From a virus, in the IMG/VR virus record IMGVR_UViG_3300025383_000006, positions 1 to 41,479 of that record: 41,479 bases of DNA; one strand, given 5' to 3'. The translations under genes were made by a program, and so were the position numbers. Positions 1 to 41,479 of this stretch are shown one piece after another; position 1 is the stretch's first letter; each line of letters starts with the position of its first letter. The notes beneath the pieces were generated by a model, which was not told where the DNA came from, did no database searches, and saw only the letters and a list, made by a program, of their open reading frames with translations.

Positions 1-127
1 ATTTTGTCACGAACAAAGTACGGAAGAAGGTTTGATTCTTTAAACTTGTTGGCTACCCAACCAACTGGCATAAAACGATAACGACCAGCAACAACAGAAT
101 TGGCCATGTTGTTCCAAGATTGCTTGC
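1..127. repeat. Terminal direct repeat, left copy
   Basis: Bases 1-127 are identical to 41353-41479. Reading runs from attttgtcac to gattgcttgc in both copies. An exact 127-base overlap at both ends is what a de Bruijn assembler leaves when a circular or circularly permuted molecule is assembled with k=127, so it is best read as an assembly overlap and not as a biological long terminal repeat. Removing one copy gives 41,352 unique bp. The repeat lies inside a coding gene whose frame stays open across the join, which confirms that the two ends belong together. Confidence 0.95.
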
Positions 128-2348
128 TATCAATAGCCTTGGCAAGTTGCTTCATTCTGCTTTCTTGAGCATCAAGTTCTTTGGTTACTTCGTTAGAAGT
201 AATTGGAACAGGCTTACCTGTTTCCTGCTCTTTTTCAAAAGCATCTTTATCAGTCTCGGTAAGACCCTGATTAAACTTCTCAGTATGGTAATCCATATAT
301 TTGCGAGAAAGATTGTTTGTTGTGTTGGTAATCACGTTACCAATGTAACTAGCCAAACCACGACGCATAATTTGTTGTAACGCTTCACCAGAAGATACGC
401 GCAAACCAAATGCTGTTGAAAGCAATGTCAAAGGTGCAAAAATTACGTTTGTGTAATGCGTAAATCCGTCATCAATTGGGTTGTACAAAGCGCCATAAGC
501 CTTGGCATTTCGCAATGCTGTACGGGTAGCCTTAAGGTCAATAAGCGAGCCTTGATAGCGCTGTGCAGGCACAACAGCCATTGATCGTGGTGTATCGCCA
601 TATTCTGGCTTAATATCTACAGCGCCACCGTCTACGCCGTTTACTGTGTAGTAAACAGAATGATCTGAACTTGCACTAATGCTAGCGTCTTTAAGTTCAG
701 AAAAAAGTTTAGATGCTTGAGCATCGGCCAAACCAAAGTTCTTGAGAACTTCTTGGTTAAGGCTGTGCATAAGGGCAAGACGAGCAGTATCATCTGGAGC
801 AAAGATCATGGCTCCAGCATGTTCTACGGCAAGTTTGTGTGGTAACGCGTATGAAGCAATTTGATACGCGGTGGTGGCAGCGCGTGGATCCGCTGGATCA
901 AATTTTTCAGTAGATAACGCATTGGCTTCAGTGTCGTAAGACATCGCACGCTTGTTGGTAAAAGTACGAACTTTGCCAGCGAGGGCATTCATTACAGCGC
1001 CATTACCAGGCTTAAACAACGCAGGAGCATTGATTTTCCACATTTGCTCTTGCTTAATTTCGCCAGTTGTTTTGTCAACAACAGATCTAAATTTAGGAGC
1101 CATTTGCTGTTGACCAGTATTTGGGTCAATGATCGGATTGCCGTCGGCATCAACTTGAGGTTCCATGACAGCGCTTTTGCGAGGCAATAGCAAGTTAACT
1201 TGATCGTTATAGTTTGTTGCTTGCTCGCTGTTGCGAATACGATCTAAGCCCCATTTTTCGTTAAGGGCTTTAGCCATTGTACGAGAAGGCAACTGCAAAG
1301 CACCAAGTGCTTGCGTAGATTTGTCAGCAAATTCTTTAGAGAAAAGCGATTGCTTTGCCAATTGGTCAAATTCAGTTTCGCTTTTAACTGTAGCCAAAGC
1401 CTTAACAAATGGTCTTGACCATTGGTTTGGTGCGCCGTACTTCATCTCAATAATACCAGCCGCTTTTTGCGGAGTATTATTTGCGGCAATATTTACAATA
1501 TCTTGACGAGCATCGCGTTGCGCACGAGAAAATGGATTTGATGGATCCATATATTGATCGTATTGATCGGCGGTAAAAATTTTGCTAGAAACTTTATTGG
1601 TAAGAAAAGCGCTTAAACCAGTTGCGTTTGTAGCAAATGGAAGCGTGTTATGAATAATTGGCTGATTAGTAACAGAATCTAGTTTGGCAATTGGTTTGCC
1701 ATCTGCATCCTTAATAACATTGCCAGCGGCATCGGTTTGGTTAACTACAGCAAGATGGTCGCCAGCCTTAAGTTGTGCGCCGACCTTGCCAAGTTTGCCA
1801 AGCGGATCTGCAGCAAAATCAAATGAAGCATCTGAAATACCAGAAACGATTTGACCTACGCCAGTATTAGTATTGGCAAGCGTACCAAGTCCAGGAATAT
1901 GTGAAAGCCCATGAGACAAATCACGACCAAAAGACACAAGGTAATTTGGATCAGTTGACTTGTCAAAAGAGTCTTTGTAGGCTGGAACAACACGGCCAAG
2001 GATATTGCGGCTTAATGCAGCACCTGCACCTGCGCCTAGCGCAGCGCCTTCAGGTCCAAGGAAAGAACCAATTGCTCCACCGCCAAGCACACCAATTGTG
2101 CTAAGGATGCCAGAACCAATACCATGATCCACAAACATGCTGTGGATAAACTTGTAATCTGATTCAACTTCTTGCAATGGCTTATTGGCCCATGACAACG
2201 CTGTGCCGAGGGCTTTGCCAACTACTGGAATATCAGATATGCCCTTGCCAATATCGGCAGGAATACTTTTAAGAAAGCCAAATAATCCACCGCCATTAGA
2301 TTGTGGCTGTTGCGGTGCTGCTGGTGGAAGCGGCTGAGTAACACTCAC
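1..2348 (-). CDS. Giant internal virion / DNA-ejection-like protein, N-terminal part (joins 38976-41352)
   Basis: This is the first half of a 1,574 aa protein that crosses the contig join. The frame is open from 2348 down to 1 and continues in frame from 41352 to the stop at 38976. The start is a GTG at 2348 overlapping the TGA of the upstream gene (GTGA), which indicates translational coupling. The N-terminus is Pro/Gln-rich (residues 1-20). Residues about 76-115 form a hydrophobic Gly/Ala-rich stretch that could insert in a membrane, followed by long, mostly helical-looking, Ala/Asn/Gln-rich sequence. Size, position between portal and capsid genes, and composition fit an internal core or ejection protein of a short-tailed phage. 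I do not recognise an enzymatic motif. A structural role is fairly sure; the ejection role is inference. Confidence 0.8.
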   Translation of the reverse strand, partial: MSVTQPLPPAAPQQPQSNGGGLFGFLKSIPADIGKGISDIPVVGKALGTALSWANKPLQEVESDYKFIHSMFVDHGIGSGILSTIGVLGGGAIGSFLGPEGAALGAGAGAALSRNILGRVVPAYKDSFDKSTDPNYLVSFGRDLSHGLSHIPGLGTLANTNTGVGQIVSGISDASFDFAADPLGKLGKVGAQLKAGDHLAVVNQTDAAGNVIKDADGKPIAKLDSVTNQPIIHNTLPFATNATGLSAFLTNKVSSKIFTADQYDQYMDPSNPFSRAQRDARQDIVNIAANNTPQKAAGIIEMKYGAPNQWSRPFVKALATVKSETEFDQLAKQSLFSKEFADKSTQALGALQLPSRTMAKALNEKWGLDRIRNSEQATNYNDQVNLLLPRKSAVMEPQVDADGNPIIDPNTGQQQMAPKFRSVVDKTTGEIKQEQMWKINAPALFKPGNGAVMNALAGKVRTFTNKRAMSYDTEANALSTEKFDPADPRAATTAYQIASYALPHKLAVEHAGAMIFAPDDTARLALMHSLNQEVLKNFGLADAQASKLFSELKDASISASSDHSVYYTVNGVDGGAVDIKPEYGDTPRSMAVVPAQRYQGSLIDLKATRTALRNAKAYGALYNPIDDGFTHYTNVIFAPLTLLSTAFGLRVSSGEALQQIMRRGLASYIGNVITNTTNNLSRKYMDYHTEKFNQGLTETDKDAFEKEQETGKPVPITSNEVTKELDAQESRMKQLAKAIDSKQSWNNMANSVVAGRYRFMPVGWVANKFKESNLLPYFVRDK

Positions 2349-2686
2349 TGATTCATCCCACCAATCATTTTATCAAAGGCATTTGCGATAACTGCGTTTG
2401 CTACATCTGGTGTAGATTTTAACGCATTTTTGAACCATACATTGGAATTGTATGTAGCGATATGGTCATCAATTGCTTGCGCATGTGACACAAAGTGATT
2501 AACTGCTGCAAGCGTGTTAACTGTCTGCTGATTGCCAGACTGTAGCGCTTCGGCTCCAAGCGTTGGAGAAGCGGTAAAAAATTCTTGATTGCCCTTTACG
2601 GCATCATTGGCAAAATCAACATTTGGTCCAGCGGACATGTTTGCTTGCGTGGTTGGCTGTACAGGCGGTTGAGGTGTAATAGCCAT
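2345..2686 (-). CDS. Small virion-block protein, 113 aa
   Basis: A 113 aa protein with a Pro/Gln/Thr-rich N-terminus (about residues 1-20) and a mostly helical-looking remainder. It has no cysteine pairs or membrane segment. It starts with ATG 3 bp after the stop of the preceding gene and its TGA overlaps the GTG of the giant virion gene, so the two are translated together. I do not recognise the family. The location in the portal-to-capsid cluster suggests a minor virion component or an assembly chaperone of the giant protein (inference). Confidence 0.75.
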   Translation of the reverse strand: MAITPQPPVQPTTQANMSAGPNVDFANDAVKGNQEFFTASPTLGAEALQSGNQQTVNTLAAVNHFVSHAQAIDDHIATYNSNVWFKNALKSTPDVANAVIANAFDKMIGGMNQ

Positions 2687-2689
2687 GTA

Positions 2690-3181
2690 TTACTTTCCTA
2701 GTTTGTTAGCAAGTGCCTGTAATTCAGGGGAAGCATCTTTGTTTGCGGCAAGTGCTTGCACGAGGTTCTTTGCTGATTGTCCACCCTGAGTCATTTGACC
2801 TGGTTGGATACCAATGGCTTCTGGTCCTGCACCAGCACCCATTGGACTGCCTGTTGTGACAGGCTCATTTGGACGTTGTGTAGGAGCAGAAAGCGGTGTG
2901 ACTTGTTGAGCCATCCCGCCTTGCTGTGGTTGTTGCTGTTGTCCACCTTGCTGTGCGGCTGCTGCAAGAGCAGACGGAGCAGGTGCATTGCCACCAAGAC
3001 GCGTTGCGGACATTGGTGCTTGTGCTTGCAGATTCATTAGGTCTTGTCCATCGCCATAGTTAGGCATTCCAGAGACATAACGCATTGCTTGCTTTGAGGC
3101 TACGCTACCTGGTCCATCGGTTCGTGTGCTTAATGCACCTGGGAGTGATGGTGTTGTTGCTGGCTTTTGTGGGGCTGGCAT
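2690..3181 (-). CDS. Pro/Gln/Gly-rich virion-block protein, 163 aa
   Basis: A 163 aa low-complexity protein rich in Pro, Gln, Gly and Ala, with a Gln-run near residues 76-88 and a short helical C-terminus. The sequence looks largely disordered. It follows the 71 aa gene with 4 bp between them and precedes the 113 aa gene by 3 bp. No family recognised. A disordered minor structural or assembly protein is the most economical reading. The Gln codons make a CAA-rich tract, so spurious ORFs appear in other frames here. Confidence 0.75.
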   Translation of the reverse strand: MPAPQKPATTPSLPGALSTRTDGPGSVASKQAMRYVSGMPNYGDGQDLMNLQAQAPMSATRLGGNAPAPSALAAAAQQGGQQQQPQQGGMAQQVTPLSAPTQRPNEPVTTGSPMGAGAGPEAIGIQPGQMTQGGQSAKNLVQALAANKDASPELQALANKLGK

Positions 3182-3185
3182 CTAC

Positions 3186-3401
3186 CTACTCACCTTCTTG
3201 TAATGTCTCAATGGTCCTAGCGGCATACTCGTGGAACGATTTTTTGTCATCCACGAAACTTGCTTGTGTATCTAACATGTGTGTTAGAACTTGAAAAAAA
3301 TTAGAGGCTACATCGCATAGTTCGGATGCAGTTGAAGCAAACAAGGCAAAGGCATCCCACTTGCTTAGGCTTGTAGGAGCCTTGCCCTGTTCATTAGTCA
3401 T
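3186..3401 (-). CDS. Small hypothetical protein, 71 aa
   Basis: A 71 aa predicted helical protein. It has a hydrophobic centre (residues about 16-45) but no clear transmembrane span, and an acidic C-terminus ending LQEGE. It begins with ATG 3 bp downstream of the previous stop. It is packed between two other small genes of the portal cluster. No family recognised; a minor virion or assembly role is guessed from position only. Confidence 0.7.
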   Translation of the reverse strand: MTNEQGKAPTSLSKWDAFALFASTASELCDVASNFFQVLTHMLDTQASFVDDKKSFHEYAARTIETLQEGE

Positions 3402-3404
3402 AAC

Positions 3405-3611
3405 TTAGTCGCGTGGCTTTCCTGCTGTTGTGCCAGTTCCCTTTGTGCCTGAAGGCTGTACGGTAAACTTAATATCTGACTTGCCAGTTGGCTTGACAGA
3501 TGGCATTGCTTGGATGCCTGTCTTCTGAGTTGTTGCGTCTGATGAACCATGTCCACCCTGCAACTTAACGCTCACCTTTGGTGAGTTAAGGCTTGACTTG
3601 AATTGTGCCAT
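3405..3611 (-). CDS. Small basic virion-block protein, 68 aa
   Basis: A 68 aa Gly/Ser/Thr/Lys-rich basic protein without recognisable domains, probably unstructured. The ATG is preceded by a good ribosome-binding site (GGAGA about 9 bases upstream). It lies directly downstream of the portal gene, leaving about 40 bp between them. The function is unknown. The composition (Lys-rich, Gly-rich) would suit a small DNA-contacting or decoration protein, but this is speculation. Confidence 0.7.
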   Translation of the reverse strand: MAQFKSSLNSPKVSVKLQGGHGSSDATTQKTGIQAMPSVKPTGKSDIKFTVQPSGTKGTGTTAGKPRD

Positions 3612-3651
3612 TTTTTGTTTCTCCTATAGGGGTTGTGTCACACCAGGAACG

Positions 3652-5430
3652 TTAGGCTGGTGAGCGTCTGGCGACATTTGCAGATAACTGCGGTGCGCCA
3701 GAAGATGAAAGTCCTGCAAGTAGGTTTTGCAACGCAGATGGTTGACCCTGTGGTGCAGGTGGCATACCTTGCGGTGCGCCTGGTTGAGTAGGTTCCCCAC
3801 CAGGAGCCTGACCTTGCGCGCTAGCGGCTGCAACAGGTGGGGAGACTTGTTGTGCAAACGCTTCAGACAAAACATCTTCGATGTTGTCGCCATTCATACG
3901 GCCCTTGATAGCAGAAGCAATTGCCATTAACGCCTTTGAAGGATCTTGTCCTTGTAGCGCAAGGGTTGGGATTGCATTTGCATAAGAAGTAACTGCTTGC
4001 ATAAGAGCATCGCGTAGTTCTTCAACTTCTACTTTTTCTTCTTCTTGGGTGACGTTCATATCCCAAGGCATTTGACGGCGCAAGAAGTCGCGTGAGATTA
4101 ACTTATCTCCACGAGCCTGCAAGCCAAAAACAAGTGCGCGGTTTGGATCTAGTCCAGCCATCATGCCGTAAGACACATCGCACCAATAATCGCCTGCAAT
4201 GTCCTTCTTAGGCGTGTAGGTAATCTCGTAAGGTGCACCAGCAGTTACGCCGCGTACTTCCTTCTCAACATCACCAAATAGTTTCTCGTCCATCTTAAAG
4301 CACAGACGCATAACGTGGCGGAATGTCTCAGCAAATACAGCCTGTGCTGTCTTAACCTGTGTATCAAATCCACCCATTAGGGCTTCTACGCCACGGCCTG
4401 TAACAATAGAGCCTGATTGCTGACCTAGACGGCCTTGTGGGTAGCGTGAACCTACACGAAGTTCTTGATCTAGTTCGCCAGTTTCTTGGAAGATTCCGTT
4501 AGGAATGTCAAGTGATACACGGCGAATCTTCTCTGGGTTGGCAGAGCGGATAGTCGCATCTGGACCAATTTCAATAACGTTAACATCTGAAGGCAAAGCG
4601 AATGGAGCCTGTACAGACTTTTGTGCTGCTTCCAATTGAAATGTTGCCATGCGTGCGCGAGCAACCTGTACCCACATAATATCATCAAACTGTCCGCGTT
4701 GGTTCTCATCTGAGTCAACGCCAGGGCGGATGGCAAGGGCAATTGGTAGTTCATCAAGAAGGTTGGCTGCACGCTCAAGCACAAGGTTGTTACGCTCAGG
4801 AATGAAAAGAACTAACTCGTTCTTATCCTGATAGCGATATACCTCAAGCATACGCTCTGAGTTGCGGTTCTCATACTTGGTAAGAATCTGGCCTTCAAGT
4901 TCTGGAAAGTCATTGCATAGTTCGCGTACGGACTTCTGGTAGCGCTTGGTGTAGGAAAGCAACTTGCCAAACCGATCAAACTCAGGGTATGAGTTGATTG
5001 GGTTGTCAATGCGAATCATTGGGCGATTGTTTTCCCAATCAGGTTCAACAATGAATGCGAGCATTCCAAAGGTCAAGTAACGGTCAGCACCTGAATACAT
5101 CATGGTCTGAAGGTTGCAAGAGTCGCGGTAGCCAGCGACAATCATGGTGCGCTTATCAGCACGCTTTCTCGCACGATCTGAGATGGCATCTGTTGTATCG
5201 CAGTTGAAGGCAGGTAGCGGAGCAATAACTTCAGCCACATCGCGGGCAGCAACGTCAATGAAGTTTGCCACCATAGGCTTTGGATATTCTTCAGAGAACA
5301 TGCCAGGAAAGACTTGTTGGATGTCACCTTGGCGGATAGCCATAAGGTCAGCCCAACGAGAGTCGCGGGTGTGGAACCTATCCCGCAACTTGCGGACTTT
5401 TACGCCCAACTCGTTAATATCTATTGCCAC
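3652..5430 (-). CDS. Portal protein
   Basis: A 592 aa protein whose position directly after the large terminase, length and composition match phage portal proteins, the dodecameric ring through which DNA enters and leaves the head. The N-terminal half is alpha/beta (it begins MAIDINELGVKVRKLRDRF), with a long helical region around residues 240-400. The last about 90 residues are Pro/Gln/Gly-rich and probably disordered. The start is GTG at 5430, with a GGGGGA ribosome-binding site about 9 bases upstream, and it overlaps the terminase 3' end by 17 bp. I saw no fused protease or MuF domain. Confident as portal by synteny; the exact subfamily is not assigned. Confidence 0.85.
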   Translation of the reverse strand: MAIDINELGVKVRKLRDRFHTRDSRWADLMAIRQGDIQQVFPGMFSEEYPKPMVANFIDVAARDVAEVIAPLPAFNCDTTDAISDRARKRADKRTMIVAGYRDSCNLQTMMYSGADRYLTFGMLAFIVEPDWENNRPMIRIDNPINSYPEFDRFGKLLSYTKRYQKSVRELCNDFPELEGQILTKYENRNSERMLEVYRYQDKNELVLFIPERNNLVLERAANLLDELPIALAIRPGVDSDENQRGQFDDIMWVQVARARMATFQLEAAQKSVQAPFALPSDVNVIEIGPDATIRSANPEKIRRVSLDIPNGIFQETGELDQELRVGSRYPQGRLGQQSGSIVTGRGVEALMGGFDTQVKTAQAVFAETFRHVMRLCFKMDEKLFGDVEKEVRGVTAGAPYEITYTPKKDIAGDYWCDVSYGMMAGLDPNRALVFGLQARGDKLISRDFLRRQMPWDMNVTQEEEKVEVEELRDALMQAVTSYANAIPTLALQGQDPSKALMAIASAIKGRMNGDNIEDVLSEAFAQQVSPPVAAASAQGQAPGGEPTQPGAPQGMPPAPQGQPSALQNLLAGLSSSGAPQLSANVARRSPA

Positions 5431-7330
5431 TTATGTATCCCCCGTTAGATGCAAGTTTCTCCTGCATTTGTTGCCATTCTTCCAAGTTGATTACTTTGCG
5501 TGAAGCCAACTGGTTGCGAGTGGCAAATGGATTTTTAACAAATGTTCCGCCATATGCGCCTGCTTGGTTGATGTAGTCACGCATCTGCGTTTCTGCAAAC
5601 CAGAGGGCCATCGGACCATCTTGCTTGTTCTTGGTACCTGCTGACCAGGTAATCAATTGCTCAATGAGAGCCTTGATATGTTCGTTATCGGCTCGTGGCA
5701 GTTCCAAGAGATTATTCTTTTGATGCTTGCCTTGGCTGTCAACCGAACCGAATAGTGGTGCCATTGAGGCTACGCCAAATTCAGCATCCATCTTGTTCGC
5801 ACCTGTGTAGTGCTGAACGAGGCGAATGCCGCGTGAGGCTAAGAACTGGTTGATCTTTTCATCTTGTGTTAAGAACAACTGGAAAGCGTTTTTCTCAATT
5901 ACCCACACCTTTGGCTGATACTTCTCAGTCCAGTGGAAGATCAAGTCTCTGATCTGCTGTGGTGTAGGTGCTGGCATGCGCGATGCTTCTAGCAAATAGC
6001 GCTTGCCTGTGGTTCTATCGCCTGACATGATGACAGAGAATGTGTCACCTGACATTGCTGGATCCATTGAAGCAACAATGTACTGACTGTTCAAATTATC
6101 TGGATGACCAGGTGCGCCAGGAATAAGCGGGCCGATGGCTCGCATACCTGAAACTGATCCTCGTACGCAGTCAGGGGCAAAGATGGCGGTTGACTCAACA
6201 TCTTGCTGCTGGTAAACCATAGCCCAAGTCTTTGGGTCAATTAAGCCTCTGCGACGACGAAGGTGTGGGCCAGACCAGCGCGGATACAATCCATCTTCAT
6301 CCGCTGGAGTTTCATCAGTATCCCATGGCCGATCAGACTTTGGCCATAACGTGATCCACTTTTCAGGATCATCGTCAAATTCGAGTACGGCTGGCATAGC
6401 CAGATATGTCCACGGGGACTTGTTATCTGGGTACCGCTCAGGGTTACGCATTTCGCGGTATAGATCCATAGGATCAACGCGGGTACCTACGACAAGGATC
6501 TTACCTGTAGGACCAACACGAGTTAAAACTTCCTGTTGGATCCATCGGATCTGCTTCTCATACTCGCCAGCATTGGCAAGAGTCACACAGTCATCGAGGA
6601 TGATTAGATCAGCACGCGCACCGTAGATCTGTCCACCGATACCAAGGGCTTGGACGGTAGGATCTTTTTCACCTGAGTCACGCTCAAGGTAGATGGCATC
6701 TTGCGTCCACTTTTCAGCGGTAGCCTTAAAGCCTTCGGCGGGAGCATAGCGACGCTGAAGTTCTGCCCACTGCGGACTGGTCAAGCGTTGCTTGATGGCG
6801 TAGAGAAATTCCTTGGCCATGGCCTGAGTCTTAGATACAAGTTTGATTCTCACATTGGGATTTGTAACGATTCGATATGTTACATAGTCAATGGAAACTG
6901 TCATGGACTTGGCATGCTCAGGTGGCATGTTGACAAGAACATAGTTCTTAAATCCTGGCTCATAGGTCATATTGCCGTGAAGCCAGGCTGGCTCACCTTC
7001 CTCAAGAAGTGAGGTGATGTTGCGCTGGTGAGGAAAGGTTTGGGAGTTTAAGTACTTAGCCCGAAAGTCCTCAAAACTAATGTTCGCGTCATCTTCGCTG
7101 ATTACGCCTTTTCGCTTCTGGATGACGCGTGAAAGATCCACTGCTTCTTTAAACTGCGGATCGGAGACGCGATAATACTCATACGACTTGACGCTCTTGC
7201 CGACTGCGCGGCAAGCGTCTTCAATTTTTACCCCATCGGCAATCAGCGCGATAAGGCGCTTCTTAGCCTCTGGGGCGGATAAAGTTGCCTCTGGGGCAAG
7301 TTTATAGTTGTTTGACTTTGGTTTAGCCAT
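5414..7330 (-). CDS. terL: Terminase large subunit with N-terminal HTH region
   Basis: A 638 aa packaging motor. Residues about 18-70 look like the helix-turn-helix of small terminases or transposases (DGVKIEDACRAVGKSVKSY). The ATPase follows: a Walker A-like loop PPEHAKSMT, and Walker B ADLIILDD. The C-terminal nuclease half has VASMDPAMSGDTFS carrying the first catalytic Asp, and VIEKNAF, typical of RNase H-fold terminases. The start ATG at 7330 has a GGAGA site 10 bases upstream. No separate small-subunit gene was found upstream, so the N-terminal HTH may replace it. It is the first gene of the late transcript, downstream of the regulatory hub. Confidence 0.93.
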   Translation of the reverse strand: MAKPKSNNYKLAPEATLSAPEAKKRLIALIADGVKIEDACRAVGKSVKSYEYYRVSDPQFKEAVDLSRVIQKRKGVISEDDANISFEDFRAKYLNSQTFPHQRNITSLLEEGEPAWLHGNMTYEPGFKNYVLVNMPPEHAKSMTVSIDYVTYRIVTNPNVRIKLVSKTQAMAKEFLYAIKQRLTSPQWAELQRRYAPAEGFKATAEKWTQDAIYLERDSGEKDPTVQALGIGGQIYGARADLIILDDCVTLANAGEYEKQIRWIQQEVLTRVGPTGKILVVGTRVDPMDLYREMRNPERYPDNKSPWTYLAMPAVLEFDDDPEKWITLWPKSDRPWDTDETPADEDGLYPRWSGPHLRRRRGLIDPKTWAMVYQQQDVESTAIFAPDCVRGSVSGMRAIGPLIPGAPGHPDNLNSQYIVASMDPAMSGDTFSVIMSGDRTTGKRYLLEASRMPAPTPQQIRDLIFHWTEKYQPKVWVIEKNAFQLFLTQDEKINQFLASRGIRLVQHYTGANKMDAEFGVASMAPLFGSVDSQGKHQKNNLLELPRADNEHIKALIEQLITWSAGTKNKQDGPMALWFAETQMRDYINQAGAYGGTFVKNPFATRNQLASRKVINLEEWQQMQEKLASNGGYISGNRY

Positions 7331-7355
7331 AAACCTATTTCTCCTACCGCGAAGC

Positions 7356-7511
7356 GTTGCCTATGGGCAACCCTTGGGTTGTATTTGGGGGGCGCCTGCA
7401 GCGCCTAACCCTATGGGTTAAAGGCAGGCCGTAGAGCCTGCCATTGGGTAAACCGTTGTTCGTCTCAGCGGCGCCGTTCGCTTGAGGCTCACTCTGCCGT
7501 GAGCCGAACGG
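7356..7511. repeat. Array of short GC-rich hairpins in the terL leader
   Basis: At least five perfect inverted repeats stand nearly back to back: GTTGCC/GGCAAC (7356-7371, overlapping an alternative AACCC/GGGTT at 7369-7380), GGCGC/GCGCC (7391-7405), TAACCC/GGGTTA (7406-7420), GGCAGGC/GCCTGCC (7423-7442), and GGCTCAC/GTGAGCC (7486-7505) extended by CCGTTC/GAACGG (7474-7511). On the minus strand they lie in the 5' leader of terL. The plus strand continues into GTTTTGTTTT after the last stem, so that stem could also terminate rightward transcription. The role is unknown: leader RNA structure, packaging site or terminator cluster. Confidence 0.75.
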
Positions 7512-7535
7512 GCAGGGCTGTTTTGTTTTAACCCC

Positions 7536-7571
7536 TATATATACTAAGGCGGGATAAATCGCTTTTATCCC
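7536..7571 (-). promoter_or_regulatory. Candidate late promoter -10 with adjacent GGGATAAA palindrome
   Basis: On the minus strand a TATATATA run (7536-7543) could serve as a -10 element for the late block that begins with terL. No good -35 hexamer is present. Instead, a perfect 8-bp inverted repeat GGGATAAA/TTTATCCC with a 5-base spacer (7551-7571) lies where the -35 would be. That arrangement suggests an activator- or repressor-controlled promoter. The promoter assignment is inference; the palindrome is seen directly. Confidence 0.5.
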
Positions 7572-7582
7572 TACTTGGACCG

Positions 7583-7598
7583 TGTGATGTTAGTCACA
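7583..7598. promoter_or_regulatory. CRP/GlxR-type palindrome TGTGA-N6-TCACA
   Basis: The 16-mer TGTGATGTTAGTCACA has two perfect half-sites of the CRP-family consensus, shared by E. coli CRP, mycobacterial Crp and corynebacterial GlxR. Its centre (7590.5) lies about 61 bp upstream of the start expected from the TATATA element at 7536-7541, which is the spacing of class I CRP activation. Binding by a host CRP-family regulator is inference, since the phage itself encodes no such protein. Confidence 0.55.
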
Positions 7599-7736
7599 TT
7601 AAGTAAAACCGCAGGTCAAAGCCTATATTGGTTTAAAAATAATTGCCGTTTGAGCCTCGGCGCCTATATTTAGAAAAAATATTTTGGTGGATAGTAATAG
7701 TATAGATACACCTACGTTAAAAACCCTGGGGTTGAA

Positions 7737-7895
7737 TTGTCCGATTTGCCCGATTTATTTGTCGACTTACTGGTGAGTAATGTCCGATTTGATAGCATTT
7801 TTTTGTCCGCATTGTCCGAATTGTCGGGGTGGTTTTGTCGGTTACTTGCGGGTATTGTCGACAATTACGCCCGCATTTACGACCCATTTTGTCGA
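7737..7895 (+). repeat. Nine TTGTC(C)G iteron-like repeats
   Basis: Short direct repeats TTGTCCG or TTGTCG(A/G) start at about 7737, 7759, 7803, 7812, 7821, 7835, 7855 and 7889, with a variant TGTCCGATTT at 7781. One copy forms the 12-bp palindrome ATTGTCGACAAT (7854-7865). The region just left of them is AT-rich (7620-7730). Repeats of this type beside DnaA boxes are typical of replication origins or of multi-operator control regions. No phage initiator protein was recognised. Confidence 0.65.
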
Positions 7896-7974
7896 CTTTT
7901 GGGGCGTTAAGTTACCGATTAGTAACCTTTCGCGGGCGTTTTGGCGTGTTGTGAGACGGATGTGAGTGGACTGT

Positions 7975-8018
7975 CTATCCACAACCCTGTGGACAACACC
8001 GAGGCAGCCTGTGGATAA
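7975..8018. other. Cluster of three DnaA boxes (candidate replication origin)
   Basis: Three 9-mers fall in 44 bp: CTATCCACA (7975-7983), TGTGGACAA (7988-7996, reverse complement TTGTCCACA, the actinobacterial consensus) and TGTGGATAA (8010-8018, reverse complement TTATCCACA, the general consensus). The first two form an inverted pair. Together with the neighbouring iterons and AT-rich flank this is a credible origin that uses host DnaA, and it fits a phage that has primase and helicase but no recognised DNA polymerase. Origin function is inference. Confidence 0.65.
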
Positions 8019-8026
8019 ACTTAACC

Positions 8027-8081
8027 CGAACATTTGTTCGACACGGGAGCCTCGAACTAACCCGAACCGAACATCTGTTCG
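8027..8081. promoter_or_regulatory. Two LexA-like (SOS box) palindromes
   Basis: CGAAC-ATTT-GTTCG (8027-8040) and CGAAC-ATCT-GTTCG (8068-8081) match the actinobacterial LexA box core CGAAC-N4-GTTCG, and both are followed by A. They are 41 bp apart centre to centre, close to four helical turns. Extra half-sites (TCGAAC, CCGAAC) lie between them. They stand upstream of the early promoter at 8216. Host LexA binding is the simplest reading; an unrecognised phage repressor is the alternative. Confidence 0.6.
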
Positions 8082-8146
8082 ATAAGCAACTGGCAACCCA
8101 TTAGCAATCACGGGGGCAGACTGCCAATATCACAGGCTTTCAATTG

Positions 8147-8196
8147 GTTGAACTTTCAACTAATTATCTGCCGAAATGGTCAAAAAACTATGACCA
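8147..8196. promoter_or_regulatory. Two inverted repeats upstream of the early promoter
   Basis: GTTGAA-CT-TTCAAC (8147-8160) and TGGTCA-N8-TGACCA (8177-8196) are perfect small palindromes just upstream of the -35 element at 8216. Their size and placement suggest operators for a transcription factor acting on the early promoter. I cannot name the protein. Confidence 0.45.
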
Positions 8197-8215
8197 GTCA
8201 TTTGCCCAAAATGGC

Positions 8216-8244
8216 TTGACAGCCTACTTGAGGGCGTGTATTTT
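8216..8244 (+). promoter_or_regulatory. Early rightward promoter
   Basis: A perfect -35 TTGACA (8216-8221), a 17-bp spacer and -10 TATTTT (8239-8244) form a strong sigma70/SigA-type promoter. The first early gene starts at 8289 after a strong GGAAGG ribosome-binding site. Operator-like palindromes lie directly upstream. This is probably the promoter for the plus-strand early block. Confidence 0.75.
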
Positions 8245-8288
8245 TCTCTTATCGGCAACACCGCCGAACCTATGGAAGGGAAAAGAAC

Positions 8289-8489
8289 ATGAGCAGAACA
8301 TCACTTGACACGATCAAGGACGGCTACGATTACGACAATCAAGCCTGGTACAAGGGCGGAAAGTATGTCCGCTGTGGACATCCTGACTCTATGGATTGCA
8401 ACTGTTTTGGCAAGATCAACGAAGGCAAAAAGGTTATTGTCACCCCTGCCATGATTGCACACCTTGTAAGCCAATGGGGGAATAACTAA
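8289..8489 (+). CDS. Early hypothetical protein, 66 aa
   Basis: The first gene of the early block, 66 aa, with an ATG placed after the strong site GGAAGGG. It carries a possible metal site, with CGHPDSMDCNC (one His and three Cys at about residues 29-39), and a short hydrophobic stretch near the C-terminus. Its stop overlaps the next ATG (TAATG). No family recognised. First-expressed small phage proteins often take over host functions, but nothing specific can be said here. Confidence 0.75.
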   Translation: MSRTSLDTIKDGYDYDNQAWYKGGKYVRCGHPDSMDCNCFGKINEGKKVIVTPAMIAHLVSQWGNN

Positions 8490-8578
8490 TGACCGAACTT
8501 GAACTATTGACAGCACTTGAATCTCTCAATACACTCAGAACATTCATTGAATCCCAATTAGAGAAGGTAGGCGCATAA
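8489..8578 (+). CDS. Tiny early peptide, 29 aa
   Basis: A 29 aa frame (MTELELLTALESLNTLRTF...) starts at an ATG overlapping the stop of the gene before (TAATG) and ends one base before the next ATG. It reads as one amphipathic Leu-rich helix. Coupled start and stop on both sides support that it is translated. The function is unknown; it could also act only as a coupling element for the downstream gene. Confidence 0.55.
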   Translation: MTELELLTALESLNTLRTFIESQLEKVGA

Positions 8579-8579
8579 C

Positions 8580-8810
8580 ATGAAACTAGTACAAGACACC
8601 GCAAGTGTGTGGGATACCTACATGATTGAAGGCTACCCATTCGGCATAGAAAAAATAGACGCACACGATTGGGTAGTATTTCGCCTATTCGGCTCACGCC
8701 GTGTCTACCTACGCGACACAGGTTTTATCTCTAAGGCACAGGCTCACGATTACCTCGTGCCAATTGTTGAGAACTACCGCTCATCCATTATCACGGCTGT
8801 AGTCGCATAA
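8580..8810 (+). CDS. Early hypothetical protein, 76 aa
   Basis: A 76 aa mixed alpha/beta protein with no Cys motifs, no clear signal peptide and several aromatic residues (WDTYMIEGYPFG, DWVVFRLFG). It begins with an ATG one base after the previous stop, preceded by GAGAAGG, and ends in TAATG overlap with the next gene. I do not recognise the family. Confidence 0.75.
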   Translation: MKLVQDTASVWDTYMIEGYPFGIEKIDAHDWVVFRLFGSRRVYLRDTGFISKAQAHDYLVPIVENYRSSIITAVVA

Positions 8811-8962
8811 TGCGCCTTACTCGTCGCGGGCGTATCGTTGTCTGGCTTTTAGCCGTCACCGCCCTATTTTTGACAGTGAACTACCTCAATCACCATTGGC
8901 GCGTAACTGTCTGCCACAACACCGCCGACGGCTACACCTGTGGCACTACATGGAAGAACTAG
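8810..8962 (+). CDS. Small single-span membrane protein, 50 aa
   Basis: A 50 aa protein: basic N-terminus (MRLTRRGR), one hydrophobic span at residues about 9-25 (IVVWLLAVTALFLTV), then a short outside-facing tail with two cysteines (VCHNTADGYTCG). This topology fits a small type II membrane or secreted protein, possibly with a disulfide. The ATG overlaps the stop of the preceding gene (TAATG). The role is unknown; membrane proteins at this position can serve superinfection exclusion, which is inference only. Confidence 0.65.
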   Translation: MRLTRRGRIVVWLLAVTALFLTVNYLNHHWRVTVCHNTADGYTCGTTWKN

Positions 8963-8975
8963 ACAGCAACGACAG

Positions 8976-8995
8976 GGCAGGGCTTACCCCCTGCC
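8976..8995 (+). terminator. GC-rich hairpin between early genes
   Basis: GGCAGGG (8976-8982) pairs with CCCTGCC (8989-8995) around a 6-base loop. Only a weak T-run follows (TTGTAGTGG), so this is a poor intrinsic terminator and may act as an attenuator or RNA-stability element. A second small stem (CTTGC/GCAAG) follows at about 9005-9021, ahead of the strong site GGAAGGGG of the next gene. Confidence 0.4.
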
Positions 8996-9048
8996 TTGTA
9001 GTGGCTTGCTAGATTGGCAAGACCAAAACCCATTGGAAGGGGCTAGAA

Positions 9049-9441
9049 ATGGAAAACACCTACACACCGCAACAACAATTTGCACTTGATGTTGCGATGA
9101 TTCTAGAAAACGACGGAAAGTCATACCAAAAAATTCAACAACGAGCGAAAGAGATTCGCAAGCACTCGAATTCGAGTGCCTCGCTACTTAGCGACTTTAT
9201 CCGCGAAATGGTCGAAAGCAGCGTAATTAACGCAATGAATGACATTGACAATGTAGGACATTGGCTCATTCGCGAGGTAATGTTCGGGTGGGGCGTTGCG
9301 CCTTACGACATCATTGCTCGCGAGATTCTCGCCGAATTGGAATTAAACGAACCTTTCTACACTCTCGAAAAAGACGGCGCGTACAAGATTCGCGGTACTT
9401 ATGAAGACATCAAGCAGCAATTGGAAAAGGACGGCGAGTAA
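9049..9441 (+). CDS. Early hypothetical protein, 130 aa
   Basis: A 130 aa acidic, helical protein (begins MENTYTPQQQFALDVAMIL), with no cysteines, membrane segments or catalytic motif that I can name. The ribosome-binding site TTGGAAGGGG is excellent and the same sequence recurs before 11736. The stop is followed immediately by the next ATG. Similar short acidic proteins occur in actinophage early regions, but I cannot assign a family. Confidence 0.75.
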   Translation: MENTYTPQQQFALDVAMILENDGKSYQKIQQRAKEIRKHSNSSASLLSDFIREMVESSVINAMNDIDNVGHWLIREVMFGWGVAPYDIIAREILAELELNEPFYTLEKDGAYKIRGTYEDIKQQLEKDGE

Positions 9442-9591
9442 ATGACTATCAACTACGAAAAGACCTTTCAAGGCGCGTGGGTGTTGTCTGCCTTCGTCGG
9501 TGGCTACTACGAACGACGCCAATTTATGGGTTACACCAAAAAAGAGGCAACGCGCCTATTCCGCGAATATGTAAAGGGATTAAACAAATGA
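9442..9591 (+). CDS. Small early protein, 49 aa
   Basis: A 49 aa protein beginning MTINYEKTFQGAWVLSAFVG, with an aromatic-rich centre and a basic helical C-terminus. It starts directly after the preceding stop and ends overlapping the next ATG (ATGA). The coupling on both sides and the coherent composition support it as a real gene. The aromatic beta-like N-terminus followed by a KKEATRLFREYVKG helix resembles small conserved actinophage proteins of unknown function. Confidence 0.65.
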   Translation: MTINYEKTFQGAWVLSAFVGGYYERRQFMGYTKKEATRLFREYVKGLNK

Positions 9592-9854
9592 CGCAAAAAT
9601 CTATTTCGTGGGGTGAACTTGCAGAATTGACCCACGCTAAACAAGTCGAGGCTTTTAATTGGTGTGCCTGTGAGGAGGGTGAAACTTATCCTTTTAGTGA
9701 TTGCCCCGTTAATTCTGACTATGTGGGCTATTGCCTAGATTGTGACGCGCAATTAAGCGCGGAAACTGTCAAGGCTCACACCTGCCCTTCGATTGCCCCT
9801 ATCTGTGGCGATTGCCTTTACCCGCTCAATACTTGCAATTGCAGGGAGCGATAA
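9588..9854 (+). CDS. Cys-rich zinc-ribbon-like protein, 88 aa
   Basis: An 88 aa protein with about ten cysteines arranged in CxC and CxxC pairs (CACEEGE, CLDCD, CGDCLYPLNTCNC), probably binding two zinc ions. The chosen start is the ATG at 9588, which overlaps the preceding stop; a longer frame upstream lacks a ribosome-binding site and overlaps the previous gene. It is the first of a run of four tiny zinc-binding proteins among five genes. The function is unknown: RNA- or protein-binding zinc ribbons are the usual guess. Confidence 0.75.
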   Translation: MTQKSISWGELAELTHAKQVEAFNWCACEEGETYPFSDCPVNSDYVGYCLDCDAQLSAETVKAHTCPSIAPICGDCLYPLNTCNCRER

Positions 9855-9989
9855 GTGAGCAGCCTACCTACTATTGAAATTAAAGGCGAATTGTGCGCTT
9901 ATTGTGATAATTGCGCTGAATTTATAAAGATCAGCGACGAAATGCCCCTGTGTTTCCAATGTATCCACGACGGGAAGGATGTGCAGTAA
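9855..9989 (+). CDS. Tiny zinc-ribbon protein, 44 aa
   Basis: A 44 aa protein starting with GTG directly after the previous TAA. It has the cysteine pattern CAYCDNC ... CFQC with a following His, enough for one zinc site. It ends with TAATG overlap into the next gene. Too short for most gene callers, but the metal motif and the couplings make it credible. Confidence 0.65.
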   Translation: MSSLPTIEIKGELCAYCDNCAEFIKISDEMPLCFQCIHDGKDVQ

Positions 9990-10120
9990 TGAATAAGTGC
10001 TTAAAATGCCAGGAGACGGGCTGTCTAGTGCTAAGCACTACTAACGCCGATTACATCTGCGAGGCTTGTGGCGAGTGGCAGGACGTCACACTCAACGACG
10101 TGTGGGAGACTGTAGCGTGA
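9989..10120 (+). CDS. Tiny zinc-ribbon protein, 43 aa
   Basis: A 43 aa protein with CxxC at the N-terminus (CLKCQ) and CxxC later (CEACGEW), the typical four-Cys zinc ribbon. Start ATG overlaps the previous stop (TAATG) and the stop overlaps the next GTG (GTGA). The acidic tail ends LNDVWETVA. The function is unknown. Confidence 0.65.
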   Translation: MNKCLKCQETGCLVLSTTNADYICEACGEWQDVTLNDVWETVA

Positions 10121-10287
10121 ACCGCCTCGACTATTGGAAACAGCAAGCAAAAGAGGCAGAGGCGGACTTTTACCGCCTCAACGCCGAACAGGACAGACTA
10201 GATGAAACTGTCACCGCTCTCGTTGATCTTATCCGCGCCTCTCGACAGATTGAGCGATTGGAGAGTGATTTGCCGTCGTGGCTGTGA
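10117..10287 (+). CDS. Small coiled-coil protein, 56 aa
   Basis: A 56 aa highly charged helical protein with heptad-like Leu/Ile spacing (about residues 5-50), so probably a coiled coil. The start is GTG at 10117 (GTGA overlap with the previous stop); a longer frame from 10066 would overlap the upstream gene by 55 bp. Its stop overlaps the next GTG. It could form an oligomerisation partner for the neighbouring zinc proteins (inference). Confidence 0.65.
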   Translation: MNRLDYWKQQAKEAEADFYRLNAEQDRLDETVTALVDLIRASRQIERLESDLPSWL

Positions 10288-10436
10288 CTAAATCCTGCTA
10301 CGAGTACGACTCACAGGCGGGCGAGTGGATAGCCACCTGCCCCGCTTGTGGCGTTGTCTCGTACTATCCCACCTTACGGGAAACACTCAAGCAACACATT
10401 AGACATTCACGTACAAAATGTCTAAATGGGTATTGA
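10284..10436 (+). CDS. Tiny C2H2-type zinc finger protein, 50 aa
   Basis: A 50 aa protein starting with GTG in a GTGA overlap. It contains CPACG followed 17 residues later by HIRH, the Cys2-His2 arrangement with a helix-compatible linker, and a basic tail (HSRTKCLNG). C2H2 fingers are uncommon in phages but known in a few actinobacterial and phage proteins. Nucleic-acid binding is likely. It is the last gene before a structured gap. Confidence 0.6.
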   Translation: MTKSCYEYDSQAGEWIATCPACGVVSYYPTLRETLKQHIRHSRTKCLNGY

Positions 10437-10580
10437 AAAAATAACCGATCAAGCCGTGTAAGTCGGTTAAACCGATCAACTACGCCCGCGCATACGCCAT
10501 TGGCAGCGTATCAAGCCCCTTGATACGCGTGACGAGTGAATTGCTTGCACTTCACTCTCGCAGCGCGGGTGTTTTTATTC
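10437..10580 (+). ncRNA. Structured intergenic element ending in a terminator-like stem
   Basis: An outer stem CCCGCGC (10485-10491) / GCGCGGG (10563-10569) encloses two perfect inner hairpins: GCGTATCAAG/CTTGATACGC with a 3-base loop (10506-10528) and GAGTGAA/TTCACTC with a 10-base loop (10534-10557). The outer stem is followed by TGTTTTTATTC, a U-rich tail. The whole could be a branched terminator, an attenuator or a small RNA. It was tested as a tRNA and rejected because no T-arm or 7-base anticodon loop can be drawn. Confidence 0.5.
10477..10508 (+). repeat. Imperfect direct repeat, copy 1 (copy 2 at 10611-10642)
   Basis: The 32-mer starting CAACTACGCCCGCGCATACG recurs at 10611-10642 with a few changes, and the similarity extends leftward (AAGCCGTG...CGGTT in both). 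The second copy lies at the start site of the promoter at 10581, the first inside the structured element. A partial tandem duplication of a promoter leader is the simplest explanation. Confidence 0.6.
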
Positions 10581-10609
10581 TTGACAAAGCCGTGAAATAC
10601 GGTTTTAAT
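10581..10609 (+). promoter_or_regulatory. Promoter for the whiB segment
   Basis: TTGACA (10581-10586), a 17-bp spacer, then TTTAAT (10604-10609) makes a strong sigma70-type promoter just after the terminator-like structure. The next gene starts with GTG at 10658, preceded by TTGGAAGG. It probably drives the segment 10658-12817 with whiB. Confidence 0.7.
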
Positions 10610-10657
10610 ACAACTACGCCAGCGCAAACGTCACTGGCAGCGATTGGAAGGTAAGAA

Positions 10658-10807
10658 GTGAGCATACGCGAACAAAACACGCGAGTATTGCGTGACATTG
10701 AGAAGATTACAGAGCGAGCCTTACACGAGGCGTGGCTTACAGGCTACAACCAGGCTATCTACGATATGAACAACGACGTAGATGTAAAGGCAAGTGACAA
10801 TGAGTAG
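10658..10807 (+). CDS. Small helical protein upstream of whiB, 49 aa
   Basis: A 49 aa helical protein (MSIREQNTRVLRDIEKI...) that starts with GTG after the ribosome-binding site GGAAGG. Its 3' end overlaps the whiB start by 8 bp. It carries no metal motif. The sequence RALHEAWLTGYNQAIYDM resembles a short conserved motif in actinophage small proteins; no function can be given. Confidence 0.6.
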   Translation: MSIREQNTRVLRDIEKITERALHEAWLTGYNQAIYDMNNDVDVKASDNE

Positions 10808-11228
10808 AGCCGCCTGCTACGAAAATGGCGTAGACCCTGACATCTGGTTCCCCGAATCTATGAAGATCCGAGCCGAGGTAAATAAGCGGCTCATTGTAGA
10901 TCAAACTGAGACAAAAAAGGCGTTACTCGCTATGGAGATTTGCGAGACTTGTCCCATACGGAAAAAGTGTGTTGAGGTTGCTATGCAAGATATGTCCAGC
11001 ATAGACTATGGCATATACGGCGGCACATTACCGATGGAGAGAAGAAAGGCTATTAACGCCACCTATCGCGGAGCAGAAGGCGATATATGGCAACAGAACC
11101 TTCGCGCACTGGCAACCGCGAAAGGCTTGACTGTAATAGATATTCCCCCACACGAAAGGCCAACATCATTTATACAAATGTATCTCGAACAACGCCCACG
11201 TCGCGGCGCAGAATCTACGGATTTTTAG
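10800..11228 (+). CDS. whiB: WhiB family transcriptional regulator
   Basis: A 142 aa protein with the WhiB hallmarks. These are an N-terminal Cys followed by DPDIWFP, then CETCPIRKKC (C-x2-C-x5-C), giving four cysteines for a 4Fe-4S cluster, then the turn GIYGGT (usually G-V/I-W-G-G) and a basic segment MERRK. WhiB-like proteins bind the host primary sigma factor and DNA and occur only in Actinobacteria and their phages. I chose ATG 10800; GTG 10794 would add two residues. A C-terminal extension of about 50 residues follows the usual domain. It probably redirects host transcription, as shown for TM4 WhiB. Confidence 0.93.
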   Translation: MSRAACYENGVDPDIWFPESMKIRAEVNKRLIVDQTETKKALLAMEICETCPIRKKCVEVAMQDMSSIDYGIYGGTLPMERRKAINATYRGAEGDIWQQNLRALATAKGLTVIDIPPHERPTSFIQMYLEQRPRRGAESTDF

Positions 11229-11593
11229 CATTTATGGTCATGGCAGTATGGCTCTCAAATAGCCCTACAAAGGCTGCAAACGAGCATTTAACGCCCGCTA
11301 AACCCTTCGCCCACACTTTATACCTACGACAAGGCGGCAACGCCCGACAATGGGGCTGTCTAGTGAAGTTGTGGACGATGGAAAGCAACTGGCGAGTGGA
11401 TGCAGTGAACAAGCACGGCGGGGCAAGAGGCATACCTCAAGCCCTGCCAGCCAGCAAGATGGCACAATTCGGCACAGATTATCGCTATAACTATCAGACA
11501 CAGATCCGATGGGGCTTGCGTTATATCAAGACTCATTGGAATAATAACGCCTGTAACGCCCTGAAACACGAGAAGCGTGTCGGGTGGTACTGA
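11087..11593 (+). CDS. Membrane-anchored lytic transglycosylase-like protein
   Basis: A 168 aa protein: an N-terminal cytosolic segment of about 40 residues with RRR, a hydrophobic span (about residues 43-57), then an SLT-like domain. The motif LWTMESNW carries the likely catalytic Glu, followed by GGARGIPQ and RWGLRYI as in actinobacterial transglycosylase domains. The only in-frame starts are ATG 11087, which overlaps whiB by 142 bp, and ATG 11234 inside the hydrophobic span. The basic residues before the span favour 11087. A cell-wall enzyme in the early block is unusual; roles in wall remodelling or superinfection exclusion are inference. Confidence 0.75.
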   Translation: MATEPSRTGNRERLDCNRYSPTRKANIIYTNVSRTTPTSRRRIYGFLAFMVMAVWLSNSPTKAANEHLTPAKPFAHTLYLRQGGNARQWGCLVKLWTMESNWRVDAVNKHGGARGIPQALPASKMAQFGTDYRYNYQTQIRWGLRYIKTHWNNNACNALKHEKRVGWY

Positions 11594-11739
11594 TGGACAT
11601 TGAGCGTGCAAAGCAGAAGATAGAAGATGCAAAAACATCTATGCCATTGGGTCATAAAGACTACGAATGGATGGATGGATTTAACCACGGCCTAGATTGG
11701 GCCTTGCGTATATTGGAAGGGGATAAAAGCGCATCATGA
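11593..11739 (+). CDS. Small early protein, 48 aa
   Basis: A 48 aa helical protein starting MDIERAKQKIEDA at an ATG overlapping the previous TGA and ending overlapped with the next ATG (ATGA). The C-terminal half HKDYEWMDGFNHGLDWALRI resembles a motif common in small actinophage proteins. No function is known to me. The 3' end contains the ribosome-binding site of the next gene (TTGGAAGGGG). Confidence 0.65.
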   Translation: MDIERAKQKIEDAKTSMPLGHKDYEWMDGFNHGLDWALRILEGDKSAS

Positions 11740-12002
11740 CCCACGACGAACTATTGAAGAAAATTAAAGCGCAGGAAGAATACTGGACTAATCTCGTTCA
11801 CTACACCAAGCCTGAATTTTACGAGAATACAGTTGACCAGCGCAACGCATGGCAAGCCTTGAAGGCTGTTGTGGAATTGCACAAACCATTCTTCGGGCTT
11901 TGCCAAGTATGCAAACAAGAAGGTGACGAAGATACTTTCGATTACATAGGCGTTTCATACCCTTGCCCAACCATCCAAGCAATTGACAAGGCACTGTCAT
12001 GA
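11736..12002 (+). CDS. Conserved-type early protein, 88 aa
   Basis: An 88 aa mostly helical protein with a C-terminal CQVCKQ motif and a later single Cys (YPCPTIQAI). This combination (helical N-terminus, CxxC, then YPCxTIxAI) recurs in many small actinophage proteins of unknown function, perhaps with a zinc site. It overlaps its neighbours at both ends by 4 bp. Confidence 0.75.
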   Translation: MTHDELLKKIKAQEEYWTNLVHYTKPEFYENTVDQRNAWQALKAVVELHKPFFGLCQVCKQEGDEDTFDYIGVSYPCPTIQAIDKALS

Positions 12003-12817
12003 ACAAACTACCTACAGTATTTATCCATATCCTTGCCAAAGATAAGGCAGATGTATTGCCTTACTGGCTTGAACAGAACCTAGATAACCTGGATTATCCA
12101 CGCGACAAGATTTATCTGCACTTTCGCACAAACAATAACAACGATGACACGGCCAAGATTTTGCACCAGTGGATAGACGATCAACCTATCCGCGCTGCAC
12201 GCGGCTATGAGTCAGATGAGCATATGTTCGCATGGAAAAGCATCACCATTGACGATGAGGACATAGATGTACCTGTCCAGAACTACGGCGTACACGAATG
12301 GAATCCAACACGCTTTAAGGCACTGGCTAAACTGCGCCAAGAAGGTATAGATGAGGCTATCTTTTGGGAAGCAGACTTTTACTACACCTGCGATGTGGAT
12401 AACTTTGTTATCGGCTCAACCTTAAAGCAACTGGTCAGTTACAACTTGCCCGTAGTAGCCCCTCTTATTCGCTATGCGGTGGGTAAAGACGAGCATGCAC
12501 CTTATGCCAACTATCACAACTTAGCCACGGCAGAAGGCTATTACAAGGACAATCACGCCTACTACTCAGTCCTTAACGGAGCAGTACGCGGGCTGATCTT
12601 GTGTGATGTGGTTCACTGTACCTATCTCATTCGCAAGGATGTGTTACCAAAGGTAACCTATGCCGATGGAACTGATGACTATGAGTATGTTATCTTTAGC
12701 CGCAACCTACGCAAACTAGACATCCCGCAGTATCTGGATAACACCAAGATCTACGGATACCTAACACTTGATGAGGATGTAGCCGCTTGCCAGAAATGGA
12801 TGGCTACGCTAAAATAG
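11999..12817 (+). CDS. Glycosyltransferase resembling collagen galactosyltransferase (COLGALT/PLOD-type GT-A)
   Basis: A 272 aa GT-A-like enzyme. The N-terminus PTVFIHILAKDKADVLPYWL, the following LDYPRDKIYLHFRTNNNNDD, the segment LPVVAPLI (about 150-157), then GYY, VVHCTYLI (about 204) and TDDYEYVIFSRN (about 225) follow, in the same order, motifs I recall from animal COLGALT1 and viral PLOD-type domains. The expected DxD appears as FWEADF (about 123-127), E-x-D. It lies at the end of the early block, with 4 bp overlap upstream and a terminator downstream. Transfer of a sugar to protein hydroxyl groups is inference; the phage's own collagen-like fibre is an obvious candidate acceptor. Confidence 0.7.
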   Translation: MNKLPTVFIHILAKDKADVLPYWLEQNLDNLDYPRDKIYLHFRTNNNNDDTAKILHQWIDDQPIRAARGYESDEHMFAWKSITIDDEDIDVPVQNYGVHEWNPTRFKALAKLRQEGIDEAIFWEADFYYTCDVDNFVIGSTLKQLVSYNLPVVAPLIRYAVGKDEHAPYANYHNLATAEGYYKDNHAYYSVLNGAVRGLILCDVVHCTYLIRKDVLPKVTYADGTDDYEYVIFSRNLRKLDIPQYLDNTKIYGYLTLDEDVAACQKWMATLK

Positions 12818-12859
12818 GTTTGCCGCTCGCTCACCCTTCCAGGCTTGTAGCGGCAAGAC

Positions 12860-12896
12860 AAAAGCCCGTCACCGAGGTTTATCGGCGGCGGGCTTT
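12860..12896. terminator. Terminator between convergent blocks
   Basis: AAAGCCCG (12861-12868) pairs with CGGGCTTT (12889-12896), with an inner CCGA/TCGG stem. A-rich sequence precedes it and T-rich sequence (GTTCTTTT) follows, so it can stop transcription from both sides. It sits between the glycosyltransferase (ending 12817) and the end of the minus-strand replication block (12930). Confidence 0.8.
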
Positions 12897-12929
12897 GTTC
12901 TTTTGCGTCTTCCCCTAACGCAAACCTAT

Positions 12930-13109
12930 TTATCTTTTTGGGTTGTCCGTGCTGTAGTAGCCAGACCCTTGAAAGCGGACAGGAGCCGCGAAAAAGATTC
13001 GATCCATAAGATTGTCGCAGTGCATTGGGGCGGATGATTCCGCGTGGATTGATCGTTCAACTGTTTCCTCTACTCCGCACTTGCTGCAACGATACTCGTA
13101 ACTAGGCAC
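12930..13109 (-). CDS. FmdB-like zinc ribbon protein, 59 aa
   Basis: A 59 aa protein that starts MPSYEYRCSKCG, the hallmark of FmdB-type zinc ribbons, and ends FQGSGYYSTDNPKR, also typical of that family (F-x-GSG-[FYW]). The second Cys pair is reduced to one Cys (MHCDN), so metal binding may be altered. The start is GTG at 13109, overlapping the upstream stop by 8 bp. It is the last gene of the minus-strand replication block. Such proteins are common in actinobacterial phages; the function is unclear. Confidence 0.7.
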   Translation of the reverse strand: MPSYEYRCSKCGVEETVERSIHAESSAPMHCDNLMDRIFFAAPVRFQGSGYYSTDNPKR

Positions 13110-13302
13110 GATTTTCCCGATCTTTTCTACGAGATATATTCAACACAGAATATACTTCACGCTTGCGCATAAGATTCCAAAACCAAATCTTTGTATAAAC
13201 CTTAAGTGTTTTAAGCCAGATCTTTTCTCTGAAAGATTTTTTACGGCGGGCTTCATCCCACCAAGCAAGTTTACTTAACTTCCATGCTTCTTCTTCTGTC
13301 AT
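13102..13302 (-). CDS. Small basic protein, 66 aa
   Basis: A 66 aa strongly basic, Trp/Lys/Arg-rich protein with an acidic start (MTEEEAWKLSKLAWWDEA). ATG overlaps the stop of the sigma-like gene (ATGA). The charge suggests nucleic-acid or membrane-surface contact. Codon use is more AT-rich than its neighbours. No family recognised. Confidence 0.65.
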   Translation of the reverse strand: MTEEEAWKLSKLAWWDEARRKKSFREKIWLKTLKVYTKIWFWNLMRKREVYSVLNISRRKDRENRA

Positions 13303-13931
13303 TCTGTCTCCACCTCCCGCTCAAATGGTGACTGTCCACCCAGGTGATTGTTTAAGCGTCGTAGCGCACCATCCACCTTGCGGTGAGCAGTAGTATCGCT
13401 TACTTGTAATTCTTCCGCAATTTGAGCAAAGGTCAACTGATGCTCAAACTTCAACTGCAATACGTCTCTGTCCATCTCATCCAACTTAGCCATCGCACGG
13501 CGAATGTCGAACAACTGGATGACATAGTTGCCACCCTCAGCAGGATTGCCAGAGCCAGATACACGCTCACCATCAACCCTGTGCGTTTCAACTACATCAG
13601 ACCAAACAAATGGTAACAATTCAGACAAAGTGATAGGCGAGTAATACGCCTCATCTTCTAGCGAATAGCCGAGCGATTGCGCTTTGCGCTTGCGGCAGTA
13701 TCTATCAGCATGGCGTGAGAGTGTCTTGCCCAACTGCTTTACGCCACCCTTATAGGCTTCAGCATCTTGATCTGGGTCAAGCCACTCACGCACTTTATTC
13801 TCACGACGCAATACCCATACCAAGCATTCCTGCTTAACATCGGATACATCGAAATAGGTGTGGTACTTGCGATGTACGATACGCGCAACTTGCGAGGCTA
13901 CTGCCTCTGCTTCCTCAAACCAATCAGCCAT
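13299..13931 (-). CDS. Sigma-70-like RNA polymerase factor
   Basis: A 210 aa protein with an N-terminal sigma2-like part (DVSDVKQECLVWVLRR, residues about 29-45) and a C-terminal sigma4-like HTH (about 152-195: LDEMDRDVLQLKFEHQLTFAQIAEEL then VSDTTAHRKVDGALRRL). A 50-70 residue linker lies between. Proteins of this layout are frequent in actinophages and are thought to redirect host RNA polymerase, perhaps to late promoters. Start ATG 13931 overlaps the upstream stop by 8 bp. Sigma activity is probable but not proven; a plain HTH regulator is the alternative. Confidence 0.75.
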   Translation of the reverse strand: MADWFEEAEAVASQVARIVHRKYHTYFDVSDVKQECLVWVLRRENKVREWLDPDQDAEAYKGGVKQLGKTLSRHADRYCRKRKAQSLGYSLEDEAYYSPITLSELLPFVWSDVVETHRVDGERVSGSGNPAEGGNYVIQLFDIRRAMAKLDEMDRDVLQLKFEHQLTFAQIAEELQVSDTTAHRKVDGALRRLNNHLGGQSPFEREVETE

Positions 13932-14394
13932 AGATCGTCTCAGGTGCGTGTAGGTATTTCTGTTCTACTGCATAGACTGGCGCACGCATAGATGTATTGT
14001 AGTACTTAGCATCCTGTGCCTCGTAGCCATACATCCATCCGTGGATATTTGCAGTATAAAAAGTAGGCAAAGTTACCAGCAAATATTTGCGTGCTGGATC
14101 GTCCTTCTCTGTGATGAGCAATTTGCCCGTGGCATAAGCAGTGGTGCGTACTTCAAACTCGCCCACATCACCCATCTTACGCTCTGTAAACAAAGCAAAC
14201 GGGAACTTATCTTGCCAACGGGCAATCGCTATCTCGCCCAAGCAACCAGATATCTCGCGTGCAACTTGTTCAACCCAAGTGGGTGCATGACCTTGTGATG
14301 CGTCATTTCCTTTGGCTCTGTTAAAGTTAAAGCGTGCGACTGCTTCAATCGTAGCAAAGGACAAGTCTCCGTGGGACATCTTTATTTCAATCAT
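13924..14394 (-). CDS. Putative PD-(D/E)XK-fold nuclease, 156 aa
   Basis: A 156 aa protein with the pattern CLGEIAIARW, then GDVGEFEVRTTAY and KYLLVTLP, which reads as helix-E, D, E-x-R and beta strand, close to the core of restriction-endonuclease-like folds (Arg in place of the usual Lys). ATG overlaps the upstream stop (ATGA). It lies in the replication/recombination cluster. Nuclease activity is tentative; a non-catalytic family member is possible. Confidence 0.5.
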   Translation of the reverse strand: MIEIKMSHGDLSFATIEAVARFNFNRAKGNDASQGHAPTWVEQVAREISGCLGEIAIARWQDKFPFALFTERKMGDVGEFEVRTTAYATGKLLITEKDDPARKYLLVTLPTFYTANIHGWMYGYEAQDAKYYNTSMRAPVYAVEQKYLHAPETIYG

Positions 14395-14777
14395 GATTTA
14401 GGCCATAGCCCTCTCTCGACCATCAAGGCGATGACTGCGTAATTAGCCATATCCTTAAAAGAATCTTCAATAGACTCATGCTGAGGAGTTGAGCCACTGC
14501 GTAGCAAGTTTTTAAGACGCTCAAACTTGTCACCAATACGCACCATCAAGCCATTCATTGCGCCACCAAAAGCGTTGTTGACATTGCCAGGGCCGTAGTC
14601 GGCCTGTTTGCTAATCAGCAAGTTGCCAATCTCATCCATTACTGACCAGACGCCTGCGGCAAATTCCTGATCTGTGGTATTTCCACGAGCAATTGGTTTG
14701 ATGTTGGGATTGATATAACTTTCAGCCCAGTTGACTGTATCAACCTTATTGCTTCTTGTAAGTCTTGATTCACTCAT
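14391..14777 (-). CDS. Nucleotide-modification-associated (DUF1599-like) protein, 128 aa
   Basis: A 128 aa protein carrying the segment LLISKQADYGPGNVNNAFGG, then GDKFERLKNLL and ESIEDSFKDMANYAVIALM. This is the signature of the DUF1599 family, now called nucleotide modification associated domain 1, an all-alpha MazG-like helical fold. I chose ATG 14777 (MSESRL) with the site GGGGGA; it overlaps the previous gene by 8 bp, and 14780 or an upstream start are alternatives. The family is common in phages; a role in nucleotide pool clean-up or base modification is inference. Confidence 0.7.
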   Translation of the reverse strand: MSESRLTRSNKVDTVNWAESYINPNIKPIARGNTTDQEFAAGVWSVMDEIGNLLISKQADYGPGNVNNAFGGAMNGLMVRIGDKFERLKNLLRSGSTPQHESIEDSFKDMANYAVIALMVERGLWPKS

Positions 14778-14958
14778 CATCTCCCCCTGTCGGATATTCT
14801 CCAGCATAATAATAATTTTTATCTTCTTGATCTAATTCGTAACAGTGTATCATCTTTGAGCCGTCTTCTCGATACTCAATCATTTCAATTGAGTCAAGCA
14901 CCCAAAGCAGGTGAGGCACTTCGCCACCATCTTTAGGCCCGTAGATAAACTGTGGCAC
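14770..14958 (-). CDS. Small hypothetical protein, 62 aa
   Basis: A 62 aa acidic beta-rich protein. The pattern GPKDGGEVPHLLWVLDSIEM ... YELD ... YYYAGE recalls short phage proteins of the 'YGPxDGG' kind, which bear Tyr/Gly-rich strands and an acidic tail. The start is a GTG that overlaps the preceding TAG (TAGTG). The function is not known. Confidence 0.65.
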   Translation of the reverse strand: MPQFIYGPKDGGEVPHLLWVLDSIEMIEYREDGSKMIHCYELDQEDKNYYYAGEYPTGGDDE

Positions 14959-15281
14959 TACTCTGCTTCGTATTCTATTTCTCGCAAGATGTACTGCACA
15001 ATCTCTGGGTTATCTCGCAACGCCTCAAGAAAGTGATAGCCCACAATGTCGCACATTTCTTCTATATCAAGCCGCTTGCGGGTAGAGAACGGCGTCTCAA
15101 AGACAACAGCATGAGTAATCTCATGGACAAATACACGGATCATCTTGTCCTCTGGAATGTCAGGACGAATGTGGATTGTATTTGTATCTGGATCCGTCAA
15201 GCCATAAGCCTCTGGATCAGCGTAGTCGTACCTGATCTTATACTTCATCCCAGAAATGCGGATGGACTTTGGCCTGTTCAT
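14958..15281 (-). CDS. Zincin-like metallopeptidase (HExxH), 107 aa
   Basis: A 107 aa protein with VFVHEITHAVVFE (about residues 50-62), the HExxH zinc motif, followed by IEEMCDIVGYHFLEAL in which a Glu may supply the third ligand. N-terminal strands precede (YKIRYDY, TIHIRPD). This is the compact phage zincin layout related to SprT/ImmA-like peptidases. ATG overlaps the primase stop (ATGA). The target is unknown; cleavage of a host repressor or of a virion protein are options. Confidence 0.8.
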   Translation of the reverse strand: MNRPKSIRISGMKYKIRYDYADPEAYGLTDPDTNTIHIRPDIPEDKMIRVFVHEITHAVVFETPFSTRKRLDIEEMCDIVGYHFLEALRDNPEIVQYILREIEYEAE

Positions 15282-15913
15282 GCGGCTATTCTATCAGTAA
15301 ACCAGTCGGCTCCGTAGGAAAGCAACACGTCGTTGACGTCCTCGTTGTCGGGGAGCATGACGACAGTAGCCTTGTCCAAATCTTCCTTGATCCGCTTGGC
15401 TAACTCTTGCCCAGGATTACGACCATCCTCTTTAACATCGTTGTCTGCAAAGATGTAAATGTTCTTATAGCCCTCAAATAACTTGGGGAACCAGGGCTTC
15501 CATTGGCTAACTCCCGCAACTCCAACTGCAGGTATGCCGACGACGCCCGATAGAATAATCGTGTCAATCTCTCCCTCGCAAATGGCAATCGTGTCAGAGT
15601 AGGTATGCAGGTCAACAACATTAAATAGCCCCACCTTCTGACCAGTAGGGTAAAGGTACTTAGGCGTGCCACCATCAATAGTCCTAAACTTCATTCCCAC
15701 AACGCCTGTGGGCGTTTGGTACGGGATAGACAACCTGCCAATTGAATGCTCATGTCCAGCACTAGGCTCCACGACGCTTCCAAGAAGGAACCGATCCGCC
15801 ACTTCCTTTGTGATGCCCCGCTCTGCGAGGTAAGACGCTGCCTGTGGTGTTAGATTGCGTGAATAACGCTCTGCTGCTTCCGTGAGCAAGTTCTTCTGCT
15901 CTGCGCTTAACAT
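15278..15913 (-). CDS. DNA primase, Toprim domain protein
   Basis: A 211 aa protein with an N-terminal primase-type subdomain (residues about 1-100) and a Toprim domain with CEGEIDT (catalytic Glu, about 115-121) and FADNDVKEDG (DxD, about 155-164). It makes RNA primers when paired with a zinc-binding domain. That domain is on a separate upstream gene which overlaps this one by 152 bp in another frame. The ATG at 15913 has its own Shine-Dalgarno AAAGGAG 7 bases upstream, which favours independent translation over a sequencing frameshift. Confidence 0.85.
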   Translation of the reverse strand: MLSAEQKNLLTEAAERYSRNLTPQAASYLAERGITKEVADRFLLGSVVEPSAGHEHSIGRLSIPYQTPTGVVGMKFRTIDGGTPKYLYPTGQKVGLFNVVDLHTYSDTIAICEGEIDTIILSGVVGIPAVGVAGVSQWKPWFPKLFEGYKNIYIFADNDVKEDGRNPGQELAKRIKEDLDKATVVMLPDNEDVNDVLLSYGADWFTDRIAA

Positions 15914-16133
15914 CTCTAAACTCCTTTAAGTTTTCCATGCGTGCTACGACATCGTAAACATCGCCGAGGATTTGGCAAACTAAACAGTTGTAGCCTTGCG
16001 AGTCTAAATTATAGGCTGCGCTGGCGTGTGAATCATCGTGCATAATGCACTTGCAAGGTATCCAGCCATGACGGTGCATGATTCGTACCCCGTAATGTTC
16101 TAGCACAGTGGCTAGATCAGGCTTACTCTCCAT
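15762..16133 (-). CDS. Primase zinc-binding (CHC2) protein
   Basis: A 123 aa protein whose first 75 residues form a CHC2 zinc finger as in DnaG and T7 gp4: CKCIMHDD with the following SAAYN, then NCLVCQILGDVYD. The remaining about 50 residues are read in a different frame over the start of the Toprim gene, have no family look and may be an unselected tail. I chose ATG 16133; a TTG one codon upstream is also possible. It probably works with the Toprim protein as a two-chain primase. Confidence 0.75.
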   Translation of the reverse strand: MESKPDLATVLEHYGVRIMHRHGWIPCKCIMHDDSHASAAYNLDSQGYNCLVCQILGDVYDVVARMENLKEFRDVKRRAEELAHGSSRALFTQSNTTGSVLPRRAGHHKGSGGSVPSWKRRGA

Positions 16134-16293
16134 CAATTGCCTCGTTAATTATCTTGATGGCTTGCTTTCTGCCAGCCAAAATACCTTGAACATAATAATG
16201 CGGGATTTCGCTTGGTGTGCCATGTTCCATTACATCCGTTGGTATATGAACAATGGCATCTTCAATCCTTTTAATCAAGCCTTCATTCTCCAC
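16123..16293 (-). CDS. Small protein, 56 aa, between resolvase and primase
   Basis: A 56 aa helical protein (ENEGLIKRIEDAIVHIP ... YYVQGILAGRKQAIKIIN) that starts with a GTG overlapping the resolvase-like gene and ends overlapping the primase gene by 11 bp. The motif YYVQGILAGRKQA resembles a short helix motif seen in many small phage proteins. It is under 60 residues, so easily missed. No function known. Confidence 0.65.
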   Translation of the reverse strand: MENEGLIKRIEDAIVHIPTDVMEHGTPSEIPHYYVQGILAGRKQAIKIINEAIDGE

Positions 16294-16645
16294 TTGTCAC
16301 CTTGATCCATTGCTCTAAATCTTGAATGACCCAGGCATTCTCCATGCCGCCCATGCGACGTTTGACAATCACATAGGCGGGCGGAGTTGCTTCTAACCCA
16401 CGAGCCTTGGCGTAATTGGCTGCCTCAACGGTAGCCTCACGCCAAAACTGCGGTAGGTCCATCTTCGCAGTTGCTTTCAGTTCAAAGACGTATGGCTGTC
16501 CCGCAACCATACAGACTATATCCCCTTCATCATCCTTACCAGCAAGGCGTAGCCGCTCTGCTAATAACCCTCTGGAGCGAAGAAACTTCAGTATGCCAGT
16601 CTCAAAACTACTGCCTTTTTTGCGTGAATAGTTTGGATTAGCCAT
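16283..16645 (-). CDS. Holliday-junction-resolvase-like (Hjc/VRR-type) nuclease
   Basis: A 120 aa protein with the PD-(D/E)XK core: GSSFETGILKFLRSRG (helix 1 with Glu), DDEGDIVCMV (Asp), YVFELKAT (E-x-K), and WREATVEAANYA after it. This is the arrangement in archaeal Hjc and in VRR-NUC resolvases. It would resolve branched DNA before packaging. ATG overlaps the HNH gene's stop region by 8 bp. Confident as a restriction-fold nuclease, less so as resolvase. Confidence 0.75.
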   Translation of the reverse strand: MANPNYSRKKGSSFETGILKFLRSRGLLAERLRLAGKDDEGDIVCMVAGQPYVFELKATAKMDLPQFWREATVEAANYAKARGLEATPPAYVIVKRRMGGMENAWVIQDLEQWIKVTSGE

Positions 16646-17138
16646 CTTTTCTCCAATCGTTTTTTACCAATTGTAAGACATATTGCTTGCTAATCCCATA
16701 CTTTGTTGCCAGTATTGCTGTGTTACTTCCTCTGCCGCCAGGATGTGTAGGTTTATGCAAAGAGCGAATCTCTTTAACTTGTTCTTTCGTAAGTTTTGCG
16801 TTTCCAGATGCTTCGCCTTTTAATACAACTTTTCTCCCCTTGACGGCCATGTCAGTCATGTTGTCTTTATGGGTACCAACTGAAAGATGTTCTGGATTAA
16901 AACAAGGGGGATTGTCACATGAATGTAAAACAAACATGCCTTCTGGAATTGGACCTTTATATATTTCATAACTAGCCCTGTGGCAAAGAACCAGTTTTCT
17001 GGTTCCTGGTCCTTTCCCAATCATGCCATAGCCTTTATTGTTAACCCAGCCTGTAAATTCCCAGCAACCAGATGAAGTAATATTTCTTTTGTCTAAAAGT
17101 CTTTCTTCAAGACCTTTGCGCTTGCCGTATGTACTCAT
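16638..17138 (-). CDS. HNH homing-type endonuclease with C-terminal DNA-binding helix
   Basis: A 166 aa protein. It has an N-terminal segment GCWEFTGWVNNKGYG and a core HRASYEIYKGPIPEG, then VLHSCDNPPCFNPEHLSVGT: the HNH_3 layout (His, Asn, His). The C-terminal half EASGNAKLTKEQVKEI and ATKYGISKQYVLQLVKN is a helix-turn-helix type DNA-binding unit as in free-standing homing nucleases. It lies between the resolvase and the small gene upstream of it, sharing 4-8 bp with each. Either a mobile element or a domesticated packaging helper. Confidence 0.88.
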   Translation of the reverse strand: MSTYGKRKGLEERLLDKRNITSSGCWEFTGWVNNKGYGMIGKGPGTRKLVLCHRASYEIYKGPIPEGMFVLHSCDNPPCFNPEHLSVGTHKDNMTDMAVKGRKVVLKGEASGNAKLTKEQVKEIRSLHKPTHPGGRGSNTAILATKYGISKQYVLQLVKNDWRKDG

Positions 17139-17272
17139 AGACCAAGCATCTCGATAATGTCGTGCGCTTCGCGCTTAAGTAGAAACTTCTTAGCCAACTC
17201 ATAATCCTCTGGTCTAACATTGATGACCATGTTTTCTAGGCGCATAGCCGAGGTAGTAAAATCGTTACTCAT
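17135..17272 (-). CDS. Small protein, 45 aa, between helicase and HNH
   Basis: A 45 aa protein (MSNDFTTSAMRLENMVINVR ... EDYELAKKFLLKREAHDIIEM). It starts at an ATG overlapping the helicase stop (ATGA) and stops overlapping the HNH start (ATGA), so all three genes are coupled. It looks like one strand and a long helix. No function known. It may be a helicase accessory peptide by position (inference). Confidence 0.65.
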   Translation of the reverse strand: MSNDFTTSAMRLENMVINVRPEDYELAKKFLLKREAHDIIEMLGL

Positions 17273-18096
17273 TGCATATCCTTCCATGATGTTCCAATTG
17301 CTTGGGCTGCTCTGTCAGGATAGAGAGTCATACGGCTTGCATCTGCCCACAAAGTGACATACTGCGAACCATCGGCACTATTCTTAGCAAAGCGGTTCTT
17401 TACGCACGCTACACGAAACTCGCCTGTCATTGACACAAGTGCCACTGTCAAAATCATCTCTGGTAACTGTGCAATCTTTCCTTGGATAGCCTTACGTGCT
17501 GGTGGCACATCGGGCCGTCCTTCATTCTCTGTCGTGTGGTGAAGCAACATAACTGCTGCATCAGTCTCACGAGCAATGTGGTGCATCGCCTTGGCTATCT
17601 CACGTAGCCCCGACCATTCATCGTTATGAAGCGATACCACATTCATAGCGTTGTCCACAATAATCATGTGTGGATACTCGCCATATGCTTCTGCGTAAGC
17701 ACGGATGGATAGATCAATCTCATCCAGCGTAGGGGATGGGCTAAAGTCAAACTGTAGGTGTTTAATGCTTTCCAGTTCTTGACCGTAAAAGTCTTGACCT
17801 GCACCTGAAGCAAAGGCTGCTTCAACAGTAGCAACTTTATGTCCAGTAACCATCGCCGCTGCACGGATTGCAGTCGTATAAGCATCCGTATCTGCTGATA
17901 TGTACAGCGTTGGCACCTTCATCTGCACTGCCATGTAAAGGGCTAACAATGACTTACCAGCATTTGGCTGGCCTGCAATCATTGTCATCTGCCCCCGCCT
18001 GAACCTAATTCCTTCCGTTACCAACGGTTGAAATAGGTCAGGCAGTAGCGCGTAGTCATTGGTACTTTTCGCTGCCGCTTGATGTAAGGACAGCAT
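17269..18096 (-). CDS. RecA-fold replicative helicase / ATPase (DnaB- or RepA-like)
   Basis: A 275 aa P-loop ATPase: Walker A GQPNAGKSLLA (about residues 42-52), a downstream LYISAD, Walker B HMIIVDNAM (about 142-150), and the sensor-like VMLLHHTT (about 183-190), followed by KNRFAKN, an arginine-finger-type motif. This is the RecA-like core of DnaB/RepA helicases, here without the N-terminal DnaB domain. It probably unwinds DNA at the phage fork together with the two-part primase. The start ATG 18096 has no strong ribosome-binding site but lies 6 bp after the upstream stop. Confidence 0.85.
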   Translation of the reverse strand: MLSLHQAAAKSTNDYALLPDLFQPLVTEGIRFRRGQMTMIAGQPNAGKSLLALYMAVQMKVPTLYISADTDAYTTAIRAAAMVTGHKVATVEAAFASGAGQDFYGQELESIKHLQFDFSPSPTLDEIDLSIRAYAEAYGEYPHMIIVDNAMNVVSLHNDEWSGLREIAKAMHHIARETDAAVMLLHHTTENEGRPDVPPARKAIQGKIAQLPEMILTVALVSMTGEFRVACVKNRFAKNSADGSQYVTLWADASRMTLYPDRAAQAIGTSWKDMQ

Positions 18097-18102
18097 ATTA
18101 AA

Positions 18103-18486
18103 TTATCGAACGAACTTAGGCTCGCATTGATCGGTTGTACCCTTTGGTGATGGGCAGAACCAACCCTTCCATTCCTTTGGTGCGCCTGGCTTAGATTCAC
18201 GCCACACTAGCGCACCGTGCTTGCAATGACCTTCTGGGATTGCAACTGGTGCTGGTGGTGTGAATGAACCGTGGCTCACAACCTGTGCGTTGAATGATTG
18301 TGCGACAAGACCAGCGGCATTACCTGCACCACCGAATGAACCTGCGGTTGCGCCGATGAGTGTTGCTGTGTCTTGGATTGTTGCAAGTGATGCTTCCAAC
18401 TCTGCTGCATTGTCTGCATAGATGTTGATTAAGGTTCCGTCAGCCAACTTGAAGTTGACTTGGAACTTTGTTGTTTCTGCTGCCAT
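18103..18486 (-). CDS. Conserved-type replication-block protein with C-terminal zinc motif, 127 aa
   Basis: A 127 aa protein. The N-terminal half is a predicted alpha/beta unit (FQVNFKLADGTLINIYADNAAELEASL), then an Ala/Gly-rich linker. The C-terminal half has GHCKHG ... WKGWFCPSPKG ... DQCEP, a Cys/His set that could bind zinc. Its place between nuclease and helicase suggests a single-strand-DNA-binding or recombination mediator role, but the fold is not that of a known SSB. SD GGAGAAA precedes the ATG. Confidence 0.65.
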   Translation of the reverse strand: MAAETTKFQVNFKLADGTLINIYADNAAELEASLATIQDTATLIGATAGSFGGAGNAAGLVAQSFNAQVVSHGSFTPPAPVAIPEGHCKHGALVWRESKPGAPKEWKGWFCPSPKGTTDQCEPKFVR

Positions 18487-18487
18487 T

Positions 18488-18742
18488 TTATTTCTCCTTT
18501 GTTGTTTTGTTTGCTTTTAGTTGTAAACCTTGTATTTGATAATCTGCGTTAATTTCTGAAACAATACCCGCATCAACCAAAATCTGCAGCAATTCTTTTA
18601 TTTTGCCGCCAACATAATCCATTGTCCAGACTTTATGGGCAAGACTAACATCGTCATGACCATGAGCGAGACTTTGCAACCATGCAATATCGCGCTGATG
18701 AGCATTAAGCATATGACGCATATGGTTATAATCTTTTCTCAT
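18488..18742 (-). CDS. Small hypothetical protein, 84 aa
   Basis: An 84 aa protein with a His-rich N-terminus (MRKDYNHMRHMLNAHQRD) and a helix-rich rest ending in Lys. ATG overlaps the nuclease stop (TAATG). No domain recognised; the histidines could bind metal. The spacing to the next gene is 1 bp, so it is part of the same transcript. Confidence 0.7.
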   Translation of the reverse strand: MRKDYNHMRHMLNAHQRDIAWLQSLAHGHDDVSLAHKVWTMDYVGGKIKELLQILVDAGIVSEINADYQIQGLQLKANKTTKEK

Positions 18743-19401
18743 TACTTCACCTCTGCTAGTGGGTCATAAATCTGTGCTAGTTGTCCGCCTACTGCGTAAC
18801 AGTAGTCTTTTACACCGCATGTGCTACATGACATACCGATGTTTGGTAAAAATATCTCAGCCTGTAGTCCACGCTCGAACTGAGCAAACATTTCTGTAAA
18901 TAATGGAACCGTCCAACGATCTAAACCAGATGCTTCTTCAAACTCAGCCTTGCGAGCAGAGTAGAAATAGCCCTTGCTTGGACGGATGCCAAATGTCATC
19001 TCCATGCAGCAGGCATACACACCCAATTGCATAGATGTTTCTGGTGTGTAAGCACCAGTCTTAAAATCAACTACTGCAAGTTCACCCGCTGGTGTAACTG
19101 CAATCAGATCGGCAAAGGCTTTGATAGGCACTTCACCAAACATGTTGTTAAATTCAATTTCAATGCCAGGAATGCCTTGTGGTGTTTGCCAAATCTCAAA
19201 GTGACTTTCTTGCCACACATTGATGAAGTCGAAGAACATTCTCTTGCCGTTTTCGTCCCACCATGCGCCATTTTCTTTATCGGGATTGGCTTTAGATGAT
19301 CGTCCACCACGACGCCAATCTTGTGGATTGGTACCGCTCTTAGCCTCAACCTCAGCAATCTGATTGGTAAAGGCTTCTTGCCAAATGGCATCCCATGTCA
19401 T
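18742..19401 (-). CDS. Cas4/RecB-like nuclease, catalytic C-terminal part (split)
   Basis: A 219 aa protein with the catalytic core of Cas4/RecB-type exonucleases: IEIEFNNMF, AFADLIAVTPAG (Asp), LAVVDFKTGAYTP (D-x-K), QLGVYA (Gln-motif), and a C-terminal CSTCGVKDYC holding three cysteines of a 4Fe-4S cluster. Its beginning MTWDAIWQEAF corresponds to the middle of intact actinophage homologues. The N-terminal domain, with the helical motif and the fourth Cys, lies separately at 20151-20369. The start overlaps the preceding gene by 4 bp. Confidence 0.85.
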   Translation of the reverse strand: MTWDAIWQEAFTNQIAEVEAKSGTNPQDWRRGGRSSKANPDKENGAWWDENGKRMFFDFINVWQESHFEIWQTPQGIPGIEIEFNNMFGEVPIKAFADLIAVTPAGELAVVDFKTGAYTPETSMQLGVYACCMEMTFGIRPSKGYFYSARKAEFEEASGLDRWTVPLFTEMFAQFERGLQAEIFLPNIGMSCSTCGVKDYCYAVGGQLAQIYDPLAEVK

Positions 19402-19589
19402 TCTTTAATTTCCTGTCCGAATACAATCTCTTGTGCTTTCTTCAGACCTACAATTGTAGCAGGATTAGTCTCAGCCTTAATCTCTTTCTGAATTAGATCA
19501 GATAGAGCCTTACGCATAAGTACCTCTGCCTCAACAAATGCCTGTTCAAAGGCAGTCTTGGTAATTAGTTGTGCGCGTTTTTTACCCAT
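19398..19589 (-). CDS. Small helical protein, 63 aa
   Basis: A 63 aa Lys/Glu-rich helical protein (MGKKRAQLITKTAFEQAF...). I chose ATG 19589, which has GGAG 7 bases upstream and overlaps the previous gene by 8 bp; a longer frame from 19613 lacks a site. It lies between the two nuclease pieces, directly before the catalytic one. No function known. Confidence 0.65.
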   Translation of the reverse strand: MGKKRAQLITKTAFEQAFVEAEVLMRKALSDLIQKEIKAETNPATIVGLKKAQEIVFGQEIKE

Positions 19590-19803
19590 TGTCTTGCTCC
19601 AAACTTGCTTCAAGAATAAATAAATCTAAATCTTCATCGGACATATCTTCCAAACGATTTTCCCATGCCCAACTAGGTACTGCCTTGCCAACTTCATCAG
19701 CAAGTTCAGTAACCATTTCCTCAATCTTTTGAGCAAGATTTGAAATTTTTGCCTCTAGGTTTATAAGGCGTTGATATTCTTTTAATTCTTCTTTAGTTTC
19801 CAT
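19582..19803 (-). CDS. Small acidic coiled-coil protein, 73 aa
   Basis: A 73 aa acidic protein with heptad-like repeats in residues 1-45 (KEYQRLINLEAKISNLAQ) and an acidic C-terminus (EDMSDEDLDLFILEASLE). The ATG overlaps the stop of the gene before (TAATG). It is one of four or five small genes placed between the two nuclease fragments. Confidence 0.7.
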   Translation of the reverse strand: METKEELKEYQRLINLEAKISNLAQKIEEMVTELADEVGKAVPSWAWENRLEDMSDEDLDLFILEASLEQDNG

Positions 19804-19934
19804 TATTCACAATCCTCACATGTTACGTTGTCGTTATGCCAGCAATCGCTGTCCCAATCGTACAAACTATTTAACTTTTCTGATGACCAACTGTTGATCC
19901 AGAGCAAGAATCTCTCGTATATGCGCTGGTACAT
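19803..19934 (-). CDS. Tiny Trp/Cys-rich protein, 43 aa
   Basis: A 43 aa protein that begins MYQRIYERFLLWINSW and ends NVTCEDCE, with a CxxC pair and one other Cys. Its ATG overlaps the upstream TGA (TGATG) and its TAA overlaps the next ATG (TAATG), so both couplings are exact. A competing overlapping frame in this stretch has no such links. The function is unknown; possible zinc site. Confidence 0.6.
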   Translation of the reverse strand: MYQRIYERFLLWINSWSSEKLNSLYDWDSDCWHNDNVTCEDCE

Positions 19935-20149
19935 CAATTGTCCAACTTTGGCATAGGCGCAACTGCGAGCGAGTCACATAGCGCACACCGCATATCCAAG
20001 AAGTAGATGCCCAATTCACCGTCATCATCAAACTTGCACTTGACATTCCACAAGTCGCTGCCACATGGACAGATACTGATTGGACCAAGTGAACGGTAGT
20101 CTGCTTCTGATCCTGGTGTTGCTCTAAGGTCTGCAATCTCGTTACTCAT
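19934..20149 (-). CDS. Zinc-ribbon protein, 71 aa
   Basis: A 71 aa protein with CPCGSDLW, then CKF and CALCDS, a four-Cys (plus one) zinc ribbon over a beta-rich body (GELGIYFLDM). ATG 20149 lies one base after the stop of the N-terminal nuclease fragment. It could bind DNA or the nuclease. No family assigned. Confidence 0.7.
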   Translation of the reverse strand: MSNEIADLRATPGSEADYRSLGPISICPCGSDLWNVKCKFDDDGELGIYFLDMRCALCDSLAVAPMPKLDN

Positions 20150-20150
20150 T

Positions 20151-20369
20151 TCAGAAAGGTATCTCCGTATCTTTTAATGTGGTGTTGGTCTTTTCAAATT
20201 CCTTGAGCAGAAACTTCTCTGCTGCTGCGTGAAACGCAGACCCACCGACGAACCACCATGCAGGTTCGCTTGGTGCTTGCAAGCCACGCTCTAACTGCCA
20301 TGCTTTGCCACAGCGTAGCCATGATGTAAATGAACTAAATGATCTGTGATTTACCTTTGTTTCTTTCAT
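20151..20369 (-). CDS. Cas4/RecB-like nuclease, N-terminal part (split)
   Basis: A 72 aa protein matching the N-terminal domain of actinophage Cas4-like nucleases. The motif SFSSFTSWLRCGKAWQLERG carries the single N-terminal Fe-S Cys, and WWFVGGSAFHAAAEKF is the [G]-x-x-x-H helix motif before the core. It stops after EIPF, just where the intact protein would run on into WDAIW. The catalytic part is encoded 750 bp away at 18742-19401. It is the first gene of the block; no ribosome-binding site precedes its ATG. Confidence 0.8.
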   Translation of the reverse strand: MKETKVNHRSFSSFTSWLRCGKAWQLERGLQAPSEPAWWFVGGSAFHAAAEKFLLKEFEKTNTTLKDTEIPF

Positions 20370-20375
20370 GGCTGA

Positions 20376-20406
20376 AATGTAGCAGTGCCTATGAATGGCG
20401 TGTCAA
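20376..20406 (-). promoter_or_regulatory. Promoter for the replication block, possibly leaderless
   Basis: On the minus strand TTGACA (20406-20401) and TACATT (20381-20376) are 19 bp apart; a weaker TGCTAC offers 16. TACATT lies 6 bases before the ATG at 20369, so transcription would start at or beside the start codon. The first gene has no Shine-Dalgarno sequence, in line with a leaderless transcript, common in Actinobacteria. Two direct repeats GGCGTGTCA (20397-20405 and 20423-20431, plus strand) overlap and flank the -35. Confidence 0.5.
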
Positions 20407-20451
20407 GTCAATCTGGCAACTCGGCGTGTCACATCTGCCGATGGGTTGAAT

Positions 20452-20481
20452 TTGCAATTGGATCGAAGTTGTGATTATAAT
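20452..20481 (+). promoter_or_regulatory. Promoter for the plus-strand HNH gene
   Basis: TTGCAA (20452-20457), an 18-bp spacer and a perfect TATAAT (20476-20481) precede the HNH gene at 20573. The roughly 85-base leader contains a hairpin CCAG..GAGCC / GGCTC..CTGG (20506-20528). Divergent from the replication-block promoter about 50 bp to the left. Confidence 0.65.
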
Positions 20482-20572
20482 ACGAGCGAAGCGAGTGCGG
20501 TTAAACCAGGGGAGCCAGAGGCTCCTGGTAGGCGGCAAGGCGGATAGCCCCGTAGGGTGATAGAATTAATAC

Positions 20573-20941
20573 ATGGCTCAATGGATCCATCGCTTATCTG
20601 GCGTTGACCCGACGGCTCGTACAGCCATTTGCAGGGAATGCGGGCCAATTAAAATCAAGGTCGTAAACCTTTCCAGTGGTAAGAAAACATTTCGATGTAT
20701 GAAAAGTTACAAGAAGCACAAAACCCCGTGGAAAAAGTTTAAGAAAGATAAGTGCGAACATTGTGGCTTCGTGCCAACCCATCCTTCACAACTGGATGTT
20801 GACCATATAGACGGCAATAATAAAAACAATAGTCTTGAAAATCTTATGACATTATGCGCAAATTGCCACAGGCTAAAGACAGCAATTTACAAGGACTGGA
20901 ACAACAAAATAGCCCCCACCGCCGATGGCGATGAGGGCTAA
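20573..20941 (+). CDS. HNH endonuclease
   Basis: A 122 aa protein with an N-terminal zinc pair CRECG, a basic middle, then CEHCGF, LDVDHIDGNNKNNSLENL and CANCHR: the HNH core with two flanking CxxC zinc knuckles. It is a lone plus-strand gene among minus-strand genes, with its own promoter, so it may be a recent insertion. Phage HNH proteins often assist the terminase in cleaving DNA; a free-standing homing nuclease is the alternative. Its last codons overlap a terminator for the opposite strand. Confidence 0.88.
   Translation: MAQWIHRLSGVDPTARTAICRECGPIKIKVVNLSSGKKTFRCMKSYKKHKTPWKKFKKDKCEHCGFVPTHPSQLDVDHIDGNNKNNSLENLMTLCANCHRLKTAIYKDWNNKIAPTADGDEG
20911..20939 (-). terminator. Terminator downstream of the lysis cassette
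   Basis: On the minus strand AGCCC ... CGCC-ATC-GGCG ... GGGCT (20939-20911) is followed by ATTTTGTTG. It lies just after the holin-like gene ends at 20958 and inside the 3' end of the convergent HNH gene. It probably ends the late transcript. Confidence 0.65.
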
Positions 20942-20957
20942 TTCGTGCTATTAAGTT

Positions 20958-21140
20958 TTATTTTGTTGGTGCTGTTGTCTTGAAATGCTCGTAAGCACCG
21001 ACAACTACTGGTCCAAGTACTGCGACCAATGCTCCCCAAGCAACTGACTTGAGGTGATGATTGCCTGTCTGCCAGATGGCAACAGATGCAACAAGCAGAG
21101 CAGATAGATAATGCTCTAGTACCTTTTTGCTGATCTTCAT
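20958..21140 (-). CDS. Small holin-like membrane protein, 60 aa
   Basis: A 60 aa protein with a basic N-terminus (MKISKKVLEHY), one hydrophobic segment (LSALLVASVAIW, about 13-24), a second (SVAWGALVAVLGPVVVGAY, about 33-51) and a charged tail. Two short spans, small size and position directly after the amidase gene fit a class II holin. ATG 21140 has AGGAGAAAC just upstream. The overlapping longer frame in another register is spurious. Confidence 0.7.
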   Translation of the reverse strand: MKISKKVLEHYLSALLVASVAIWQTGNHHLKSVAWGALVAVLGPVVVGAYEHFKTTAPTK

Positions 21141-21179
21141 GTTTCTCCTTATGACTAACAGGCAAAGCCTGTGCCATAA

Positions 21180-21728
21180 CTATAGCATCTTAATTTTAAC
21201 CAGTTGCATATAGGAAGCCCAGGGGAAGTTGGCTCCTGGGTCTTGATGCCCACCAGCAATCTTGAAGGCGTTGGTAATGTCAACATGTCCACAAAAGCCA
21301 GACTGTCCTGCGACAATTTGCTCAGGTGTTAACTTGACTGCAGGTATTCCATGCCTCTTGGCTATATCGGCCGTGAGAGAGGCGCTGAGGGCTAATTCTG
21401 CAGTGCTGTAGGCATTAGCCCAGACAGCAGGTGTTTGTGCCGCATAGCCTGCATGTTCAACGGATATAGACTCTTGGTTCAGGTCATACTCATCCACAGC
21501 CCATGCTGTGTCTTGCTCGCTAACTGATTGGACAATCTGCTTGTCGTCCACCATGTAATGGGCAGAAGCCTGTGGGGCTGATGATCCTGCAAACCACAGG
21601 GCTACCTGATTGGCACGGCCTTCAGACTGTGGCGTCTCCATTGTGTGGATGACGATTAGTTTGACGGTCTTGCCGCCACGACCAGGCGAGTAATGCTTTG
21701 CCTGTATGAATGGGTATTTTATTGCCAT
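21180..21728 (-). CDS. N-acetylmuramoyl-L-alanine amidase (endolysin)
   Basis: A 182 aa Amidase_2-type enzyme that cuts the bond between muramic acid and the peptide. Zinc-site motifs: LIVIHTMETP (first His), SAHYMVDD, and AGGHQDPGANFPW (second His and Asp). The whole protein is a catalytic domain with no recognisable cell-wall-binding domain. Start ATG 21728 overlaps the upstream gene by 10 bp. It is the principal lysis enzyme of the cassette. Confidence 0.9.
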   Translation of the reverse strand: MAIKYPFIQAKHYSPGRGGKTVKLIVIHTMETPQSEGRANQVALWFAGSSAPQASAHYMVDDKQIVQSVSEQDTAWAVDEYDLNQESISVEHAGYAAQTPAVWANAYSTAELALSASLTADIAKRHGIPAVKLTPEQIVAGQSGFCGHVDITNAFKIAGGHQDPGANFPWASYMQLVKIKML

Positions 21729-22195
21729 ATAAGTCTCTCTGCTAAATCACCTGGATTGCAAAGGTCTGCCTCTTTACAGATGGGATGGCCTGCCTCTGCG
21801 TAGCATTCTGCTACCAGTTCAGAGCAGATGTAGCCATCATGCTTTGCAAGGTAATTAATAATTGCGTGTGGGAAAATCTTGACGCCTAACGCACGGAATG
21901 CAAGCATAACAATGATGCCGAAATTGTATGGCCGTCCGACTGTTGACTTGGCGTGAACAACAATCTTTGCTCGCTCGTCATCGGATAGTTCTTCATGCAA
22001 GTTCCATGCAATGCGTGGGTAGTTTGTAACTGGGCTAATAGCAACGCCAGTAGGATTGGCTTCAACGACTTGACCATCACCAATGTAGATAAACGCATGG
22101 TTCCAGCGTGACACCGTTCCTAGTTTGATTAGTTTGGCAAAAAAGCCATTGCTGCTTACTACTCCATAATCACCAATGCGTGGCTCGTATGTCAT
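21719..22195 (-). CDS. Permuted NlpC/P60-like (YiiX-type) hydrolase
   Basis: A 158 aa protein with the circularly permuted papain-like order His, Glu, Cys: WNHAFIYIGDGQVVEANP (His, then Glu) and GYICSELVAECY (Cys). This arrangement is that of YiiX/YaeF and LRAT-like proteins, which hydrolyse amide or ester bonds. No signal peptide. Position beside the amidase suggests a cell-wall or lipid-linked substrate. ATG overlaps the gene upstream by 4 bp. Confidence 0.75.
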   Translation of the reverse strand: MTYEPRIGDYGVVSSNGFFAKLIKLGTVSRWNHAFIYIGDGQVVEANPTGVAISPVTNYPRIAWNLHEELSDDERAKIVVHAKSTVGRPYNFGIIVMLAFRALGVKIFPHAIINYLAKHDGYICSELVAECYAEAGHPICKEADLCNPGDLAERLIWQ

Positions 22196-22542
22196 TTGTT
22201 GTCCTCGATCAAATCTTCCAGATGCTCAATCTCTTGCTTTTCAAGTTTAAGGATGTGGCGGATAATCATGGCATCACGCTTGGTCTGACCGATCAGGGCA
22301 ATACCGATAATAAGTTCAACTGTTACTGCAAGCCATGAGGCAAGGTTCATCCAGAGGATGTAGTTGTGTGTGTCGTGGAACAACTCAGGTTGCGCCCACC
22401 ACACAAATGTCATGCAAGTCCAAGCCAATACAAAGTACCAATTGCGGATAAGTCCTTGAATCTTCCACGAAATATTTTCGCTAAAGGTCAAAACATCTTG
22501 AGTATCTGGATGGATGTATTTTTTCTTAAAAGGATTAATCAT
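22192..22542 (-). CDS. Two-span membrane protein of the lysis cassette, 116 aa
   Basis: A 116 aa protein with two membrane spans (about residues 36-53, WYFVLAWTCMTFVWW, and 67-85, ASWLAVTVELIIGIAL) and a charged C-terminal helix (KLEKQEIEHLEDLIEDN). This topology, in the lysis cassette, is compatible with a holin or holin regulator. ATG overlaps the upstream gene by 8 bp. No family assigned. Confidence 0.7.
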   Translation of the reverse strand: MINPFKKKYIHPDTQDVLTFSENISWKIQGLIRNWYFVLAWTCMTFVWWAQPELFHDTHNYILWMNLASWLAVTVELIIGIALIGQTKRDAMIIRHILKLEKQEIEHLEDLIEDNK

Positions 22543-22852
22543 CGTGTCTCGCCTTCATTACTGCTACATCGGTCTTGATACGCTGTTGGTTCTTAATAAC
22601 GTCGTCAACTTTGTTTATCAAGCCAGTCTTGCCGTCGTTGTATAGCGCATACTCAATACGGCTTGTGCGCTTGTCCATCTCGATAATGACGGTGCCTAAC
22701 TTCTCTGTTTCTTCCTTGATGGTCTTAACAATGTAATGCCTAAAGAGCATTCCAAGGGCAGTCATTACACCGCCGAAGACGAAAAAGTAGTAGTAAATCG
22801 TGCCTGACAGATTCACTTGGTTTGTTAAACTATCGCTGACTGTTTTAAGCAT
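22535..22852 (-). CDS. Single-span membrane protein with coiled coil, 105 aa
   Basis: A 105 aa protein with one span (about 18-40, IYYYFFVFGGVMTALGMLF) followed by a charged coiled coil (IKEETEKLGTVIIEMDKR, and the C-terminal VIKNQQRIKTD). It resembles the DUF2746/XhlA-like accessory proteins that accompany holins in actinophages. Start at 22852; it lies just downstream of the tail protein gene. Confidence 0.7.
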   Translation of the reverse strand: MLKTVSDSLTNQVNLSGTIYYYFFVFGGVMTALGMLFRHYIVKTIKEETEKLGTVIIEMDKRTSRIEYALYNDGKTGLINKVDDVIKNQQRIKTDVAVMKARHDD

Positions 22853-22870
22853 TGCAGTATTCCCTATGTG

Positions 22871-25102
22871 TTAGACGACGGTACGGAACTGGAGACTGAT
22901 GACACCACCAAAACCTGAGAACTTACGATCTGGTGGAGCCTCACGGCTAAAGGAAATACTCTCGATAACTCCACGGACAGTCTCATTGTTTGTAAAGTCC
23001 TGAAGGATAACCACATCGCCATTTGACTCAATAGTCTCAAGGTTAATCAGACGCTCAATGGCACGGCCATCGTAGCCAGTAACCATGTTGTAACGATCTT
23101 CCTCAAAGTCGTAGCACATAAGCGGTAGGGTGTAGATACGCTCACGGCGCACCGCTGGTAAGGCCTTCAACTGATAGCCATTGAATGAATCTTCCTGACC
23201 CACTTGCTGACCAGATGCTGAGAAAAGCGTAAAGCGTAGGGCAATTGACTCTTGCGGAGTAATGGCTGCTTGGGCTAGACCAGATACATCCTGTGTAAAG
23301 TCAAAGCCATTGTCAACTGTAATAATGTCCGTAACTGTGCCAGTGGCAAGTACGCTGCTTAACTTTAACTTGCCTTGGATTGGTAGCGTCTCACGCAACT
23401 TGACCAACTCAAAGTGCTTATCTTCAAGGGTGAAGTAACGGATTTGACCAGTCTGGATATAGCCACTGGATACAAGGTTTGTGGTTTGCTGATATACGCC
23501 AGTACCTTTAACGCCCATCACAAGTTGATTGGTTTGGCCCATGACACAGACTGCTGTTACCTCTGCTGTAGATGGCACACGAAGATGTGTAGCCCATCCC
23601 ATTTGCAAGGTACCAAAGTCACGACTTAGGTCAATCTTGATAAGGCCAGATGAATATGTGCCATCGCCATTGTCAATGTAGTTAGAGACTGTGACATAGG
23701 CAAAACGGTCATTAAAGGTAAGGCTGCGGCAAGGCAGGCCGTTAAGCACTGTACCGCTGGCTGGATCGTAGCCATTGGTAACAACGATCAATGGGCCGTA
23801 GGTAATGTAACCGTTAGATACAAAGCCTGATGTATCAATGGTGCCGATACGGATGCCCTTGTTTGTGCCGATGACGATAAACTTGCCAAGGTATGCACCC
23901 ATGCAGTAAATCTGCTCGCCAGTAGGCATGATGGCAGCCTCAAGGCTACGAGTAAGTAGCGGGATTGTTCCCGTTGTTGTATCTAGTGCGAGTCTAAATA
24001 TTGAAGAATAAGAGCCAGCATAACCAGACACGTAAATATTGTTTGGGCCTTCACAAACTGCCGTCCATTTCCATGATGCGTTTGGATGTACATAAATTGG
24101 TAGATTGTTGTTGCTTGCCAATTGTACTGTACCTGTAGCAGAAGGATTGTTAGATACTGCTGCGTTATTAATGAAGAAAGTAAACTGTGTTTGGCTAGGT
24201 ACGCTGGTGACGGTAAATGTGCCGTTGTATGGGCTACCTACGCTGGCAAGTGTAACCTCTGAGCCAACTACAAAGTTATGAGCAGATGCTGTTGTGATAT
24301 TAGCGTTGAATGCGCCATCAATGTATGTCGAGGCAACGCTGTACGAGGTAATGCCGTTAACTTCAAACAAGGCATTGTTGATGCCCGCAATAAGGCGTTG
24401 CTTAACCCAACCAAGTACGCCACTGGTAACAGTGCCAAGGAATGATGGATTGGTAAAGATTAATGTGCCGTTGGTTGCGTTGGTCAATGGGCCTTTGTAA
24501 ATGCCTGTGGCATTAAGGACATAGTAATTTTGACCATCTTGAGCAAGGGCTAGGATTGTTCCTGAACCGCCCCATGTAATGCTTGTTGTGCCGCTGTTTG
24601 TTGTTAACTGCAAAGTTGAGCCAGTTGCTGTCAAGTATAGGTTGACGCCATTGGCATCTGTGCCACCAACCATAAGCGGGCTTACGCTACTGCCTACAGA
24701 GACGCTGCTGTTCTGTGCTACATCTGGGAGTAGTGTTACTCGACCGATGTTAAATACATCTACACCAGCGGATTTATTGAAGCGGTAGCCAACAGTCTCG
24801 CCTTCAACTGGTTCTTCGTAACGGATGCCTGCGCCGTAGTGGAATGAGGACTGGCTGCGTAGCCACCAACCTGTAAGCGTTTGCTCACCTGGTTCTTTTT
24901 GTTGGTCAATCTGTTGCTTACGATACTGGGCAGTCTCACGCTTGTATGGATACTCTTTGCTAATGCCAAGGAAGAACGGCAGACCAGCAACTGCACAGTC
25001 ATAGTTGTTGGAAGTATTTACATATGTGTTACCTGAGTTGGAAGGCTGGCCAATCGGATCAGTTGGTCGTTCGGCTATATGTTGAAAACTGTCGATTGCC
25101 AC
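22871..25102 (-). CDS. Large tail protein, beta-propeller-like, 743 aa
   Basis: A 743 aa beta-rich protein that I take as a tail tip or nozzle component. Repeated short strand patterns with NGTLIFTNPS and GWVKQRLIAG suggest a propeller, and residues about 255-330 form an inserted Ig-like or beta-sandwich unit (ITTASAHNFVVGSEVTL, NGTFTVTSVPSQTQFTFF), a widespread tail-protein insert. The start is GTG at 25102 with AAGGAG about 6 bases upstream; an ATG nearby is out of frame. A strong terminator stands just upstream of it. Confidence 0.75.
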   Translation of the reverse strand: MAIDSFQHIAERPTDPIGQPSNSGNTYVNTSNNYDCAVAGLPFFLGISKEYPYKRETAQYRKQQIDQQKEPGEQTLTGWWLRSQSSFHYGAGIRYEEPVEGETVGYRFNKSAGVDVFNIGRVTLLPDVAQNSSVSVGSSVSPLMVGGTDANGVNLYLTATGSTLQLTTNSGTTSITWGGSGTILALAQDGQNYYVLNATGIYKGPLTNATNGTLIFTNPSFLGTVTSGVLGWVKQRLIAGINNALFEVNGITSYSVASTYIDGAFNANITTASAHNFVVGSEVTLASVGSPYNGTFTVTSVPSQTQFTFFINNAAVSNNPSATGTVQLASNNNLPIYVHPNASWKWTAVCEGPNNIYVSGYAGSYSSIFRLALDTTTGTIPLLTRSLEAAIMPTGEQIYCMGAYLGKFIVIGTNKGIRIGTIDTSGFVSNGYITYGPLIVVTNGYDPASGTVLNGLPCRSLTFNDRFAYVTVSNYIDNGDGTYSSGLIKIDLSRDFGTLQMGWATHLRVPSTAEVTAVCVMGQTNQLVMGVKGTGVYQQTTNLVSSGYIQTGQIRYFTLEDKHFELVKLRETLPIQGKLKLSSVLATGTVTDIITVDNGFDFTQDVSGLAQAAITPQESIALRFTLFSASGQQVGQEDSFNGYQLKALPAVRRERIYTLPLMCYDFEEDRYNMVTGYDGRAIERLINLETIESNGDVVILQDFTNNETVRGVIESISFSREAPPDRKFSGFGGVISLQFRTVV

Positions 25103-25121
25103 ATCTACTCCTTAAATGAAA

Positions 25122-25141
25122 AAGCCCGCCGAAGCGGGCTT
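25122..25141 (-). terminator. Intrinsic terminator with UUCG loop
   Basis: On the minus strand AAGCCCGC-TTCG-GCGGGCTT followed by TTTC (25141-25117) is a textbook rho-independent terminator. It follows the 239 aa gene and precedes the tail gene starting at 25102, dividing the late block. The plus-strand reading also ends in TATTTATTT, so it may work both ways. Confidence 0.85.
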
Positions 25142-25143
25142 AT

Positions 25144-25863
25144 TTATTTGTATACTTTGGGTTGTCTAAATTTATTTTTATACGAGTCAAAAAATGATGA
25201 GCGAAGCAATCGAGTGGTTAAATTCTGCTTATCCAGATCCTTCTCTGTACCAAATTTCATTTCCCAATCTTCTCGCTTAATTGGGATAATTTGAGCCATT
25301 GGCGTACCAGCAGGAATAAGGCCTTCAAATTTTACATCGTTAAGAACAAATGGAAAATTGACTGGAGCATCGTATTGGTCAGTATCTACAACACCATCCA
25401 AAATAGTAAATACACTATCGCGGTGCATAGGAGCCGTAAATAAAATAGAGTAACCCTTGGGTGTTTTAATGGACCAAGGGTTAATCCATTTTGGATACGA
25501 CATACCATTTGCCTGTGGATGGCTTGGCGCTTGTTCTATTGGATGAAATTGAATAATTTCAGATGAAGGCCATTCATACCAAGGATATGTTTGATCTGTA
25601 GGCTTTCCGTTTTCATCTGGAATTGCCTGTTGAGAAACATATACATCTGAATAGGTGTATAAAATATATCCATTGGTAATAGCATCAAAAACTGGCATGC
25701 AACGTTTAATTGTTGCGCTTGTCTGCCCTTGACCTGTTGGCTTTTTTTGACCAGATATATAAGACTCTAAGTTCTTATACCATTCTGGTACAGACTCAGA
25801 TGCTGGCTTAGGTTTGTATTTTTCAGGTGTGTTAATTGTATCGGTAAATATAATGTTATTCAT
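25144..25863 (-). CDS. Conserved-type virion-block protein, 239 aa
   Basis: A 239 aa protein with many aromatic residues and Pro (VPEWYKNLESYISGQ, YPWYEWPSSEIIQFH, PWSIKTPKGYSILFTAP). I recall such proteins, with the PEWYK...KKCMP motif at the N-terminus, from many environmental phage genomes, always of unknown function. It sits in the tail-fibre region just before a terminator. It may be a tail-associated beta-barrel enzyme or assembly protein; this is unproven. Confidence 0.65.
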   Translation of the reverse strand: MNNIIFTDTINTPEKYKPKPASESVPEWYKNLESYISGQKKPTGQGQTSATIKRCMPVFDAITNGYILYTYSDVYVSQQAIPDENGKPTDQTYPWYEWPSSEIIQFHPIEQAPSHPQANGMSYPKWINPWSIKTPKGYSILFTAPMHRDSVFTILDGVVDTDQYDAPVNFPFVLNDVKFEGLIPAGTPMAQIIPIKREDWEMKFGTEKDLDKQNLTTRLLRSSFFDSYKNKFRQPKVYK

Positions 25864-25878
25864 GTTACTAATATAACA

Positions 25879-26817
25879 TTAAAACCTTACAATTACCACA
25901 CCATTTGCTCCAGCACCACCAGAATAGTTAGCGCTATTATTGTTGGTGTTTGTTGTGAATGTTCCTCCACCACCACCACCACCGCCTGCTCCGTTACCAT
26001 TTACATTATAGGTCGCACTATTACCATTTGTTTGGCTGGGATATGAAGTGGAAAAGCCACCCGAACCAGCATAAACACCACCACTGCCACCTCCAGTGCT
26101 ATCACCAGAATAACCACCACCACCACCACCACCGCCGACTACATAATTAGTCCAAACGGTTAAAGCGTTTCCGCCATTTCCGCCATAAAAAGGAGTTGAT
26201 GTTGAACCACTGGCACCAGCACTTCCAGCCCCGCCACCGCCGCCTGCCATTGAACTAATGTTACCACTACCGCCTGCATAACCTTGACCCGAAGTTCCAG
26301 TTCCGCCAGACCCTCCGCTATTAGCCGTGGCTCCACCGCCGCCACCGCCACCGCCAGTGGATCCAGAAACGCCAAAGTTTCCTGATCCACCTCCTCCGCC
26401 GCCTACTGCGGTAAAATTATAAAAAGAACTAGAGTTTCCAGAGTTTCCAGAATTAGGTCCATTTCCGCCAGTACCTTGAGTGCCTACAGTAATTGGATAA
26501 TTGCCAGCGGTAATTGTCATATTGCCTGTTAAAACACCGCCAGCACCACCGCCGCCACCAGCCGATCTATTACGAGCATAAGTGTGAGAATTGTTATTGT
26601 AAACAGCATTTAGATAACTACCACCACCACCGCCTCCGCCGCCAACTATCAAATAGCCAAAGTTGTTTGTGGAGCCAGATATGGTAATCGAACCATTGCT
26701 ATTAAATGTTACATAGGTGTATCCACCTGAATTATTTATGCTGTAATAACCAGTTGCATACCAACCAAAAAGATGACCAGATATGCTTGAAGACAAAACC
26801 CCTGGAATAATTGGCAT
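25879..26817 (-). CDS. Glycine-rich tail fibre protein, 312 aa
   Basis: A 312 aa protein made almost wholly of Gly-rich strands (runs such as GGGGGGGG with S, N, T, Y), of the glycine-rich adhesin domain type found at phage tail fibre tips. The N-terminal 40 residues include YATGYYSINNSGGYTY, and the end GVVIVRF is typical of the family. Such domains stack as polyglycine-II helices and bind host receptors. It overlaps the upstream fibre gene by one base. The GC-rich glycine codons generate spurious His-rich frames on the other strand. Confidence 0.8.
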   Translation of the reverse strand: MPIIPGVLSSSISGHLFGWYATGYYSINNSGGYTYVTFNSNGSITISGSTNNFGYLIVGGGGGGGGSYLNAVYNNNSHTYARNRSAGGGGGAGGVLTGNMTITAGNYPITVGTQGTGGNGPNSGNSGNSSSFYNFTAVGGGGGGSGNFGVSGSTGGGGGGGGATANSGGSGGTGTSGQGYAGGSGNISSMAGGGGGAGSAGASGSTSTPFYGGNGGNALTVWTNYVVGGGGGGGGYSGDSTGGGSGGVYAGSGGFSTSYPSQTNGNSATYNVNGNGAGGGGGGGGTFTTNTNNNSANYSGGAGANGVVIVRF

Positions 26818-27569
26818 TAAGAAACATCTCCAATCACTGTAAATGTATTACTTGATGTACAAATAATTGAAGCAGCGCTATACTGTGCACGAAGGTTTGG
26901 AGCGGCAGCAGTTGCACCTGTGGATGTAATAGTTACACCAGAACCTGCCGCGATGCTTACCTGACCAGCACCTGTTTGTTGAATGTTGATCTGTTGCCCT
27001 GCGCTAAATACGCTTGGCGGTACTGTTAGGGTAATTGCCGATGCGTTGCTCAAGGTAACAAGGTTGGCCGCATCTGCAAGCACAGGTGTATAGGTTGTGC
27101 CTGTTTGAGCGTTAAGACCAATGGCAAGTGTTGGTGCTGTAGCAAATACAGCAGAACCGCTGCCTGTCTCATCGGTAACAAGCGCAGCCAAGTTGGCAGA
27201 TGATGGCGTAGCCAAGAATGAGGCTAAGGCACCTGTAACGCCATGTGCGCCAGAACCAAGTGTTGTGTTGATATGGGTTTGAGAATCGGTTAGATCCTGT
27301 GCCGTAATGACGTGGCGGATAACAGCGCCTACGGCATGGGCCTGAGCGGTTGTACCGTTAAAGCCTCTGGTGATGGTAAGGGTTGTACCAGATGCGGCAG
27401 TTACCAAAACAAGTTCTTCAGTGCTTGTGTTGTAGTCAAGCGCCAGCACAAATGGGTATGTGCTTGGATAGCCAACTGGCGAAGTGTTAAGAATTAACGA
27501 TGTTGCCGAACTGGTAATTGCTGAGGCAAGCGTATTGTCAACAGCAATTGCTGAGTAGTAGCGTGTCAC
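26817..27569 (-). CDS. Tail fibre protein, 250 aa
   Basis: A 250 aa beta-rich fibre protein. Residues 1-90 are a beta domain (TSATSLILNTSP, ELVLVTAASGTTLTITRGFNGTTAQAH), followed by a linker and a C-terminal domain (about 150-250) with LTVPPSVFSAGQQINI and [16 protein letters not shown]. The C-terminal domain is clearly related to the end of the collagen-like fibre at 30652-32853. It probably trimerises and mediates adsorption together with the Gly-rich protein. It lies next to the 296 aa connector-like gene. Confidence 0.8.
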   Translation of the reverse strand: MTRYYSAIAVDNTLASAITSSATSLILNTSPVGYPSTYPFVLALDYNTSTEELVLVTAASGTTLTITRGFNGTTAQAHAVGAVIRHVITAQDLTDSQTHINTTLGSGAHGVTGALASFLATPSSANLAALVTDETGSGSAVFATAPTLAIGLNAQTGTTYTPVLADAANLVTLSNASAITLTVPPSVFSAGQQINIQQTGAGQVSIAAGSGVTITSTGATAAAPNLRAQYSAASIICTSSNTFTVIGDVS

Positions 27570-27577
27570 TGGCTATC

Positions 27578-28468
27578 CTAACTTGTGTAATGCGTGCGTG
27601 GTGGGAACTGCTCTTGGAGACGACGAATCTCAATTTGCAGGCGTTGCTGGTATAGATTTTGAATAGCACGGCCAATGTTGACTGCTGAGCCAATTGGATT
27701 GGCTTGACCCATTGAGCCTGCTTCTGCAGATAGCGCAGGTACACGACCAAAGTCTAGGTACATTGCGGTACGGTAGGCGGCACCAAGGACAATTACCTCA
27801 CGGCAAGTATCTTCAAGGCCAGTCATTGAAAAGTCATCTAAATCTTGTTGAAGCACGGTTGGCTTCTTGGTGTAAGTAACCATGACCTGACGGCCAGGGA
27901 TAATGCCTTCACGGATTGAGATAGTCTTGCCACTGTTCCATACCAATGGGTTAGCAGTACGATCTACACGATAGTGGCGGATTGGTAGCCATTCCTTAGA
28001 AGGGCCGATGGTCTGCCACGAGGCAGCCAATACATCTACCGCTTCATCTGGCAAGACATAGGTTGTAACCGCTGCTTGGAATGTAAAGGTTGTGTAGTAC
28101 ACGCCGAATAGATCTGGATATACAGCATCAATTGCCTGCTGGATATTGCGACGAATAACCGAGCGTGGAAATGACGGAGTAATAGTTACCCGTGTACCTG
28201 TGGTGTGGGTTGTAGCGGTTGTATCTCTAAAACCACGACCATAGGCAGGAATTGTTGCCTTGTTGGTTGTACGGTCAAAAGAATCAACCCAAATCAATTC
28301 TTCATCAATCTCAACCAAACCACGGGTTAGCACAGAGCCATCGGCAACTGTAAAGGTTAGATCCGTTGCTCCCATTGGGGCAGTAAGAAATGTAGCCTGG
28401 TCCTGACGGTTGGTGTAACCAGTCAAAGACAAGGCTGTCTCGTCAATTAAATCTGAAAATAGAGTCAT
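27578..28468 (-). CDS. Head-tail connector / tail tubular-like protein, 296 aa
   Basis: A 296 aa protein with an N-terminal beta unit (FTVADGSVLTRGLVEIDEELIWVDS) and a helical segment RSVIRRNIQQAIDAVYPDLF, then YVLPDEAVDVLAASWQ, then C-terminal helix EDTCREVIVLGAAYRTAMY and a QQRLQIEIRRLQ coiled coil. The helical core resembles tail tubular protein A or the adaptor of short-tailed phages. Start ATG 28468 overlaps the upstream stop by 4 bp. Moderately sure of a structural connector role. Confidence 0.65.
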   Translation of the reverse strand: MTLFSDLIDETALSLTGYTNRQDQATFLTAPMGATDLTFTVADGSVLTRGLVEIDEELIWVDSFDRTTNKATIPAYGRGFRDTTATTHTTGTRVTITPSFPRSVIRRNIQQAIDAVYPDLFGVYYTTFTFQAAVTTYVLPDEAVDVLAASWQTIGPSKEWLPIRHYRVDRTANPLVWNSGKTISIREGIIPGRQVMVTYTKKPTVLQQDLDDFSMTGLEDTCREVIVLGAAYRTAMYLDFGRVPALSAEAGSMGQANPIGSAVNIGRAIQNLYQQRLQIEIRRLQEQFPPRTHYTS

Positions 28469-28728
28469 GATGCTATCAGTGAGGCTGCTAAGGCTTCGCC
28501 CAAGCCATAGGTGCCAGCAAGTTTATTCAAGATACCTGGCATGTCAGTGTTGTAGTTTGGAGCAGAAAAGCGCTTGGCGTAAAGGTAATTAAGTGCACCT
28601 TCCAAGTCCAGCGGTGTTGTTGTACCAGCCCAAACATTGGCTGCACCTTGTGCGTCAAGGGTTGGTACCCCGTTGACAATGGTGCCAGCCAGTCTGTTAA
28701 GACTGTATTGCAAGGTGGGTATAGTCAT
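28465..28728 (-). CDS. Small virion-block protein, 87 aa
   Basis: An 87 aa protein with the repeat-like phrases LNRLAGTIVNGVPTLDAQGAANVW and LNKLAGTYGLGEALAASL, and LEGALNYLYAKRF in between. Proteins of this pattern are known to me from actinophage structural clusters without assigned function. It is coupled at both ends (TAATG upstream, ATGA downstream). Confidence 0.7.
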   Translation of the reverse strand: MTIPTLQYSLNRLAGTIVNGVPTLDAQGAANVWAGTTTPLDLEGALNYLYAKRFSAPNYNTDMPGILNKLAGTYGLGEALAASLIAS

Positions 28729-28844
28729 TATCTACCTTTCGCTGAACTTGGATGTGCCAATACTTGTATTTCTTTACCACCGATAACAATTGTTTTGGTG
28801 GTTATTTGGTTTGCTTGGCCAGTAGCCTTTACTTGCTTGGCCAT
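28728..28844 (-). CDS. Tiny protein, 38 aa
   Basis: A 38 aa basic peptide (MAKQVKATGQANQITTKTIV ... QVLAHPSSAKGR). It starts inside the 3' end of the gene before it (16 bp overlap) and its stop overlaps the next ATG (TAATG). It is too small for standard gene calling. No function known. Confidence 0.55.
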   Translation of the reverse strand: MAKQVKATGQANQITTKTIVIGGKEIQVLAHPSSAKGR

Positions 28845-28957
28845 GTGACGGTGCCGCCCACGCCCTCGTAAGAACCTTCTGGTGTAGCAGTTGGCTTACC
28901 GTCTAGTTTGCCAGTTACCTTAACTGCGTTGTTGTTGCATCCGCATGACATGCACAT
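28829..28957 (-). CDS. Tiny Cys-rich protein, 42 aa
   Basis: A 42 aa protein beginning MCMSCGCNNN, with four cysteines in the first seven residues counting spacing C-x2-C-x-C, and a Gly/Thr-rich remainder ending VTWPSK. It starts one base after the upstream stop. A metal site formed by a trimer or together with another protein is possible. No family recognised. Confidence 0.55.
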   Translation of the reverse strand: MCMSCGCNNNAVKVTGKLDGKPTATPEGSYEGVGGTVTWPSK

Positions 28958-28958
28958 A

Positions 28959-29144
28959 TTACTTACCACCCTTTTTAGGCATTGCTACCTTCTTGAGATT
29001 TGGATTTGCTTTCTTTGCTGCTGGTGAAGCCTTGCGTGTTGATGACGCTAGGATTGCTCCAGCAGACTCCATTGAAACGCCAGACTTTTTAGCGATTGAC
29101 TTTTGGGCGGCTGCGAAGCCCATGCCCTTTTTTGCTGCTGCCAT
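28959..29144 (-). CDS. Small Lys/Ala-rich basic protein, 61 aa
   Basis: A 61 aa Lys- and Ala-rich, strongly basic protein (MAAAKKGMGFAAAQKSIAKK ... KKANPNLKKVAMPKKGGK). It resembles the small histone H1-like or DNA-condensing peptides found in some phages, and could package with the DNA. Overlaps the upstream gene by one base (TAATG-type). Function is inferred from composition only. Confidence 0.7.
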   Translation of the reverse strand: MAAAKKGMGFAAAQKSIAKKSGVSMESAGAILASSTRKASPAAKKANPNLKKVAMPKKGGK

Positions 29145-29587
29145 TAGATTGCTCCTGTTTCTTTCATTACCTTTGCGCTTTGCTTGGTAATCTTTGCTGC
29201 TGCTGGCATAGTGCCTGCATCAAATGCTGTGCCTAGTTTGTCGCTGGCTTCTTTAGCCTCTGCTACAGCCTTCATGGTTGTACCTGCAGGTTGGATGCCT
29301 TGTGAGCGGGCATCTGCATAAGCATCTAGTTCGGCATTCCACTTCTTGGATGACATTCCCTTATTACCAGCGGCATCACCTGTAGATAACTCTAAGGTCT
29401 TAGCCTTGCAGCCAAAGCAACCTTCTGTATATTCAGTATGCTTGGAATGCTCAGATGGTTCTTCTTCGTACTTGGGAATTTTTGTAAATACATCGTCGCA
29501 CTTGGTGCAACCGTATTTAATTGGTACTGAGTCGTAATTAGCGTCTAAGCCCCAGTCAAGGATTTTTACTGTGTGTTGATGTGGCAT
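29144..29587 (-). CDS. Zinc-ribbon virion-block protein, 147 aa
   Basis: A 147 aa protein with CTKCDD (about residues 27-32) and CFGCKAK (about 57-63), a split four-Cys zinc site, followed by an Ala/Lys-rich helical tail. ATG 29587 lies inside the 3' end of the glycosyltransferase gene (32-bp overlap). The function is unknown; the tail looks like a DNA- or capsid-contact segment. Confidence 0.7.
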   Translation of the reverse strand: MPHQHTVKILDWGLDANYDSVPIKYGCTKCDDVFTKIPKYEEEPSEHSKHTEYTEGCFGCKAKTLELSTGDAAGNKGMSSKKWNAELDAYADARSQGIQPAGTTMKAVAEAKEASDKLGTAFDAGTMPAAAKITKQSAKVMKETGAI

Positions 29588-30632
29588 TCTTCACCTGTCT
29601 AAAGAAGTTAAGGTTGCGTTGGATACGCTCTGTTTCTTCGCCATTGCCCTTTACGGCTTGTTCAGCAAAGACTATTGCTTCGTCAATATGCTTGAGGTTG
29701 TAAGCAGCGATTGAGGCAAGGTCATAGGCTTTCCAGTCCCACACCGCTGATTCGTAGCAGTAATGGACGGAGCGATGACGTTCCAAAGCGTTAATAGAAG
29801 CATCTAAACACCTTGTCCAATCCTCACGACGGTATGCGTCAATTGCTACGCCATACCATGATTCGCCTTCACGGGGAAGAAGTTGTACGCCTTTGTCATA
29901 CCAGGCAGTGGCTTGTTCATGCAAGCCCAGTTGGTGACAAGCCTCACCTGCCCATCGGCAGACAGCGGCTTGTTCTACATCCCATCCATTGAGCGGTACT
30001 TGTTTCTCCGCTGAGTCAATAACATCTTGCCATCTATGGTGGAAGTAATACTCACGAGTCATATAGGTCCACATGCGTGGATCTTGAGGATTTTCTTTTA
30101 CTGCCATTTCTAACAATGTTAGATATTGTCCTCTGGATTTACTATTGTCTGGTAGGTGTTGGATAACGGCATTGCGGATATCGCAATCTCGTGTATCGCC
30201 TTGCCCGTACCACAACTGCACTTCGTGGCATGGATATTTCCAGTACCAACCGAACCTTGAGTGAAGCCTGTCCCTCTCCCATTTTTGCCCAGTATCCATG
30301 CTGATCCAGCCAAGATGTGAACCTGATACCCATTTCTGCCTGACTTTCTTGAAGAAAGTCGGTTCTGGCACTTCGTCCATATCCAAGATAAGACAGACAT
30401 CGGCATCCTCTGGGACAAGTGATAATGCTGTATTGCGAGCCACATCAAAGCGAAACGGTTCTAGGTGAATCTGATAAACGGTAACGCCTAATGCTCGTAG
30501 CATATCTTGGCTACCATCGGTAGATCCAGTATCTACTACTATGCGATAGTCGGCATCTTTCGTTGCCTCAACCCACCGCAGGATATGTTTAGATTCATTC
30601 TTGCATATAGAGTAGGTTGCTATCTTGACCAT
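29556..30632 (-). CDS. GT2-family glycosyltransferase with C-terminal TPR repeats
   Basis: A 358 aa protein. Residues 1-110 are a GT2-type GT-A domain: MVKIATYSICKNESKHILRW, VVDTGSTDGSQDML and LILDMDEVPE with the DxD metal motif (about 84-86). From about residue 190 come TPR-like helical repeats (WAGEACHQLGLHEQATAWYD, and later SIAAYNLKHIDEAIVFAEQA). It follows the collagen-like fibre gene with 19 bp between, in the same transcript. TPR units in glycosyltransferases commonly hold protein acceptors, so modification of the neighbouring fibre is plausible (inference). Confidence 0.85.
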   Translation of the reverse strand: MVKIATYSICKNESKHILRWVEATKDADYRIVVDTGSTDGSQDMLRALGVTVYQIHLEPFRFDVARNTALSLVPEDADVCLILDMDEVPEPTFFKKVRQKWVSGSHLGWISMDTGQKWERDRLHSRFGWYWKYPCHEVQLWYGQGDTRDCDIRNAVIQHLPDNSKSRGQYLTLLEMAVKENPQDPRMWTYMTREYYFHHRWQDVIDSAEKQVPLNGWDVEQAAVCRWAGEACHQLGLHEQATAWYDKGVQLLPREGESWYGVAIDAYRREDWTRCLDASINALERHRSVHYCYESAVWDWKAYDLASIAAYNLKHIDEAIVFAEQAVKGNGEETERIQRNLNFFRQVKNATSTHSKNP

Positions 30633-30651
30633 AGCGCAATCCTATCACGGG

Positions 30652-33194
<2,543 letters not shown>

Positions 33195-33202
33195 TGTGTC
33201 TC

Positions 33203-33463
33203 CTATGCTGTTGTGGTTATGTAATCGCCATAACCACCATTGACAAGAATGTTATATTCGACTGGGGTGATGACATATTCATGTCCACCCAAATAGCAGT
33301 AGTCTGCTGCTTGCGTTTCATCTACACCTGGCGTACGCTCACGCACAATCGCTGTGCCGTAAACCAAAATGCTATCGCCACGAGCAATCTTGTAACGCCA
33401 AAATAAACGGCTAAAACCAGCGGGTGATTCATTAACCGTTGGCGGTTTGAAGATATATGTCAT
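33203..33463 (-). CDS. Small virion protein, 86 aa
   Basis: An 86 aa beta-rich protein with FWRYKIARGDSILVYG and YLGGHEYVITPVEYNILVNGG. The pattern 'GGHEY.it..e' recurs in small proteins after capsid genes. A head-completion or decoration role is guessed from its place between the capsid and fibre genes. It follows a 10-bp stem after the capsid gene. Confidence 0.65.
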   Translation of the reverse strand: MTYIFKPPTVNESPAGFSRLFWRYKIARGDSILVYGTAIVRERTPGVDETQAADYCYLGGHEYVITPVEYNILVNGGYGDYITTTA

Positions 33464-33489
33464 GGCTACCTTTCATAGAAGCGTTGCCG

Positions 33490-33519
33490 CCTAGCCCTTG
33501 AAAGGAAAAAAGGGCTAGG
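33490..33519 (-). terminator. Stem-loop after the capsid gene
   Basis: A perfect 10-bp inverted repeat CCTAGCCCTT/AAGGGCTAGG with a 10-base loop lies 17 bp after the capsid stop codon. The minus strand is not followed by a T-run, so it is a leaky terminator or an mRNA-stabilising stem that raises capsid expression. Confidence 0.55.
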
Positions 33520-33536
33520 ACGACAACTAACTCAAA

Positions 33537-34574
33537 TTAAGAGTTGTGGATGCTCGAAGTGCTTTCCAAGCGAACCAATGCAGCGTCACGGTAACGGCTC
33601 CAGCCGAGTACACCGTACCAACCGATTGGACGGAAACGCATCAACTTATCAACAATTGGTCCGAAGATAACGTGTGGTTCTTCGGCAACTGCTTCTGCAA
33701 GTGCTTGCTTACCAGCAACGAGTGTACGGAATACACGTACGCCACCTGTAGCGTTGACATATGAAGAAGTACCAAAAGTACCTGAAGATGAACCAGCACC
33801 TGTACCGTCGGTAGCGTTGAACAAACGTGGAGACTCAACAAACATTGCGCCTTCGTATGTTCCGATTGTACCTGGCCAGAATTCTGAAGCACCGTTCTCA
33901 GAATACTTATGGTCATCACGCCATCCGCCTGCGCCAGTTTCGGAGCGAAGGTCGTATGAAACTTCTGGGTGGATACCGCACCAGTAGTATTCGCCTTGAC
34001 GTGGGACAGCCTTGTTAGCACGCAACTTAGCAACTGCGGTACGAACCATTGCTGCTGAGATTGTGTCTGTGCTAAGAATTGACTTGTTTGTTGTGCCGTT
34101 GGTGTATGTACCAGCGTATGTTGAAACGATAGAACCGTTTACCTTAGCAATTGCGTTTGGTCCACCAACGAGGGTGTTAAGAACAGTTGTATCAAGCGAG
34201 TCAGCCATGTTAAAGGCGATGATGTCTGCAATTGCAGGATCAACGTCTGAAAGGCTGAACAACTCCAACTTGCGTGTTGCAAGTGAAGCGTTACCGTATT
34301 CATTAAGTGAAACGGTAACTGGTGTTGTGTTTCCAAGTGCTACAGCATCTGGATCAACGTCTTCTGACAATGCAGAAGTAACCGGTGATAGATCTGTGTA
34401 GATCTGGAATACTACTGAAGAACCAGGCATAGCCTGTTGTACTGGACGCTTATCTGCGACATCGCGGATAAGAGGGACAGCACGAAGTGCAAACTCGACA
34501 TATCGGTCATAGGCTGTTTGGACGAGTGAGGTACCAAGCGAGCCAGACGATGTATCTGTATATGCGTTTGCCAT
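33537..34574 (-). CDS. Major capsid protein, N4-gp56 family
   Basis: A 345 aa capsid protein of HK97-like fold. Hallmarks: YVEFALRAVPLIRDVADKRP, VVFQIYTDLSPVTSALSED, VTVSLNEYGNASLATRKLE, then REGEYYWCGIHPEV-like region (PRQGEYYWCGIHPEV), and the C-terminal VIFGPIVDKLMRFRPIGWYG. The order EYGNA ... G.Y.. .HPEV ... GWYG is typical of the N4_gp56 family. Start ATG 34574 has GAAGG upstream. Scaffold gene lies directly upstream, as in other phages. Confidence 0.92.
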   Translation of the reverse strand: MANAYTDTSSGSLGTSLVQTAYDRYVEFALRAVPLIRDVADKRPVQQAMPGSSVVFQIYTDLSPVTSALSEDVDPDAVALGNTTPVTVSLNEYGNASLATRKLELFSLSDVDPAIADIIAFNMADSLDTTVLNTLVGGPNAIAKVNGSIVSTYAGTYTNGTTNKSILSTDTISAAMVRTAVAKLRANKAVPRQGEYYWCGIHPEVSYDLRSETGAGGWRDDHKYSENGASEFWPGTIGTYEGAMFVESPRLFNATDGTGAGSSSGTFGTSSYVNATGGVRVFRTLVAGKQALAEAVAEEPHVIFGPIVDKLMRFRPIGWYGVLGWSRYRDAALVRLESTSSIHNS

Positions 34575-34621
34575 TGTGTCACCTTCTTTCTATAAGGTTT
34601 GTGCGTTGGATGGGTTAATTG

Positions 34622-35107
34622 CTACCGACGACGCTGACTGATCTGACCTGTCAAGGCATTCAGTTCGTCAATTGACTTTGCACCTGCGACTTTGGCCATA
34701 AGGTCTGCGTCGCGTGATGGTGTTGATGCGTTTTGGGTTGCGGCATTGATGCGTTGGTACGCTGCCTGATTTGCTGCCTGCGCTTCATCGGTAGGAGCAG
34801 ACTCTGCATTTGCTGGCTGAAAACCGAATACATCGGCATTCTCAGTAAGCCATGCGTCAACCTGCTCTGGCGTACTTACGTCGCCAGGAATAAACTTGGC
34901 TACCTTGTCAGGTACACCTTTCGTTGCCAATACTTCCTTTACGGAACGATTGCGAAGATCGGATTGGATCGAAGCAAGTTGCTCAGCCAATTCTTTCTTT
35001 TCTTTCTCTGCACGCTTTAAAGCCTTGCGGAGATTTGCTGGGCCATCTGCCTGAATCTCTGTATCCAGATCCAAGTCGTCTTCATCATCTTGATATTGGT
35101 TTGCCAT
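34622..35107 (-). CDS. Capsid scaffold-like protein, 161 aa
   Basis: A 161 aa acidic-to-basic helical protein: acidic start (DDEDDLDLDTEIQADG), coiled coil (about 25-55, LRKALKRAEKEKKELAEQL), a helical centre and an Ala/Gln-rich end closing with QISQRRR. This is the composition of scaffolding proteins, and it sits just upstream of the capsid gene. No protease was seen, so release rather than cleavage is likely (inference). Confidence 0.8.
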   Translation of the reverse strand: MANQYQDDEDDLDLDTEIQADGPANLRKALKRAEKEKKELAEQLASIQSDLRNRSVKEVLATKGVPDKVAKFIPGDVSTPEQVDAWLTENADVFGFQPANAESAPTDEAQAANQAAYQRINAATQNASTPSRDADLMAKVAGAKSIDELNALTGQISQRRR

Positions 35108-35231
35108 TTCGGCACTCCCTTTCGTTGTCGGATTTGCGTAAGCCTCAACATTTCCCAGGGGAAGGAGTGTTGGCTCTTACTACCAGTCTTAATACGCGTC
35201 ATCTATGCTGGTCTTTAGTGACGGATCTTGT

Positions 35232-36506
35232 TTAACTTAGGCCGCTAATATCCCGTAATCCGAGACTGCCTGTGGCAGCACCTGCAGAACCGCTAAAGGC
35301 GGATGTTTCTGCAGTTGTAAGGCGGTTGATCTGCTGTTGAGCAGCAGCGGCACCTGTGGTGTTAAATGTGGCTGCGGTAAGGGCTTGACCAACGTTTGCT
35401 GGTCCTGCCACACCTGCGCCATAGCGCTGAGCAATTGCTTGCAATTCTGGTTGCTGTTCGGCAATTGTTCTAAATCCTTGAGCGGCTTGAGCCTGTGTAA
35501 CGCCTTGTGCTGCCAAGCCCATCTGCAAGCCATTCTGGTTTACATATCCACCAGCCTGTGTATTACCACCCGTGTTACCAACGGTGATTGCTACACCTGC
35601 ACGGGCTGCTTCAGCGGCAATTGTGGCTGCTTGATATTCCTGTGCAACAACTGGAGCGGCTACCTGTGGGTCAAGAAGGTGCGAAATAATGGTTGATTGG
35701 CTAAGGCCAAATTGTGATTGCAATTGAGAAATAACCGCTGGATCTTCATTTTGCACCGCGGCAGTCGCTGTATCTACGCGTTGCTTGACTTCCGCTGGAG
35801 ACACATCTTGAGCAATTAAGTTGCCAAGATATGATGTTGATTGAAGCGGGCTGTTTGCTGGAATGCCAGCCATTGTCATAACCTGCTTGTAAGACTGCTC
35901 ATTGGCAATGTATGTGGCTGGATCAAGCGGAGTAAGACCAGCGGCAATGCGGGCTTGGTTGCCAACAAAACGTTGTTGCCATGAGGAAACTAGATTGGTT
36001 GCGCTTGTCAATTGTGTGCCTTGCAAACCAAGACCATTGATGGCAGTCATAGGATCTGGCGCATCAAGAATACTTGTAATGGTGGTTGAATCAAGACCAG
36101 CCTGTGCAAGCGCTGTGATACCAAAACCGACGCTTGTTCCTAAACCATAACTCTCAAGAAGTGCTGTAGCCTGTTGCGCAGCGTTTGCTTCATTTTGAGC
36201 GGTAACTAATTTTTGTTGTGCCGCAGCAATATCTGCCGCTGTAGGTGTGGTGGTGGTACCTGTTGTACCAGTACCAGTACCAGTACCCGTACCCGTACCA
36301 GTGCCAGTTCCTGTTGACACAGGAGTGGTTTGTGTTTTATTACCACTGGCATCTGTAACTGTAGTTGCAGGATTAAGACCAGCGGCAATATCTGCTTGAA
36401 CCGCTGCTTTGGATGCAGCGGCTTTTGCTGCAGAAGCGGCAGCCTTTTGCTTAGATGCTGCTTCTTTTGCCAATGCTGCTGTTAAAGCGGCTGATTGTGT
36501 AGCCAT
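35232..36506 (-). CDS. Ala/Gln-rich internal virion protein, 424 aa
   Basis: A 424 aa protein: Ala/Lys-rich N-terminal helix (residues 1-45), a (Gly-Thr) repeat linker near residues 65-85, then helical repeats with YIANEQSYKQVMTMAGIP, SYLGNLIAQDVSPAEVKQRV and TIISHLLDPQVAAPVVAQEY. I recall this motif set from structural proteins of actinophages. Together with its 663 aa and 1,574 aa neighbours it may form the internal ejection apparatus. ATG overlaps the upstream gene by one base. Confidence 0.75.
   Translation of the reverse strand: MATQSAALTAALAKEAASKQKAAASAAKAAASKAAVQADIAAGLNPATTVTDASGNKTQTTPVSTGTGTGTGTGTGTGTGTTGTTTTPTAADIAAAQQKLVTAQNEANAAQQATALLESYGLGTSVGFGITALAQAGLDSTTITSILDAPDPMTAINGLGLQGTQLTSATNLVSSWQQRFVGNQARIAAGLTPLDPATYIANEQSYKQVMTMAGIPANSPLQSTSYLGNLIAQDVSPAEVKQRVDTATAAVQNEDPAVISQLQSQFGLSQSTIISHLLDPQVAAPVVAQEYQAATIAAEAARAGVAITVGNTGGNTQAGGYVNQNGLQMGLAAQGVTQAQAAQGFRTIAEQQPELQAIAQRYGAGVAGPANVGQALTAATFNTTGAAAAQQQINRLTTAETSAFSGSAGAATGSLGLRDISGLS
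36267..36312. repeat. Tandem GTACCA/GTACCC hexamers
   Basis: About eight 6-base units of the type GTACCA or GTACCC lie in tandem within the 424 aa gene and encode a (Gly-Thr)n linker. Loss or gain of a 6-base unit keeps the frame, so the linker length can drift. The exact number could also be an assembly artefact. Confidence 0.7.
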
Positions 36507-38497
36507 TAACCAAGTCCCATCTTCTGAATAATCGCGTTAGCATTGCCAAGCAATGTTGATTGAGCATTCTTAGTATTAAGCCACTGTGGTTGCTGGCGAA
36601 CAGTATTGGCAAAGGAAAGCGGATCAATAACATTTCCGTTTGCATCGCCACGCAAAGCGTCAGATATAATTTTGCCATATCCAGTATTTGAGCCAAGCGT
36701 TACATCGCTAGGTTGCACTTCAAGCAAACCAGTAAGTGTTGTCATATATGGTGCTGCAATTTGAGCAACAGTTTGGCCGCTCTTTAATTGCTCTGCAAAT
36801 GGCTTATATGTGTTGATGGCGTTTTGCTGTTGTTGAGCAGTAAAGGTATTTAAATCGTAACCCGAAATGCCGCCTTGAATCTTTTTGGCATAGTCTTGCA
36901 ACTGCGCATCTGTATATGTACCAGACATTCCCCAATCGGACAATGTGCTTTTAAGGCTTGCAATGTTTGCAGCGATTTGACCTTGCGGTGTACCGCTTGC
37001 AGGGTTGTATGCAATTGGCGCATGGGTGGCAACAAACCTATCAAGGTTTTGGCTTAAACTTTGAGGATCTGCATAATATGTATTAAGCAATGTTGCTACT
37101 GGGTTATTTTGATCTTTAAAAGCAGCGGCGATTGCATCTTGGTTTGAAAGGTCAAGTTTTTGCCCAAGAGCAGATGGGTCTAATCCTTGAGAAACAGCGC
37201 TGTTGTACATTGCCTGCCAAGTGGCGTTATATTGCGTAGCCCATTCACCAGTTGGTTGGTTAAAGGCAAGGCTTGCCGCTTGAAGGTTTGTACCCATCGC
37301 AGCCCAACGAGGGTCTGCTTCAATTGCATTTGTAAACTTTTTAGCATCCCAAGCACCGTTTGGCGCATTGACTGCTTCATTAAGAATGTCAAGCATCCAA
37401 GGCGTACTAAGGGCCAATGCTCCGATGGCACCGTATTGCTTAGCCATTTTAGCCATCTGGTCGTTAACAGACAAAGGTCCACTGACCGAAGGCTCCATGA
37501 TGTTGCCTGGTGTTAGGCTTTCTGGTCCAACCTGATTAACTTTTGTAAAAATTGGTTGACCATATTGGTCAAGTTGATTAAAGCCAGTTGCGCTTGTGTC
37601 GGTGCCACCACCTGCGGTACCGCCGCCAGCACCAGCATTTCCGTTACCGCCTGCTCCTGCACCAGCACCTGCACCTGCTCCAACGCCTTTATTTGTTACA
37701 ACATTTGCAGATCCAAATGGACCAGATGTATTTAACGCTGCTGGTTTTTTAGTTGAACCTTGAGCGTATGCTGCTGTTCCAGGAACAAGGCTATTGCCGT
37801 TTGCATCATAACGTGGTTCAGAAGGGGCTGCTGGGGCAGTTTGTGAACCTTGAGCAGTTACAGTTGTTGGCTGCTTGGTTGAAGGATCTGTGTATGTAGA
37901 ACCAGTTGCTAGTTTGCCAGTTGTTGGATCAAGGTTTACAGAACCATTAACAAAACCAGACTTTTCGTAGGCTGTCTTAATAGCAACCATTGTTGAAGCA
38001 TATTCTTTAGCAATGCTTTCCAACTGTGCTTTTTGATCTGGGCTTGCTTCGCCACGAGCAACAATTTGAGCATCTGAAAGCATCTGTTGATACTCTTGAG
38101 ACGCTGTATCTTGCAGGCTTTGAGCATAGTTAAAACTACCCTGCAAAGCGCTTTCTTGGTAAGAAATTTTGTTTCTTGCAGCAACCTTTGCGCTGTTTTG
38201 CTTTTCTACTTCTGCAAGTGAAAGGCTAGGCTCAAGGAATGGTACAACCTGACCGTTTTTAACCCAACCTACAGGATTGTCATTTTTATCTGTAACAATT
38301 GTAATAAAGCCTGTAGGGAAACGAGGATCAAATGAATTAATATTAAAGGTCGTTTGAGTAGATTGACCAGGTGCTAGTTTTACAGTTGGCCCAGAAGGAT
38401 TTTGCTTTTGGGTAATAACATTTCCAGTGCTTTCAGCGTTGCTGACAATTTCCTGCGCAATAGCATTTGGATCCAAAGGTGTGTTATTAGTAGCCAT
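36506..38497 (-). CDS. Large internal virion protein, 663 aa
   Basis: A 663 aa Ala/Gln/Thr-rich protein. The N-terminal third is soluble helical, a Gly/Ala-rich hinge lies around residues 270-300, and the C-terminal half has APYMTTLTGLLEVQPSDVTL and NTVRQQPQWLNTKNAQSTLL, phrases I know from actinophage virion proteins. The gene overlaps both neighbours by one base. An internal core or ejection role is likely, given the same block as the giant protein. Confidence 0.75.
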   Translation of the reverse strand: MATNNTPLDPNAIAQEIVSNAESTGNVITQKQNPSGPTVKLAPGQSTQTTFNINSFDPRFPTGFITIVTDKNDNPVGWVKNGQVVPFLEPSLSLAEVEKQNSAKVAARNKISYQESALQGSFNYAQSLQDTASQEYQQMLSDAQIVARGEASPDQKAQLESIAKEYASTMVAIKTAYEKSGFVNGSVNLDPTTGKLATGSTYTDPSTKQPTTVTAQGSQTAPAAPSEPRYDANGNSLVPGTAAYAQGSTKKPAALNTSGPFGSANVVTNKGVGAGAGAGAGAGGNGNAGAGGGTAGGGTDTSATGFNQLDQYGQPIFTKVNQVGPESLTPGNIMEPSVSGPLSVNDQMAKMAKQYGAIGALALSTPWMLDILNEAVNAPNGAWDAKKFTNAIEADPRWAAMGTNLQAASLAFNQPTGEWATQYNATWQAMYNSAVSQGLDPSALGQKLDLSNQDAIAAAFKDQNNPVATLLNTYYADPQSLSQNLDRFVATHAPIAYNPASGTPQGQIAANIASLKSTLSDWGMSGTYTDAQLQDYAKKIQGGISGYDLNTFTAQQQQNAINTYKPFAEQLKSGQTVAQIAAPYMTTLTGLLEVQPSDVTLGSNTGYGKIISDALRGDANGNVIDPLSFANTVRQQPQWLNTKNAQSTLLGNANAIIQKMGLG

Positions 38498-38976
38498 TAC
38501 ATAGGTCCTTTAGATTGGTTTACAAGTGATTGCAAAGCATCCATATAATTATTGATTGCATAGTATTGTCTTGCTTCGCCAGTATTTTTAATAATGCTTT
38601 GCAAGAATGTTTGTGGATCTACACCAGAACTTACTTGTCCGCCAGTAATGTCAGCACGCTTACCTGTTGGACCATAAGTAGTTTTTTCATTAAATGTGCC
38701 AAAGTTTTGTTTTTCTGCTGCAAGCAATTCTTGGCCATAGATTTGAATTTCTTGTGGTGTGGCATTACGACCAAGAAGCGATTGCATTGTAGAATTTACA
38801 AGCCCCTCAATATCTTGAGGAGATGTTTGCGTTGTGGAAGTAGTGTTGGTATTTGTAACCATATTGGCATAGATATTTGCGCCTTGAGCAGCATTGTATC
38901 CAGCCAAAAAGTCAGAAGTTTGTTTACCGTTGTTACCAGAACCAGTGTTGGTTCCAGTATTTGTCGTGGTACTCAT
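38497..38976 (-). CDS. Virion-block protein, 159 aa
   Basis: A 159 aa protein: Thr/Asn/Gly-rich start (MSTTTNTGTNTGSGNNGKQT), then a helical part with VNSTMQSLLGRNATPQEIQIYGQELLAAEKQ. The phrase LLGRxATPxE is shared with many actinophage virion proteins of the same neighbourhood. It shares one base with the giant gene (38976) and one with the 663 aa gene. Function unknown, structural by context. Confidence 0.7.
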   Translation of the reverse strand: MSTTTNTGTNTGSGNNGKQTSDFLAGYNAAQGANIYANMVTNTNTTSTTQTSPQDIEGLVNSTMQSLLGRNATPQEIQIYGQELLAAEKQNFGTFNEKTTYGPTGKRADITGGQVSSGVDPQTFLQSIIKNTGEARQYYAINNYMDALQSLVNQSKGPM

Positions 38977-41479
38977 TAAACAGCCCTTCTGAATACACTA
39001 GTAATAACGCTTTGTAACTTTGGATTTGATGCAGCCAAGTTGTCAAGGTATGTGTACCAAGCATCTTGAAGGTTTGAATATCCTGGCAAATGTGTACCGT
39101 TAACGGTATTAGCCAGCAAACCAGTGTGATAATCTTGATAACTTGCTAGCAAGGCTTTAATGCCGTTACCTTCAGCGCTATCGGGAATTAAACCTTTTTT
39201 GTCCATTGCTTGGAATTGACCGATAACCTTTGCTGACTGAATTGGTCGTGTTGGATTGTTATAGTCCGCAAACCACACTGGATTGCTTTGGCCATAATTA
39301 GCAGTAATTTGCTTCCAAACTTGACCCATCTGATACTCAGCAGCACGGTCGCCTGCTTTACGGGCAGACGCCAAAGCATTTTGATAATCGGTATAATCTT
39401 GTGCTAGATCTTGCCAACCCTGCTTAACATACAAAGAATTAAGAAAATCTGTTGATGTTGTCTTTGAACGGAAATGGTCAAGCAAAAGTTTATTTTCAAC
39501 TGCAAGGGCATCCTTGCCATCTGCTACCTGTGGAATAAGGTACGGTGCAGCGCTTGAGTATGCAGGGTTATTAAGTAAAGACCCATTGCTGTTAATAAAG
39601 TTTAATGTGCTGTCAGCCAATGGAACATATGCTCCGCTTGCACCGTTTTGGCTGCGGGCCAATGTGTAACCCAAAGCCCTGTTTGGATTGCTTGGCGAAC
39701 CAGTTTGCTCAATAAACTTATTTAACGCACTAGCCGCCGTGTACTTCTGACCTGTGGTTGGATCGGTTTGATTCAACAGGCTAAGGTAATCAGAGCGTAG
39801 TGTCTGTAGGTTCTTGTCATAATAGTCATTGCTGACCGTTGGAGCCAATGGCAAGAAGAACGAGAACAAACCTTTGATAAGCAAGTTAGACTTGGCATTG
39901 TCTTGGATCTTGCCCAAAATTTGCGCTTGCTCATAAGGTGGCAATGATGTGTAATTTTCTGGCAAATCACCATGATAATAAGCGGCAGCAATTGCTGACA
40001 ACTTAGAATTGTACACAGTTGATTCACGCTCATCAAAGTTTAGTGCGTTAAAAACATCGCGCATGGTTGAGTTAGGCATGATTGTGTCAATAATGTTTTG
40101 CGCTGGATAACCACCATTTGCAAGATTAACAGCCTTGTCAGTCCATGGGAACATCTTAGATATTTGGTTTAATCCCAAGTTGATAAATGGGCTAACGCCA
40201 GGTGTTTTAATTTCTGGCAATACAGATAACAAGGATGCTGTGTTACCAGTAATAGATTCTGGCAAACCTGTAAACTGAGTCATGCCAAGGGCATTTAAGC
40301 CACGAGAAAGCGCATTGCCAAATTCACCCAAGATCGGGTAAACAATGTACTTTTGTCCGTTTGGATCTGTATGTACAAAGCCAGGGTTGTTCATGCCTTG
40401 CTGGATCATCTGATAATCACGAAACGCTTGTGGGTTTGTCATAATCAAATTGCCCGTACGACGCAAAGCCTGTTCTTGAGCAAAGTAAAACGGAAATATG
40501 TTGCGGTGCATAATTGCCCATTGGCTACGAATAGCAGGGCTGTGAATGCACGGAATCATATCTCGTGTAGCCTGAGTAGCGGACATGCGTACTGCTTCTT
40601 CTTTGCTCATCAAGCCCATGTTAACAAGTACTTGATTTTCCATACGACGACGAAAGTAAAAATCATTGAAGATAGGCTGACGAGAAATATAATCCATAAC
40701 AGGTGTAACAAACTTGCGATAACCAAATTCTTCCAGACGCTTCATAGAATCTGCGATAGAAGGCATGTGGCGCTTGCCCAAAATTTTAATAGGCAACGAT
40801 GCTTGTGGCAACTGCTTTATTTCTTTTTCAGTTACTGGCTTGTTGTTGGCAATACGGCTAAGAATGCGGTTTTGGATGGTACCATCGGCACCGCTTACAA
40901 GTCCTTGCAAATGTTCAACTTGCGCCTTGGCAAAAGATTCTGGAACGGCTTTTGTGTAACCATCCATAGAACTGCGTAGATTTTGAAACATTGCAGGATC
41001 TTTAATACGAGCAGCCTGTGCATCAACAAGTTGAGCAAATCGTTGTTCTGCTGGCAAAGCAGCAAATGCTGGATTTGTCATACGGTTGAGATAATCACGA
41101 GCAATGATTCTTGACGCTTCATCATCAACAGCATTGTTGATGTTGCGAGCATAGTAAAAATGAAAGTTAGGATCTTGCGATGTTAGTCCAGCAAGTTCCT
41201 CGCCAGGCACAGAACCATGACCCTTGGTTTTAGCAAATAGGTCAACATTGTCTTTAGCGCGTAATTCTTGGCTAACGTTTGAGTTGTGCGCACCACTTAC
41301 GGCTGGCGTAGGGCCAGTGCCAAGCACATCTTCACGCTCAACAATTGCGTTGATTTTGTCACGAACAAAGTACGGAAGAAGGTTTGATTCTTTAAACTTG
41401 TTGGCTACCCAACCAACTGGCATAAAACGATAACGACCAGCAACAACAGAATTGGCCATGTTGTTCCAAGATTGCTTGC
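38976..41479 (-). CDS. Giant internal virion / DNA-ejection-like protein, C-terminal part (joins 1-2348)
   Basis: The last about 790 residues of the 1,574 aa protein begun at 2348; bases 41353-41479 repeat 1-127. This part has many amphipathic helices, for example YPILGEFGNALSRGLNALG, aromatic-rich DWxxF-type segments (FYFRRRMENQVLVNMGLMS) and the repeated theme of Tyr/Leu-rich helices to the C-terminus SVITSVFRRAV. An internal ATG (41457-41459) would give an 827 aa product, but the open frame continues far upstream, so this is not the start. No transglycosylase motif was seen. Confidence 0.8.
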   Translation of the reverse strand, partial: KQSWNNMANSVVAGRYRFMPVGWVANKFKESNLLPYFVRDKINAIVEREDVLGTGPTPAVSGAHNSNVSQELRAKDNVDLFAKTKGHGSVPGEELAGLTSQDPNFHFYYARNINNAVDDEASRIIARDYLNRMTNPAFAALPAEQRFAQLVDAQAARIKDPAMFQNLRSSMDGYTKAVPESFAKAQVEHLQGLVSGADGTIQNRILSRIANNKPVTEKEIKQLPQASLPIKILGKRHMPSIADSMKRLEEFGYRKFVTPVMDYISRQPIFNDFYFRRRMENQVLVNMGLMSKEEAVRMSATQATRDMIPCIHSPAIRSQWAIMHRNIFPFYFAQEQALRRTGNLIMTNPQAFRDYQMIQQGMNNPGFVHTDPNGQKYIVYPILGEFGNALSRGLNALGMTQFTGLPESITGNTASLLSVLPEIKTPGVSPFINLGLNQISKMFPWTDKAVNLANGGYPAQNIIDTIMPNSTMRDVFNALNFDERESTVYNSKLSAIAAAYYHGDLPENYTSLPPYEQAQILGKIQDNAKSNLLIKGLFSFFLPLAPTVSNDYYDKNLQTLRSDYLSLLNQTDPTTGQKYTAASALNKFIEQTGSPSNPNRALGYTLARSQNGASGAYVPLADSTLNFINSNGSLLNNPAYSSAAPYLIPQVADGKDALAVENKLLLDHFRSKTTSTDFLNSLYVKQGWQDLAQDYTDYQNALASARKAGDRAAEYQMGQVWKQITANYGQSNPVWFADYNNPTRPIQSAKVIGQFQAMDKKGLIPDSAEGNGIKALLASYQDYHTGLLANTVNGTHLPGYSNLQDAWYTYLDNLAASNPKLQSVITSVFRRAV
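41353..41479. repeat. Terminal direct repeat, right copy
   Basis: Identical to bases 1-127. It shows that the contig ends join. The repeat lies inside the giant virion gene, so a naive linear annotation cuts that gene in two and wrongly starts its second half at the ATG at 41459. Confidence 0.95.

What the first reader, a model, noticed from the sequence alone, without database searches (positions are those of the whole stretch)
18742..20369. Cas4/RecB-like nuclease split in two, with Fe-S cysteines on both chains
The N-terminal domain (20151-20369, Cys in LRCGKAW) and the catalytic domain (18742-19401, with CSTCGVKDYC) are separate genes with at least four small coupled genes between them. 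In Cas4-type enzymes one N-terminal and three C-terminal Cys bind the same 4Fe-4S cluster, so here the cluster would have to form between two proteins.
Basis: partly seen in the sequence, partly recalled or inferred. Interest (0 to 1): 0.8.

Follow-up and report, generated by a model that had tools for sequence, protein, structure and literature searches.

The report
Two-piece Cas4-like phage nuclease
A DNA-cutting enzyme that phages normally make as one protein is made by this aquatic actinobacterial phage and its many relatives as two separate proteins, and the residues for the iron-sulphur cluster and for the cutting site are divided between the two, so they probably work only as a pair.

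Summary
The split is real and is not an assembly error. The N piece (20151-20369, 72 aa) and C piece (18742-19401, 219 aa) match complementary halves of one phage exonuclease family (phrog_1870 positions 14-69 and 77-293). In 80 environmental relatives of the C piece the N piece lies upstream on the same strand in 76; in the other four the contig ends within 455 bp upstream of the C gene. A second clade is split as well, usually as two overlapping genes, sometimes with an insert. It includes two records that I identify as the cultured Planktophila phages E7 and F5. No fused form was seen among the 160 split-clade loci, whereas related actinophages have one gene near the same DnaB-like helicase. 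Both pieces are under purifying selection. The N piece carries one invariant Cys and, beyond the finding, an invariant His matching the RecB/Cas4 metal-ligand His. The C piece carries D98, D112, K114 and C-x2-C-x5-C; its extra cysteines are not conserved. Best explanation: an obligate N:C heterodimer of the Cas4/AddB/AdnA type whose 4Fe-4S cluster and active site span two chains. Assembly, cluster and activity are inferred. It misses the Cas4 equivalog cut-off: Cas4-like, not Cas4.

The parts
20151..20369 (-). N piece (72 aa): N-terminal subdomain of the Cas4/AddB-like nuclease; Cys20 codon 20312-20310, His47 codon 20231-20229
   Evidence: phrog_1870 14-69 and phrog_69; invariant S10, S12, C20, L26, G43, A45, H47, E51 in A5; dN/dS 0.17 in the window clade
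19934..20149 (-). Intervening gene F1 (71 aa), zinc-ribbon-like CPCG...CALC protein, found in 56 of the examined inserts
   Evidence: conserved family F1, dN/dS 0.17; no Pfam or PHROG hit
19803..19934 (-). Optional intervening gene F4 (43 aa)
   Evidence: family F4 in 8 loci
19582..19803 (-). Optional intervening gene F6 (73 aa)
   Evidence: family F6 in 4 loci
19398..19589 (-). Intervening gene F0 (63 aa), found in 59 of the examined inserts; its stop overlaps the start of the C piece (ATGA)
   Evidence: family F0, dN/dS 0.23; sequence
18742..19401 (-). C piece (219 aa): catalytic PD-(D/E)XK core (E81, D98, D112, K114, Q125, Y129) plus C-x2-C-x5-C (Cys192/195/201, codons 18828-18799)
   Evidence: PDDEXK_1 E 8.3e-12; phrog_1870 77-293; AdnA by profile E 2.6e-10; fold matches to ACE1, AdnA, Cas4, Dna2, AddAB
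18488..18742 (-). Next gene of the same gene string (84 aa, unknown)
   Evidence: ORF and start/stop overlap with the C piece
17269..18096 (-). DnaB-like replicative helicase, the syntenic neighbour of the fused nuclease in actinophages
   Evidence: phrog_243 E 1.2e-69; the same neighbour in RER2, Remus, PA6, Astro, Herbertwm

Best explanation
The ancestral one-chain Cas4/AddB-type exonuclease of actinophages was split in the loop between the His-bearing helix and the next helix. The two halves are now separate, coupled genes, and small genes settled between them in some lineages. The N chain (Ser-x-Ser, one Cys, His, Glu) and the C chain (D, D, K, Q, Y and three Cys) are thought to assemble as an obligate 1:1 heterodimer: the N Cys and the three C Cys hold one 4Fe-4S cluster, which clamps the two chains together, and the N His completes the metal site of the C chain's PD-(D/E)XK core. 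The enzyme would act as a DNA exonuclease in phage replication or recombination, near the DnaB-like helicase. Shown here: the split, its conservation, purifying selection, residue conservation and homology to one-chain enzymes. Inferred: physical assembly, the cluster, activity, polarity and biological role.
For: Complementary halves of one family. N piece upstream of C piece in 76 of 80 window-clade loci, with 365-749 bp between in the 75 genomes (window included) where both genes are complete. Second clade: N found in 79 of 80 loci, never fused; among 76 with both genes complete, 71 overlap by 8-20 nt and 5 carry inserts of about 300-955 bp. C start codon ATG, GTG or TTG in all 151. Purifying selection: median dN/dS N 0.17 and 0.07, C 0.12 and 0.11. 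Invariant Cys and His in N; D, D, K and three Cys in C. Fused homologues at the same genomic place in cultured actinophages and fused in other environmental phages. The C model has a confident core (pLDDT about 90-97) but an ill-defined Cys region (about 50-56); the fused homologue is confident throughout, with the Cys region at 80-84 and the fission point in the loop 51-56 between helices 33-50 and 57-78. Structural neighbours: ACE1, AdnA, AddB, Cas4. In Sso0001 changing any one of the four Cys, the N-terminal one included, gave insoluble protein (PMC3466216). Split T4-like phage enzymes (Aeh1 NrdA, phage 25 DNA polymerase) are active as reassembled chains (PMC2988022).
Against: No direct evidence of complex formation, Fe-S content or activity. 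The window N piece alone scores just under the Pfam cut-off (19.4 against 22), and its profile alone finds no solved Fe-S nuclease. The lower pLDDT of the Cys region in the C-only model could reflect alignment depth. A fold of both chains together could not be made here. A zinc ion instead of Fe-S cannot be excluded: 3L0A, a DUF3799 relative with the four-Cys arrangement, was solved with zinc (PMC3466216).
Confidence: 0.82

Rival explanations
1. Only the C chain is the working nuclease; the N piece is an independent small protein or a remnant with another role.
For: The C chain has the D, D, K, Q, Y core and models as a confident PD-(D/E)XK fold alone.
Against: The N piece is under purifying selection about as strong as the C piece and keeps exactly the Cys, His, Ser and Glu of the fused enzymes. 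It was found in 155 of 160 loci; in the other five the contig ends 10-454 bp upstream of the C gene.
Confidence: 0.1
2. The two ORFs are joined at expression (programmed frameshift, intron or bypass), so one fused protein is made.
For: In most second-clade loci the ORFs overlap by 8-20 nt in different frames, a geometry that a frameshift could use.
Against: It cannot serve the window clade (365-749 bp of conserved genes between) or the inserted second-clade loci. C has its own start codon everywhere. No Rfam intron. The inserts carry genes under purifying selection.
Confidence: 0.05
3. Assembly rearrangement or pseudogene in this one contig.
For: None found.
Against: 155 of 160 related contigs show the same split; dN/dS well below 1; the window looks complete with a single copy of each piece.
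Confidence: 0.01
4. The four Cys form a zinc site, not a 4Fe-4S cluster; the heterodimer is otherwise as described.
For: A DUF3799 homologue with the same four-Cys arrangement carries zinc in its crystal structure 3L0A (PMC3466216); 3L0A is a fold neighbour of the fused homologue.
Against: The nearest structural and sequence relatives are AdnA, ACE1, AddB and Cas4; Sso0001 and Sso1391 of the Cas4 family are iron-sulphur proteins. That AdnA and ACE1 also carry such a cluster is my own knowledge, not tested here.
Confidence: 0.12

Closest known systems
phrog_1870 / actinophage 'Cas4 family exonuclease' (Rhodococcus RER2, Gordonia Remus, Mycobacterium Astro, Cutibacterium PA6)
   Same: Homologous over both halves; same gene position upstream of the DnaB-like helicase; same Cys and His/D/D/K pattern
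   Different: One gene and one chain in those phages; here two genes, in the window clade with other small genes between them
AdnA nuclease domain of mycobacterial AdnAB (6ppu, 7sjr)
   Same: Best sequence-profile match to a solved structure for the C piece; C-x2-C-x5-C aligned
   Different: AdnA is a one-chain helicase-nuclease; no helicase domain here
CRISPR Cas4 / Sso0001 and Argonaute-associated ACE1
   Same: Same fold and N-terminal Cys plus three C-terminal Cys layout
   Different: Below the Cas4 equivalog cut-off (24.1 against 65 bits); split into two chains; no cas gene among the ten proteins of the region scanned with Pfam
Split phage enzymes: Aeh1 NrdA, T4 topoisomerase 39/60, phage 25 DNA polymerase 43A/43B
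   Same: Contiguous phage enzyme gene divided in two, polypeptides reassemble (PMC2988022)
   Different: Those are mostly tied to homing endonucleases; here no endonuclease family was identified in the inserts, the split is conserved through two large clades, and a metal-cluster site is divided as well

Membership tests
PD-(D/E)XK nuclease, Cas4/AddB/RecB-like (PF12705 PDDEXK_1) | Profile score above the curated cut-off | tested here: met
   C piece 46 bits against 22; window N piece 19.4, just below; second-clade N 31.2 and C 31.0 bits
PD-(D/E)XK nuclease, Cas4/AddB/RecB-like (PF12705 PDDEXK_1) | Catalytic D, D/E-x-K, Q-hxxY and upstream His | tested here: met
   D98, D112, K114, Q125, Y129 invariant in C; H47 invariant in N; that the His is the metal ligand rests on motif position and on PMC12538437
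4Fe-4S (AddB-type) nuclease | One N-terminal and three C-terminal Cys as cluster ligands | tested here: met
   All four Cys invariant, but on two chains; ligation itself not tested
4Fe-4S (AddB-type) nuclease | Bound 4Fe-4S cluster and exonuclease activity | not testable with these tools
   needs purified protein
CRISPR-associated Cas4 | TIGR00372 equivalog cut-off (65 bits) | tested here: not met
   window C 24.1 bits; fused RER2-like L174 48.1 bits
CRISPR-associated Cas4 | Association with cas1/cas2 or a CRISPR array | tested here: inconclusive
   no cas gene among the ten proteins of the region scanned with Pfam; arrays and the rest of the genome were not searched for them
Actinophage exonuclease phrog_1870 | Homology over the whole profile | tested here: met
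   N 14-69 and C 77-293 of 313
Actinophage exonuclease phrog_1870 | Single continuous chain | tested here: not met
   two ORFs wherever both pieces could be seen, 155 of 160 split-clade loci

The most novel reading that the evidence does not exclude
An obligate heterodimeric nuclease in which both the 4Fe-4S cluster and the metal-dependent active site are completed by a 60-72 residue partner chain that acts as an activator subunit, so that the phage controls nuclease activity by separate expression of the small chain (first gene, possibly leaderless) and the catalytic chain.
Probability: 0.2. Interest if true: 0.78.

Novelty: new variant of a known kind. Interest (0 to 1): 0.64.

Why it matters
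Cas4/AddB-type nucleases are one-chain enzymes in which the Fe-S cluster staples the fold together. A stable, widespread natural split that puts one cluster ligand and one active-site ligand on a separate small protein would be a natural split-enzyme system, a test of how Fe-S clusters assemble between chains, and a marker of a large family of phages of abundant aquatic actinobacteria. Cultured members with a cultured host appear to exist (E7 and F5 on 'Ca. Planktophila' LanE-43), so it can be tested directly.

Tried and rejected
Intron or other RNA element between the pieces: no Rfam match in the window stretch beyond a chance hit, none at gathering threshold in 12 related loci. Second intact copy elsewhere in the window: none. 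Extra Cys in the C piece as the fourth ligand: not conserved. Homing endonuclease as the cause of the split: no endonuclease family among the conserved inserts (Pfam/PHROG scans of the window's inserts and one 955-bp insert); an HNH gene lies just upstream of the N piece at 20573-20941(+), but outside the split. One or two origins of the split: the tree places Cutibacterium fused forms beside the second split clade, but long branches meet and the AU test does not reject a single origin (p 0.22), so this is unresolved. Close relatives in cellular genomes: only remote matches. A first alignment over too diverse sequences could not be used for a genome scan. N-only profile against the PDB: no nuclease.

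Full report
1. The observation. The 219-aa C piece (18742-19401, -) matches Pfam PDDEXK_1 with E 8.3e-12 and phrog_1870, a phage exonuclease family, with E 3.9e-37 over profile positions 77-293. The 72-aa N piece (20151-20369, -) matches the same phrog_1870 over positions 14-69 (E 3.7e-8) and phrog_69 (E 1.1e-12). The two pieces are thus complementary halves of one known protein. Between them lie four small coupled genes whose stops and starts touch or overlap.

2. It is not an artefact. The window carries a 127-bp direct terminal repeat, as a complete circular assembly does, with one copy of each piece. A scan of IMG/VR found 122 stretches encoding relatives of the C piece; the best 80 were fetched. 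In 76 of them the N piece lies upstream on the same strand. The other four contigs end 55-454 bp upstream of the C gene. In the 75 window-clade genomes with both genes complete (the window included), 365-749 bp separate the N stop from the C start, and the C frame is closed a short way upstream.

3. A second, distant clade is split too. Two records labelled Caudovirales sp. ct2KA10 (OX376640, OX376641) have the N and C halves as overlapping ORFs in different frames. The OX376640 title reads LanE43-AprE7, and the two lengths (39,112 and 38,889 bp) fit phages E7 (39.1 kbp) and F5 (38.9 kbp), isolated on 'Ca. Planktophila' LanE-43 of the order Nanopelagicales (PMC10202952); identifying the records with those phages is my inference. 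A scan with the E7 C half gave 305 relatives, of which 80 were fetched. 79 have the N half and none is fused. Of 76 with both genes complete, 71 overlap by 8-20 nt and 5 carry inserts of about 300-955 bp. In the overlapping loci the C gene has its own start codon inside the end of the N gene, for example GAGAATGGTTAA in L116, the arrangement expected for translational coupling.

4. The one-chain relatives. Rhodococcus RER2, Gordonia Remus, Mycobacterium Astro and Herbertwm, and Cutibacterium PA6 carry the same enzyme as one gene, a few genes upstream of the DnaB-like helicase. The window has the same helicase downstream of the C piece (17269-18096, phrog_243 E 1.2e-69). Scans with RER2 and PA6 returned 18 and 59 loci, nearly all with matches running across both halves; those I translated to their stops were single open chains. 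The tree supports each split clade (98/96 and 100/98). Whether they share one fission is undecided (AU p 0.22).

5. Selection and residues. Median pairwise dN/dS is 0.17 (N) and 0.12 (C) in the window clade and 0.07 and 0.11 in the other. Invariant in N across split and fused proteins are S10, S12, C20, L26, G43, A45, H47 and E51. Invariant in C are, among others, E81, D98, D112, K114, T115, Q125, L126, Y129, C192, C195 and C201. Every distinct window-clade N piece has exactly one Cys, as have 27 of 28 in the second clade. Twelve window-clade and 47 second-clade C pieces have only the three clustered Cys. If the fused enzymes are the guide, the fourth cluster ligand can therefore come only from the N chain. 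The published Cas4/AddB layout is one N-terminal plus three C-terminal Cys, and in Sso0001 changing any one of the four gave insoluble protein (PMC3466216).

6. The active site is divided as well. In this superfamily the metals are bound by a conserved His together with Asp and Glu of the RecB motif (PMC12538437). The invariant His of the G-x-A-x-H-x-x-x-E stretch is on the N chain, while D, D and K are on the C chain. That this His is the metal ligand is by motif position and my knowledge of RecB and Cas4, not by a solved structure here. In AdnA the profile places S-x-S...C opposite SPSTLQMLTDC, but with a score that is not significant by itself.

7. Structure. A model of the window C piece has a confident core (pLDDT mostly above 90 from residue 61 to 170) and a poorly defined Cys region (about 50-56). 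Its fold neighbours are ACE1, AdnA, MGME1, Cas4, SSO0001, Dna2 and AddAB. A model of a fused environmental homologue (L187) is confident almost throughout (mean 91.2), with the Cys region at 80-84 and a loop at residues 51-56 between helices 33-50 and 57-78, where the split falls. It matches ACE1 (TM up to 0.66), AdnA and AddB over both halves. The contrast between the two models agrees with a Cys region that needs the N chain, but alignment depth could also play a part.

8. What lies between. In the window clade nearly all inserts hold two conserved genes, F1 (zinc-ribbon-like, 56 ORFs) and F0 (59 ORFs), plus optional small genes of families F3-F7, F10 and F12; the family F2 is a shifted-frame shadow of F1. 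F1 and F0 are under purifying selection (dN/dS 0.17 and 0.23). The second clade has a different insert family, F8, where it has any. No intron family was found. The likely history is fission to overlapping coupled genes, then entry of small genes at the junction.

9. Mechanism and limits. I commit to an obligate N:C heterodimer with a 4Fe-4S cluster and a metal site built across the chains, working as a DNA exonuclease in replication or recombination (about 0.82). Assembly, cluster, activity and polarity are inferred. Precedent for functional split phage enzymes exists (Aeh1 NrdA, phage 25 polymerase; PMC2988022). My paper searches found no report of a split Cas4/AddB-type nuclease, but the library is partial. 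It is a new variant of a known kind: membership in the PD-(D/E)XK Fe-S nucleases by sequence is met, membership in Cas4 proper is not.

Noticed in passing
window 20369-20406, - strand: TTGACA (20406-20401), 19 nt, then TACATT of TGCTACATT ending about 7 nt before the N start codon; the TGYTAY element recurs in the window-clade loci shown. Looks like a leaderless promoter for the N gene; the standard scan missed it because of its spacing limit.
   Followed up: partly
window 20573-20941 (+): HNH endonuclease (Pfam HNH E 4.9e-7) on the opposite strand just upstream of the N piece.
   Followed up: partly
window 10794-11228 (+): ORF with the look of a WhiB-like regulator (CETCPIRKKC), which PMC10202952 treats as an indicator of actinophages.
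   Followed up: no
window 11999-12817 (+) and 29556-30632 (-): Two glycosyltransferase-like ORFs by eye; related Nanopelagicales phages are reported to carry glycosyltransferases.
   Followed up: no
window 30652-32853 (-): Long collagen-like G-x-T repeat protein (733 aa).
   Followed up: no
window 16638-17138 (-): A second HNH endonuclease in the replication region, downstream of the helicase (phrog_1872 E 1e-30).
   Followed up: no
L124:4045-5017: A 955-bp insert between the halves in the second clade holds a coiled-coil-like ORF of family F8 and a DUF7574-like ORF.
   Followed up: partly
OX376640 / OX376641: Records labelled Caudovirales sp. ct2KA10 appear to be the cultured Planktophila phages E7 and F5; OX376640 carries no annotation in the collection.
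   Followed up: partly
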